The position numbers were made by a program, and so were the translations under genes. A stretch of DNA of 64,000 nt from Cristatella mucedo. Taxonomy: Eukaryota; Bryozoa; Phylactolaemata; Cristatellidae. The stretch covers positions 559,501 through 623,500 of the forward strand of contig WPIO01000023.1 of the NCBI GenBank assembly GCA_009760855.2. Reading direction: 5' to 3'. The notes below the pieces were generated by a model that saw only the letters and a list, made by a program, of their open reading frames with translations, ran no database searches and was not told where the DNA came from. Positions 1 to 64,000 of this stretch are shown here, in pieces (within the stretch, counting starts at the first letter, position 1; each line of letters begins with the position of its first letter).

Positions 1-140
1 AACAACTTCTTACCGACCTGCGCTCAAGGTCCCCTATCAAGTAATACGAGGCACCATCGAATGCATTTGATGACCGAGGTCGTGGGCTCGAGCTCCGTGG
101 CATAAGTGAAGCATCTGAGTTCTCCTAGGATGCTAATGCT
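1..140 (+). repeat. SINE A fragment (tRNA-derived)
   Basis: Contains the family's B-box region gaggtcgtgggctcgagct and the start of the tail (tgagttctcctagg). The tRNA-like 5' end is not clear. Confidence 0.6.
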
Positions 141-1247
141 AATGCTATGCTAATGAATTATACTCAATTATATATTTATCCAATGCTAGCACACCCAAAT
201 GAAGCTGGACCAAAAGCAGCCTGTCCGGATCACTGGCTAATGCAGATTAGCTTCGGATCAGCCTGTCCGGCTCAGCCGCCTATCCCAAATGCCTAATTAC
301 CGACTGTCTTTATACACAGGCCAGACAGCAGAGCCCTTGTCACAGTGACCCTCGAGCCTCGGCTTAACTGCAAGAGATAAAGGTACACTGACAAAGCAAC
401 CGCTTGCCCTTCGGCCAGACCAGCAAGTCTATTACTCTCAGCAAGTCTTTCTCTCCCCACTACAATAGGTTTTGGGAAGATGATCAATGGGCCTCAATAC
501 TCCCTGGATCGACCCGGAAGATATGCGTTGGGCAGCCGAATTGCCAGGTCTTTCAGCATTGCTGAGATTGGCTCTTTTGCAAGGCAAGGTCTGGAACCTC
601 CTCAGCTTAATCATGGCCATTAGGATGTATGCATTAGTCATCGAGCTAGGGATTACACACGTGCAGACAAGGTCCCAGTCCTAGCAGCCTTATCTGAAGA
701 TTGGCCACGACAAATAGCCAGGTACAACTTTCACCTCTGCGTACACTGTAATACCTCCACTCTAATGGGACAAATCCAAAGGTAAGGCAAAGAAAGCATA
801 CCGAGATAAGCCACAGAGCCCCTAAAAATACAGAACCTATCAACTGGCTAACCTGCTGCTCCAGGTCAGACCGGCTGCTTTCCAGCCTAATTTTATAAAG
901 CACATTGACCATATTTAATGGCACGGCCCTATTACCAAGTGACTTCGTGAAGGTCATGTCGAACCAAAGCAGTAATGGACTGGCTCGCTGGACTACTACT
1001 ATTAGCAAAACAGGAAGGGGTAAGTGACTGTACTAAGTCCTTAACGTATTGCAGTTCCTGGCATATCTGGCAAGTCACGAATGCAAGTGGACATATAGAG
1101 TCCCTTTGCGACATAATACTAAAGCAATATAATAATAAAAAATAAGACAATTGCACAGCACCATAAGAGAACTAAACCACCTTTTAGGAACTGGAATTAT
1201 ATCCTGGAAAAGAAGAACACCAATTGGCCAGCATACGGGAACATATA

Positions 1248-1331
1248 AAGGATAATGCACAAGCACAAAGCAAACAAGGATAATGCACAAGCACAAAGCA
1301 AACAAGGATAATGCACAAGCACAAAGCAAAC
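1248..1331. repeat. 28-bp tandem repeat, three perfect copies
   Basis: The unit begins aaggataatgcacaagcac and is repeated three times without a mismatch, 84 bases in all. It creates a short repetitive reading frame on the minus strand with no other sign of coding. Confidence 0.95.
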
Positions 1332-1394
1332 GAGAGGAACAGGTAGGTTTGCAGCTTCCTTTTAGAAGTCACAATATGTCGTGACATCAGCCTT

Positions 1395-1590
1395 CAGGTC
1401 CCCTATCATGCAGGGCAACGACTTCAAGGTTCTATTACTCACTTTTAAGGTTCCTTCCATTCTTTTGTTCCTGGCTTACCTCTCTGAAATATTTACTCCT
1501 AATACGTCGTACCACATACTCCTCTGACTCGAGTCGTTGAGCTGTTCCTCTAACCAATCCCCAATCCTTTGAAGACTGCCTTCAGCCTCT
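1395..1590 (+). repeat. LINE clade 1 fragment (RT C-terminal region)
   Basis: The sequence around ttcaaggttctattactcac and gtcgtaccac matches the C-terminal coding part of the better copies at 50,095 and 58,220. It is decayed and 5'-truncated. Confidence 0.65.
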
Positions 1591-1599
1591 GTGTCTAAT

Positions 1600-1745
1600 C
1601 CCAGTGGTAAGGTGCTCGCTTTTCACGACCTAGGTCGTAGATTTTGGTCCTGTAGTGAGAGTATTGCCAACTGCAAACGACGGTGATAGCCTTTAAAGGC
1701 TCTTCTGCTACTATAAAGATGAGGCTGTTAAATCGGCTAACCGTT
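1600..1745 (+). repeat. SINE B copy (tRNA-derived)
   Basis: The tRNA-like head ggtaaggtgctcgcttttca is followed by the family body gtgatagcc - aaggctcttctg and the tail gaggctgttaaatcggctaa. The same order occurs at 35,345, 36,925 and 42,765. Confidence 0.75.
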
Positions 1746-1901
1746 TTTCAGTTCATATGTTCCAATTGCCCGGAACTGACTATTGACTTTAATCAAGACA
1801 TCCCCTTGCCTTGACAAAATTGTAAAGGAAGCTATAAAAAAGCACCTTGTCTTCACACCATTTGCTCTGCTCATATGAATTGTCCTTAAATATATAAATA
1901 T

Positions 1902-2042
1902 AATTCATTTGTATAGCGCCCCTAGAGAACTTAATCTCTATTCAGGCGCTTCACCTATGCTACAGGGCTTGAGCCCACGACCTCGGCCGGACCTTGGTTG
2001 AGGCGAGCACCTTAACCACTGGGCCAAACCAGCTCGGCAGTC
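1902..2042 (-). repeat. SINE A copy, nearly full length
   Basis: Read on the minus strand it begins with the tRNA-like head tttggcccagtggttaaggt, then the B-box-like cgtgggctcaagccc, and ends with gattaagttctct and gcgctatacaaat. That tail matches the 3' end of the resident LINE. Confidence 0.8.
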
Positions 2043-2179
2043 CTTCAAGCGCTTGTGCACGCTGAAATTAGTGTACGTGTTTTTGTTACTATTTAGCAGT
2101 GAGATCAAGTGTATGCTTCCTCGGGCCTCTACACGGTAGGATTTCAGACCTGAGAACCTAACAAGTAAATGATAAAATT

Positions 2180-2290
2180 GAAGATCGACTGATTAAACAC
2201 CCACATTTATACAGTTGGAGAAGAACCTTAGCGGCTATCACTCCCCTTACAGCAGGCAATAAGGTATTGCCTTCAGCTGAACTCTATCCC
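2180..2290 (-). repeat. SINE B fragment
   Basis: On the minus strand it carries ggcaatac, gtgatagccgctaaggttct and tgtttaatcagtcgat, the body and tail of SINE B. The tRNA-like head is missing. Confidence 0.55.
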
Positions 2291-2751
2291 ATGACATGGG
2301 TCGTAACATGTTTGGCAGGTCACTTATATTGATGTTGTTCTGTGCTGCATGCATGTTAGGCTCAATTGGATAGTTGCCAACTACAGCAGACAGTGCCTGG
2401 CATGAGCTGCACCGGCAAAGAACAGTTCACCACCTTACATCCATGTTGAGTTGCTGGGCAGCCAAACTGTGCTGTAAAAGCAAACATTGCAACGAGATGC
2501 TTGCTTTACAAAAATTGGATTTTGAAATGTGCATCTGTGACTGGCCGATGCAACACTTCTCTCATATCATATGCTTCTATAATACTGTGTCCTGCAATCG
2601 GTCCGTCGATAAGATGAATGTGGTCTTGGATAGCACCACCAACAAACCTAGTCAGCTGATCGGCTGCTAAATTTGCTCCTTCTGCAGCAGCTTCTAAGCT
2701 CCTCCGTGGTTGTGTTGGCTCGCCTTGCTGAGAGCTGTCGCTTCTCCTCAG

Positions 2752-2883
2752 ATTGTCGTTTGACGCAAGCGCTTCGATCGAGAAGGCTCGCCGCTTTATC
2801 AGCTTCTACGAGCAGGAGGGCATCGGCAAGGATCGCATTCTTGTAAAGCTGGCCTCGACCTGGGAGGGCATCCAGGCGGCTCG
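2752..2883 (+). CDS. TALDO1: Transaldolase exon with the Schiff-base lysine
   Basis: The exon reads [15 protein letters not shown] then [17 protein letters not shown]. The acceptor follows cttctcctcag and the donor is CG|gtatgt. It enters with two bases owed and leaves in phase 2, which the next exon completes as Arg. It carries the catalytic lysine. Confidence 0.93.
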
Positions 2884-5800
2884 GTATGTCGTATATTGCG
2901 CGGCAGCAAGCACTGCTTGAGCAGGTGCTCTGGCCGAGGTACAATACCGTGGCCTGCTGCTCGCTGATTGGTCTGTTGTGGTTACGTGCCGTGTCCATCT
3001 AGGCATATTTCTCTGACCGACCAGAAAGCGACTTGCTGACTGGTTTCCCCTTAGGCAGATGCAGTTGTGATCCGGCTGCCTGCCTGCTTTGCGATGCCGC
3101 CATGTGGGTGCTCGTAGCGGCTGCTCTCTCGATGAGACGCAGTCGTATCTTGTGACTCGGTCACGTCACACACACACAAAAAGTGTGGCAACCAAGGCGA
3201 GCCTGCCTTTTTGTCACATCGCTTGCTCCATCGTTGTGAATTTGTTCTTTGTGTGCTTGTTCGTGCTAACATTGTGCATGCTATCACAAACTATATTGAC
3301 ATACTTCCTTGCTTCTATATATAAAGTGCCTAGAAAGAGATTAAGTTTTCTTAGGGCGCTATACAAATATTACTAAAATGGCACAAATGTGTACCACCAT
3401 TAAGCTCTCAGCTTCGGCAACGCTAGTGTTTTTTCTGTAACTTTCGCCTAGTAAGCTGTTGTTCCATACTTGCAGCATAGTTGGCTGTATTCCTGCAGCT
3501 CGGCCCTTACTTGAACACATGGGACATATGCTCCTCCTCTACCCAAAAGGTTGCATGGAACATTAGGGCAGGCTGTAGTTGCTGCCTGCTGAACTCAAAT
3601 GGTGACACGAAGCTCCGTGGTGTGTAAGCCTGGTGCATTCGCGACTGCTCCCTGCACCGTGCATCGCTTTTTCTCGTACAGCGCCAGCATTAATTGTGCA
3701 GTGTGTTATGGCCAAGATGTTCAAAATAATTTTTCTAACTGCTAAACAAAAACATTATAAACGGAGCCTTACCCTGATGCTGCATAACTCTCTCGGCTCC
3801 GTTTAGATAGATGTGAACCTGTCGAGGTGCTACGCGTTGCTTTCTCTCTGCCTCGATGCTCTGGGCCTCGCGCGTGCGCGTTACGTGCCACTTGCTGCCC
3901 ACAATGCAATTTTTTTCTCGCCACTTAAAGTGAGCTGGAAAAAGAGCACGGCGTACACTGCAATCTGACGCTGCTCTTCTCCTTTGCCCAGGTGCGTACG
4001 TGCGTAGTGCCCGTGCGCGCGCTCCTGCGCCCAGCCTTGAAAGGCATCTGCTCCTTTTCTCTCTGTTCTTGTTCATCCGGCATACCGTCGACGTGCCGAA
4101 CCTGCTGTAGGCCGTGGCCTGCGCAGAGGCCGGTGTCACGCTAATCTCGCCGTTCGTTGGGCGCATCTACGACTGGCACGTGAAGAACAGTGGACAAAAG
4201 GACTTCGCTCCTCTGGAGGACCCAGGTTGGCAACGAGGGAGTTGGGCGGCAGCTAGCCTTGTCCTACTTGCTAGTGAAAGTGCCACTCGGTGATCGAGTG
4301 AAAGGCCTAGTTCTGCTTTCTACCTGATTCGGTTCATCCGCCTTTTGGCGAACTTTGTGCCAAGTCTCGTTGTTTTTTGGGTCTGCATCGGCTCAGTAGG
4401 AAGTGGCTAGCTGTGCACAATACACTTGCATGGTGTGCTTGAGCCGCCGTGCTCTCAGCACTGACCTCGTCATGGCCAGGCGTGGCATCCTGGTCTCTTC
4501 TTACCGAGCAGCTTGGGTAGCACTGCTACGGTCGTTACGGCCTGCTCGTGCGAACAATCTCTGACCTCGCATGGCCTCCTGCCTTAGGTGTGATCAGCGT
4601 GACCAGGATATACAACTACTACAAGAAGTTTGGCTACAAGACGGTCGTGATGGGAGCGTCGTTTCGCAACGTCGGCCAGATTACTGCGCTAGCAGGCTGC
4701 GACCTTCTGACGATCTCGTGAGTAGTTTGCTGCGCCGAGCCGGAGCTCTGCACGACAGCATTCCGAGTGGCCGCTCTAAGCTGCCGCCGTCCCTGCTGGC
4801 TGCTCGGGCGTCGTGTCGTGGCGTCCTTCCTGCCTGCCGTCGTGCGAACTGTGCGCCCATCTTTGCAGCCCGAAGCTGCTCGAAGACCTCTCAAAAAGCC
4901 ACGTGCCCATCGAGCAATACCTTTCGGCTGAGAAAGGTGAGTTTCTTTTGTTATGCGCATACGAATGTCGTGTGCCGATGCCCCCCCCCCCCCGTGTTTC
5001 AGCCCACGCTTTGCCTAGTGAGGCCAGGCTTTGTCAGCAACGAAGCAGTAGTCTCACATCGTCGCCACAGCGATGGCACAGTCAGAGCCATGATCTGTCC
5101 AGGTGGTCATCACTCGCGTGCTTGCTCCTCGTGCTTGTTGCATAGTGTGCGCTTAGATACTTGGTTTCCCCCTCCCAATAGCAGCATTTTGCCGTCTTGC
5201 CTCCATAATATGAACGAACTCGACTTTGATGTGTATTGATTGGAATTGTGTTGTTCCACTCGCAGCTTCCGGCTTTTTTGTTGTGGATTCGCTGTAACTG
5301 TCGCAGTTGCTCAAAAATGCTGTGCAAGACTAAAAATCCTGTCGTCAAGAAAATAAGGTTAAGCTTCATTAGCAATTGTTTGCAGTTCAGTCACCACGTT
5401 ATTCTGGATGCCAGAGACAACAGCTTTGCTCTGCAACTCGTGGTCGGAGACTCGTACCACCCACTCTTCTGACTCAAGTCGTTTAGCTGTGCCTTTAACC
5501 GATCTCAATCCTTTCGAAAATATCCCCAAAGCCTGCGATTTGGTTCTTTGTTCAACTTTGTTCGGCTTCCATCATTTTTGTGTAAGCGATCGAGTTTACA
5601 GTGGATCGTTGTATTTGACTGCCAAGGTCTTCACTTGCAGGCATGTGAAGTGAGCGCTTATGCCACCACATCTTCAGGTCGGACCGAAATAGCGTTGTGT
5701 GAATGGATGTCTGCAGCCAAATGCTAGCACGTTCGTGTGCACAAAGGAAGTGCGGATTTTTAATGAGCACTTCACTCGGATGCTTTGGTTGGTTTTCTGA

Positions 5801-6828
5801 ATTTTGGGCAAACATGAAAAGACTTAGCACAAGTCACACTGGAGAGTTGTCTTTAGGTGCACGCGAAGCCTGCTGGTTTTTGGTGCACTTAGATTAAGAG
5901 TTTGCAGGTAGACTTTATTTTCGTTGATTGGTGTTTGCTGCATTACTTTTCTTTTAGAACTCGGCGGCTAAGGCATGCTTTGGTTGCATGTTGGACTAGC
6001 CATGCCTGGTGCAGCTTGTTAAAGCTGTTGTGTAAAATGGATCAATGGCTCGAATGCTCTCGTTTATTAGCAAAATCGGGGGGGGGGGAAGAGGGGGAAT
6101 TTTTAAATACTAGAAAATATACTGTATTTGTTACGTTGCCATTCCTGAATGTGCAGACTGGAAAGAAAAAGTAGGCTAATGCTTCCAGTAGCTTTTGGAA
6201 TGATTTTGACTTGAAAACCCAGCCTATACATGTCTCTTAACCCCAGCACACTAGTTTCCATCGATGTACCAACTGATGGTCCCAAAGGTACCGGTGTCTT
6301 TTATAGTGCCTAATTCTGGGTTTAGGTTGGTTTTGCAGCAACGCATTCTAATTCTCTGAGCTTTAATCCTTGTGGGCATCAAAGATTGCTACTGCATACT
6401 GGATTTTGTATCACAATTAGTCATTGAATTATTTACTTATTTTGGTGGCCCTTTCGCCCCCAGTTTTGTGATAATTCCTAGAAAATACCGATATGTGTGG
6501 TGCAGCCGTGATTGTCAATCCAAGTGTGTAAATAAGTATAGCAACACCTACTTTCGGAGCAGAATAGGTAAATGAATCGTTTTGCTCGTGCGTATAGAAT
6601 CTCCGTATTTTCCTGCCTGTGTGGTGTTTTGCGTAGGATCAACGGCATTTCTTGCTCGTTTTAGCTCAATCGTCGAACATAGATCGAGTGGAGATGAGTG
6701 AGAGCAGGTTTCGCTGGATGATGAACGAGGATGAAATGGCCAACAGCAAGCTATCGGAAGGCATTCGAAAATTTGCCGAGGATGCTGAAAAGCTCGAGGC
6801 CCAAATTCGCAAGCTGCTGCAACAGTAG
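2752..6828 (+). CDS. TALDO1: Transaldolase, partial gene (six 3' coding exons)
   Basis: Transaldolase moves a dihydroxyacetone unit between sugar phosphates in the non-oxidative pentose phosphate pathway, in the cytosol. Six exons join in phase: 2752-2883, 3931-3991, 4111-4225, 4588-4717, 4869-4936 and 6665-6828. The first holds the family's active-site segment [15 protein letters not shown]; the Schiff-base lysine codon is at 2846-2848. Later exons read [45 protein letters not shown] and [15 protein letters not shown], ending at a TAG stop. All junctions are GT-AG and the frame is kept throughout. The reading begins around residue 110 of the usual 330 to 340, and no exon for the N-terminal part was recognised in 1-2751, so it probably lies left of the window. 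The gene is convergent with HCF. Identity is near certain from the motifs. Confidence 0.95.
3225..3380 (+). repeat. LINE clade 1 3' end
   Basis: Holds the 3' UTR signature: cattgtgcatgct, then gtgcctagaaagagattaag, then gggcgctatacaaat. It lies in a transaldolase intron. Confidence 0.7.
3931..3991 (+). CDS. TALDO1: Transaldolase exon [20 protein letters not shown]
   Basis: This 61-base exon gives twenty residues after the split Arg codon. They match the conserved [11 protein letters not shown] strand of transaldolase. Acceptor is acttaaag, donor CAG|gtgcgt. Confidence 0.92.
4111..4225 (+). CDS. TALDO1: Transaldolase exon [19 protein letters not shown]
   Basis: It reads [19 protein letters not shown], then [19 protein letters not shown], the conserved [10 protein letters not shown] segment. 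The acceptor is cctgctgtag and the donor follows CCCAG. It ends in phase 1. Confidence 0.93.
4588..4717 (+). CDS. TALDO1: Transaldolase exon [20 protein letters not shown]
   Basis: It reads [38 protein letters not shown] and LLTIS, covering the conserved VMGASFRN strand and the AGCD-LTIS loop. Acceptor gccttag, donor TC|gtgagt. Confidence 0.94.
4869..4936 (+). CDS. TALDO1: Transaldolase exon [20 protein letters not shown]
   Basis: It continues TIS with [22 protein letters not shown]. Acceptor ctttgcag, donor AAAG|gtgag. A 13-base C run sits 45 bases into the next intron. Confidence 0.92.
4937..6664. other. Large transaldolase intron
   Basis: The intron contains a C13 run at 4981-4993, a LINE clade 1 fragment at about 5450-5560 (gtaccacccactcttctgac and onward) and a G-rich tract near 6078-6097. 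No further exon or gene was recognised. Confidence 0.6.
5450..5560 (+). repeat. LINE clade 1 fragment
   Basis: Short stretch matching the C-terminal coding end of the LINE copies around the tcgtaccaccc and caatcctttcg landmarks. Strongly decayed. Confidence 0.5.
6665..6828 (+). CDS. TALDO1: Transaldolase last exon, C-terminal helix and stop
   Basis: It reads [40 protein letters not shown] and [14 protein letters not shown], followed by TAG at 6826-6828. This matches the FRW-NED / [10 protein letters not shown]-terminus. A possible ATTAAA polyadenylation signal lies near 7,242. Confidence 0.93.
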
Positions 6829-8856
6829 TATCTTATGCTACAGCTTGTAATTTTGGGACAAAAGGTCACTGAAAAAAGAGAGCTCACTTATGCTGCTCCG
6901 CTTGGTTGTAAGCCTGCTGCTGCAGTGTCTCGGTGTACGAAGCAGCATGTCACTTGATTGGCTACTGCATGCTCATTCGTGTGATGAAACTGCTGTCAGC
7001 AACTTTATGTCTCAGATGCATTGTGGGAGCCTGATTTTCTTGTGGGCATTGTACTTTTTTGCAAGAATGCCGTTGTATGATGCATCATCCACTACTAATA
7101 CAAATGTGTCAAAGCTACTAACTGCAGCCTCAGCAGGTGTGATGACATTGTCATAGTTTGTAGACCAGTTTTCGTATGGGTACTTAGCAATGCGTTGGTA
7201 ACCACCATTATGGTATTGGTTGAAGTTTTTTAGGGCATTGCAAGAATTAAAGAGTTATGTGGCTGTGGTGCAGTGTGAATGATCGTGTTTTTCTTAAGGA
7301 TAATGGTTAAATATGTAATTACAGTGAGATACATTATGGCGGCCGCTTGTTTCAAGCCTTTCCCGGAATGCCTGGCCAGGGGCCTATACTTTTTACAAGT
7401 CAGCAGTACATATTCATGACAGCTGCCTGACCTGGTTTGGTCTCTATCGCGATGCCAGGTCGACATCTTTCTCATGCCAGCTGAGGGCAAACTAGCCACT
7501 TATCATCGACGTAATGTGTAACTGCTTGCTTAAAACTCATCCTACGTGGCATAGCAGTAACTCATACTCCTACCTGCTTGCCTTCATTGATTTCATGCAT
7601 GACTATGAATGGCCTCATGGTTGCTAAAGCAACATAGGAGTTATAGAATGAAATCCCTCGACAAATGTGAAGCCATTTGCTTTCGTAGTTCCATAAGAAT
7701 TTGAATATAAAAACGGCAATTGAACCAGCACCTATATTTTAGGGAATATAAAATACTCATTAAGCACAAATCATGAACTGTATATTGTATGTTGCCATTG
7801 TGGCCGCAGAACCGTCTTGCCGCTGGGAGGCTAAGCCAGACGGCTCTGTACTCAAACCCAATAGAACCACGATTTAGATTCACTTTTAATAGTTTTTTTC
7901 GTTTCCCACTTTTACGACATCGAGCTTTCTGTTGAGTGAAGTCATTTTGCCACCAATCACTAGTACACACGGCTACGAACTTAGCAGCGCGACTCCTGAA
8001 ATGGTCCATCATCAAAATATAACATTAAAATACTATTCATTGACGCAGATTGAATTGCACGTACTTCGTCTTCGGTGCTTTTGGCAGTCGGTTCCACGCT
8101 TTAAAGCGTGCTATTTAAATCTACTCTGTCTTGTTCCTTTCGAAATTTTCCGGTGACTGAATACAGATGGGTGATGGCAAACAATAGTCTAATGAAAGGA
8201 GCGGTGCAATGCTTCCACAGAGTTGCTAGTTCGAGGCAGGCCATAAGTGGCTCGATCCCTAACAGTCCGAAGACGTGTACTGAATAAAGGTGCGGCTCTG
8301 AGGTTGCGCCTCTCTCCAATGTAATTAATTGTCTTTCCAGTTCATCCGGACAATTTTTGACTAGCATTTCGAAGACGTAAGTTCCGCGGTATCATAATAG
8401 AATATGTTCGACGTTATAAGCTAATCAAAATATAGAAGATTTGTCAACAAATTCTTTGTCGGGGCTATTTTGTCTTGGGCAGTTTTGTGAGCAGGCGATT
8501 TTGTGAGCAGGCTATTTTGTGGGGAATGCCGTATGTCGTGATGTAATCAAACGCAAATCAGTTTGGCATAAAAAACCTAGCTGGAGATATTGATTTATTG
8601 TTCTACATATTAGCACATCAAAATTATTAATACCATCCTTATTAATACTTTCGGGTAATATAAACAGTAAATAAACACTGAAGCCTTTAAGCCGCCAATT
8701 AAGTTTATTTCTGCAATCCTAAGTTGACATAACTGCATTTTCTTGAGATAGCATGAAAATGCTGCTAGTATTAGACTGCTGTCTAAGTGTTCTTTGATAT
8801 ATCTTTGACATATTTACCGAGACAAGGGCAAAGTATTCTGGGGAAGCATTTGCTAA

Positions 8857-8902
<46 letters not shown>

Positions 8903-9420
8903 CATTTGTGTAGCGCCCTAAGAGACCTTGATCTATGTTCATGCGCTTGACATATGTAACGGGGCTCTAGCCCACGACCTCGGCCATCGAAGGCAGCTAA
9001 GATAAGTGAGGCGTATTTCGCCATGCCTGTCGAAGATATGGAAAAATACTGGATACATCATTTCACCTGTTAGATTACTAAGAAATGTAAAGAAGGCAAA
9101 ATAAAGAAACTGCTTGACATTTTTTGGTCATAGGAATATGAGAAACAATGAAAAAATTAAACGGATGAAATAATTTTATTTATTCATGACTGCTGTAATT
9201 TAATTTTTGCATGGGAAAAGAACTCGGACGTTTGCTATCCTAAGAATTTGGCGTGAACTCTCAAGCAGCCAACCAAATTATGCACATGTGATCACATGCG
9301 GATCTCATTCAGTCTATAGTGTGAGCCTTCCCTTCCCATCCAGAATTGTCTGGAAATCGTGAAACTTCAAGATCCTTGACATAAATGCTGTCCAGGCCGA
9401 ACTTCTTTGCCTCTGCTACT
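6829..9420. other. Intergenic region after transaldolase
   Basis: Transaldolase 3' UTR, then sequence with no gene recognised. Around 8,480-8,530 a short imperfect tandem of gcaggcgattttgtga type occurs. An AT microsatellite and a SINE A fragment lie at 8,861-8,990. Confidence 0.5.
8861..8990 (-). repeat. (AT)n microsatellite joined to SINE A fragment
   Basis: Bases 8861-8899 are pure AT repeat, followed at once by the SINE A tail and B-box region in minus orientation. The head of the SINE is missing. Confidence 0.8.
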
Positions 9421-11890
9421 TGATCTGCCTTCTGCCCTCTTATCATTAGTAGAAAGCTACAACCCGATGTTTACTGACATGCTAGACTTGTTGCACCGCT
9501 GACTAAACGCACTGTTCGTCCTCGCCCTGACGGCTTATGGCTTACCATGACAAAAAAAATAGCTATGTCAACTACGCAAAAGCTTGAGAAAGCATACAAA
9601 TCATCAGGACTGACTGCCTATCGACAGGCATAAGAGGACTACTGTAGATCGCACCAATCGATCCTGGAAAAGGCCAAGTGTAGCTTCTATAAGAAAATTT
9701 TGAATCGCAAATGCACAATCCATAAATTCTTACGTCCACGATCAACCATCTCCTTAACCCTACCAGGTTAGCTTTTATCCTAGTGATAGTTGTGGAGGTG
9801 ATCTAGCTGATCGCTTCTTTGTCAGTGTAGTTTGGTTCACGTACAACACAGAATGCCAGCCGACTACGAACACGTTTTTTCCTGCGCACGGAGCAGAGGG
9901 AGCACAACTCCCTTCGCCCCTCTCGCCCACTCAAGTCCCACTCCTCGACCTCGGCTTCTCACCGGCCCGCCCCGATGATGAATCCAGTATCTGTTCACAA
10001 GCGGGTTAGCAGGAGGAAAAATACCGGCCTCGGTTCAAGCCGCAGAGGCGGACCACAGCTGTGCACCGGCCCGTCTCGATGATACATCCAACCTCTGTAC
10101 CGGCCATCCCGACGATACTCCCAACAGCCGTTCACCGGTGGATTAGCAGAGGAACAATATCGGCCTGCGTCCGAGACACATCCGAGGTGGTGCAACAGCC
10201 AAGCGCTGGCATCAGCAGATTGCAGTCAGCAAGATTAACCAGATCAGAGAGTCCAACCCGAAGGGAGCAGCATCCCCTCTGGACTCCTGTCCCCCAATAA
10301 CACCCACCGGACTTTCCTCCCATAATTCCGTGCAACATCTCAACGTCTACATTCAAGGAGGCCGCAAGTAACCTCATTCTGAAATTTATCTACCCGTCAA
10401 AGAACTTGTCCTCTGGACCCTATTCCTCAAGTCCTACTTCTACGATGCATAGATCTGCTACTGACATGCATGACCAGAATTATAAATTTGCACTCTGCCT
10501 CGGGTCTTGTCCCTGGACTTTCAAAAAGACGGTAGTTAGGCTAATTAAGAAAGGAAAACTCGACTAAGAGAACTCGAGCAACTTCTGCCTAGTCTCTCTT
10601 CAACCGTTCCTTTCGAAGACACTAGAACGAGTTGTGCAGACTCTTGAAACTTCAAACCTAGCAAGCAAGTTCCAGTGTGTCTCTAGAGCGAATCCCTGTA
10701 CTGAATCAACATTGCATAGGGTTTATAACCACGTTACCAGGAATGCGGAATTAGGTTAAGTCTCTCTCCTTGCTTTGCTCAATCTTTCGGTAGCGTTTGA
10801 TCAAGTAACTGAAGAACGGCGTATCTCAGGGTATTGCATTTGGTCCGCTCCTTTTCAGTTTTTGCACTCCCTCTTGCGGAAGTAATCACGAAGAACAATC
10901 TAAGCTTTCGCTGCTATACAAATGACATTCAATGGTACCTTTGCTTTGATCCTTCCCAGCCCTTCAGCATGTTGAATTCTTCCAACTCCCTTGTTACATG
11001 CATTGATGACATGCACACATGGAGGGCAGCAAATTTTCTTTAATTAAATGGTGATAAAAACAACTTACTAGTTATGGGCAAAGCAAGTGTGATTCAGAAA
11101 TTGGAAAGCTTCGCTCACAATCGGCTGTGCCAGTCAGTATATCTCCTTTCGAATCTGCAAGAAATCTAGGTGCACTGTTCCAAAGTCACTGTTCATTAGA
11201 CGACCACATCAGCTCCCCACTCAAGTCTGCCTACTTTTATCTTCATAACCTTGATAGAATTTGGACTTGCTTAGACAGGGGTTACCACATCTTAATTGGT
11301 CCATGCATTTGTGGCATACCGTCTTGACTTCTGTCTCAACTGATGCAAAACGCGGCAGCTAGGCTTCTGTCGTGAGCGCCACAATATCCACATCACACTA
11401 CTTCTCGACGACCTGTAGACTCCCAGTCAAGCAACGCATCGACTTTCAAGGTTTTGTCACTCACATTTAGGTCCCTTCATTCTTTGGCTCCAGCCAACCG
11501 ACTATCAGATCTACTCCCCCATCAGGCTAAACCACTTTTCGGAATCTTGTCTACCTACACCTCGTACGAATCCTTTGGAGACCGTGCCTGTAGTTCAGAT
11601 GCTCCTAAAGCCTGGAACTCACTGCCGAACCGCGCTATATATTTTGACGCACGTATTTATGACAGCATTTAGTTCAGCACAGAGTTCACGTGATTCGTCT
11701 TTTGTGTGCTTCGTGCTGCCACTGTGCATGCTGCCACTAACCATATTTGCATGCTGACCCTGTACATGTCACCTCTAACCATGCTATGCTTGTTCATCTT
11801 GCATGCTACCCATAACCATTCGATCACCTTACAGCCAATATTAAGTGCCTAGAAAGAGATTTGAGTTCTCTGAGGGCGCTATAGTAGTAA
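9420..11890 (+). mobile_element. Decayed non-LTR retrotransposon (LINE clade 1), longest plus-strand copy
   Basis: Broken frames on the plus strand give pieces typical of an APE-type LINE: TVRPRPDGLWLT (linker region), LEKAYKSSGLTAYRQA, VSLLALLNLSVAFDQ (RT domain, usually LLVLLDLSAAFDTVDH), LCFDPSQPFS after the catalytic box, then RLPVKQRIDF. It ends with the 3' tail tgcctagaaagagatttgag and gggcgctata. Many stops and frameshifts show a dead copy; the stretch at 10,000-10,400 is not clearly LINE. The clade resembles the CR1/jockey group, but a phylogeny would be needed to say. It lies between the convergent transaldolase and HCF genes. Confidence 0.8.
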
Positions 11891-11945
11891 TGGCTCTTCT
11901 GTCGCTATACAAAAAGACTGTTTAATCAACTAGGATTTATCTATA
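11891..11945 (+). repeat. SINE B tail directly after a LINE tail
   Basis: The sequence aatggctcttctgtcgctat, then gactgtttaatcaactagga, is the SINE B 3' tail. It abuts the LINE 3' end with no head between them. Confidence 0.55.
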
Positions 11946-13123
11946 ACAAATATATCACTATTACTATTATTAAGTGAATATTAGGATCTAGTTTGATTTT
12001 AGACGAAATGTAGCTGTTCAGCTAAAACTGCTGTGGTCGTTTTGGTCACCTCGACGAAAACTTAACAAGTGTAAGACTGCTTGAATATTTAATGACTATT
12101 GGTAAGCTCGGTATCCTAGAATGCAAAAGCACGTCAGTACAATATTATATAATACAATATATAATATTACAATATTGGCAAAAGTGCTAATGCCGGCCTA
12201 TTATTATTATTCAACGATCGTATATCTTGTAAGAACCTCGCGGTCACTTTAATGAGTTCCTTAAAAGTACTGGTAGAATACACTAGTAGAGTACAATATG
12301 GTAGAAGTACTACCAAAAATCACTGCTTAGTCAAACCAGCTTCGAACGATGCTGTCCCTTGAGAACTGAGTAACTATATATGTGAGTGGGATAAGAATAC
12401 TAAAGACCTTGCATATTATTGCCCCACCCAGAATTTTGTTCAAGTGTTACCAACAATCGCTGAGAATAGAATACCACCAGCATTAGATCTTAAAAAAACT
12501 ATGGCTTGCGGAGGTCCGAAATATATACAGATTGCTTTCAGTAGCTTCGAATGACCACTTATTTGTGCTAACAAATGTACTAACTTGTGCTTAACTATGC
12601 AATATCGTTCTCGATGCTCTGGATTTATTAAATAAAGGTTTCTTTATACAATTATACAACATTCTAGCCTGCCCTAGCAGATCCCATGATTCTTGATTCT
12701 ACATTTTGCTGTACATTATTAGTAAGAAATGATCTCACTATATGTATATCAATGACATAGAGTACTCATCAGAGCTAATATAAATACATAAAAATATGTA
12801 CTGGCTAGACTCCCTGTAGATAGATACACGTAGCAGAATTGCATGATACTCTACATGTTAGCATCAACCTAACAAAGGGAAGCCGTCAATGTTCATCCCC
12901 TTGTGCAGAGCTGAGTGACACTTGTGGACTGGTCGGCCTGCCAGCCGTGGCGTCACATCAGGGCCCATCGACTTCGAGATATCCGCCAGCAGAAAGCCCA
13001 CAGCCGATCTCATATCGTCAGTGAGCAGTTGCACGTCCTAACTACTTTGTTTCTTACAAAATATACAAAAGAGATAATGGTGTCGTCGAGCATTTTCAGC
13101 CATCCATTTACAACAAGTCACTA
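11946..13123. other. HCF 3' flank
   Basis: AT-rich sequence with no gene recognised. A minus-strand AATAAA at 12,624-12,629, about 500 bases past the HCF stop, is a plausible polyadenylation signal. Confidence 0.45.
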
Positions 13124-13274
13124 TCAATCCATTAGCTGAGATACTGGCTCTGCCGGTTGAAGGTGTTGTAAGTCACTACTATCTTCCAGCTTGATCCTCT
13201 TGGGAGAAGATGCTGCAATTGCTAATGGACTTGATGGCGATGTACCAGCTGGAGTAGCAGTTAGAACCTTTGGA
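13124..13274 (-). CDS. HCFC1: HCF exon 22 (C-terminus)
   Basis: Reads [20 protein letters not shown], then [20 protein letters not shown] and AEPVSQLMD, with TGA at 13124-13126. SPKRIKLED is a likely nuclear localisation signal in the usual C-terminal place. Acceptor tttttcag. Confidence 0.88.
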
Positions 13275-16200
13275 CTGAAAAAAGGAGGCATATCCATGTC
13301 GTTATACTGAATATAATGATTGCACACAGGACGGCTTGGGAGGACTAGATCAGCTGAAACCGACAACCATACATACATACCTACTATCTCCTGACGACAA
13401 TACCCGTTTAACAGGTGTCTTGTTCACAGCACTTGAAGCCGAGTCTTAAGAAGGAGAGAGAGCTACTTGTCAATACATGCTGAGCCACCGAACTTTACTG
13501 ACAAAAAATGTTCATACCTATAACTGTAACTTACCCTGCAGCCACCGAACTTGTGTTGCTGGACCATAGCCTTTCTCATTCTTTGCGGCTATTCTAAATA
13601 TAATTGCTGGCTTGGTTGTGCAGTCGACGTGTGCTGACGTCAAGTGTGCATTAGTGACAACACAGCTAGGTGTATGGCCACAAAATACACGCACAAATGC
13701 AAGCTGAGGAGTTGCATTGGGTCCAGCAGGTTTAGGCGCTGGTCCCGAGGCTGCTGCGGCAGAGCCATTGCTTCGGACCGCAAGATAAACAGCATATTCA
13801 AGAATTGTGCCGTTCGTGTTCTGAGGCGGCTCCCAGGATAAGTGTGCACCGTCGTTATTCTATTAAAAAACAAATCACGAGAAAGTCTTTGGCACAGCAC
13901 ACTCATAAGCTCATAAAAACCCTTGCAATGAAAAGCAAAAGAGTGGTCTTGTCTGCCTGTTGGTAAAGAGCAACAGGCGGTCACTGGGTTCTGCCACCAT
14001 CACATAATTCATTTTCGAAGACTAACCTTACTGATTTTGATAGCAGATGGTGCACCAGGGAAACCAGGCAGGCAGGTTTTGAATGCCGATGAATCACTCC
14101 AAGGACCTCGGCCACACGGATTGATGCCAGCAACTCGGAATTTGTATGCTGTCCCTGGTAGAAGCTCCTGCTTCTTGACTACAGGTCCGTTAGCCTCAGC
14201 CAGGCTAGCAACGTCCAGTAATTCCTACAACAGATTGGAGCTGGATTGTGATGACCACAAACACAGTTAGAATGCATACCAAGGCCTCAATATGTGATTC
14301 TATAAGTGTGGCACTGACGAAGCAAGCTTATGCAAGGTAACACTGATAGCAAATAAGTCGCCTTATTTTTACAGTATGACGTAGCCCGTGTTTAAGTAAC
14401 GGTCAGCAGAGTCAACGGCCTAATTTTTTATTATTTTTTTCTCCAGAGGCTACCCTACTGGTTTGCAGAAGGTAAAAAATTGGCGACATCAGGATTTGAG
14501 CCTACGACGTGGGTCGTGGAGTGCCAACATTTTAGCCTCAGGCTAAGACCACACTGGGTGTCAACATAGCAAAATATGTTCAACCTGTAAAACTAAAAGT
14601 GTCGCATACAATTATCTGAGGGTATAAGCACTCAACTCAAGCCATGACAAGATTGCCACAAAGAGTGCTAAGAATGGCTAGCCGTTGCCGACTTTTTTTG
14701 CAGTACAACTATCCACCCCCAATATCACCCGAAACGTTCCATTAAATGACAGGTAGAACTATACAGACAGACTAATGCCAATAGATTAAATGGTTGAGGG
14801 TCGACACCCAACACTCAGCTACTAATTGCTTTGAAACTCAACACAGCTACTGCTTCTGATACAAAATGTGCACATAACCTCAAGCATGCAATCACGTGCA
14901 CATACGCATATACCCACGGTTGCGGGCACATGCACGTGTCTGTGCATATAGGCACATTACCAGTTACCTTAATATCAGTCTGCAAATGGAAGGCAAAAAA
15001 AGACAGTCTTCCATAATAACCTCACTGCAGGTTCGACTTTCTACGAGCTTATTTAGATAACACGGCCGCCGGGACTAAGATTAATAGTGTCCCTAACATC
15101 AGAGGAGTTGTTCAGAATAGAAAACCTGTTCTCTTCTCAGGGTGGCATGGTCTTCTGTTGTTACCCTTGTTTACACATTGGTCCACGTCATTTTTATGTG
15201 TGTGCCTTGCACTTGCCTCACTACCAATTTCCTAACGCGACTAAGTGACATTTGCATGCACGGCTTGTTAATAGGTGTTGTATGCAGTATAGGAATATTC
15301 GTGAACTTACGAGAATTTACCAACATTGAAAAGTCCCAACTCATGACATAATGGATGTAAACGAAGCCAACCACAGTTAAGATTGTGGCATGCAAGCAAA
15401 CATAATAAAGAAACTAACTTACACTCGTGTCGCTCATTCCAAGCTGACTGCCCTGCTCAGATGGCAAATGATAGTGCATAACTAATGTGGTAGTCCCTTT
15501 TACGATGCCAACATCAAACCACTGGTTGTTAATCGACTCTTTCTTTACCAGCTGAACCGGAGTGAGTTGATCTTTGCTAGAGTTCTCCTGGCAGGCGAGA
15601 AGTGTATCAAATGTATCAGTGCCGGAATGCAACATGAGAATGAAATGCCACTTTGCAACAGTCTACATACCTTTGATTGCTCGTCCTTTACCAGTACGTC
15701 ACTACATGTTGTAGCTTCAAGTTTACCGGCAACTTTAGAGCTTGCTGCTGTCACGGCTGCACTAGCAAGCGTTGATAGAGGATCTAAAAAAAATACATGC
15801 AAGCCCCCGGTAATGCACCGCCTGTCATTTTAATTGTAAATAATTGCCTCTTCCTTACACGACCGCAGCAAAACAAATCAGAGACAGTATATGGCTGCCT
15901 GGAATGCACTGGAAGTTTAGTACACCATGGCTTATACAGCAGCCGTGCAAGTCAGACAGATGATCAGAGATTGCATTTCACTTCGGAGCAGTCGAGCTAC
16001 CTATATACATTACATAAACGAAGAAAAACGAAAGCTGAACTTTAAAGTTAGATCTCGACAATCAAACCCAATTTAACAATATATTATCCTTCTTACATAG
16101 TGCTGCCATAGAAGTTGACTAACTGGGAGGTCAAAATCCAAGACACTTGCTTATATGTGGCTCTATATTAAGAATTCAACGGTAAATGCAAGACGAGCTT

Positions 16201-16344
16201 GACCAATTTATAAAAAACTCTTTGGCTGGAAGCATATCTAAAACGATGGTATCAAGAACACATCAGGAGTTGATAAGACTAGATGCCTTTCTTCTCCGAC
16301 AGGAGACTATGATCCAAAAAGTGACACCTACTGAAGGCATTCAG

Positions 16345-16380
<36 letters not shown>

Positions 16381-19300
16381 GAACATTAAACTTTCAGTTC
16401 TGAATTGGTCAAGCTGTAAAATTAAAGGCTGAAAGACAAGATTGGTAGGGAGCTTAGGATATAAAACAAGCATAACTCTACAGCTTGGATGACAGGCACA
16501 CCCCAGCAGTGCAGTGGATTAAGAGAATTGACCAAAAGTGTATACAGCCGGTCACAGCCTCAGCTGCTGTTCATTATTGTACAGTCTTTTCCCATCGACT
16601 GACTTACTTTGACTAGTATTCATGTAATGATTCTATGCGCTAACTCAACTTCCAAAATCTGACATTTCCTCATTAATATATTCAAGTTATATTACGAATA
16701 AGATAGTTTTATTTTGTTAAACAATACAGGATGAACATTTTAATGGCTAAACTCTTTTCTATTTCATCACCCTCAAACGGAAGCTATGCCCAGCTATCCT
16801 GTTCGTCAATCTCATTCATATATTGGCTACAAATCAGAGCCCTGCTAAACAAGGGTACTGTCATTTGTTATTTTTGTCACAACACAGCCCAATCTGAAAA
16901 AAGATAGGTCATAATGTAGGCCAAATATCGAGTGACGTTGCACTGCTTTCATGATTTTTAATTAATAAATTATGAAATTAAGAAATGAATACAGTTAGCA
17001 TTACAAACAGGACCCATTTACAATTTTATACGAAGTAAAAAATCATACAACCATGAAGTGTGCTATTAGCAAGTGTCTATTGTGGTTTCGACTTATGGAA
17101 GTGGCCGGACTACCAAGCATGTATCTTACGTGTGACTAATCCACAAAAATCTACTTCGGCGAATTGAACGAAAGTGCACGATACATTAACGCTCTATGTC
17201 CGCTTGCTATTCGGAGAGTAAATCTGCAATAAGTAGTCAAACGCTGACAACACTGGAACGAAAGATATCAGCTTCCAAACACTGCCAGTCTGTGTTTCTT
17301 CAAAGACCACATCACACAACCATAAAGCCTCGGCTTACTCCCCTACTTCGGAAAAAGGAATGGTGGCAGCAACACATCGAGTGAGCAGTGCTGAAGTCTG
17401 AACAAGCTAAAGCGAAGCAAACATTTAATTTGCAAATGCAAATTCAAGAACACACTGCTGTCCCATCAAGCAACTAGCCAAATTGTGGCAAAAAGCTGGT
17501 AGTTCTCTTACCGTTGGCTAAGCATTCTGGCATACTAGATGTATCACATGTCTTCTCCGGTACCTCTTGCTTGACGATATCTAGAATATATGCATAAATA
17601 ATGAGAAATATACAAACATTAAGTAATTTCTCCAACTGAACATTTAGGTCCTGTATAATGGAGCTTTAGAGCAACCGTGTCTAGGTGGTACACATATAAG
17701 AATCTCAGCATAGCCGTTTGGTTGTAGCCTGGTAGACAAGGTTGGCAGGCAATTCTCAAAGAAATACAACTGGGATGCTACTGTAGTACTTATGTAACCT
17801 CGTCCACAGACGTCATATTTTTTAAAGCTTTAGTCAGTCTTGTGAACCTTTGATGGAGTTTAGACAACATGTTGTCCACTGCCTTGAAGATTAAGACATA
17901 ACCAAGATGTTCAATGTGCAATGAATAAGCTAGCTAGCTACACATGAATTGCTCGGCTGAAAGACAACACATTACTCTGGATGCGATGGCGTGTATTAGC
18001 ATCTATAATTTGGATCCATAATAATAGTAAGACATTTGTGTAACACCCTATGAGAACCAAATCTCTTTCTAGGCACTTTACATGAGGGAAAGAAAGCATA
18101 TCTATCCTACAGAACCCACCTGCTCCAGCAGCCACGAACGAGTCCTGTAACTTGCTGTCCACCTGATCGGCAGCCGATGCAGGGTCCAGTGAGATATTCT
18201 CTGGTTTAGCACAATCGATGGCTGGCATTGTTATAGCAGAGTTCAGCAAAGCAGAGTTAGACTCAGGCTGGATTTCCACAGGTTCATGCTTAACTGCTGG
18301 GCAGCTAGGAGCATTTTTAACCGGCTCAACACAATGATCTGACAGGGCTTCACCATCAGTCGACTGCTCACCACAAGTCGTTATTGCCGAGATGCTTGGA
18401 ATCTGAGTATCTGAATTGGCTACAAAAATCCACTAGCCATCGTTAGTTACAGAATTGAGAACGACAGACTTGGCATAAAACCCAACGATGCTATTCAAAC
18501 TTGCTAATGATCCTGGCATCTCCTTTCTGGTTCACCTTTAGTTATCTTACCACTATCAGCAGTGTTTATCTTCATGCTCACCTATTTTGCACAGCTTCAA
18601 ACTCATAGCTTTGGGTGAGAAGCCGGAGTCCTCCAGATTCCACAAAAAAGTGTGCCTGTACTGGTATCGCTGATGTTGTTACCCGGACTATTTATCATAC
18701 AGCAACAGAGCACACTGTTAGCTTTAAAGGCTTTTGCTGGACATGTGGAATGTGCTTTAGCAGAACAGACACTGCAAAGGTTAGTGGCCTCTATGCCTGG
18801 CCAGACGAGGAAGGCCATACAGAATCGTGATGGGACGACGTCACACTAAAAACATACATACCGCGTTTGTTTTAGGGCTGCCAGCGATTGTTGAGCATAA
18901 CATTTGTATGCATAGCAGCGGAGAAAACTCATTTTACCAAAAATAATTTAAAGCCACAGCAATGATGGCCATATTGCAAGGGTCGGCTGAGTATTTTACT
19001 AACCTGGGGTTATACTAATCGGTGCCCCAGAGTGCCTTCTTGAGTGTTTAAACATTCTGGCCAAAGCATGATACCTGTTTGCTGGTGCATGCATGCTATC
19101 CTTGGTTATTGCTTCTTTTACAGCAAGTTGCCAAGCACCTGGATAGCGATTTGGTTCTCTTGGGGCACAAAAAAACATTATTGTAATAATTATTATTGTG
19201 TAGATACTGAAATAAACCGGATGCCCATTGTATTTGCCATTTAAACCCCAGGAGTCAGCTTCAGCAACTGCTTATCTGAATGCATGACTTGCCGACCGAA

Positions 19301-22300
19301 ATTCGATCCTGGACGGAAGCAAATTTTCTTAAATGATAAAACCGATCGCCTACTCATAGGACACTTCAGGCATAGGCTGGTAGATTTCGCTCTTGTAATT
19401 CGTGAAGCTTCAGTGCAACCGTCATCGTGTGCTCGGAATTTAGCTGTCCTCTTTGACAATTACTTAACGTGTGAAAGCTTCATTAAGAATCCACTTAAAC
19501 AGCTAGCCATCAAGTTCAATCTGTCTAAGACTAGAGACTGTCTATTATGACAGCTGGCTACACATCTTACTAGCTCCCTGGTTATGTCAAGGTTGCAATA
19601 CTATAATTAAGGTTTGGCCAGGCTACTAAAAAATGTCATTAAGCCTCTTCAGCTGGTGATGAATATGGCTGCAAGCTTAGTAAAAAAAAATCCCTTGGGC
19701 TCAGCCATGTGTCTTGTTTGCTGAAGAAGCTTCGGTGGCTCACAGTCGTTCAAGAGATACATGGCAAAAATCCTTGCTCTGGTCACAAGGCTTGCCATAG
19801 CCAGGCTACTTCATGCATAGCTGAACCGTTGCACCAGCTTCAGCCTCCTGGTGCCACCAGGTCCCTATGAAAAATAAATTAGCTGTTCCATTCCTTCGCC
19901 TAAAGACAACTGGCGACAGACGCTTTTGCTTCCGAGGTCCTAGACTGTGGAGCTCAACTTCTACAATTTTTACACGACATCTCTCCTTCTGCTGAAAGTG
20001 ACACATACTTTCAAACCGTCTTTCAACTGCTACTCACTTCTTCGACTGCCCTTCTGACTCAGTTATGCTTTCACTTTCTTTTTACATGAGATGAATTCTG
20101 TTGGCTACCGTATGCCCACCAAAAGCTGCGGAGGTTTTGGGTGCGCAAAACAAAACTCTCCTGTGTAACGCCCACTTAGTGCTTGTGGTATTGCGGAATG
20201 ATTACAAAGATACATTATATAAGCAAGTCTGGATAGGCTTGAATTCCCTAACTCATGGGTCTTCTATTAAGTAATGTTTGACCGACTAGGTATACAGGAG
20301 ACTATGATAAGTGATTACTTACATAAGTGTTTGTCAACAAAAAGACACACAACCCCAAATTTAAGCCAGAACTGCAATAGCCAACAGTATGTCAGACTTG
20401 ATACACATAATCGATGATCATTCAAGCCACCATTAAAACAAGTGTTCAAACAGATGCTATGCAGCAAATCCCTTGCACGGATATCAGCTACCTAGGATCA
20501 AACCCCACGACTATTTTACTACTTTAAAGAGGCAACCAAGTTAAAAAATAATCGCAGTAAGAAAACCAGAAGCAAGGAGACATAATAAAGGCTACCTGAA
20601 GGGGCAGCTGCATCTGATGGCAGCTCCCTTGATGAGGCTGAGATAGCTGCTGCAGCTTGAACGTTGTTACTCTCAACAGCCACTGCCGGAGTTGCCGGCT
20701 GTGTAGTCACCAAGTGCATCCCAGCACTTGCTACTGCTGTTGTGCCAATACTGGGCACAATCGTAACTGAAGACATGGGTGCTAGCGACACAGGTGCTGG
20801 TCGGGCTATAAAATAAGAGATCTTATTTGATGCAACTGCATTGCGGACACGCACACTGGCGAAGCATCAGACACTTACTGCTAGGAGACGTCAATGTCAA
20901 TGTAGTGCCAGCTGACTGTACGGCACCTCCCATAGCGGCAACCGTGGCTGCTGAGGCATTGACGATGGAAACAGGTGCTTTGCCAGAAATGCCTTGGGGG
21001 TTAACTACGATTATCTGCTGGCCACCACTTCCGGTGGTTGACGCTGCAGTTGTGCTGGTAGTTAGCCCACGGGGCATGGTTGTCACAATGCGTGCTGGTG
21101 TCCCGCTCATCATGGTGCCAGCACCACCAGGCTTTGGGGCAGCAATAACTATAGTCTGCCGGCCACCAGGAGATGCCGTAACCGTGGCAATCCCAGGTTT
21201 GGCAACAGTTAGTGCACTTGAAGTAATAGTCCTTATCACAGTCGTAACTGGCTTCCCAATAGCCACCTAAACAATATAAACAAAGTAACAGTCATTCAGA
21301 ATGGAAAGATAAACACTAAGATGGCTCACATCACACCTACACATCTTTTTTTTTAATCTAGCTACGACCGATGATAAAAACCGAAGAACAAATGTAAGCT
21401 GCAAGTGACAGAATAGCAATAAGTGTTTGTCTTATGTGTAAAAACACAATGAGCATAACCATTATATTAATAAGCTGTCTTCGGCACCCAAAATGGCATA
21501 TGTTGCAGGCTATTGTTTTAATTTGTCGATTAACATATGCTGAAGTTCTGAGGAAACCTCTAATAATCTCTAATCAACCCTAATATATGTTTCCCCCAGG
21601 AGTAGTCGCCTGTGGAGAAGCTGTACGCAGTATGGCGGTAGCAATAGCCGGAAAGGCCAATCGAACCTGGCCACCAGCACCTGGTGCAGAAAGTATAGTA
21701 GTTCCAGCTATGAAGAGAAAATGTGTTGCTATATATAATTCCTTTATATAGAGCCCCAAGAGAACTTAATCACTTAGAGACTGCTTCACATATGCCACGG
21801 AGATCGAGCCCACGACCTCGGTTATCAAATGCATTCACCTTGACATGTCGGGGCGAGCACCCTAACAGCTGGGCCAAACCAGAGCGGCACTACAGGTAGT
21901 AATCAGATATGGTAAGCTTTCGAATCCTACAGTGGCTCGATGTAAAAAGCACATAACTCAAACGCCGTGGCTGTGAATATTCACTATTCTCATCAAGCAC
22001 AGTAAACAGAGCATACATGTAAGCTTCATGCAACCACACTCGCACAGGCAACCTAGCCTCTACGTGCCTGAGGCTGAACGCTGCTGACACCCAAAATAGT
22101 AGCAGGCGTCATTCCTGATGGGGTAGACGTAATCACAGCAGATGGCTTAGCAGTTCCACCTGCTTGAGTGGCGGTGACTAACTTGACGATCGTGGCACCC
22201 GGAGGCAGCTGCGTCTTATTCTAAAGATAGCAAATAATTACACACAAAGTTAAACAGATACAGTAAGGGCTATGCAGTACAATCTCTTAGTATGCCTCCT

Positions 22301-25300
22301 TCGGAAATTGGGTCCTGGGGTTGCATGCACACACGCATGCGCGCACACACAAGGATGCAATAAATCACGGGACGATAATAATAATTACATTTGTACAGCA
22401 CCTCAGTTAACGAAGTCTCTTTCTATACACTATATATGCAGTAAAGAAAGCATTTCAGTACGGTTAGTGCTAACGTTCATACCTTAACATGGGATGAGAC
22501 CACGGCCAAGTAAGTCAGGTGGCACGATAGCAAACCAAATTCAAGATAAAAACCCTCCTAGCATAATACAAACAGACACTCTGGATCACAATTATATGAC
22601 AGATTATTTTTGACTGGGTTAAGATGGCCTACATCAACACTGAATAGGTGTTTCAGTGAAAAGCCAGTCGAGTCTATACAGGTTTGCTCCATTCACCGAA
22701 AGAGTAAACAGTGAGCTACAACTGTAAATACCACAGGTTAGCCTTGCATATTGCAGCACCATCAGTTCTGAAATAGCAGAATGTTAGGCAATAGACCTTG
22801 GCCGATTCTGACCTCAGACATTCCAACCAACGCCTTCTATGATTAAAGTACATTCTGCAGCCACTTACACAAGTATTAGAGGTTAATTATATCTTGTGTG
22901 GTTTCCCTTGTATAGGACCCAAAAAAATTAACACGCTGAAACTAAAAACAAAAACATATACACACACTAAGGCACTTACCGACGTAACAGTCATTCCTTG
23001 GTTTGTCTTCACCAACGTCACGATTTGAGGCTGAGAAGTATTTCCACCAGTTCCACCAGCCTTGTGCACAGTTATTATCTGTTTTCCCCCAGGAGTAGTC
23101 GCCTGTGGGGAAGTTGTGCGCAGTATGGTGGTAGCACCAGCTGGAGAGGCCAATCGAACCTGGCCACCAGTACCTGATGCAGAAACTATAGTAGTTCCAG
23201 CTATGAAGAGAAAATAAGTTGCAATATATAATTAATATATATATAGGACCCTAAGAGAACTTTACCACTATTCAAGCGCTTCACATATGCCACAGGTCTA
23301 GAGCCCACGACCCTGGTCATCAACCACATTCACCTTGAACTTGTTGGGGGCAAGCACATTAACCACTGGCCCAAACCATTGCTGCAATGAAGAGAATCTG
23401 CTAATATGCCTAACTGCCACATTATCTCAAACAATAACTTACTTTGAATCGATCCCATCCGTACACCGGCATGGGTAACAACAGCAGGCTGTACAACTTT
23501 GATTGAAGGTGTGGTACTACTTGCAATCTTTTGAGCAGCCACAGCAGCATTTGCAAGTGCAGCAATACCTGTCATCTGGTTGCCCTAAAAGGATTAAAGT
23601 ACTTATTTCTGTAATTGCCTGAATTAAATTGGAATACCGATACCAATGAAATATGTTATGTATCGACAGGTCCCAGCTTCAGTGACCATCGGTAGATAAG
23701 CAGAAGGCAACAAGGCACATGCTAACCCCCATGCAAACACTGAATTCATAAGCTGAATGGTGTCATGACAATCCAGCTCAAACAGCAGCAAATAACTTGC
23801 AAGAAGAACAATACAGTATGTGAGCAGCTCTTTTGTTGTATAAATTGGCTGCAATACATTTTACAAGGTCTTGCAAGACAAATGAAATTTGTTTCCAAGA
23901 TGTACAATAAACCCTGCATGGAAGAGAGCCACATAGCACCACTACAGAAATATCTCTATGATCCAATCGAAAAAAGATCAAGACGTACCAAGCACGATCA
24001 ATTGTTTATAATAATAATAATTCACTTGATAAAGCGCCCTCAGAGAACTTTATTTCTCTATAGGCGCTTTACATTTGCTGAGTTTAACAGTTTGCTTCTC
24101 CTGCCAGTGAACAATTGAACCAGCCTAGAGTATCCGGAAGTACGGCGTTTCTATCGAGTAGGCAAGGTCTTTTTTCGGGCAACAAAGTTTGAGGATTATC
24201 TAAATAAACATGGCAACAAAGCAAAATACATAGATCATTTCTTAGCAGCAGCAGTTTCCACAGAAAAAAGCCCAATGGACAATCCCATCGTTCACTCGTT
24301 CTAGTGCAGATTTCTGTGAGCCTATTATCAGAATGTCAGCAAGTCAGCGATATCAAAAGCAACGTTACAAACAAGGTGTACACTCAAACACGAAAGTATT
24401 TGGATGGTTCATATTTCCTCGATTACCATCTTTTCATAAGCTCCCAACTGGATTGAAGTCGGGATGCTGGGTGCCCGAGTATGAATTGCCATGATAGCTC
24501 GGCAACTTGTGAATAATAAGCCAAAAACTAGCCGAACAATCTTTTAAACTCCTATAATAACGACTGTTTGCCCAGAATAGAGCCTCGAGAAACCACCCAT
24601 TCATCAGTTCATGCTGGAACTGTGAGGTACACAGAACTAATTGAGGATTACTTATTTTGCCGGGTATAATATCATTCAGTCCTGCCGAAGGTCGCCCAGC
24701 TGTCGACCTTCGTGAAGGATAATATCATGGCACCGTACTAGGCTGGACACTGGCCTAGTCAAACTGCCAATACTTTATCAATTCCGAAGGGTACTGTTTC
24801 GGACAACGTTACGAAGCTAGAGAAGACTGGCAGCCCTGAAAATTCTACAGGGTCAGGCCAACCCCTCCTACCATTAGGGGGGGGGGGGCCGTAAATCCGG
24901 TGACACTGCCAGATGGCGATAAGATGAGGCTGGTGTGCATTCTCGAGTTGCAATGACAAAACCGCTTCTGTCGGTAAAGAATATTGTAAGTCGTTACAAT
25001 GGGCTCAATCCATTGGACCGTTGACGATTGGTGTAGAGTTGTATAAAGAGACAAAAGCCAATCCACGCCCTTTACCAACTGCAAAAGAAGGCTTTACGTG
25101 CGACGGCGACCCAACGAAGCCTAACTGGCAATGCCCTGAAGGACAGCAGCATAAAGCATTCGCTGAGTTTTCGAGTCCCTTTCTCTTTTGCACACCGGAT
25201 CGTGTCGGACGTGTAAGCGTCCATAGTCAGATACTCGAGGAATGCTTACAACGCACCTGTTTATTACAGCATTTGGTGGGTCTTTTTCATTACTCTTTCG

Positions 25301-28300
25301 TGTACACGTACCTGCTTACACTGTGCCTGATGTTACCACCAATCATTTGGTAATGCTTTCGATACAGCATTCGTAAAGTGCCTAGAAAGAGATTCAGTTC
25401 TCTGACGGCATTATAGAAATGTATTAATATCTATTATTACTCACCCAATTACCTTCAGTCAATAGTCAAATTCGGAAGAAAGGGTGTCATGATATGGTAG
25501 TGCTTCAGCAGAAATGGCATAGGAGCCCAGCACTGAATACCCGGCACAATGACCTAGGACGACTGTTTAGACCTTCAAAATGTAGGACCTCCAAGAACGA
25601 TGGCATTTCGAGGACTGGATTGTAGTTTCCAGCTCGACACCGATCCCAAGTCAACCGCTGCCTGTTTTTTAACAATTTATAAGAATGCTGTTACCCTCCC
25701 TAGGTGGTTTTAAAGACTGGCAAGTCACTCCATACCTTAAAACACAATCGTGCATTTCCTGGATGAAGTCGAGGGACGGTTATGGCAGCTGGCCCTCTGT
25801 ATTACGACTATTGATGCACTTTATATTTACTTGCAACAAGCTTGGAGTAGCATAGCGCCTAGGTTTGCAAGTGTCTGATCAGTTCCATGCCTGGGCGAGT
25901 ATGACAGGTCCTTTCAAATATGGGATGTGATGTGCAACGTCATACGAGCACAATAAATTAACTAAACATGATAATTGCAAAACATGTTACTTTTCTCATT
26001 TCAAACAGTTTGCATACTTCTGGTTTCCCAAACATTCGATAATTACTAAACATGCCAGTGGGTAGGAGGAAGGAGCCGTCATGATGGCTGCCCCAGCCGT
26101 CCAAATGCTTTTGTGTTTGAGTGCTTATACTTACAGTAGCAACTGATGATGGTCCAGCAGTTATGGTCCTCACCAGCTACAATAAAACAAATTAAAGAAC
26201 ACTTGACAGTTGTCAAAAAAATTTGTTCTGCCTGCCACTGGCACTTTCTAATGACAAATCAGTACATTCAAAGCCATTATCATATCCGACGGCACCTACA
26301 AAAGTAGCAACTTATAAAAAAAAGCTTGGACACAAACAAGCAATGAAACTTATTATATCAAATGATACCTCAAGACGGCAAATTTGGCAGAGAGCTTAAA
26401 AGTGCAATCGAGCACAGTGCATGACCGAGGAAATAACAACTGAAAGAGCAGAACTGCATCGCATTAGTAAAAGACTCGAGGAAGCAAAACCTTAAAAAAT
26501 CATAAGAGAACAGGAATATTTAAATTGAAGCCAAAATTAGCTTATAAAGTTAGAATTATATTACGAAGACAGAGCATTGCTAAGTCAAGAAAATCAAACT
26601 AGCAGTACATAAAAAGGAAACTGAAGATGTTTACAAAAAATGCCGTCATAGCTTAGCAATCGCTTAATTGAAACCATGAAGACAGCCCTTCATGCTGCTT
26701 CAGAAATGAAAATTACGAGAAACTTTTAAATGCTGACAAAAACTTGACATCTCCAAACAAGCAAATAGCAGAAAATATGATTACTCAAGAAGTCAGGCTA
26801 CTATAAACCAAGAAAAAGTGTAACATTCAATTAAACTGGTCCTCAAACACTGAACCAGCAGGCATAAGCGACACGGCTAACAGAACCCTCAATCTCAAGC
26901 TGAGGCAAGATAGGACCGTCAACAGCACTCTGTTTTGACATTCCCGAATTGGTGAACTCGAGTCACTTTTAGGCCCCTTTATTCTTTGGCTCCAGCCTAT
27001 CTCTAAGATCTACTCCCCTACCAGGCCAATCGTCGTACCACCCACTTTTCGGAATCCACCAGTTTACCAATACCTCGTACAAGCCTCAAATCCTTTGGAG
27101 ACCGTGCATTTAGTTCATATGCTCCCAAAGCCTGGAACTCCCTCCCGACTTGCGTCAGAAATCCCCTGACTTGACCACATTTAAAAAGAACTTAGAAACG
27201 CCTATTTAGGACAGCCTTTAGTGGGTCCCTGAGATTCGTCCTTCATGTGCTTATGCGTGCTGACACTGTGCATGCTGCCACTAACCACATTTGCATGCTG
27301 ACCCTGTGCATGTCACCCCTAACCATGTTATTCATGTTGTTTATCAAGCATGATATTACCCGTCATTCAATCGTGTTTCCCTTGCAGCAAATGTAAAGCA
27401 TCTAGAAAGAGATGGAGTTCTCTGAGGGTGCTTTATCAAGTGTATTATTATTACTATTATTAGTCGAATAAAGCTGCTTAGCAGTACCCTCATCAATTTC
27501 GTCGTACACTAACAGAACGTCTATTCGGCGGTTGAGGTAGCGACTGGCACCGAGTTTCGACTTCACTTTGTTGTACATCCTCCATTTATTGGAATGTAAA
27601 AAGCAGACGTGTTAGCATCAGGCATCTGCAGTTAGTCCTAAATATGGGCACCAGGCTAATTTTTAAAATATGTAGTCCAACATATGAAAGAGATCTTAGT
27701 TAGCTCCGGTCCAACAGCAGGTAAATAAGCTAATGTCAACAGCAGTTAAGAAGTTCTTGCTCTGACTCAGAATGCCTGAAACGCCTCAATTTTTCGATAA
27801 CTAGCAGGAATGCTACGATAATACTTGCCCCTTCGGACACTGAGGTCCTTTGATAACTATTAATCGGATCTCTTTCATTTGCTCACACAACATTGTCACA
27901 AAATGGCTTTGCTCTGCGGTTCCACAATATGAAACTTACTTCCACGACTCCAGCGCAAGAAACCGACTAATCCTCCTAGCTTAAGATGCAACGCAAACAC
28001 AGACTGAAACTGCTCCAAAAATAAAGTAAAAGCCACCCATACTTACACCGGCACCCTGCTGGCCAGTGATAACCTTTACGGGTTGCCGTGGATTGCCAGT
28101 GGCATGAATTAACCTTGTCTGAGGTTGCAGGGGCTGCTGGAGAAGCGCAGTACCAGTTTTGGTGGTCGATAAGGCATTGGCAGGTGATGGTGATGCTGCA
28201 GAAATTCCAGGTACAGTGCTGGTACTACCTGAGGCTGACGATGACACATTTGTAGCTTGCGTGACATCATAATTTTGAACCTGAAGGATGTATGCGTCAG

Positions 28301-31300
28301 CCGTAGGCACAGCAGACCATGTCAGCTCCAGTGAGGTCGTGCTTGCTCTCACGAGCTGCACACGGCCAGGTGCAGGTGGCTTCTCTGCAGTGTCAGAAAT
28401 GTAGCAAACCATGAGCACATGCTTAAGTAGAAGTTTATGTAAAAGTTTAAAGCACAGTTTATGTAAACACAAGTTTCTCTACTTAAGTGTTAGCATAGTA
28501 AGTTCAGCACACAAGGAGTATGCCAACCGCATGTGCAATCTGGTGTGATGAGCACTGGATATAAACATGTCTCCATAATACAGGTAGACGGCTGGCTACA
28601 CTGTCACCGAGATAAGTACACCTGAAGCTCGGAATCATCACTTACACGCAGGTGCAAAAGAACTTTTGCAGTGTGACCGCAGGTGCTGTGACGGCCATTC
28701 TGTTCGCATAATAAAAGGATTTTATATGATGCCATGCACCCAAAAGTTTCGAATAACAAGTAAAAATATTTATTGACAATCCACTAACAATATGTATGCT
28801 GCTGGAATGCATGAATTCAATGTGTTGTTGCTCCACCACGATTCTTAACGACCTCCCTTGTCTGCAAAGGCATCGAGGCCACGAGCTTCCGCATTGACTC
28901 CTCTGTATTCCACAGAGCCCGAATTTTACTAAAAAGATCGGCTGTGCATGTAAGCCAAACACCCTGCCTCGGTCGCCTGTCGGTGTCGTCCCGTGCTCTA
29001 TGGGGTTGAGATCCAGCGACTGACTGGGCCAATGCATTAGCATGACACCGAATTCTTCAAAAAGAGCTTTACTGACTTAGCTGCACCCCTTGAGTCATTA
29101 CCTTGTTGCCCAATATACCCGTCTCCAAGCAGATCGTTTGCATTTTGCATTCTGACTTTCTTGACCACCCCAGTGTGTGTATACGTGTTGGTCCATAATA
29201 CCTTCGATCTGATGCAGAGCTCCAACAGCTTTCTCGGCAAAGCAGCCCCATGCTATCACAGACTTCCACCCGAATTTCACGGTAGGTTGAAGGCAGTCAT
29301 GTCGATAAGCCCCATCTTTCCTTCGGCTAACCCTTATTCGTCGCTTTCCCAAATATTGTAAACTCACTTTAGTCTGTTGAAAAAACAGAACTCCAGTCGT
29401 CTTCTTCCAGAGGGCAGGGTCGTAGACCCATTATAAGTAGTGGTAAAGTCGTAGGGCCCACTATAAGCAGTCTGCCTCATGCTGGCGAGCAGAGGTTTGT
29501 GTTTTGCAACACGCCGCAAGTTGCCACTCTTAGCCAGCCTCCTACGGACCTTATTAATATCGACCAATCCCTGTAGTGCCTGTACATGACTGCGAGGTCT
29601 CGAAGTGTGGCGGTTCAGTTCCAAAGTGCTACCATCTTAATGAGCCAGTCACCCGTGGCATTGATCTTTCGGGGCCAGCACTATTCAGCTGCTCGGGCCA
29701 AAGATCCAGTACCCGAATATTTGTTGAGATTATAGCAAACAGTAAGTTTGCTAATCTCTAGCCTCTGTCCAATTTCACGATTGCTAAGGTCACGTTAATA
29801 ATAACAATAATAATAATGCACTTGATAAAGCGCCCTCAGAACTCAATTTCTTTCTAGGTGCTTTACATTTGCTGCAAAGGGAAACACAATTGAATGGTGA
29901 GTAATATCATGCTTGATAAACAACACGAATAACGTGGTTAGGGGTGACATGCACGTTGATGCAGCACTGTCAACATCCCCTTAACATAGTAACTGCTGTG
30001 TTTACCGCCTGGCAATTCGTCGCTACATGCGACCGACCCAGAAGTTAGGAAGTGGACTGACATAATGCTACGGAGCAGTGCACAGACATACAATGAATGT
30101 TGATGCTATGAATGTTAATAAACCCAAAAAACTTCCACTGCCTTTACAGATAGCGAATCTTCAGCAAAACCGGTCTGGTTTTCAGTGATAAGCATCTGAA
30201 TAAGCCTACTAGGCTGCTCAAGAGAATGCATTGGATAACTCCTGGCCCACCTGAATTTCTTGATGCTCTGTGGCTTTGGTTTGTGATCTGGCAAGCCCGA
30301 ATACTGAAAATTAAAGGGTGTGAGGATTTTTTTGCACCTGAATGTAACTATCTACACAAATCCCCATAATGCGAATGCTAATACGTAATTACGAAAGCTA
30401 GGAAGAACGTTTTTCTTCTCAGATTCCTACGAACCAACAGCAATGCTTTAGCATTCCCTGAGAATAGCAATTTCGGAAGAACAAACTTCTAGTGAACCAC
30501 ACTCGGTGGCTTCAAATATCTGTCTTGATAATATTAAAGCTTACGAGAGGTACATCTACCAAATACAGATCCAGAGGTGCATGCATAAGATGTTATGCTA
30601 ATAAAACTTATTTTAAACGGTTTTTGTTTACATAGCCTTTTCTCAAACAATGCTAAAAAGGTCACTTTCTAAACACTCGAGAAGTATCTGAAACAGAGAT
30701 GATTAGGACAAGAATGTAGAAAATGCACCGAAACAGCACTAGGCTTGACTAGCATTACTCAACAAAAACAATGCTGTGGCATGTCAGCTCACCATACCAC
30801 CAAAAGCAAACCAATAATACACAACTCAATGGATATTTCCGGCAAAGATTGGGGCAAAGAATCGTGTAGAAGGGAACGGCTCATATAAATAAAAATCAAG
30901 ACATCTTTTATGCCCATGCCATTGGATATACTGTATCAGTTGTAGGCAGCTATAACTATAGAAATAAAATTAAAAATATTGCTTATACTGGAGACACCGA
31001 ATAGCTAGTTGACATCACAGGCCACAGAATCGATGCAGTTGGCATCCCGACTATAGTGGCTACGAAGGAAAATGGATAGACAAGCCGCGAGGGGAAGACA
31101 GACCTAGCTCATCTAAATAACACAGAATCAAAAATTGAAGTTAAAAATAGAACCAAGCTAATAGCAACATCGGCAAAATGATACACAGATACCGCCTATC
31201 CAAAAAATGCATGTCATCCCCAAATCCTACGAACACGACCACATTAACATGCAATGTCAGTGTCATCAGTATGAAAAAGAAAGCCGGGATTGCGAGTGTA

Positions 31301-34300
31301 AATGACATCGTAAAAAAAGCGAGGCTTAAACCGACCCTTGGGGTACCACATAAAGTGTTTTTACTCAGCATCAGCTCCAGGCGACTATGTAAACTGTACA
31401 CCCATTATTTCCCATAAGATGATGATGAGGCACAGCTATGAAGTCAAACCCTTTAACAAAACGCCGGTAGGTGAATAAATCCAGAAAACTGCATACTTGT
31501 CCTACATTCCTTTACGAGGACCAGTCCATAGCAGCTGCCACCTTTTCTGGATCTCAAAACGATATCTAAGATGATGGCTAATGTCGTGTTGTATCATTGA
31601 GTCAAAGAGGAATGGTCCTGGGGAAGTGTGGGAGCGAACACCGACAATGTCAAGAGGGGTAGGGCACTCGCCTTTGATGACCGGGCCGTGGGCTCAAGCC
31701 TTTCGACCTAAGTAAAGCGAGATTACATTGTCTAAGGGGGCTATATAAATAAAGTACATTCTTGACTCACTTTCCATGACTTGACTTTTCTTGACGTGTA
31801 ATTTGGGAGAAGCACGTTACATGAAAACTACATTCGCATATGATAATAGAGGCGCAAAAAGGGGAGCCGATATGGGCCGATGAGCTTGACAGCAAGAGAA
31901 ATTTGGTCAATGGTGTGGCTTTTTATGTGTTGGGGGATTAGACGTGGGCACTTAGGCAGACAGATCTGCAAGACATTGCAAGCATGTTGGAACACACTGG
32001 ATCAGAAGGGCTATCAAAGTAGACATTCCCAGAGAAGATGTCGATTCCTAGTGCAAAAAACAGAGAGAATGTAATAAGTCACAGATGAAGCTGGAATGCT
32101 ACCCGTGAGCTACATATTATCACCACCATAGGCAACATATCACTGGCTGAACAGACAGAACCGAAAATTTACAAGATTGCATAGCAGGAGCCAAGAAAGA
32201 TCTCAAATGTAAAAAAAGGGCTCGCAACAAAAGCTCATCTACCACGAGGTCTCAAAGATCCCGGAGTAATAAAAAAACATAGAATTAAAAACCTCCTGAA
32301 GTGGCTTCAGTGATGGCCGAGCAGTTCATTTTCGATGATGGATGTCAGATCGCTATTTACTCCTAGTTTTGTCTTTAAAATTAGCCATGCCTTTCAATTT
32401 GAACATGTAAGTGGTCATGTAACCTCCAGTGTAAAGTCGTGAGAAACATCAATTTTGGGAAGCACACAGCAAGCCTTCATGCAGGTCTAACTGCAGCCCA
32501 GCTAGGCAATAATAAATGTCTAGGGGAAGGCTCACTGCCTGATGCAGTTGGAATGCAAGTAAAGCATAACAAGACAGGAAAGTTGCGGGCTGAAGCAGTC
32601 ACATCAAGTCATTCGGCATTCTTCTAAAAGGGGGTATACCATGCGTTAGAACTAGCTTGCTTGAGCCCCGTAAACATTTTCTGGCCACGTACTTATTCAA
32701 GCATTCATCAGTAACAAAGCAACAGCAACTGATCGTTTCAGGAACACAAACCTACCAGTTTCAAGGTACCACAGATCCTTAAAACAAACTTGGTTATTCC
32801 ATGCTTTCCGATAGCCATCCCTGCCACTCCATATGTATAAGCGTGAATTAATTGAAACACAGCAGTGGCCAGCACGTGCCCGTGGAACAGCATCCTCATA
32901 TACTTCAACTGCAAGGGGCTCCCACGTCAAGGTCTCTGAAACAGTGTGATAGAAATGCAAGTAGCAAAGCTATCGGTATCACTAAGGACTGAAGGCCAAG
33001 GCTAGCAAGACGTAATGCTCTTTACCTCTTATTCAGAAATGAGTTAGCCACAGTATTCAATGAATGCATTCAAAATACCATAGGAAAACTTACATTATGT
33101 GCAAGGAAGGTGTGGATTAATATAAGCGCAATAATAACAACCTAAACACAGCCAAGACAACTGCCAAACAAGTTAATTGTGCATGTTTTCTGTACCTAGT
33201 AGTCCAACCGAGGCGGTAGCATGCACAATCCAGTAAATTTACTGCTTTCTCATATTAATCTCAACCGGTAGTATTTTAGGCGCTAATTTTGCAAAAACCC
33301 AGCAGTTTCAGATTTGTGTAAATTCCCATGATGGGTAGATTTTTTGGGCCTGCACTGTTATGTATGTATATTAGTTCATAATCTCTATCCCAGAACTTTA
33401 CATAGCTACAGGGCTCGAGCCCATGACCTTGGTTGCTTATACTTGACAACATTGGAAAGACATACATCAAGTGAAACCAAGCAGAGGAAGTGCATACCTA
33501 GATTAAGTGAAGCCAGTGCATTAGTACATTTCCACTCCTTCTCGTGCGTAGCAACCTTGACGTCTTCCATGACAAGCGGCACCCAGCCACCAAAGACAAA
33601 CATCCTGCAACAACAGTGTACAGATCAGTATAGCAAGTGAGTCAGCACATAGCTCAGAGGTCACGATACCAAAACGTGCAAGAACATACCTGTTGCCAAT
33701 AATGTTTGCAGAATGCAGGCTTCTGGGCAAAGGCGGAAGTCCCTGAAGCTCTGGCTTAGTCCACACCAGACTGTCTGGAATGGAGGCCAATGAAAAAGCT
33801 AGCCGACCACACCTGCAGCAGCTACTGCATTAATTTGACAATAGCAGACAGAGCTGCAATATATCGAGATGATTTATAGAAACTAACTAATCAGTACCTA
33901 GATTCAGCATCCAGAGATCCCCTAGTCGGCACCCACTCATCCCACCATAGATGATAAGTGATGGTGAAGGGTCTTTGCCACCTGTATAGACTGCAGCACT
34001 GTGCGATTCGCGGGGTGAAGGTGGTGTGCCCGAAGCACTTGGATACTCCCAGCAAAGCGTTACCGAGTTCGGCTTCAGCTCCAAAATGTGAAGATCATTG
34101 AGATACCTGAACAACAAATATAAATTTGTTTAAGATGCATCCATCGTTAATAAAAGATCACTACCCTGGTGAAAGCACACCACAAGCAACTAGATCAGTT
34201 CTGAGTTGAGATGAGAATCTTATATATTCCACTACAAGAATCAACTTGTCAATATATGAGATGTGTGCCGTTTCGACACAAATCCTGACATGGTTGTGTA

Positions 34301-37300
34301 AACAAACATGAAACAGAACCCAAGCTTCCACAAAGATACAAGGTGTAGCCATATGAGTCACTGTCAAAGTACAAGTAAGGGTCAGCTGATTCAACACCCT
34401 CGTTTGTAAAGCCACAAAATAGCCTTCACCTAGCTATCAACACTGCTTGCACTAGGCAATAAAGGATCGTTCATCCACGATCTCGGTCGTGAAGACCTTA
34501 CCCCCCCCCAGCTAAGACCTATGGGTACCTAACAGTAATAGAATGTGATATGCCCTCTGCCCAACCAGATAAGCACTTAATGAGCATCTTCGATGTAAAC
34601 TGGGTAATTTTATGGGTTGCACAATAGGTCATAGGTTACAATACCGGAAACTTAATAATTATAAAGGGCGTTCTGCTTGTTTTACTCTATCTTAACCAGC
34701 CAGAATGCATCAATTCAAGATTGCTATGCACGACAATGACTAGCTTACCTAACTATCTTCTGTGAGCTTTCCACACTACCCTGCTGATTCCATACCCACC
34801 CTACTAATCTTCACTGTCTTGCATCTTAAGTGCTTTAATTTAGTATCTACGTGTTAAGATTGTAACGAGTTCCACAACTCACCAATCTGAGAGCTCAAAG
34901 AATTTCCATTGCCTGCTAAAAGCAAGGTGATAGCCATCAAGGCTCTTCAGCTGCTTTATAAAAGGGGCAGTTGGATCAACTGACCTTTAATTTAATTTAA
35001 TTTGAAAATACGCCAGTGATGCATTTCACGGCATTCGGATTTTCGAGTTGGGATTTTAAAACCATTACCAGCAGACATCTAAAGGACATGGTGCCTTCCA
35101 AACATGCTGTCAAACCTGCTCCATGTATAAGCAACGGCATAACTATCAATGGCCTTGGTGGACAAATAGTTCAAGTCGCTCGACCTGCTATCAAGAAACA
35201 AGTTCAAGCTCTAGTTTAGCTCACTGAAATTTTGGAACTCTGGTCTCTCCTTAGCCATCGGGCTCGGTATTTTCAAGCTCCTTTAGTTGCTGCACTAGAT
35301 ATGGCATAGCCTACTGCCCCCTCAGCGACAGCAGTTACTGAGTCTTAGTGCAGGGATAAGGTGCTAGCACTTCACGATCCAAGTAGTGAGTTCAAGTTCT
35401 GAAGGCAGCCATTTCTATTGCCTGGTGCAAGCAGGAGTGATAGCTCTTTTAAGAAGGCTCTTTAGTTGCTACATAAACGTTAAGCTGTTAAATCAACTGG
35501 CTCACTTTTTTTTGTTACTGCATACTAGTCCCATCTTCCATCTTGACTACGAGTATTAATTAAGTTGCAACGAGTCATGACTATCACCAGCGATATGGCA
35601 CAGCAGTCTGAAGCAGGCACAAAAAGGAATTTTGAAAATACAACAATGCAGACCTGGGAATATTAAGAGCAAAACTGATTTTACCTGAACTGGGATCAAA
35701 GATGCAACATTGCGAACACAAAAAATGTTACAAGTCGAGTTGCAGAAAAAGCTTGTTTTTGTAATTGTTTTAACACAATTAAATGTTTCCCATGAGCCCA
35801 TAGTATATGTGGAAGGGTAGCTCACAGCATTCTTAGCAATCCAGTAAGTTATTGGCTGTGACTCGGTTATCTGGTGTTCATTATTGGCACTACTCCAAAG
35901 GCCTGGCAGCCGTTCTTTTCCTGTCTAGCAAAGCTTACTGCTCTACCAAAAGTTGATTTCCAAGATCGTTGGTCCTCTAGATAGCGGGTTCCCCACACCA
36001 CTCAGGCAACTGGTCCCCAAAACCCTATCCGACAGTTGGTCCCAAAATAGCCATACTCAGTTACTGAATGTAGATTGCTAAGCATGCTTCATTCCGAATC
36101 AATCTCTATTCAATGCACATGAATGTAGAATGCTTAAAAAACATTATTGTACACATTGTCACAAATGGACGTTTAAGTAAGATCTGCAAGTGACTGCTCT
36201 TAGCATCCCATTACCTTAGCTACTGTGTATCATAATAATACGACATCTACTCTCCAACTGCCGACTATGGCACATCTTTTTCAGCGGTCCTGAACTGCTA
36301 CTTCTATGCTACTCACTACCTCAACTGCTTTCCTAACTCTGCTATGCTTCCCACTTTCTCTTTGTTGCGTGAGACAAAGTCTGTTGGCTACCGAATGCGT
36401 ACCGAAAGCCGCTTAGGCTGTGAGTGCGCTATACAAAACTCTCCTGCGTAACACCCACATGGTCTTTATGACTTTGTGGAGTTACTGACGGAGATACATT
36501 ACATTACATTAGCAGAGTGCCCTGAGATGACTAAATCTCTTTTTAGGCAAGACATCTTATAGCAAAAATGGAATTAAGCACCACAACTACGACCAAGCTG
36601 AATGGGGGACCAACTGTTCCGAAAAAGTCTACAATGCTGCTATGATATACCACTGGCACGATCAAGTCAAACAGCTGTGCCGTAACGTTGAAAACCAGAT
36701 GTCCCTGCTTCATGGCTGGATGCTCTAAGATCACATGATACTTGACATTGCTTCTGCTTACACTAGACTAAGCATATGGTGCTAAATAATCGTATTCCAT
36801 TCCATTATAATCAAAGTTAATAATGCATCGTCGGTATCGTGGCTATGATCAAAGGTACTATTAACTCGCCATTCTTCCTCCATAACATGGCGCTAAGCTT
36901 CTACTGGGCCATGATAACCGAGGAGGTAAGGTGCTCACTCTTTACGACCAAGGTCGAGGTTCGAATCCTGCAGTTGAGCGACCTTATATTGCCAACTGCA
37001 ATCAGTGGTGATAGCCGATAAGGCTCTTCCGAAGCTATACAAATGAGGCTGTTAAATCAGCTAAGATTTTTCTTTTCTTGCCAGTAAAACTTTTCTTGCC
37101 AGAAGAGTCAGAATATACTAGGTCAGGCAAAGCTCAACCAAGGAAATAGTACCATTGTTCAAGCGGTTGTTACCACAATTCCAACTTAAGATTTAGATCA
37201 GTGGTTCTCAACCTTCCTAATGCCGCGACCCTTTAATACAGTTTCTCGTGTAGAGGCGACCCCCAACAATAAAAGTATTGTGCGCGAAATGTGGAAATGC

Positions 37301-38638
37301 ATGTTTTCCCATGGCCTTAGGCAACCTTGTGAAAGGGTCGTTCGACCCCCAAAGGGGTCGCGACCCACAGGTTAAGAACCGCTGGTTTAGATTGTCACAT
37401 CCTAGAACAAGTCTGACTTAGGAGCAAGCACATTGTCAGTTGGGTAGGTGAATCTGCCGGTTGTGATGTCGTTAAAAACAGGCAAAAATAAAGGGGTTAC
37501 AGGCCCCTGTGGGCTGTAGGGTAGGCATACTCTAAAGGATTGGTCGACTCGGGCAAGCAAGTACGATTGGCAAAATACCATGTAATCCCGACAGCTCCCC
37601 TAGCACAGATGTTCCTCCATTCCCCTTCCAAGCAGACAACCAGACAGCTAGTAGCCACCGATCGACCAACAAGCTAACTCTCTACAAGCAATGGATTAGG
37701 CAGCAGATAGAGAACTTTAGACTAATAGCAGTCTACTGAATAAAATTAGTCGGTGCCAAAACGAACTATATGATTACTAACATTAAAACAGCTAATTCAC
37801 GAGGTAACCTATAGAACAGTAAATGGGACTTTGATTTTTACACTCAGCTTCACTTCCTCTCTGCTCTGTTTTCAATGGAAAACTGCTAGAGTCGGCTAAA
37901 GAAGAACCAGCAAAACCCGACATATATTGTGACGTCACAACATACCATAGGCGAAGGTTATTGCCTCGGGCATGGGAAGGCTAATTAACCCCCAAACTGA
38001 TACACCTTTACTTGAAACCAAACGGAGCTCCCATCTTCTAGCACAAGTAAATTTGGTGTGCTTCAGTCATGTTTACGTTTTCTTAATCACCCACCACTAG
38101 TCATGTTAACAGCTTTGAGGCCTCTAGAAGTTGCTGCTAATGCAGTCCAAATCAGATCAGACACAGCTAGCATGCCTTTAAGCACAAGCCGGAAACATTT
38201 AGCACTACCTATCAATGAGCAAAATCTATATATCACTGAGTAGTGATGAGCCACTCAGCTGTTGGAAAGCTTTAGCACTTCTACAACAGGCACTTATATT
38301 ACATCAGACAACAAGTCGAATGCCACCAGGCCAGCACAAAAGTACCACAAGTAGTGAAATCTCTCTACCCTGGCTCAAACTCATGCACGTTCTTAGCAAA
38401 TATTATTTGCTGGATTGTCTGCTTAAGCTACATAGAGCTAAAAGAACGCCGAGATATGTCCCTACACTAGAAAGACAAAGGATGTATCGTATTGCTCTTG
38501 GGTTAATCCACGACCTTGCAACCATTCTTGATGTCTGTCAAAGCCAGTAACCTATATTGGCAGATGATGGAGACCAGCATTATCTCAATACAGCTACCAT
38601 GCTTGTACTGCATGACAAGCCAGTCACGAGCAAAGGCG

Positions 38639-38697
<59 letters not shown>

Positions 38698-40640
38698 CAT
38701 ATAGTACCCTAGGAGCTTGCTCTCTAGCCAAGAGCTTCATATATGCCACAGAGCTCGAGCCCACGACCTAGGTCGTCAAAGGTGAGCGAGCACCTTGACC
38801 CCTGGCCAAAGCAGAGCAGCATCCAGAATGCACATAAACACACATAATAATACGGGGAGACACATAAAAATTAGCTCACGCCGCAGCTCGGTAAGAAGCC
38901 TTACTTTGGGAAAGTACGAGCACGAAATGGGATCTGAAACAGCATGATTTCCCACTGCGCAATCACAAGCAGCTAGCATGGAGAAAATAGATATGTCCCG
39001 ATTCAAGAAGGATCGATGCAGTTAATACAAACAAGTTCAAGGAAAAACTGTATGGACAGCCTATATCTCGTAGGAATCGTGACCCAAGTAATATTAATAT
39101 AAAATCTAATCAAAACTCTTGCATTAAAAGCCAGACACGATCTAACCGGTCTTAACCATGCACAGTTGCCTGGGGACAAGCAAAAGAAATCAATAAGTCA
39201 CCTTGGTATGTTGTTTTTTGGGTCTTCACTATCATTTGCCAAGCCTCCAAACAGATAAACTTTAGTACCCCAGAGTGTAAAGCTGTGACCTACAAAACAA
39301 GTTCAAAAGTACTACTCGTAGAGTTTCCCCTTCATACGTGTTTCACAGGCCAAATTAATTAAAGCAGTAACATCAATATGCGTTGAATAAATATGAATCA
39401 ACTAAATCATACGACCATACAAAGCTCGACAGAGCCACCTATTCCAAAACAAATCGGGGCTCACAGGGCCTCAAAACAAAAGCTAGAACGCCATGCGTGA
39501 CAGCCATGAGAAACGGACACCTACTTAGAACAGGCCAGAATAATTGAACGCAAGATAATTTTTTTTTAAATGCAAAAAGTTTGCACAAATAGACCGTTGC
39601 ACCGACGGTGCTAGCAATAATTGCCAACATAATCAGTAATACTTACCAAGTCTAGGGCACGGTGCCGGGGCATTTTTTGGCGGCTTCGGCTTGAGTTTTT
39701 TCCATTCCCACCTACTGGCCTGTAGTTCAAATAATTCATTTGAGTACTTCCCATATTCCACCATACCGCCGAACACCAGCAGTCTCGTGCCATCGCATAC
39801 AAAGCCGAAAGCTGCACAACCGGGCGGGACCTCTCCTTTTACGGCCGGAACAAACCACTGATTGGTTGCTACAAAGAATAGACAAGTGAGTTGTCTCCAC
39901 CTTGTTCTGCAGATAACCTCTGCTCAAGGTGGCCGCATACCTATAAACAAGCGGCGATGCGACCCGAGGTGTGCACGGCGACACCGAGCAACGCAGCGAC
40001 TCACGAGCTCTTCGCGCGGCGCTGAGTAGCCACATCTCTTGCCATCGCTCAGCGGCAAACCGGGGCCACCCGCAGGGCCAGGGCCGTACAAGGCGGTCAA
40101 CAACATCACAAGTACAACCTAAATAGAATGGGCGACGCGCTGAACAGTGGGTAGGACGAAGTCACAAGATCGGGTAACGACCTCGTTTACTTCCGATCGA
40201 CGGCAGCAGCGGCGAGTCCCTAGATTGTTGCCTAGAAGATCGCCATTGGGCGCCGCCATATTGGCTGCCCTCTTTTTCATATTCAATTTTCTCCTAAACT
40301 ACGGAAGGTGGACATGGAGCAAACCCATGAAACATTACCGAAATGACTATAATAACCCTAACCCTACTTTTGGCACCCGTAAGCATGCGGATCTCGCATC
40401 TTCGCGGATGTAGCAAATGACAACAATTTAGCGCCATCTTGGCTTGGCCGGAGCACTGTTTATATCAGTAGGCAACCTACCAGTATTGAAGACATGGAGC
40501 TCGTCAACTATCCCTTCGTTGCCGCCTCCGAAAACGACCATCAGATCTTTTATGGCTACTGCCCTGTGACCATGGCGGGGTCTCGGACTAGACCCACTGG
40601 CGTTACTTATCTTCTTCCACTTCAATATGGGAGCCGCCAT
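13124..40640 (-). CDS. HCFC1: Host cell factor (HCF-1 type), complete gene, 22 coding exons
   Basis: HCF is a nuclear scaffold that links DNA-binding factors to chromatin modifiers (SET1/MLL, SIN3, OGT, BAP1 in well-studied animals). The 22 exons join in phase to about 1,297 codons. Exons 1-7 (residues 1-350) form the six-bladed Kelch propeller: [89 protein letters not shown]. Exon 8 opens with a fibronectin III half ([15 protein letters not shown]). Exons 9-16 encode a Thr/Ser/Ala/Val-rich, mostly disordered middle. Exons 17-22 hold the C-terminal fibronectin III pair ([50 protein letters not shown]) and a basic SPKRIKLED tail. It is shorter than human HCF-1 (about 2,035) and longer than the worm protein. 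No vertebrate-type HCF-PRO repeat was seen. The ATG lies in an AAGATGGCGGC context. Confidence 0.96.
13381..13444 (-). CDS. HCFC1: HCF exon 21
   Basis: Sixty-four bases reading [20 protein letters not shown] then S and a split Ser codon. Acceptor cttcttaag, donor GTAG|gtatgt. Confidence 0.82.
13535..13859 (-). CDS. HCFC1: HCF exon 20 (fibronectin III)
   Basis: Reads [31 protein letters not shown] and on to [20 protein letters not shown] and [20 protein letters not shown]. Acceptor tttaatag, donor CAGG|gtaagt. Confidence 0.94.
14027..14224 (-). CDS. HCFC1: HCF exon 19 (fibronectin III)
   Basis: Reads [40 protein letters not shown] and [10 protein letters not shown]. The donor must be AAG|gttagt, since an earlier gtaagg three codons back would break the frame with exon 20. 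Acceptor ttgtag. Confidence 0.93.
14430..14560 (-). repeat. SINE-like fragment
   Basis: Minus-strand tRNA-like B-box region (cacgtcgtaggctcaaatcc) and a tail with an A/T-rich end. Matches the SINE A/B head but is too decayed to assign. Confidence 0.45.
15423..15551 (-). CDS. HCFC1: HCF exon 18 (C-terminal fibronectin III starts)
   Basis: Reads [20 protein letters not shown] then [20 protein letters not shown], matching ENQWFDVGVIKGTNV-V-HY of HCF-1. Acceptor cggttcag, donor AGT|gtaagt. Confidence 0.92.
15671..15783 (-). CDS. HCFC1: HCF exon 17
   Basis: Reads [20 protein letters not shown] then [18 protein letters not shown]. It precedes the conserved NQWFDVG exon. Acceptor ttttttag, donor AAAG|gtatgt. 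Confidence 0.85.
15784..17511. other. HCF intron 16
   Basis: Contains a (TG)n microsatellite at 16,348-16,379 and AT-rich sequence. No further exon recognised. Confidence 0.5.
16348..16379. repeat. (TG)n microsatellite
   Basis: An uninterrupted run of 16 GT units. Confidence 0.95.
17512..17580 (-). CDS. HCFC1: HCF exon 16
   Basis: Sixty-nine bases reading [20 protein letters not shown] then LAN. Acceptor tattctag, donor AACG|gtaaga. Phase 1 at both ends. Low conservation, supported mainly by frame and splice sites. Confidence 0.7.
18025..18090 (-). repeat. SINE/LINE shared 3' tail fragment
   Basis: Plus-strand tttgtgtaacaccctatgag followed by aaatctctttctaggcactt is the reverse complement of the common tail. 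Confidence 0.55.
18120..18419 (-). CDS. HCFC1: HCF exon 15
   Basis: Reads [20 protein letters not shown] and on to [20 protein letters not shown], a more acidic segment. QVDSKLQD recalls a taspase-1 site but lacks the Gly after Asp. Acceptor tttgtag, donor GCAG|gtgggt. Confidence 0.8.
18715..18850 (+). mobile_element. Tc1/mariner transposase C-terminal remnant
   Basis: The plus strand reads [20 protein letters not shown] then GTTSH and a stop. This matches the C-terminal end of Tc1-type transposases and the copy at 28,817. The catalytic domain is gone. Confidence 0.65.
19285..20220 (+). mobile_element. LINE clade 2, 5'-truncated copy
   Basis: Frames on the plus strand read [19 protein letters not shown] and [20 protein letters not shown], the segment after the RT catalytic box in jockey/CR1-type LINEs. 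Its 3' end runs ctgttggctaccgtatgccc - aacaaaactctcctgtgtaa and ends in gatacattatat. Copies at 36,235 and 49,030 share this end, which differs from that of clade 1. Confidence 0.75.
20596..20805 (-). CDS. HCFC1: HCF exon 14
   Basis: Reads [40 protein letters not shown] and on to LPSDAAAPS. Low-complexity middle region. Acceptor tttatag, donor TCAG|gtagcc. Confidence 0.82.
20879..21266 (-). CDS. HCFC1: HCF exon 13
   Basis: Reads [20 protein letters not shown] and on through a Thr/Ala/Gly/Pro-rich stretch to TLTLTSPS. Acceptor tgtttag, donor AGCA|gtaagt. A mirror frame on the plus strand is a shadow of this exon. Confidence 0.88.
21589..21707 (-). pseudogene. Degenerate duplicate of HCF exon 11
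   Basis: On the minus strand this repeats the acceptor and first ~115 bases of exon 11 (22,980-23,200) at roughly 90 percent identity. It reads [38 protein letters not shown], and then NIY and a stop. No in-phase donor follows, so it is unlikely to be used. A SINE A copy sits beside each of the two, suggesting one segmental duplication of exon and SINE. Confidence 0.8.
21738..21893 (-). repeat. SINE A copy beside the duplicated HCF exon
   Basis: Minus strand: head ctggtttggcccagctgtta, B-box-like cgaggtcgtgggctcgatct, tail with gattaagttctcttggggct. It is the partner of the copy at 23,228-23,382. Confidence 0.8.
22068..22220 (-). CDS. HCFC1: HCF exon 12, probable GC donor
   Basis: Reads [40 protein letters not shown] and [11 protein letters not shown], matching PAGTILKLVTSADGKP and ILGISSV of vertebrate HCF-1. 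Frame with the next exon requires phase 0; CAG|gcacgt is the best donor that gives it. A GT donor at 22,064 would break the frame. Confidence 0.8.
22380..22490 (-). repeat. SINE/LINE tail fragment
   Basis: Starts with an ataataataatt run and continues with gtacagcacctcagttaacg and ctctttctatacac, a decayed form of the shared tail in minus orientation. Confidence 0.45.
22980..23200 (-). CDS. HCFC1: HCF exon 11
   Basis: Reads [50 protein letters not shown] and onward to GMTVTS. The IITVHK core is shared with vertebrate HCF-1. Its 3'-splice half is duplicated at 21,589-21,707. Acceptor cttcatag, donor TCG|gtaagt. Confidence 0.9.
23228..23382 (-). repeat. SINE A copy beside HCF exon 11
   Basis: Nearly full-length minus-strand copy with the same flank (agctatgaagagaaaat) as the copy at 21,738. 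An imperfect AT tract lies at its 3' tail. Confidence 0.8.
23443..23584 (-). CDS. HCFC1: HCF exon 10
   Basis: Reads [40 protein letters not shown] and VRMGSIQ. It resembles the MSGMAALAAAAAATQKI stretch of vertebrate HCF-1. Acceptor ccttttag, donor CAAA|gtaagt. Confidence 0.9.
24005..24085 (-). repeat. LINE clade 1 3' end
   Basis: ataataataattcacttgat, then aaagcgccctcagagaactt and taggcgctttacatttgct: the reverse complement of the LINE 3' terminus with its ATT-rich end. Confidence 0.7.
24375..25060 (+). mobile_element. Tc1/mariner-like element, decayed
   Basis: Starts near aacacgaaagtatttggatg, which resembles a Tc1-type terminal sequence. Broken frames then read [20 protein letters not shown] then [10 protein letters not shown], a helix-turn-helix of the Tc1 transposase N-terminus. 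A G run at 24,879-24,888 interrupts it. No intact catalytic domain was read. Confidence 0.5.
25250..25430 (+). repeat. LINE clade 1 3' end
   Basis: cttacactgtgcctgatgtt and aagtgcctagaaagagattc then agttctctgacggc match the shared LINE tail. Confidence 0.6.
26135..26176 (-). CDS. HCFC1: HCF exon 9 (42-base micro-exon)
   Basis: Fourteen codons, [14 protein letters not shown], phase 0 at both ends. Acceptor attgtag, donor ACT|gtaagt. Skipping it would leave the frame intact. Confidence 0.75.
26945..27450 (+). mobile_element. LINE clade 1, 3' copy
   Basis: From gtcacttttaggcccctttattc through gcctggaactccctcccgac (AWNSLP), the 3' UTR tgctgccactaaccacattt, to agagatggagttctctgagg and an ATT-rich end. 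Stops break the frame. Confidence 0.8.
28047..28384 (-). CDS. HCFC1: HCF exon 8 (fibronectin III half-module)
   Basis: Begins [20 protein letters not shown], then [20 protein letters not shown], and runs into a Ser/Thr/Ala-rich stretch. This is the N-terminal self-association segment in HCF-1. Acceptor cactgcag, donor GGT|gtaagt, phase 0. Confidence 0.93.
28640..29790 (-). mobile_element. Tc1/mariner transposase pseudogene in an HCF intron
   Basis: Minus-strand pieces in order: [20 protein letters not shown] (HTH region), [20 protein letters not shown] then [20 protein letters not shown] (DDE core), the SPDLNPIEH type end in another frame, and [20 protein letters not shown] before a stop. 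Frameshifts separate the blocks, so it is dead. Terminal inverted repeats were not clear. Confidence 0.8.
29805..29970 (-). repeat. LINE clade 1 3' end
   Basis: ataataataatgcacttgat, aaagcgccctcagaactcaa and tgctttacatttgctgcaaa, then the reverse complement of the 3' UTR. It abuts the Tc1 remnant. Confidence 0.75.
29971..32755. other. HCF intron 7, right part
   Basis: No exon recognised. It holds a SINE A copy at 31,640-31,775. Small reading frames here show no family resemblance. Confidence 0.5.
31640..31775 (+). repeat. SINE A copy
   Basis: Plus strand: ggtagggcactcgcctttga, then ccgtgggctcaagcc, and the tail attgtctaagggggctatat. Confidence 0.6.
32756..32935 (-). CDS. HCFC1: HCF exon 7 (end of Kelch domain)
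   Basis: Reads [58 protein letters not shown] and ET. Acceptor tgtttcag, donor ACTG|gtaggt. Confidence 0.95.
33370..33445 (-). repeat. SINE A fragment
   Basis: The B-box region (gggctcgagcccatgacctt on the plus strand) with part of the tail, between HCF exons 6 and 7. Confidence 0.55.
33498..33604 (-). CDS. HCFC1: HCF exon 6 (Kelch)
   Basis: Reads [20 protein letters not shown] then [15 protein letters not shown], near-identical to vertebrate HCF. Acceptor gttgcag, donor CTAG|gtatgc. Confidence 0.95.
33690..33774 (-). CDS. HCFC1: HCF exon 5 (Kelch)
   Basis: Reads [20 protein letters not shown] then HSANIIGN, ending in a split Arg codon. Acceptor cattccag, donor CAG|gtatgt. Confidence 0.94.
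33898..34106 (-). CDS. HCFC1: HCF exon 4 (Kelch)
   Basis: Reads [20 protein letters not shown], then [19 protein letters not shown] and [20 protein letters not shown]. Acceptor tgttcag, donor CTAG|gtactg. Confidence 0.95.
34915..34985 (+). repeat. SINE B tail fragment
   Basis: Carries ggtgatagccatcaaggctc and ttataaaaggggcagttgga. Confidence 0.5.
35345..35510 (+). repeat. SINE B copy
   Basis: Head ggataaggtgctagcacttc, body gtgatagctcttttaagaag, tail gttaagctgttaaatcaact. Confidence 0.7.
36235..36512 (+). repeat. LINE clade 2 3' end
   Basis: ctctgctatgcttcccactt, tctgttggctaccgaatgcg and aaaactctcctgcgtaacac, ending gatacattacattacatt. Same end as at 19,285. Confidence 0.75.
36925..37065 (+). 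repeat. SINE B copy, well preserved
   Basis: A-box-like gaggtaaggtgctcactctt, B-box-like gaggttcgaatcctgcagtt, then gtgatagccgataaggctct and gaggctgttaaatcagctaa. Confidence 0.8.
37199..37384. mobile_element. SPIN-like hAT miniature element (186 bp) with TSD
   Basis: The element starts cagtggttctcaaccttcct and ends with gggtcgcgacccacaggtt then aagaaccgctg, giving terminal inverted repeats of about 16 bases (cagtggttctcaacct / cagcggttcttaacct). It is flanked by atttagat (37191-37198) and gtttagat (37385-37392), an 8-bp target-site duplication with one mismatch, as hAT elements make. The internal sequence (gccgcgaccctttaatacag; gaaagggtcgttcgaccccc) matches my memory of the SPIN (Space Invader) hAT family. 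It is non-autonomous and lies in HCF intron 3. Confidence 0.88.
38641..38822 (-). repeat. (TA)n tract joined to SINE A copy
   Basis: About 56 bases of pure TA repeat are followed by the SINE A tail, B-box region and head in minus orientation (ctcgagcccacgacctaggt). Confidence 0.8.
39202..39289 (-). CDS. HCFC1: HCF exon 3 (Kelch)
   Basis: Reads [20 protein letters not shown] then SEDPKNNIP. Acceptor ttttgtag, donor CAAG|gtgact, phase 2. Confidence 0.95.
39647..39868 (-). CDS. HCFC1: HCF exon 2 (Kelch)
   Basis: Reads [40 protein letters not shown] and [20 protein letters not shown], close to vertebrate HCF. Acceptor ctttgtag, donor CTTG|gtaagt. Confidence 0.95.
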
Positions 40641-40643
40641 CTT
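40255..40643 (-). promoter_or_regulatory. Cluster of three YY1-type motifs at the HCF start
   Basis: AAGATGGCGGC overlaps the start codon (40633-40643). Two more AAnATGGC motifs lie in intron 1 (40433-40442 and 40255-40264), all on the transcribed strand. A CCAAT box is at 40243-40249. YY1 sites just downstream of transcription starts are a known promoter class in animals; activity here is inferred. Confidence 0.55.
40481..40640 (-). CDS. HCFC1: HCF exon 1 (start, Kelch blade 1)
   Basis: Fifty-three codons: [18 protein letters not shown], then [20 protein letters not shown] and [15 protein letters not shown]. The donor is ACTG|gtagg, phase 1. The start codon is in a YY1-like AAGATGGCGGC. Confidence 0.96.
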
Positions 40644-41929
40644 GTTTCATACCCGCACTGCTGGGGGTACAATGGCCAAATACCTGTATCTCCTGCCAAT
40701 GGCAACGCAAAGGTTACCAACCAGATATCTATAACATATATAAAATGTCATATAAAATTTAAAAACGAATAATACACAGTCTTAGTTTCCTTCAAACACC
40801 TGTTTTCCTAGTTTGCCTAAAGTACAACGCCCAGCGAACTTCCGCCGGCCTTACATAGGACAGCTGTGGAGGACAACTACGAATCTCCCGAATTCTTGTA
40901 CTAAAAAAGTAATGAAGACGGCATAATAATTCGGGCTGCATATTCTACGTATTCTATATAATCTATATTTTAATTAATATTTATTAATATGCAGTCTACG
41001 ATGAAGGCTCCTATTTTGAACGACTAAGAGACCCGCTGGAATGTGGGCACATATGAGTTGCGACTCTACTTGCGAGCAGTAGATAGATGTAGTATGGATG
41101 TTGGGGTAGCTACTTTCAGATTTATTCACAATCAGACTCAAAGTAGGTCAGATTTCCTCTTAACTGCGATCTTCTGCAGCTTTATCATGCCTAAGATACA
41201 CATATCGGAACTTGGTACGCTGAAAAGCGCGAGTCGGGCACTGAGGGAGACGCCCGTATGCCGTACGCGTAAGTACTCAGTGTCATGGGGCCAGTACTTT
41301 GCTACTCTGATATAATCTTGTTGCTGTAAAATATTCTTTCTACGAGACAAGCTATCGCGAAATAAGCCTCGACGGACGGTGCTTCAATTCCCCGCGATTA
41401 CGGACTGTGAGCTGGAGAGCTGAACCTCGATTCCGAACTATGAGCTTTGCCGCTGAATTAGAATGGGGCCACTAACGAAATGGCCGCGATAAGCCCAGGC
41501 TTATGAGCAGCGCGATGTTTGGCATAACTTATGACCTGGCCACGGTACGGTGGTAATCTGCACGGTCCTAGCCGCAGCCGCTCTCCTGGAGCAACAATGC
41601 TGTAAGCCTGTTACCGAGTAGGCTGGATGTCACCTGCCGTATCAGCCGTGATATACATGCTATTGTTTTGCTTTTCTAATACTTTATTTTGTTAGCTCTG
41701 CGCACAGGATATCGAGCTTTGTCTTGTTATCGCTAACGTATTGCGAGCTTCAGGCCTTTGCACATTGCATGCATTGTGCCGCTATCCGAACAAGTGAGGG
41801 TCTCGTGGTCATAACTGTGTACATGGCAACTGCGTTTATTAGAAGTACTGTTGCGCAAGTCTGAACTGGGAAATTCGAAGGAAGAAAATTTAGTATTTAA
41901 GCGCTAAGGTTGCAGTAAAATATACTTGG

Positions 41930-41990
41930 ACAATTCATTTGTGTAGCACCCCTAAAAGAGCTTAATCTCTATCTAAGCGTTTAGCATAGT
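41930..41990 (-). repeat. SINE/LINE shared tail fragment
   Basis: aattcatttgtgtagcaccc and aaaagagcttaatctctatc. It sits directly before an oppositely oriented LINE fragment. Confidence 0.5.
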
Positions 41991-42540
41991 TCGAGCGAAT
42001 GCGGACCGCACGGCATCATATCTGTATGAAGCATTTTTCTATACAGCATTTTCTGTACATAGGTCACTTCATTCTTTGGCTCCAGCCTATCTTATCAGAT
42101 CTACTCCCCCACCAGGCCAAGCATCGTACCACCCGCTTTTCGGAATCCAACAGTCTACCAATACCTCGTACAAACCTCAAATCCTTTGGAGACCGTGCAT
42201 TTAGTTCGTATGCTCCCAAAGCCTGGAACTCCCTCCCGACTTGCGTCACAACATCCCATTTAAAAAGAACTTAAAAACCTATTTAGGACAGCATTTAGTG
42301 GATCCTGTGATTCGTCCTTCACGCGCTTATGCATGCTGACACTGTGCATGCTGCCACTGTGCATGCTGCCACTAACTATATTTGCATGCTGACCCTGTGC
42401 ATGTCACCCCTAACCATGTTATTCATGTTTATCAAACATGATATTACTCGCCATTCAATCGCGCTTCCCTTTGCAGCAAATGTGAAGCGCCTAGAAAGAA
42501 ATTAAGTTCTCTGAGGTCGCTTTATCAAGTGCATTATTAT
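41991..42540 (+). mobile_element. LINE clade 1, 3' copy
   Basis: Reads LSDLLPHQAKHRTTRFSESN, then [20 protein letters not shown] and LPT, the typical C-terminal end of the RT protein. The 3' UTR and tail gcgcctagaaagaaattaag end in an ATT run. It contains a small duplication of cactgtgcatgctgc. Confidence 0.85.
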
Positions 42541-42764
42541 TATTACAGCCGCTGCAAACTATGTAGCACTTTAAATTAATCTGATTGTCTTATGCTACAA
42601 TGTGCATTCTTTCAGTTATAAAAATGTCAAAACCGTGGACTCGTCTTGGGAGAAATTTTAATCTCCCATCGGTTTTACCCAAAGCAATAACTAAAGACAC
42701 TTATGGCTCGTGCGAGGTGACCTTTCATCTAATACACGGGTATATAGCGTGCGGCTTGTCAGAT

Positions 42765-42930
42765 CTGAGCCGTGATGGTACACTGGGTAAGGCAGTTGCT
42801 TTCACAACCTCGGTTCCAAGATCGTGGGTTCGATTCCTGCCGTTGGCGATTCTTTATCGCCGCTGCAAGCCGTAAAGGCTCTTCTGTCGCTATACACAAC
42901 GAGGCTGTTTAATCAGCTAGGATTTATTAT
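42765..42930 (+). repeat. SINE B copy
   Basis: gtgatggtacactgggtaag, B-box cgtgggttcgattcctgccg, aagccgtaaaggctcttctg, gaggctgtttaatcagctag. Confidence 0.8.
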
Positions 42931-45079
42931 TTATTTATTTATTATCTGCACATTCTGGGCAGACTGCGAAACATGTACTGCTTTAATATAGGCTATAGTA
43001 AGTCTATATTTATTGTGTATATGTATAGATATATACATGAATGCATACATAAATGCTTATCCAAACGCGAATGTATGCATACATGAATGCATATATACTA
43101 TAGTGCCTTACGAGCGCAATACTACGATTGGCTATATTCACTATTTAAAGCATTGACCAGCAAATAGCTTCTGATAAGCTGTGCCCCTCCAATGGCTTAG
43201 CCTCGGGAAGAAAACAAGTCAACAAACGCACAATAGCATAATAGCCATCGCAATGAATTTTATCCTCCTGCTAAATGGTAAGCAAGGGGATAGAAGTAGA
43301 TCAAGAGTTTCTGCCAAGTGCAATGAATTGAAAATCCCACAAGTTTCAAAATCCATGCGAGTGACTGATGATGTCAGTGTCGACACTCATACGACCGGCT
43401 GAAACGAAAGGTTCGTTGCGTTGAAAATAATAAAACTTCTACTCTGTTATAATGATGCACAGCACCAACGAAAAGCGCCCGTACCTTTAAAATAGCAAGT
43501 CCGTACCCATAGCGTTAAGGAGTCAATTCGTCTAGAATCAGCCTACGAGGCCTACGAAACTGCAGACCGGTGGAGAGCCTCGGGCGAAACTCCCACCTGG
43601 CTCAAAGCGTAGAGCAAAAACGTCTGACTATTACACGACTTCGGATTTTAGGCTGGATTAGCATCGATTAACTCATAACCGGTTCCTAGCCGATATTATT
43701 CAGGAACCGCGAATACTATTTCGACAATCATAATCTTGCTGACCTAGCACGCCACCATTTCACTGCCTCTCCTTCAATTAAGTTAGACCTTAGCCACAAT
43801 AGTAAAGGAAACCTAACCAAACTTAAGCTACGGTAGGTGTCAATCGGTAGACCGCCGCTTCGCTACACTCTAACTGGTCTTTTTAGCGAGCGATGCTTAG
43901 CTAGAAGAGTGCTAGAATACGGGCAGGGCAGGATCCTCGTCATGAAACTAACTAATCACTGAAGTGGCATAAAATATATGGAGGCACGTGAAGTATAACC
44001 GGACGCTACTAAGCAGCTAACGGTAGGCAGCAGTATTAGTGGCTTGACGAGGCTATCTACTTTGCTCCAAGGTCTGCCGTAACATGAACCGATTCTCATG
44101 TAACCAACCCTCCTTGAAGTTTACCATACACATAGGCTATCCGTTGAGCATAAGATTGCATGCTAAAAGTTCCTTTATTTCTTTGAAAATAACGACTAAC
44201 TTGAAATGATTTGGAGCTTCTTCAAAGTGATTTCAAGACTGCTCATTAAGGTTACGTTTCAAGAATTAAATAAAGTTAATATGAAAATCTGCGGCAGTGG
44301 GCGTTTCGGGGGGGGGGTGGCTCATTCTATGGAGAAGTCACCAGTTAGTAGGCTGCTCATGTGAGCATTTTATTAGTCTATTATAAGTTTTCCTTTGCAA
44401 GCTTTACATGCTGAGTGCATGTGATAATCGATCAATTAGCAAGCTTCCTTTCCCGAATGTTTAATGTGCCTGAATAGAATTTTACCAGTAGCTCTTAGAG
44501 GCGCTTATACGAATGGTTCTGATCGCTATTATTATTAATGTCTGGCTTTTGCGAAGCCAGCAGTGCTGGCAATAGCTATACCACTTTTCATGGCAAACAT
44601 TTTTTGAAGTCAAGAACTGCAGCTTAAAGTGGTTGCTTTGCCTTAACTGTGTTCCAGGGCCTTGTACCCTACGTACGTAGTCGAAATATCCTGGCTCTGA
44701 TGTCTCTACTAGCAAGTTCCTCTAATTAATTCTGACAACTCTTCACAGCTCAATGCAGGTAGCAGCGAAGGGCAAGGCAGGGGCATGCATAGCTTCTAGC
44801 GAAAGAACTCGAAAGTGTTTGGCATTATTGGAAAAACCTTAGTGCTGGACGCTTAAATTACAAGAGAGGAAGCTGAAGACAAGACTATAAGCCTTGTGTC
44901 CTCCAGTTTGACAAACGAGCTATGAAACTGTCAGCTTGCAGTGTACACATGGTTTTCGCGATCCACTTTGTTTGCTTTACTTCTATCTGAAATACTTGCA
45001 ACCCTGTCTTTGCCTGACGTCTCGGCCTGGGATCATTTAGCTAGCGGCCATTAGTCCGGCACCTGTCTCGAATTCTTCA

Positions 45080-45335
45080 GAGATAGCCTGGAGCTTGCTC
45101 CCAGGCACCCGAAGCTTGTAATCGACCGTCATCACATCCCTTGACTTGATGACATTTAAAATGAAGCTAAAACCCACATCTTACCCTCACTATTTCCTTA
45201 AGCCGTCCAAATTGCTCTTGACGTGCAGTGCAAACCGTGCATATTGGTATCTCTGGTCAGTTCATGTGCTTCTAGTCCAGCTTTTGGATTACATAGGAAG
45301 AGATTTACGCTCTTCTCAGGGTGCTGTATAGTCTT
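45080..45335 (+). repeat. LINE clade 1 3' fragment, decayed
   Basis: catcccttgacttgatgaca and ttaaaatgaagctaaaaccc match the coding end, and ggaagagatttacgctcttc matches the tail. Confidence 0.55.
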
Positions 45336-45480
45336 GTTACTGTCATTACTACTTTGCTGCAAAAATCACGGAAACAGTTCAGGCGTTTTTAGATCACAGT
45401 ACGTGCACTCTCTTCGTGCATGCCTTCTTGCCTGCACTATAAGAAGCTTATAGATGGCACGTGGCTCGACAGCCAGGCTG

Positions 45481-45528
45481 GCCAGTCATGCATCTGCATT
45501 CCAGCCAGTCTGCATGACTGGCTGGAAT
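45481..45528. repeat. Perfect inverted repeats (hairpin/cruciform candidate)
   Basis: attccagccagtc and gactggctggaat pair perfectly over 13 bases around a 5-base loop (45498-45528). An alternative 12-base pairing joins gccagtcatgca (45481-45492) with tgcatgactggc (45511-45522). Confidence 0.9.
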
Positions 45529-46351
45529 ATCTCATGGCAATGCAGCACCTGATAGCGGGCGACTTTCTTTCCTTCATATATTTACCCCCTGGCCTATTTC
45601 TATGGTTTAGATAATGCCGATGTTAGGCAAACGGCTCTCATGGTGGGTGGATGAATGCACACTCACTTGCAGCTGTATAGCAGCAGAATACTCATGCTAA
45701 TTCAGCCTTGCAGGTCAAGTGAACAGGACAAGGGTACCATGTGCAGCACAGGCATTGGTTTATCTGAACCAAGTGAACATCAGTTATGCATCAACGACGT
45801 CCACATTATGCTCTATATAGAAACTCAAAGGCAACAGTTCATACAAATTTAGCGAGTTCTCCACTCTTTGCACTGACGAAAAAAGCACGCAGACATTGAC
45901 TATATGCAAATGCCTGTGAGCACGTCGACGACTGTACACACTCAAACGACATTTGAGTAATCTCAAAGGAAACGGCTGCTCCATAAGGCAGAGCATTTAC
46001 CGGTTTAAGTCACGAACTGACAAACATATCTCGCTGTACCATAAAGTACATCATGCACAAAAAGACGCCCGATACGAAACCTACAAAAGAGGCACAACAG
46101 GACATCTGCTACGAGCTAAGTAGTACAACAAGTGATACAAATACGTAACATAGGAACGTAAGGCACATAGACAGGTCCTCATCACCTGGCGGGAGCCTGC
46201 AAGGCACCGGCGTGGCCAAGGCAACATCACGAGGCGCAACATAAATACGGGTGCACGATCGCGATGGCCTCTGCCACGATGACGACCATCCGCCACCATC
46301 GACAGCAGGATACGTAGACCATGAAAACGGCCCCCAAACGACAAGTATTTT

Positions 46352-46698
46352 TCAGCTGCACACCTTTGTTGTGGCTAACTTTTGACGCTTGGCTGCCGGC
46401 AGAGTTGGAGCGGCTGCACCTCGGGCAGCAGCTGCCGACTCAGTAATGGCGCCGGCCGAAGTCAGACCCAACGAGCCGCCGGTGGGCTGCTGCTCATCGC
46501 TGCCACTGCCGGCTTTCTGCAGCTCCAGCCACTTGTCTCCGAGCGCTTTCGAGAAGTGGTCATCGACGGTCTGTGCAGACCTGGCAGCGCCGTGCCCGGC
46601 AGCGGCCTTCGACCTCTTTGCGCTCTCGTCGCCGACCGGCGAATTCACTTTCCGCCAGGTGGCGCCAAGCGACTTCGCAAAGTGATCGTCGACGGCAT
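46352..46698 (-). CDS. VGLL4: VGLL4-like exon 4 (TDU 2 and TDU 3, stop)
   Basis: Reads DAVDDHFAKSLGATWRKV, a 26-residue linker, then VDDHFSKALGDKWLELQKAG, and ends PAAKRQKLATTKVCS with TGA. Acceptor gtttgcag. Confidence 0.94.
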
Positions 46699-49600
46699 CT
46701 GCAAACGACCATGACCGGTGGGTAAGGCAGCCGAGGCCAGGGCAAGAAGCCAATTTAGAGAGGCCGTAAAATGGCAGCTGCTAGAATGGGGCACGCATGT
46801 GTGCACGCACATGGCGCCGGCGTGCGCATGCCTGGCGAGTGTCAAATGTGCACAACGAGGCTTGCCTGTCAAGTTTGAGCATGTGCACATACAAACCCAT
46901 CCACCCATTCGGCGAGGGGCTGCACCAGCAGCATTAATGCTAACGAGCATCAACTAGCATTACGAGTGGCTAGTGTACAAAGGTTGCATCGGATTCAGGG
47001 CAAAGTGTTAGCTGCTCCCAAACAAACACGGTGAACATTGAGACAACATCAAGGGACACCCCGTGCACCGTGGTGCACCTTATGGCTTAGCTGCCACCCT
47101 AGCGGTCACCAAGGAGCTGAGAAGGAGGGCATTTGCCTCACAATCGCTTGGTTAAATGCTAATGTAATCGTGGCTTCACCACGTGAAGCGATGGGAAGCC
47201 CCATTCCCAAGAGAGTCACAGTACTGGTATGAAATAGTGACACGTCCTGTCACCAGCAGGAGGTGAGCGTAAAATTTTAAACTCCCGAGGCCTTCAGCCG
47301 AAGTGAACTGTACGATGCCATTTGCCGATCACATTGTTTGTGAGCAGACTACCACGTTTTTTGAATTCAGCTCAGACTGCCAAGTAGAGCAATTTATGCC
47401 ATCAGCAAAAGTACCAACTCGAGCAGGGCTTGAACAGATCCATTACCCAAGTTTACCACGACCGATTTATATCACTAACCAATTTACATGCGTCCTTTTA
47501 AGCATATGTAAAGTGCTCTGAAAGATAATTATCCTAGGGTGCAGAAGAAATGTCTTATTGTTATTAATATTAAAATATAATTGTTATTATTATTAATATT
47601 CCAACTGCCGTTTGACAGCGGAAACTTTCGCACGTGACTGCAAGTATCTGATTCCTTGGCAGTGGCTTGCAACTACATCGTGTAGGGTTGTCACGAGAGA
47701 ATCACTCGAGCACCGAGCAAGCGAATATTAGCATTAAGCACTTTGTAGCTGCCGTGAAACGCAAAAGAGGACCCAAGCTTCTTTTAGTTCACAATCAGCA
47801 AAACAAGCTACTGCAGCCTCTCGTGAAGCCCACAGCAGTTGCTGGCAGAAATCTGTTCTTTACGGCTAGCACTTGATTTGCAGTAGAAATCCAATGGACA
47901 TTAATCATCGGCATGGATGCTGTGCAGAAGATCTGCTCAACAGTGTGGACTAGCCTCGCCTTTGCACGATATTGCTGGAGAGCTGCATGCCACCACATTC
48001 TGTGATGTGCCCGAGATGGTTGAGCTCAGCACATGTTGCGTCTGCGATAAGCACTTTTATATCAGACACTTGCTCTTTTTTGAAGCTCTGAAGAGGTTTC
48101 TGATATGCTTTGAAGCTAACTGGTCCAGCACTATGCTCAAGCCTCCAGCCTCTAGCATTGAACGTTACCGAGGGGAAACAATTGTGGCAATGCTCTGGGG
48201 GGGGGGATGGACAAATACGACTGTACACTAGAGTGGCCTAGGCCGGACTGTTCCAAGCCTGTTGCTGAGGCTGGCAAGACAGAGGGCATCATTAAACATG
48301 TAGCATGCAGCAGAAAGCCCAAACAGATGGGAAACTATTAGGTGGTGAGAGCTGCCACGACCTTTAAAGGGCCAGAAAAAGCCAGCCGTGCTGATTTTAG
48401 TTCAGGCAAATGGGTTGATTGAGGGAGGTGGACAATGCCTAACCTCATATCAATCCCGGGAGTATGAGACACTACATTGGAATGTTAATACAGTAGGCTA
48501 GCTAAGCTTGGTTTTCAAGCGAAGGTGGCAGCAGGAAACTAGTTCCCACGAGCTCTTCAGCTGCCCATTTACATTCCACCAAAGGGCAAGCACGATGGAT
48601 CAATACATTCAAAGGCAGCACCCAATGCCAGCTGGCCCACCAGCTTACTTTAAATCATTGTCTGACAGCAGCTCTTGGAAGGGTTGCAATGGGCTGATTC
48701 AAAGAGCATCAAAGCAAGTGTCTTGACAAATTCCGACTCGTCATCCCATTTTTATAGTACAAGGTCACACAAGGACCTAGTGGCCACCCAGTGAATGGTT
48801 TGTGGCTGGCAAAAAAAGACTCGACAGAAACCCCACAATGGTTGAGGTGGAGAGCACACACCAACGAAGGTTAAAACCAAAGCTGTGGCTGGGGCACTCA
48901 GAACAGTGAGCAATGGCTGGCCAGCTAGCTTCCAAGCTGCAGCCGACTTTCAAAGCAGACACTTCGACTCCGATGGCCATCAGCCACAAGGCAGATGTTC
49001 GCAGAAGGACAGCGATGCTCCCTCCAAACAGCTACACGTAATGTATCTCTGTAACTCTACAAAGACTATGTGGGTGTTACACAGGAGACTTGTACAGCAC
49101 ACTCGAAGCTTAAAAAGCTTTCGGTAGCCAACAGACTTCATCTCAAGCAACAAAGAGAAAGTAAGAAGCATAGCTGATTCAGGAGAGTGGTTAAGGTAGC
49201 GAATAGCATGGAAATAGCAGCTCAGGACGGCTGGAAATGCACGGTGCACCATGGTTTTCTGTCAGACAACCGTGTACCCTACGTTGCTTACTTAATAAAC
49301 ATCCCCGTGGACATACGAATGCTCAGGCACATACAGACCAACTACCAACTCGATCATTACTAACAGTACAGGTCCAGTACAGTACAAACAGATCTCTTAT
49401 ATACCGACCTCGCAAATTCGACCAGGTAAGTTCTGGTAACTCCCTCTCTTGACAATGTAGACAAGCAGCATTCAGAAAAATTCTGCCACGAAAATGTTAA
49501 TAGACAAAGGACGAAGTAGCCGGAATTTCCAACCTGAGCTTGTCCTCCCTGTGTGCAGCATGGCGTAACAATGTACACAGATGCGATTGACATCTAGTGG

Positions 49601-52600
49601 TACCACATCGTCAGCAGGCTTTTATGCACTTTTTTTTTACGAATGTTTCCTAACGGAAGCAGGCAGCTATCGATATGCTCGCTCATGCTGACCTCATTTT
49701 TTAAAACCACTTCACTTTGCATGCTCCCAAAATCTGGAAGTCATTACCAACTGAAGTCACAACATCCCACGACGACATCTACACGCTAAAAGCCCACCAG
49801 TCTCTCACAGCACTTGCTCTGTCCGTGTGAACCGTCATTATGTGCAACCAAGTGCTGACACTGTGGCTGCTATAGCTAACCACTTGACATGCTCCATTTC
49901 TAGCATTTCACGCAAAGTACCTAGAAAGAGATTTAGCTCTCCAAGAGTGCTATGCAAATATCTCATTTCTTTTATTGTCATCGACTCGCCACGGCACTAG
50001 TGTAGAGGTACAGTACATGCCACATGACGATGCCACACAGTGCCGGTCCAGCAGGAGCCGGACATACTGTAGCTCGAGGCTAGGTGCATTGTCCTGCTCC
50101 AAAGTGACCTTTCATTAGACGACCACATCAGCTCCACAGTCAAGTCTGCATACTTTCAGATACATAACATTGCTAAAATTCGGATTTGCTTATAGAAGGA
50201 TAGTACATCTAAATTAGTCCATGCACTTGTGACATCCTGTCTTGACTTCTGTAACTCACTGCTTGCTGGTCTACCGGCCTGTGCAATCAGGTGTTCACAG
50301 TTGGTGCAAAACGTTGCAGCTAGGCTTGTTTGTCGTGAGCGCTGCAGTTGCCACTTTACATTACATTACATTTACATTACAGCGTTTCTAGCTGACCTGC
50401 ACTGGCTCCCAGTCAATCATCACATCGACTTCAAGCTTCTGTCACTCATTTTTAGGTCCTATCATTCTCTGGCTCCAACCTACCTATCAGAACAACTCCC
50501 CCACCAGGCAAGGCATCGCACCACCTGCTTATCTGAATCGAATCGTTTAGCCATACCTCGTACAAACCTCAAATCCTTTGGAGACTACGCCTTTAGTTCA
50601 TATGCTCACAAAGCATGGAGTTCACTCCCGACATCCCCTGACTTGACGACATTTAAATAGAAGCTAAAAACGCATCTGTTTATCACTGCATTTAGTGAGT
50701 TCAGGTGATTTTTCCTTTGTGTGCTTATGCATGCTGACACTGCACATGCTGCCCCTAACCATATTTGCATGCTGACCCTATGCATGTCACCTCTAAACCA
50801 TGTTATGCTTGGTGAAATTGAGCATGTTACTAATAACCATTCGATTATGCTTCCTATACAGCATATGTAAAGGGCATAGAAAGAGATTAAGTTCTCTGTG
50901 GGCACTATACAACTATATTTTTCTTAATATTATTACTACCGGGCATGTTCTCAACTGCAAGGGTCCAAGAGACTAATGATCATGCATAGCAGGTCGAAGG
51001 ACAGCGGCTTCATCCCACTCGAACTCTGCCAAATTGAATGCATAATATCAAAAAGCTTGATGTCAATGGCCGAGAAAGCACCAAGCCACTTGGTGATGGG
51101 AGCTTTCATCTCACTGCATTAGGAGATGCAGTCATGAATTTAAGGGCTCGGGCATCCCTTCGAGCCCAATATCCCCAGGACCAAAAAGTACAGTGCTCGA
51201 CCATAATTTGGTTTACAGAGGGCTGTGGAGCCACGCCCAGGCTAATAATGACAGGAAGTGATTAAGAGACATCGGTACTACAGCATAAAATCACCAGCAT
51301 TCTGATGAGGTGGATGGAGCCAGCAGCAGACGTCACACAAGCTCATTTCTATCTATCTATCATTTCTATCTTTCTACTGTGTATCTATTAGCAAAGGCAA
51401 CTTTCTAAGATTGAACATGGCCTAGGGTTTGCTGCTGAGCTACCAATGTAGATAAAACCCAGATGGCAAACAGAGCTTCATCGAACAGCCGTAAATGATT
51501 ATTTAACCATGCTTGGCCGCCTACATTTCTTATTCATTCACACCAACTAGCCAAAGGTTAGGCAAACCAAATATGTACAGCATCAGCAAACCTACAACTG
51601 CACATTACTTTAGCACCGGGATTTAACAGCACACGATGTAACAGCAAAGCAAGCTGCCGCCTACTGCTGCGTTATTATCTATACCAAAGGTCGGCAAACT
51701 CCCTCCTCGAAGCAAGATATGGCCTAGCCTAGTACTCTAGTCCGGCCTACTGCCCCCTAGTAATTTACTGTAGGATCCGGCCTAATTGCATTGTCGCGGT
51801 TTTGTTCCCTTCATTACTGCTGGTTTCAGCTCAAGCTGTTACCCACCAGTGTTTATTTTTAGAACTGATATCAGGCACTTGAATGAAACAGAAGTGCCTG
51901 ACCGGAGAGGGATGATACATGTCTACCCCTATTATTGCCATGCATGTCGCCAAGTCTGTTTCGACTGCTTGTTCGTCTGGTCACGCCCACTCTGCCGGCA
52001 CACTGGGTGTGGTTTGTTCTGGCCTAGTGTGCTTTCTTGACTTCCTAAAATGGCCTACTAGTCCAAAATGTTTGCCGACCCCCGGTGCGCACAATGGGCC
52101 GACCATACGCCCGGTGGCTACTGCTGAGCCGAGGAGCACGGTCGTGCCGTGGGAGCAAAGCTCAGCACAGCTTATGCTGAGGGATCGCTAGAGTGTGCGC
52201 TACAACCCGAGACCAGCACAGCAAAAGCATCGGTTGCCGGTGGCCTGTGAGTCACAGAACAAGGCCCAGCTGGTTCAGTGACCTGAGTGCACGAGTACCC
52301 ATGGCGATGGTCCAGCTAGATGATAAAAGGCCACCAGATCGCTGTGCGACCTTGAACCTAAAAGTGAGCAGTGGGCAGCTAAGGGTGAGAGCTTGTCAGC
52401 AGGCACCACCTACCTGCAGCTCGATTGGGAGCCCTTAATTCGACGGCTGCTCAGGCCAATTAGGTGTCCCCCTTTAGAGTGGCTGGCTGCCTCGAGGCAC
52501 TGATTTGCAGCCACACTAGAGCACAGCTTTGTGCCTCAGATTCCTACATTCGGTGCTTCGGTACCAGAATGAAGCACCACTTCAAGCATGTAGGTTTAGT

Positions 52601-55600
52601 ACACCCCCAATAGTTTTCCACTTTCATGCACAAGGAGCCACAATGCTCAAATGGCACTTGCCCGACAGCTTCTCGACGTTACATGCGCCACGAGTAAGCT
52701 GGGTGCAACTAAAAGGGCACGAGTCAGATGGAGCCACCACTGCAAGGAGCGTCTTGCATTACTTACCCGCCACATGCATTCGATCGGGCGGTGGAGGCAC
52801 CGGAGCCATATAGCTGCTGCCTAGAGATCGCCTGAAGTGTTCCTCGATAGCCGGATCACACGATTCTACAAGGAACAGGAAAGGTGAAAACTCACAGAAC
52901 AAGTGGCTTCGAGTCGAAGGGCTGGCGACGCTTCCCAGAAACACAAGGAGGTCTGAAATCCAAGTCTCCCTGGATCCAGAGTCTGCCACACAGGCAACTG
53001 ACAGCGAGCTTTACGAGACACCAGCCACGAGGCGGTACTCAAAAAGCATATTACGCCGAACCGATTGCCAGACTTGAATTAAGTGCAATCTCGACGCACG
53101 GCACACGACGCCCGACGTCGAGCAGCAGCCCAAACTAAGCTCTGCTGTCAAGCGATGCACTGCTACCAGCAGCGGGATGCCACAATCGAGGCCTAAGACA
53201 CAGTGGGCAGGACGCTGGCCCTGCTTCGAGAGGCACGATTGCAGCTCTGCCTACCTGCCGGCATGTCTTGCCACTGCTTGCTGGCCGACCCTGCGCTCGG
53301 ATTCTTGTCCGACACAGCCATCGCGCTCACCGACGTAAATACCGACGAGCTCGATGACTGCCCGCGCGATGCAGAGGACACGTCGAACACTGCACTGGGC
53401 TTCCTCGACAAATTCAAGGGCTCCTGGTCGAGGGCTACAGCCGAAGCAGATTGGCCGTAGTCGGTCGACCGTGGTAGAGGCAGCGAGGCAGCAAGACTGA
53501 CGCCGTCCACTTTCGTAACGGCAGCGGAGCTGATGGGCGGCAGCACCAGCCGCTTGTCAAATAGCGCCATCCAGCTGAGCCCGGGGCCATCCCCACGGTA
53601 CGTGGCTGCATACGGCGGGAGGCCGGCCGGACCCTGCAGGTCGCCGAGGTCAGCACGCATGGACAGAAGGTGACTGAAAGGAAGCCGACAAAGACGGCGT
53701 GAACCGGCGACCTCGCTGCGCACAGCAAGCACGCAGCACACGGTAGACATGAGCACTTCTTGTGAGAGCTGAACTGCCTAGACAGCTTCTGCTCGAGTAG
53801 CAACTTTTGAAGCTACGTAAAACCGCTTGAAGCATGCGCCGTTGCTCCGCACTGCAAACTGCTGACGGCCAACTCTCGGGGAGTGGGTCAACATGGCACT
53901 AGGCACAAAAAAAAAAGAAGAAAGGAAGAAGGCAAGAATCCCGAGGACTCCCTGCTCGATCTATCAATCGGACAGGAGTCAGAGATGGTGTCTGTACCTG
54001 ACTTTGTATCCTGTAGCCACTAGAGCTCACTGCATGTAGACTCACTTTGCTGAGTCGATACAATACTTCATAAATCTACAGTCTATAACGTGTCATTCCC
54101 AGAAGAACCGGTCATAACGTGTCATTCCCAGAAGAACCGAAGAATCTTCCTGCGTGACGAATGGACGAACTTTCTCGCCTTAATTAATAGGGATCTGGCC
54201 TTAGTGCTTGCTATACCCCGGTCTACCTTGTCGAACAATGTGCTCAAGCAGCCGCTCGCGCTGCTACCTGCGCCAGTGCACCATTGAAGCAAACCAGTGA
54301 CACAAGCTCGTCACCGCCACCGCCCAAACCAAGCTCACAGGGTGAGCCGGTGACACCCTGAGCGCAACCAGACAGCTGCGCAAATAGCCAATGAATGTGC
54401 TGTGGGAAGATCTTGGCTCTACGGCCATTGATGCAACAGCAAGCTGCTAAATTCAGCACACTCTGGACGCCAACCCAGCCAACTCGAATGCCAAGAGCCA
54501 GCTGTGGCGATACACAGTGGCAGCAACATGCTTGGCAATGGGCTTAGTGCTGCTAATGCTGCCGCCAACGCGACCGGCGAGCAGACCTCAAACTATATCG
54601 ACAAGGACCTTTTCCTTTGCAGGATCCAAAAACCAATGACCACATCAGCAAAGCAGGTTGCTTCCCCAAATTCACCTCCATTTGCGCTAGTATGCGGGTC
54701 TGATGGTAACAGCTTACAGGCATGCCGCGAAGGTGCCACTTAGACACTGTCCTCGAAGGCAAAACCAGACTAACCCACACCTATTTGCGTGGAATCGACG
54801 ACGAGACCTCTTACAGCAGTGGCAGCGACAGCAACAGTCTGCATCAGACAGCAGGTGCTGGTGAAAAGAGTTAAGTCAAGGACTACAGCAGCTGGTCTCT
54901 GCTGAAGGCCACCAGGCTGAGCAGACACTCCATTCGAACCAAGCTTTCGGGGCTGTTACAAGCCATCAGAGTTGCAAGCGAATTGCAGACATTCATTAGG
55001 AGGCATAACATAAAAAATGTAGTTAGCTCGCGCACGAGCACACACAGTGAGACACAAACGGCATTCGAGATCAAAGCCATACGAAGCGATATTCTTTTCA
55101 TTTTTACACTTTCAATGAATCACGACTTGGACTTGTATGAGATGACTACCTCGAATATGCAGGACAGCCAGCATGATAAAGAGACTAGCAAACCGTGAAC
55201 ACGGTAAGAGACATTGTTCATTTATCTTAGCACACCTTGTAACCTACTTCAAGACCAACGAGGAGCATCTCCACTTTGCTAAGTTGCCGTTTCGATCGGT
55301 GCGACAAGCTACCGGTCGGACGGTATCAGAGGGAAGGTAGCTTAAAAATGCCTCCTACCGAAAGCACCACTTGCTTAAGAACCCAAGACCGATCGCATAT
55401 AACTGCATGCTTTCTTTCGAATGCTACGGCGGTGCACGGAGGGACGGATCTGTTAAGCAAAGGCCAGCTCGAACAGCCACATTGGCTCTTGCATATTTAC
55501 ACTCCCACTTACTGGCTGCTTACTCGCCAAGCCATGGAAATGAACATAAAGGTGCATGCAATGCAATAGGACAAAGGTGTACAGCAGACAAAAGGATCCA

Positions 55601-57654
55601 CGGGCGAATGCAAGTGTCACCTCAGTTGCATCAGAGTGCAGGCATGGACAACGTAGGGCCACGGTCGCACAACTGTCACTAGACTGCAGACAGCAGCCTG
55701 CTGAACAGGGTCCTCTTATGCAGATGAACGAACGAACGACCGCAGGTCAACCAAGGCCAGCTCTCAGGCGAGCAGCCAAGCGGCAACATGGGCAACGCAC
55801 CACCTAGCTCCAGCACAGCCAACGGCAAACAGAGATAATCCGAGCCAGCGGATCTTCAGCCACCAAGCCTTCTAGCTGCTTCGGCAGAAAACCAGATTTG
55901 CTTCGGCAGCAAGAAAGGCTCTTATGGCATACTACATCAAACACCATCTCTCTAGTCACTGTCTATTACCACAGCTGCTGTTTTAGCAGCCAAAACCGGC
56001 TCAGGAGAGGAAGGGAGGCACCAGACCTGTTATCAAAAAGAAACTGAATATACAGTCTATTGATCAGGCATCGCCTGGCTAGTCACTACACTGGCCACCA
56101 GCACTTCTTGGACTTGGAGCATGCTTATCTAAAAGCAGGCAGGCAAAGGCTGACACGTCGAATAACGGAACCAAAACCAGCGCAGCCCTCCAGCTAGAGG
56201 CATGCAACAGATTTTGGTACGACGGGTCATGGTATGTCGAAGAGCGGCAGGCCGAAACCAATGGCAGAATACAAGGGGGGGGGACGCGATCGAGGGATCA
56301 CCAAAGTCTTAACCAATTCAAAGCCAAAACAAGCCACCTTAAAGAGGCTGGTCCGATGTAACATCTGAAAGTAGCCAAGTAGGCAAGGACTCTTAATCAC
56401 AATGTTGATGATAATACTCATAATAATAAGCATTTTTGTGAGCTAAGCAAATTAGTCCCTTACCAGGCACTTGACATAGGGTGGAAAGAAAGTATGTCAA
56501 CTGAGTAGTGACACTTATAACATTTTCGGAAATTGCCACTTGCCCAAACAAATGAAGGATGCTTCACGTGAGCAAAGCATATCCTGTGTGTAGCACATAG
56601 ATTTCTATTTTACTTCAAATGTCTTTACAGGTCAAGGGTTGCCTTGATGGCTACAGATAGAAAGATCAAGGGCTATTTATGGGTAGGAAGAGGTCGGTTA
56701 GATGCAAAGCTACCACGACCCGACCCGAGTGGCAGGAGTGGGTGACCTGAGGAAGGGGGAGTGCACAATTCAGACAGGCAGGTCCGACCAACAGACTTGA
56801 GTGATGGAACCTTCGAGCTGCAGCAGCACTGCTTTGATGGAGGGGGGAGGAGGAGGAGCCATTGCAGGTCCAAAAGTAGGTGCTGGCAGTTGAACTGCTC
56901 AGGACAGACAAGCCTAGCTGGCCAGAGCTTTGAGCCTTTAGCAGCAGCAGGCAAGGAGATCTATTTCAGTCAGGCTCTTAGCTTCGAGGGAGAATGATGA
57001 GCTGCTCTCACCACGACCCTCCCAGTGCAGCCAGCCGACCGACCGAACGACCGACCGAACGCCCGGCCACTCTCCAGGACATGCCGAGCGATTCGGGAGC
57101 AAGGCTTATAGAGACCGATGAGACAAAGCTCGCCGATGCCTGGAGAGTCTTAGCTCAGGAGTTGGGTGCATGCACTTTTCCACTCCGGTCGTGGGTTCGA
57201 GACCTGCAGTTGGCGATCCTAGATAACCTTTAATGCCACGACTTCAGCTCAAGACTAAGACGCTAGCGGACAAGAGACAGTCCCATCAGAGCCGCAGATA
57301 CGGAGTCTCGCCGACACAAAATACAGAGGCTCACCGACAAGCAGATACAAGGGCTTGCCGAGGCCACGGTAGATTGCCATCAACTAGCTAGTAGACGACT
57401 CACCGGCTCTGCCACTGGCCTACGGCAGCAGCAGCGGCTGCAGCCGCGTTCTCCCGGCACCGATCGGCTGGGAAGTGGGGCACTGTGGGAATGATGTCGG
57501 CCAGGTCGTTGATCATCACATGACCGGAGAAGTGCCGTTTGTTCTCGGACCGGGCGGCCAAAGCTCTTTCTTGGATCCTGGCTCTTTCTTGGATCCTCAA
57601 ACCACTCTCCTGGCTTGCGGCGCCCTTGATGAGGCCTGTGGCAGCAAAAGGCAT
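46352..57654 (-). CDS. VGLL4: VGLL4/Tgi-like TEAD cofactor with three Tondu motifs, four coding exons
   Basis: VGLL4 and its fly counterpart Tgi bind TEAD/Scalloped through Tondu (TDU) motifs and oppose YAP/Yorkie in Hippo signalling, in the nucleus. Four exons join in phase: 57404-57654, 53255-53673, 52767-52865, 46352-46698, about 371 residues. TDU 1 is DPAIEEHFRRSLGSSY (from residue 227), TDU 2 VDDHFAKSLGATWRKV (259-274), TDU 3 VDDHFSKALGDKWLEL (301-316). Human VGLL4 has two: one of the EEHFRRSLG kind and one VDDHFAKALG kind; here the second is doubled. The second exon has QEPLNLSRKP, like a CtBP-binding PxDLS motif. The C-terminus AAKRQKL is basic. Exon 1 is assigned from an exact phase fit and weak similarity; the other three are firm. 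Confidence 0.88.
49030..49215 (-). repeat. LINE clade 2 3' end, minus strand
   Basis: Read on the minus strand: ctatgcttcttactttctct, tctgttggctaccgaaagc, ctcctgtgtaacacccacat, and gagatacattac at the end. Matches 36,235-36,512. Confidence 0.7.
49680..49975 (+). repeat. LINE clade 1 3' copy, decayed
   Basis: catgctcccaaaatctggaa (coding end), then gtgctgacactgtggctgct and agtacctagaaagagattta (tail). Confidence 0.65.
50095..50930 (+). mobile_element. LINE clade 1, longer 3' copy
   Basis: Reads TSCLDFCNSLLAGLPACAIR, then NVAARLVCRERC, then FLADLHWLPVNHHIDFKLLS and LSEQLPHQARHRTTCLSESN. The protein is the RT C-terminal region. A ttacattacatttacattac insertion splits it near 50,350. The frame is nearly open from 50,229 to 50,660, better than other copies, and the tail is complete. 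Confidence 0.85.
51684..52085. mobile_element. hAT-like element with terminal inverted repeats
   Basis: The left end ccaaaggtcggcaaact and right end gtttgccgacccccgg are inverted (shared core ggtcggcaaac). Subterminal ggcctac-agtcc repeats occur at both sides. This end type is seen in hAT families. No clear 8-bp duplication was found at the flanks and no transposase was read. Confidence 0.55.
52767..52865 (-). CDS. VGLL4: VGLL4-like exon 3 (TDU 1)
   Basis: Reads ESCDPAIEEHFRRSLGSSYM then APVPPPPDRMHVA. EEHFRRSLG is diagnostic for the first TDU of VGLL4/Tgi. Acceptor cttgtag, donor GCGG|gtaagt. Confidence 0.93.
53255..53673 (-). CDS. VGLL4: VGLL4-like exon 2 (PLNLS motif)
   Basis: Reads HLLSMRADLGDLQGPAGLPP and on to STDYGQSASAVALDQEPLNL then SRKPSAVFDVSSASRG and SKQWQDMPA. 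Acceptor cctttcag, donor GCAG|gtaggc, phase 1. Conserved core is the PLNLS motif. Confidence 0.8.
54085..54140. repeat. 29-bp tandem duplication
   Basis: ataacgtgtcattcccagaa then gaaccg occurs twice, 29 bases apart, without mismatch in the shared part. Confidence 0.9.
57150..57240 (+). repeat. SINE B head fragment
   Basis: ccggtcgtgggttcgagacc then tgcagttggcgatcctagat matches the B-box region and following body of the 42,765 copy. Confidence 0.5.
57404..57654 (-). CDS. VGLL4: VGLL4-like exon 1 (start)
   Basis: Begins MPFAATGLIKGAASQESGLR; an in-frame TAG lies upstream with no ATG between. It includes a duplicated RIQERA, the segment ENKRHFSGHVMINDLADIIP and an Ala run, then GQWQS. Donor CCG|gtgagt, phase 2, which the next exon completes. 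Another frame here is open too but does not fit the splice phase. Confidence 0.65.
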
Positions 57655-58219
57655 TTCGAACGTAGGCGCGAAGCAGACAGACCGACATGCCTACTAGTAG
57701 GCAAGCGAAAGCTTGCAAGCTCGACCCTCGGTGGTCGGCAAGACACAGGGCGCGACAGACCAATCGAGGTTAGTATGCAACATAGAGTACTGGACGAGAC
57801 CTATCGCGAGCCAGCTGCTGCGCACGCTGCCCCGACCTAGCATGACAGGCCAGTATACCCCGAGCTTGCAAGCGCTGACGAGAGGCCCCACATAGCGTAA
57901 CAAACGAAGCTCGAGTGCCCTCCTGAAGTGGCAGTGCCACATCTGTGCCTTACATACACAATCCAGCAGCATCAGGCACCGCATGACGATAGGACCAAAC
58001 AGCGTGTGGCCCAATTTCGCAGGGGCTGTCATTCACATGCAAGCCCAATACCATCAGTCAGCAGAAGCCGATCAGCATGGCAAAAAATCGGCATAAGTGA
58101 GTGCTTGCTAAGTTGAGCTGAGCGGCAAGCACACAAAGGATGCGACTCACGCCCATCTCATGCTACATAGGCAGTCGGAACCGCTGCAAAGCGACTGAAC
58201 ACACTGTACTAGCCAACAC

Positions 58220-58740
58220 ACTAGGCATGGTTTTGTCGCTCACTTTTAGGTCTCTTCATTCTATGGCTCCAGCCTATCTTTCAGATATACTACCCCATCA
58301 GGCAAAGCATCGTACCACTCGCTTTTCGGAATCCAACAGTCTAGAAATACCTCGTACAAACCTTAAATCCTTTGGAGACCGTGCATTTAGCTCGTATGCT
58401 CCCACAGCCTGGAACTCCCTCCCGACCTGCATCAGAACATCCCCTGACCTGACCACATTTAAAAGAAACTTAAAAACATACCTATTTAGGACAGCATTTA
58501 GTGGGTCCTTGTGATTCGTCCTCGATGTGCTTATGCGTGCTGACACTGTTCATGCTGCCACTAACCACATTTGCATGCTGACCCAGTGCATGTAACCCCT
58601 AACCATGTTATTCATTTTGTTTGTTTTTCAAGCATGATTTTACTTACTATTCTATTGCGTATCACTTTGCAGCAAATGTAGAGCGCCTAGAAAGAGATTG
58701 TTCTCTGAGGGCGCTTTATCAAGTGCAATATTATTATTAT
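58220..58740 (+). mobile_element. LINE clade 1, 3' copy
   Basis: Open frame reading [60 protein letters not shown] and LPT, to a stop, then the 3' UTR, the tail gcgcctagaaagagattg and an ATT run. One of the best preserved 3' ends. Confidence 0.88.
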
Positions 58741-59488
58741 TATTAGGTGTGGCGACCTGTAACACGAGTTTGCGTCAAACACACACCGAGCAGTAGGCAC
58801 AATCTGAAGAGAAGTTAGGCGAAAGACAAGGAGTGAGGCAGCATTTGGACAAGTGCCCAACAGCCCCCCAGCCGAAAAACGCTCTTGCGTAATATACTTT
58901 TCAAATGCCACGGCAGCAATCGTGTCAAGAGGAATTCCCCGGTTGGTCTCCCAAGCAAATGCTAAGCCATTTTGGGAGGAATAAAAGGAATGCCAAATGA
59001 GCTACTCATTTTGAAAAGAAATCTGACTAAATCAAACGTCACTACCCAACGACTTGCGCGATAGTTGCCTAGCTAGAAACGCTTGTTTATGGAAATGGAA
59101 TTAAAGGCCGTTTCCATTGCAGTTTGATCCCCCTGACTGGCACTGACATGTTATTAACCCACCGACTTGAGATGCACAGGCCTGTGCCAACAATGCTCGA
59201 TAACGATGGCTCATGCAAGATTTGTCACAGCAGTCCACTGGATGCTGCATCAGCAACAGGATTGAGCCATTTCACACCCATAAAGACATACTGCACAAGG
59301 CATACATAATGCTCTCCAAATACAGTACCAACAAGCTCAAACACAGGTTTCGAAAAACAAGGCACAATCGCAAGTTTGCATAGGCATTTAAGAGAGTAAT
59401 AGAAGAGATGAACTGTTCCTACATACATCTCAGCTGAATACACTGCAGTATAAAGGGGCCAATGCAACGTGGTCATCAACTTGCCCTA

Positions 59489-59822
59489 TAGGAGCTGGTG
59501 CAAAAGCAATACACAGGGCCTGTTGTGGTGGCAGCTTTTGATCCCATGTTTTAGCCTAAGGATAAGGTGCTCGAACTTCACCAATCAGGTTGGTTATTGA
59601 ATCCTACAGCACGTAATAATTCATTGCCCTCAGCTGGGCGATGGCAGCTAAGGACTAGGAGCTGGTGCAAAAGCAATACACAGGGCCTGTTGTGGTGGCA
59701 GCTTTTGATCCCATGTTTTAGCCTAAGGATAAGGTGCTCGAACTTCACCAATCAGGTTGGTTATTGAATCCTACAGCACGTAATAATTCATTGCCCTCAG
59801 CTGGGCGATGGCAGCTAAGGAC
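59489..59822 (+). repeat. 167-bp perfect tandem duplication containing a SINE B head
   Basis: Two adjacent units (59489-59655 and 59656-59822) starting taggagctggtgcaaaagca are identical by eye. Each holds a SINE B-like head, ggataaggtgctcgaacttc. Either a very recent duplication or an assembly artefact. Confidence 0.9.
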
Positions 59823-60140
59823 TTTTGCTATGGGCCTGCTGAATCAGTCGAATTTCGTTCGCAACACTGCTCAAGTCCTGAAGCTGTCGCGTGTGTTGAA
59901 AGCATTTCGTGTGAATAATTAGACTATTGCACAGTATGATGTGAGGTGAATACCAAGTGTTGCTCAAATTAGGAGCCCTAATTTAAAGAAAGACATCTTG
60001 ATGATTGCCCAGAGAACAAAACCCAAGTTGGGTTTAAGTTTCACGAGCCCCATTTTGTGCATGTATAGGCAGTGGCCAGACACCGATAGAAGCAATGCAG
60101 GATATGAATGATAAGGGTGGGTGCAAACTGCCTTACTAAA

Positions 60141-60320
60141 CTTACAGCTTAAGTGAATGTGGAACTTATATCAAAGTGACTCACAAGGGGGAATTAGCAG
60201 TGGTGCTTATGTACAGGTGGTACTTACCAACTTACAGTTTAATTGAGTGTGGAACTCTAATCAAAGTGACACAGAGGGACAATTAGCAATGGTGCCCATG
60301 TACAGGAGGCACCTACAAAT
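60141..60320. repeat. 90-bp diverged tandem duplication
   Basis: cttacagcttaagtgaatgt at 60141 recurs as cttacagtttaattgagtgt at 60231. Both continue with aattagcagtggtgc-type sequence and gtacagg. Confidence 0.85.
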
Positions 60321-60929
60321 CATACTTGACAGCAAATAGTCACACGGCAAAAAAAAAATGAGCATCACATGGCCCCATCTGGAACCTCCAACCACCAAGC
60401 ACAGCTGGGATACATGTGTCCACTATGGTACCCTTAATGGTCGAAATGGTGTCTCAGAGGTGCTCCTGAATCAGAGTACCATTATCACAGCCCTGGACCT
60501 TCCGGAATTATCTCAGTTCACAATGTCTGGGAGCATCGTTTGGCCCAATACTTCTGAGGGGTGGGTGCAAGAGAATGAGAGGTATGTAAGTTCTCGGAGG
60601 CCGACAGGAGCATGAAATCCATCAGAGGCAAACTGCATAGGGGCTGCAAGAACTATTCAACGACCTAACCAGGCATTATGGAAGGGGGCTTGCTCCTGGA
60701 AAAGTCCTCACCTCAGCCTGACAGGAAAGGTCAAGAAGCAGTCCCATGGGACAATTCCTGGGAACGACTACGACCTGAGGTGTCTAGATGCATTTCGACA
60801 ACGACTGTTGCTGCCTGGAGATGTGCAAAACACAGGTCAGTGACGATTGTGCAATAATTATATCAGGGAATGAGATTAGGTTATGCATGTCAAATGAACC
60901 AATAATGCTTACCGGATCACAAATGCAAT

Positions 60930-62600
60930 AATACTACTACTACTACTAATAAATTTGATATAGCACACTCAGGGAACTCAAAATCTCTTTCAAGGCACTT
61001 GACATTTGCTGCAAAGGAAGCACGATCGAATGGTTAGTGGTAGCATGCTCAATTAACAATACGAATAACAGATAGGGGTGACATGCACACGGTCAGCATG
61101 CAAGTATGGTTAGTGGCAGCATGCACAAGCATATAAAGGTGGAATCACAGGGACCCACTACATGCTGTGCTAAATAGATGTTTTAGTTTCTTTTTTAATT
61201 TGGTCAAGTCAGGAGATGATGTGACACAAGTCGGGAGTGAGTTCCAGGCTTTGGGAGCATACTAACAAAAGGCACGGTCTCCAAAGGATTTGACGTTTGT
61301 ACAAGGTATAGGAAAACAGTTAAATTCCGATGCTTAGCCTGATGGGGGAGTCGATCTGATAGGTAGGCTGGAGCCAAAAAATGAAGGGACCTAAAAGTGA
61401 GTGACAAAACCTTGAAGTCGATGCATTGCTTGACTGGGAGCCAGTGCAGGTCGGGAGAAGTTGTGAGATGTGGCAAGTGAGACCCTCACGACTGACAAGC
61501 CTAGCAGCAGAGTTTTGCACCAGCTGTAAGCACTGATTGCAGGCAGGTAGACCAGCAAGCAGTGAGTTATATAAGTCGAGACAGGATGTCACAAATGCAT
61601 GGACCAATTTAGATGTGATATCCCTGTCTAAACAAGCCCAAATTTAGCAATGTTATGTAGCTGAAAGTAGGCAGACTTGACTGGAGCTGATGTTGTCTAA
61701 TAAAAGGTCACTTTGGAACATGACACCTAGATTTCGTGCAGATTCAACAGGAGATATGCTGGCAGAGCCGATTTTGAGAACATTAGCCTTTCCAATTTCT
61801 GAATCACACTTAGTTTAACTATAACTAGTAAAATAGTTTTATCACCATTCAGTTTAAGAAAATTTTCTGCCATCCGTGTGCAGATGTCATCAATACATGC
61901 TGCAAGGGAGCTGAGAGAATGCGATATGCTCCTGGGCTGGGAGGGATCAAAGCAAAGGTACAACTGAGTGTCATCTCCACATAGAAGTGAAAGCCTAGAT
62001 TGTGCCTGGCAATCACATAGGCAAGAGGGAGAGTATAAACCGTGAAAAAAACAGGACCAAGCACAGATCCCCGAGGTACTCCATATTTCAGAGGTTCGTC
62101 GGATGATCTTTGTCCATTCACATCATTACTCTGGAGTCTCCCACTGAGATAGGCAGTGCCAGTGATGCCCAGGCGAGATGAGAGGCACTGAAGCCGAGCT
62201 GGTTTGGTCCAGCGATTAAGGTGCTCGCCCGACCAAGGTCTGATTGAGGCCGTGGTCTCGAGCCTCGAGGCGTATGCCAAGCGTCTGAATAGAGATCAAG
62301 TTCCCTTGGGGCGCTATACAAATTAATTATAATATATTTTTAAGGACTTGATGATCGATAGTATTAAAAGCTGCCGAAAGATCAAGCAAAACAAGCAGAG
62401 ATACTCTACCTAAGTCTGCATTCCTAACTAGGTCGTTATACAGCCGAAGCAAAGCTGACTCCATGGAGCGATTAGCTCTAAAGCCAGACTGGAACTTACT
62501 AACAAGGTTTGTAAAGCTTTGCCTTGAGCATGCAATGCAATCGCTGAACATTGCTAGACATGAAAGCGTGTTTGATTTACAATGGTGGGAGAAGTCCTCC
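60930..62600 (-). mobile_element. LINE clade 1 copy on the minus strand, with a nested SINE
   Basis: Minus-strand pieces: VSKFQSGFRANRSMESALLR, then VSLLVLLDLSAAFNTIDHQV (RT motif), a SINE interruption, GVPRGSVLGPVFFTVYTLPL, the catalytic box region with a frameshift (DDTQLY continuing as LCFDPSQP), HWLPVKQCIDFKVLSLTFRS and LSDRLPHQAKHRN. The 3' tail and ATT-rich end lie at 60,930-61,010. It is the most complete RT region in the window, but dead. Confidence 0.87.
62199..62335 (+). repeat. SINE A copy nested in the LINE
   Basis: ctggtttggtccagcgatta, aggtgctcgcccgacc, ccgtggtctcgagcc, gatcaagttcccttggggcg, ctatacaaatta. Orientation is opposite to the host LINE. Confidence 0.82.
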
Positions 62601-63289
62601 ACCCAGACTGCCCCCATGCGACCAGGCTCACTTCAGGTACTCTCCAAGACCAAGGCTTACCGGGTTAGTCACGACGGGTGGGTGGGGAAAAGTACATTCA
62701 TTTCCTGAGCACAAGGCTTCGAACCTCATTGCCAAGGCGCCAGAAACTAGTACGCAATATGAATTAGGGGATCCTGTGTAGAAATTGTTGAAGGCAGTCT
62801 TTCAAACGAGCAGGTACAGCTGTAACCTCCCAGCCGGAACCAATAAAGTTCGTCTGCCTCATTAGAAAAATAATAGCTCAAATGCAAAGGAAGCCGGTCA
62901 GCTCAGCCAAGAGAGCTGGAGGGCAGCAAACGTGTCGCTTAAAAAGTGCTAGAAAGGGCGGCAGTTCCAGAGGTTTGGTGCCGACTGGGTTATTCATTTA
63001 GCGGGTCGTGGGAGTCGCCACGAGGGAGCACGATGTGAACAAGCCACCGCCAGACCTCTCTTGACATGAGCACCGGATGCTTTTTGTCCTGCATTTTCGG
63101 CCAGCTCGAAACAGATAAGACAACGATGCAGAGCCGCGTCTGAGTAGCACTTAAAACGGACCGTCTACACGAGGAGATAACTAACCATTGACTTCCAGCC
63201 TCTCGGTCTGATTCACCATAGAAGCCGCTCGCGATAGGACGTCCAGGGGTGACTCCATTTCAGGCACCACTACAAAACATATATGGAAG

Positions 63290-63758
63290 CGCCAACTAAA
63301 CTTATCCCAAAAATGCTAAGGAGTACAGCCATTCAAAAACAGAGCGGCAGCGGCGACGGCGGCAGTGGCTGGCGGCGGCAGTGGCTGGCGGGGTCGCGCA
63401 ACTAGAAAGCAGAGACGGGCGCTAGGCCGGCGGCCGAAGGGTACCGATCGTAGCCTAAGCACATACCTCGACTCCCTACTTTGCGCAACTCCTTTGGTTT
63501 GCGACGTAGGGAAGTCGACCACAAAGAGGGAACACAAATCGCGACACGCGAAAAAGCAAGCCTGGGTATGATCGGAATTCCGGTAGCCACATGGGTCCCG
63601 AGGCGACCCTTTATTGGTCAGTACGCTGCGGTACTGGAGCGGCCTCTAGCGGCTCGCCCGCAACGCCAGATATCGTACAGCCGACCCAGTTATATTCTCT
63701 ATTGTGGACCGCAACTGTCAACAGTGGGTCTGCTACTCGGGTGCTGGCCGCCCGTTGC
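63290..63758 (+). promoter_or_regulatory. GC-rich 5' region of the DCAF11-like gene
   Basis: A GGC-rich tract with a 16-bp tandem (ggcagtggctggcgg) at about 63,361-63,392 and many CpG dinucleotides. It is probably promoter and 5' UTR; the start of transcription cannot be placed. Confidence 0.4.
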
Positions 63759-63889
63759 ATGGGATCTCAGAACTCACGGCGCGAAAATCGTAACATGGAA
63801 GCTAATGATAACGAAACTGAGCAACCAACTTCCGAACAGGCAGAAGGAGATCAGGACTACGTCGCAGTGTTATCGTACCTTCTGCGAAG
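63759..63889 (+). CDS. DCAF11: DCAF11 (WDR23)-like, first coding exon, runs off the window
   Basis: DCAF11 is a WD-repeat substrate receptor of the CUL4-DDB1 ubiquitin ligase, known for acting on the NRF2/SKN-1 stress pathway. The exon reads MGSQNSRRENRNMEANDNET, then EQPTSEQAEGDQDYVAVLSY and LLR before donor AAG|gtactg in phase 2. Both the MGS-NS start and the acidic stretch before VLSYLLRR match DCAF11 proteins. A frame open upstream would add residues, but the ATG at 63,759 fits the family start. The start MGSQNS also fits an N-myristoylation pattern. The WD repeats lie outside the window, so the call rests on this short N-terminus. Confidence 0.72.
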
Positions 63890-64000
63890 GTACTGCTGGG
63901 TAGAGGCTGGTCTTTACCTAACCATTGCATTGGTACAACGCACTTGTGCCCGTCAGCCGCATACCTGACCGACCCCTGAGCCTAGAATAAAAAAAGAACG

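What the first reader, a model, noticed from the sequence alone, without database searches (positions are those of the whole stretch)
37199..37384. SPIN-like hAT element with intact ends and target-site duplication
The terminal repeats and the motifs next to them match the Space Invader hAT family, known for repeated horizontal transfer among tetrapods and reported in a few invertebrates. The 8-bp duplication (one mismatch) shows true transposition. If this host is an invertebrate, it adds to that transfer story.
Basis: partly seen in the sequence, partly recalled or inferred. Interest (0 to 1): 0.75.

Follow-up and report, generated by a model that had tools for sequence, protein, structure and literature searches.

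The report
SPIN jumping gene in an invertebrate
A 186-base non-coding jumping gene in this invertebrate genome is one of many copies of what appears to be SPIN, a DNA transposon known for hopping between unrelated animals, and the genome still carries decayed full-length relatives of it.

Summary
Confirmed. Window 37199-37384 is a 186-bp non-coding element with terminal repeats matching 14/16 and an 8-bp target duplication with one mismatch. The 572-Mb genome holds 740 left-end and 448 right-end matches at <=1 mismatch; reversed-pattern controls gave 0.

The consensus of the 40 best copies equals a SPIN_NA/URR1 sequence, recalled from memory and typed before other copies were seen, at 79/81 left-end and 83/83 right-end bases. 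Copies of ~313 bp hold the recalled interior (294/308). Three loci hold ~3-kb forms with interrupted transposase-like frames.

The host is an invertebrate: its mitochondrial COX1 contains AGA/AGG, stops in vertebrates. Species unknown; gene order suggests a spiralian (recalled).

In kind it is ordinary: SPIN is reported from Rhodnius and a SPIN-like hAT from Biomphalaria. New is probably the host, which preserves the family's whole range of forms. No uninterrupted transposase was seen, so the family is probably dead there. Time and direction of transfer were not testable.

The parts
37199..37384 (+). SPIN-type non-autonomous hAT transposon (186 bp; short form, host consensus 187 bp)
   Evidence: 14 of 186 aligned positions differ from the 40-copy consensus
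37199..37214 (+). left terminal inverted repeat CAGTGGTTCTCAACCT
37369..37384 (-). right terminal inverted repeat (reverse complement CAGCGGTTCTTAACCT), 14/16 match to the left one
37191..37198 (.). left target-site duplication ATTTAGAT (central TA)
   Evidence: nnnTAnnn is the target consensus given for TcBuster (PMC3499496, passages)
37385..37392 (.). right target-site duplication GTTTAGAT, 7/8 match
37226..37262 (+). left subterminal CGACCC words (at 37226 and 37257), possible transposase-binding repeats
   Evidence: 6 of the window's 28 CGACCC/GGGTCG words lie in this element; role inferred
37335..37366 (.). right subterminal words GGGTCG (37335, 37355) and CGACCC (37343, 37361)
   Evidence: role inferred
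36912..37071 (+). SINE-like repeat directly upstream, a neighbour and not part of the transposon
   Evidence: related copies at 1606-1740 and elsewhere; a tRNA origin is only my reading, ARAGORN found no tRNA gene in the window

Best explanation
It is an internally deleted (miniature, non-coding) SPIN element of the Buster branch of hAT transposons. A roughly 3-kb autonomous SPIN entered this invertebrate lineage, almost certainly by horizontal transfer. Its transposase cut and pasted DNA carrying SPIN ends into 8-bp sites centred on TA, duplicating the site. Deletion derivatives (about 313 bp and 187 bp) multiplied to the order of 2000 copies. The transposase genes have since decayed, and the window copy is a fossil of that burst. 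Shown: ends, target duplications, high copy number, interior shared with the recalled SPIN, about 3-kb relics with interrupted frames. Inferred: entry by horizontal transfer, mobilisation in trans, end of activity.
For: Terminal repeats and target duplication of the window copy. 740 and 448 end matches genome-wide, controls 0. Consensus equals the recalled SPIN_NA at 79/81 and 83/83 end bases. Of the 10 end positions compared (81 left, 58 right) where the window copy differs from the recalled sequence, the host consensus sides with the recalled one at 8, which validates the recall. A recalled 60-base interior absent from the window copy has 40 matches of 40 scored (63 first-look candidates), best 93%. 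Long-form consensus 294/308. Duplications centred on TA. Forms of about 3 kb: L141 (3288 bp, both ends, flanks 7/8) and L145 (2956 bp, both ends); L144 shows the right end only. They are 82-85% alike over their main blocks, with related frames that carry stops in L141 and L145. Host code.
Against: The mammalian reference was recalled, not fetched. Pfam gave no hAT or BED domain for the four translated pieces of the L141 relic and one piece found no hAT structure, so a Buster-type transposase rests on its position between SPIN ends and on recall. 7 of 40 sampled left ends had no right end within the fetched stretch, and 7 of 28 loci with the interior lacked one of the ends. Outer 8-mers do not match well in L145, L118 (5 mismatches) or L140. 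One block of L144 against L145 is only 77% alike. Horizontal transfer was not tested with a phylogeny or related hosts.
Confidence: 0.93

Rival explanations
1. A different Buster-group miniature family that merely shares terminal repeats and GACCC words with SPIN.
For: Subterminal TGGGTCGCG repeats are reported for the related Buster1 family, and Buster elements share similarity over about 106 bp of their ends (PMC4298943, passages). Pfam did not recognise the transposase pieces.
Against: Identity to the recalled SPIN is 162/164 over the ends and runs on into the interior of the long forms.
Confidence: 0.05
2. Vertebrate DNA contaminating the assembly.
For: The sequence is nearly identical to a (recalled) mammalian element.
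Against: Hundreds of copies on many contigs, several of multi-megabase size, a mitochondrial COX1 that the vertebrate code would cut at 11 codons, and a divergent HCF-1-like exon in the same window.
Confidence: 0.01
3. SPIN was inherited vertically from the animal ancestor rather than transferred.
For: No related host genome was available to test for absence.
Against: Non-coding ends are 98.8% identical to the recalled mammalian sequence, while short copies inside this genome have drifted about 9% at non-CpG sites. Neutral non-coding DNA is not expected to stay so alike since the protostome-deuterostome split (general knowledge).
Confidence: 0.02

Closest known systems
SPIN / SPIN_NA (SPACE INVADERS) of tetrapods (mouse URR1, recalled)
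   Same: Ends, interior, 8-bp TA-centred target duplications, non-autonomous forms of a larger element
   Different: Host is an invertebrate. The host consensus has C at positions 26 and 59 where the recalled form has T; the long form has a 3-bp deletion and a different stretch of about 25 bases before the shared right end
SPIN in Rhodnius prolixus (PMC11614815, passages)
   Same: SPIN in an invertebrate; SPIN_NA_12_RP and SPIN_NA_13_RP are named there
SPIN-like hAT of the snail Biomphalaria glabrata, about 1,000 copies (PMC5440852, passages)
   Same: High copy number in a spiralian; no intact transposases reported there for its DNA elements
Buster1 and Buster2 elements (PMC4298943, passages)
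   Same: Buster branch of hAT, miniature forms by internal deletion, transfers among invertebrates (and bats for Buster2); TGGGTCGCG subterminal repeats in Buster1
   Different: Terminal repeats such as CAGGGCTTCTTAAAC and CAGGGGTGGCCAACCT differ from CAGTGGTTCTCAACC

Membership tests
SPIN (hAT, Buster group) | Terminal inverted repeats CAGYGGTTCTCAACC | tested here: met
   Host consensus CAGTGGTTCTCAACCT / CAGCGGTTCTCAACCT; the SPIN form is recalled
SPIN (hAT, Buster group) | 8-bp target-site duplication with central TA (nnnTAnnn) | tested here: met
   <=1 mismatch in 23 of the 40 best copies and in 23 of 40 sampled left ends, 33 of which have a right end; T and A at positions 4 and 5 of the left duplication in 37 of 40 each; consensus from PMC3499496, passages
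SPIN (hAT, Buster group) | Subterminal and interior sequence of SPIN_NA | tested here: met
   162/164 at the ends, 294/308 for the long form, interior matched in 40 of 40 scored of 63 candidates; reference recalled
SPIN (hAT, Buster group) | Autonomous element of about 3 kb encoding a Buster-type hAT transposase | tested here: inconclusive
   About 3-kb relics with related, interrupted frames; Pfam found no hAT domain in four pieces of L141
SPIN (hAT, Buster group) | Alignment to the curated SPIN consensus (Dfam/Repbase) | not testable with these tools
   Libraries not held; three founding SPIN papers not held
Horizontally transferred element | Cross-phylum identity above neutral expectation | tested here: met
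   98.8% at non-coding ends against about 9% drift among copies within the genome; reference recalled
Horizontally transferred element | Patchy distribution among related hosts | not testable with these tools
   G000 has no relatives in the held genomes

The most novel reading that the evidence does not exclude
The host belongs to a spiralian group in which SPIN has never been reported, and it preserves the whole invasion (autonomous relics, two deletion forms, a datable burst), so it can place an invertebrate lineage inside the tetrapod SPIN transfer network as donor, recipient or intermediary.
Probability: 0.5. Interest if true: 0.55.

Novelty: new member of a known kind. Interest (0 to 1): 0.42.

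Why it matters
SPIN is a textbook case of a transposon crossing between distant animals, and few invertebrate hosts are known. A genome with hundreds of copies, deletion forms and full-length relics gives a datable record of one invasion. It would let the order and route of transfers be tested once the species is named and the tetrapod consensuses are at hand.

Tried and rejected
Contamination and 'terminal repeats only' were tested and rejected. Exact SPIN patterns in viral contigs and genome contigs, and blastn of the window element in phages and plasmids, found nothing, so no outside SPIN copy could be fetched as a reference. The strongest hAT transposase matches in the genome belong to a different, very young hAT; 30 of its loci were checked and none has SPIN ends. 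Pfam on 15 of the window's 28 ORFs of 110 aa or more gave only a Vg_Tdu match below its cut-off. An attempt to name the species by assembly size in papers failed. Searching the joined flanks for an empty copy of the site gave the window's own two flanks and two short matches.

The first divergence figures (3-8%) come from the 40 best matches, including the window copy, and are biased low. The later sample used the first 43 listed perfect left ends minus 3 already held; it is conditioned on a perfect 25-base left end, and those bases were skipped in the estimate. The 17 long copies come mostly from the best matches, and two of them (L120, L136) have the same flanks and are probably one duplicated insertion. 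The total copy number (about 2,600 by Poisson from 740 hits; 2218 first-look candidates) is rough.

Not answered and dropped: nuclear 18S and PF14291.

Full report
Observation. Window 37199-37384 is a 186-bp non-coding element. Its 16-bp ends are inverted repeats matching at 14 of 16 positions, and the flanks ATTTAGAT/GTTTAGAT match at 7 of 8. Such a flank match occurs at 30 of 63,700 window positions with the same spacing. Six of the window's 28 CGACCC/GGGTCG words lie inside it. No other copy lies in the window.

Genome-wide family. The window is G000:C155:559501-623500 of a 572-Mb, 688-contig assembly. The element search scored 40 of 2218 first-look candidates and all 40 matched. The 25-base left end occurs 363+377 times and the 27-base right end 208+240 times at <=1 mismatch; the reversed-pattern controls gave 0. 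The 40 best copies, window copy included, have a 187-bp consensus. Of these, 23 of 40 have flanking 8-mers with <=1 mismatch and 3 of 40 have 6 or more; T stands at position 4 and A at position 5 of the left 8-mer in 37 of 40 each, of the right one in 36 and 33. This fits nnnTAnnn, the target consensus given for TcBuster (PMC3499496, passages). One pair (L021, L030) shares its flanking 8-mers and is 2.6% apart, so probably reflects a duplication of one insertion.

Is it SPIN? The host consensus, computed later, equals it at 79 of 81 left and 83 of 83 right positions; both differences are C in the host and T in the recalled form. Where the window copy departs from the recalled sequence, the host consensus sides with the recalled one at 6 of 8 left and 2 of 2 right positions compared. 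A recalled 60-base interior piece that the window copy lacks has 40 matches of 40 scored, 63 first-look candidates, best 93%. Of 28 loci with this interior, 21 have both ends, and 17 of these measure 302-352 bp; their 313-bp consensus is identical to the recalled long form at 294 of 308 aligned bases, with most mismatches in one stretch just before the shared right end. The recall is therefore tested by the genome itself, but the label 'SPIN' still comes from memory.

Less biased sample. I fetched the first 43 listed perfect left ends, minus 3 already held. 33 of these 40 have a right end; 30 measure 144-200 bp and 3 measure 304-319 bp, and 23 have flanking 8-mers with <=1 mismatch. The 7 without a right end may be truncated or interrupted copies. 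Over 29 short copies the non-CpG divergence from the consensus, skipping the selected first 25 bases, averages 9.3% (range 5.2-18.7%); the 17 long copies average 10.6%. Both forms therefore look similarly old.

Longer relics. Two copies (L134, L137) ran past the deletion breakpoint into shared sequence. Extended, one (L140) is a 919-bp form and the other (L141) is 3288 bp from end to end with flanks matching at 7 of 8. The minus strand of L141 holds transposase-like pieces spread over three frames with many stops. One 104-residue piece of it gave 5 matches of 7 candidates scored, at 4 places; only at L141 itself and at C133 (L144) was the frame open over the match. L145 has both SPIN ends 2956 bp apart but its outer 8-mers do not match; L144 shows a right end only, its left end expected beyond the fetched stretch, with open pieces of 192 and 144 aa in different frames. 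Main DNA blocks of the three are 82-85% alike, one block 77%. Pfam recognised no hAT domain in four pieces of L141. No uninterrupted transposase was seen, but the search covered one piece of the gene only, and introns were not excluded.

Host. In the COX1 of contig C688, read with table 5, there are 7 AGA and 4 AGG codons (Ser), 12 ATA (Met), 15 TGA (Trp) and 2 AAA (Lys). AGA and AGG are stops in the vertebrate code, so the gene cannot be vertebrate. That they fall at conserved Ser, and AAA at conserved Lys, is my reading of a familiar protein, not an alignment. It fits the invertebrate code rather than the tunicate, echinoderm/flatworm or cnidarian codes (recalled tables). The block nad1-nad6-cob-nad4L-nad4-nad5 on one strand (genes named by my reading) is the spiralian arrangement (recalled). 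The window holds an HCF-1-like exon, 28/42 identical to the solved chain, and a VGLL4-like exon. The species remains unknown.

Mechanism. hAT transposases bind terminal and subterminal repeats, excise the element and insert it at 8-bp sites (established for the superfamily). The miniature copies have no coding capacity and must have been moved by the enzyme of a longer element (inferred). The stops in the relics and the divergence of the copies suggest the family is extinct in this genome (inferred).

Comparison with print. In the held library SPIN is reported for Rhodnius (PMC11614815, passages), a SPIN-like hAT of ~1,000 copies for Biomphalaria (PMC5440852, passages), and 385 SPIN elements for the painted turtle (PMC4054807, passages). 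DNA-transposon transfers among vertebrates and invertebrates are put at ~45 to ~15 My (PMC3621081, passage). Searches used were made; the three founding SPIN papers are not held. I make no claim that this host is unreported. Lymnaea as a SPIN host is recalled.

Verdict. The finding is right in observation and in substance. It is probably a new host record for a known element, not a new kind of element.

Noticed in passing
L046-L075 (e.g. L057:1062-3237), genome-wide: A different, very young hAT: 63 of the 138 Dimer_Tnp_hAT matches score E 1.1e-16 or better, 16 of them with open frames of 635-642 aa; the 30 loci fetched are mostly 99% or more identical over about 2.2 kb and lack SPIN ends. It may be active or a recent arrival.
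   Followed up: partly
L044, L045 (contig C688, 21 kb): Mitochondrial contig with a direct repeat (the same ORFs at L045 1015-2463 and 3130-4578) and an inverted copy (L044 2534-3982); the genes I read as nad2 and cox2 lie on the strand opposite to the others.
   Followed up: no
G000:C166:4375626-4376390 and C83:2826-3735: Further COX1 matches with TGA codons outside contig C688, possibly nuclear mitochondrial insertions.
   Followed up: no
window 26963-27160, 42054-42251, 50446-50643, 58240-58437: Four related repeats that I read as LINE 3' ends (ORFs at 50229-50660 and 58140-58514 look like reverse-transcriptase C-termini but have no Pfam match), followed by a GCGCTATACAAAT-type tail.
   Followed up: no
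window 59489-59823: Two 167-bp copies in perfect tandem containing the SINE-like head: a recent duplication or an assembly artefact.
   Followed up: no
window 27981-28472 (-) and 46352-46753 (-): An HCF-1-like exon and a VGLL4-like exon; the SPIN copy lies between them. ORFs at 20519-21266 (-) and 53193-53756 (-) look like further exons of these genes by eye only.
   Followed up: partly
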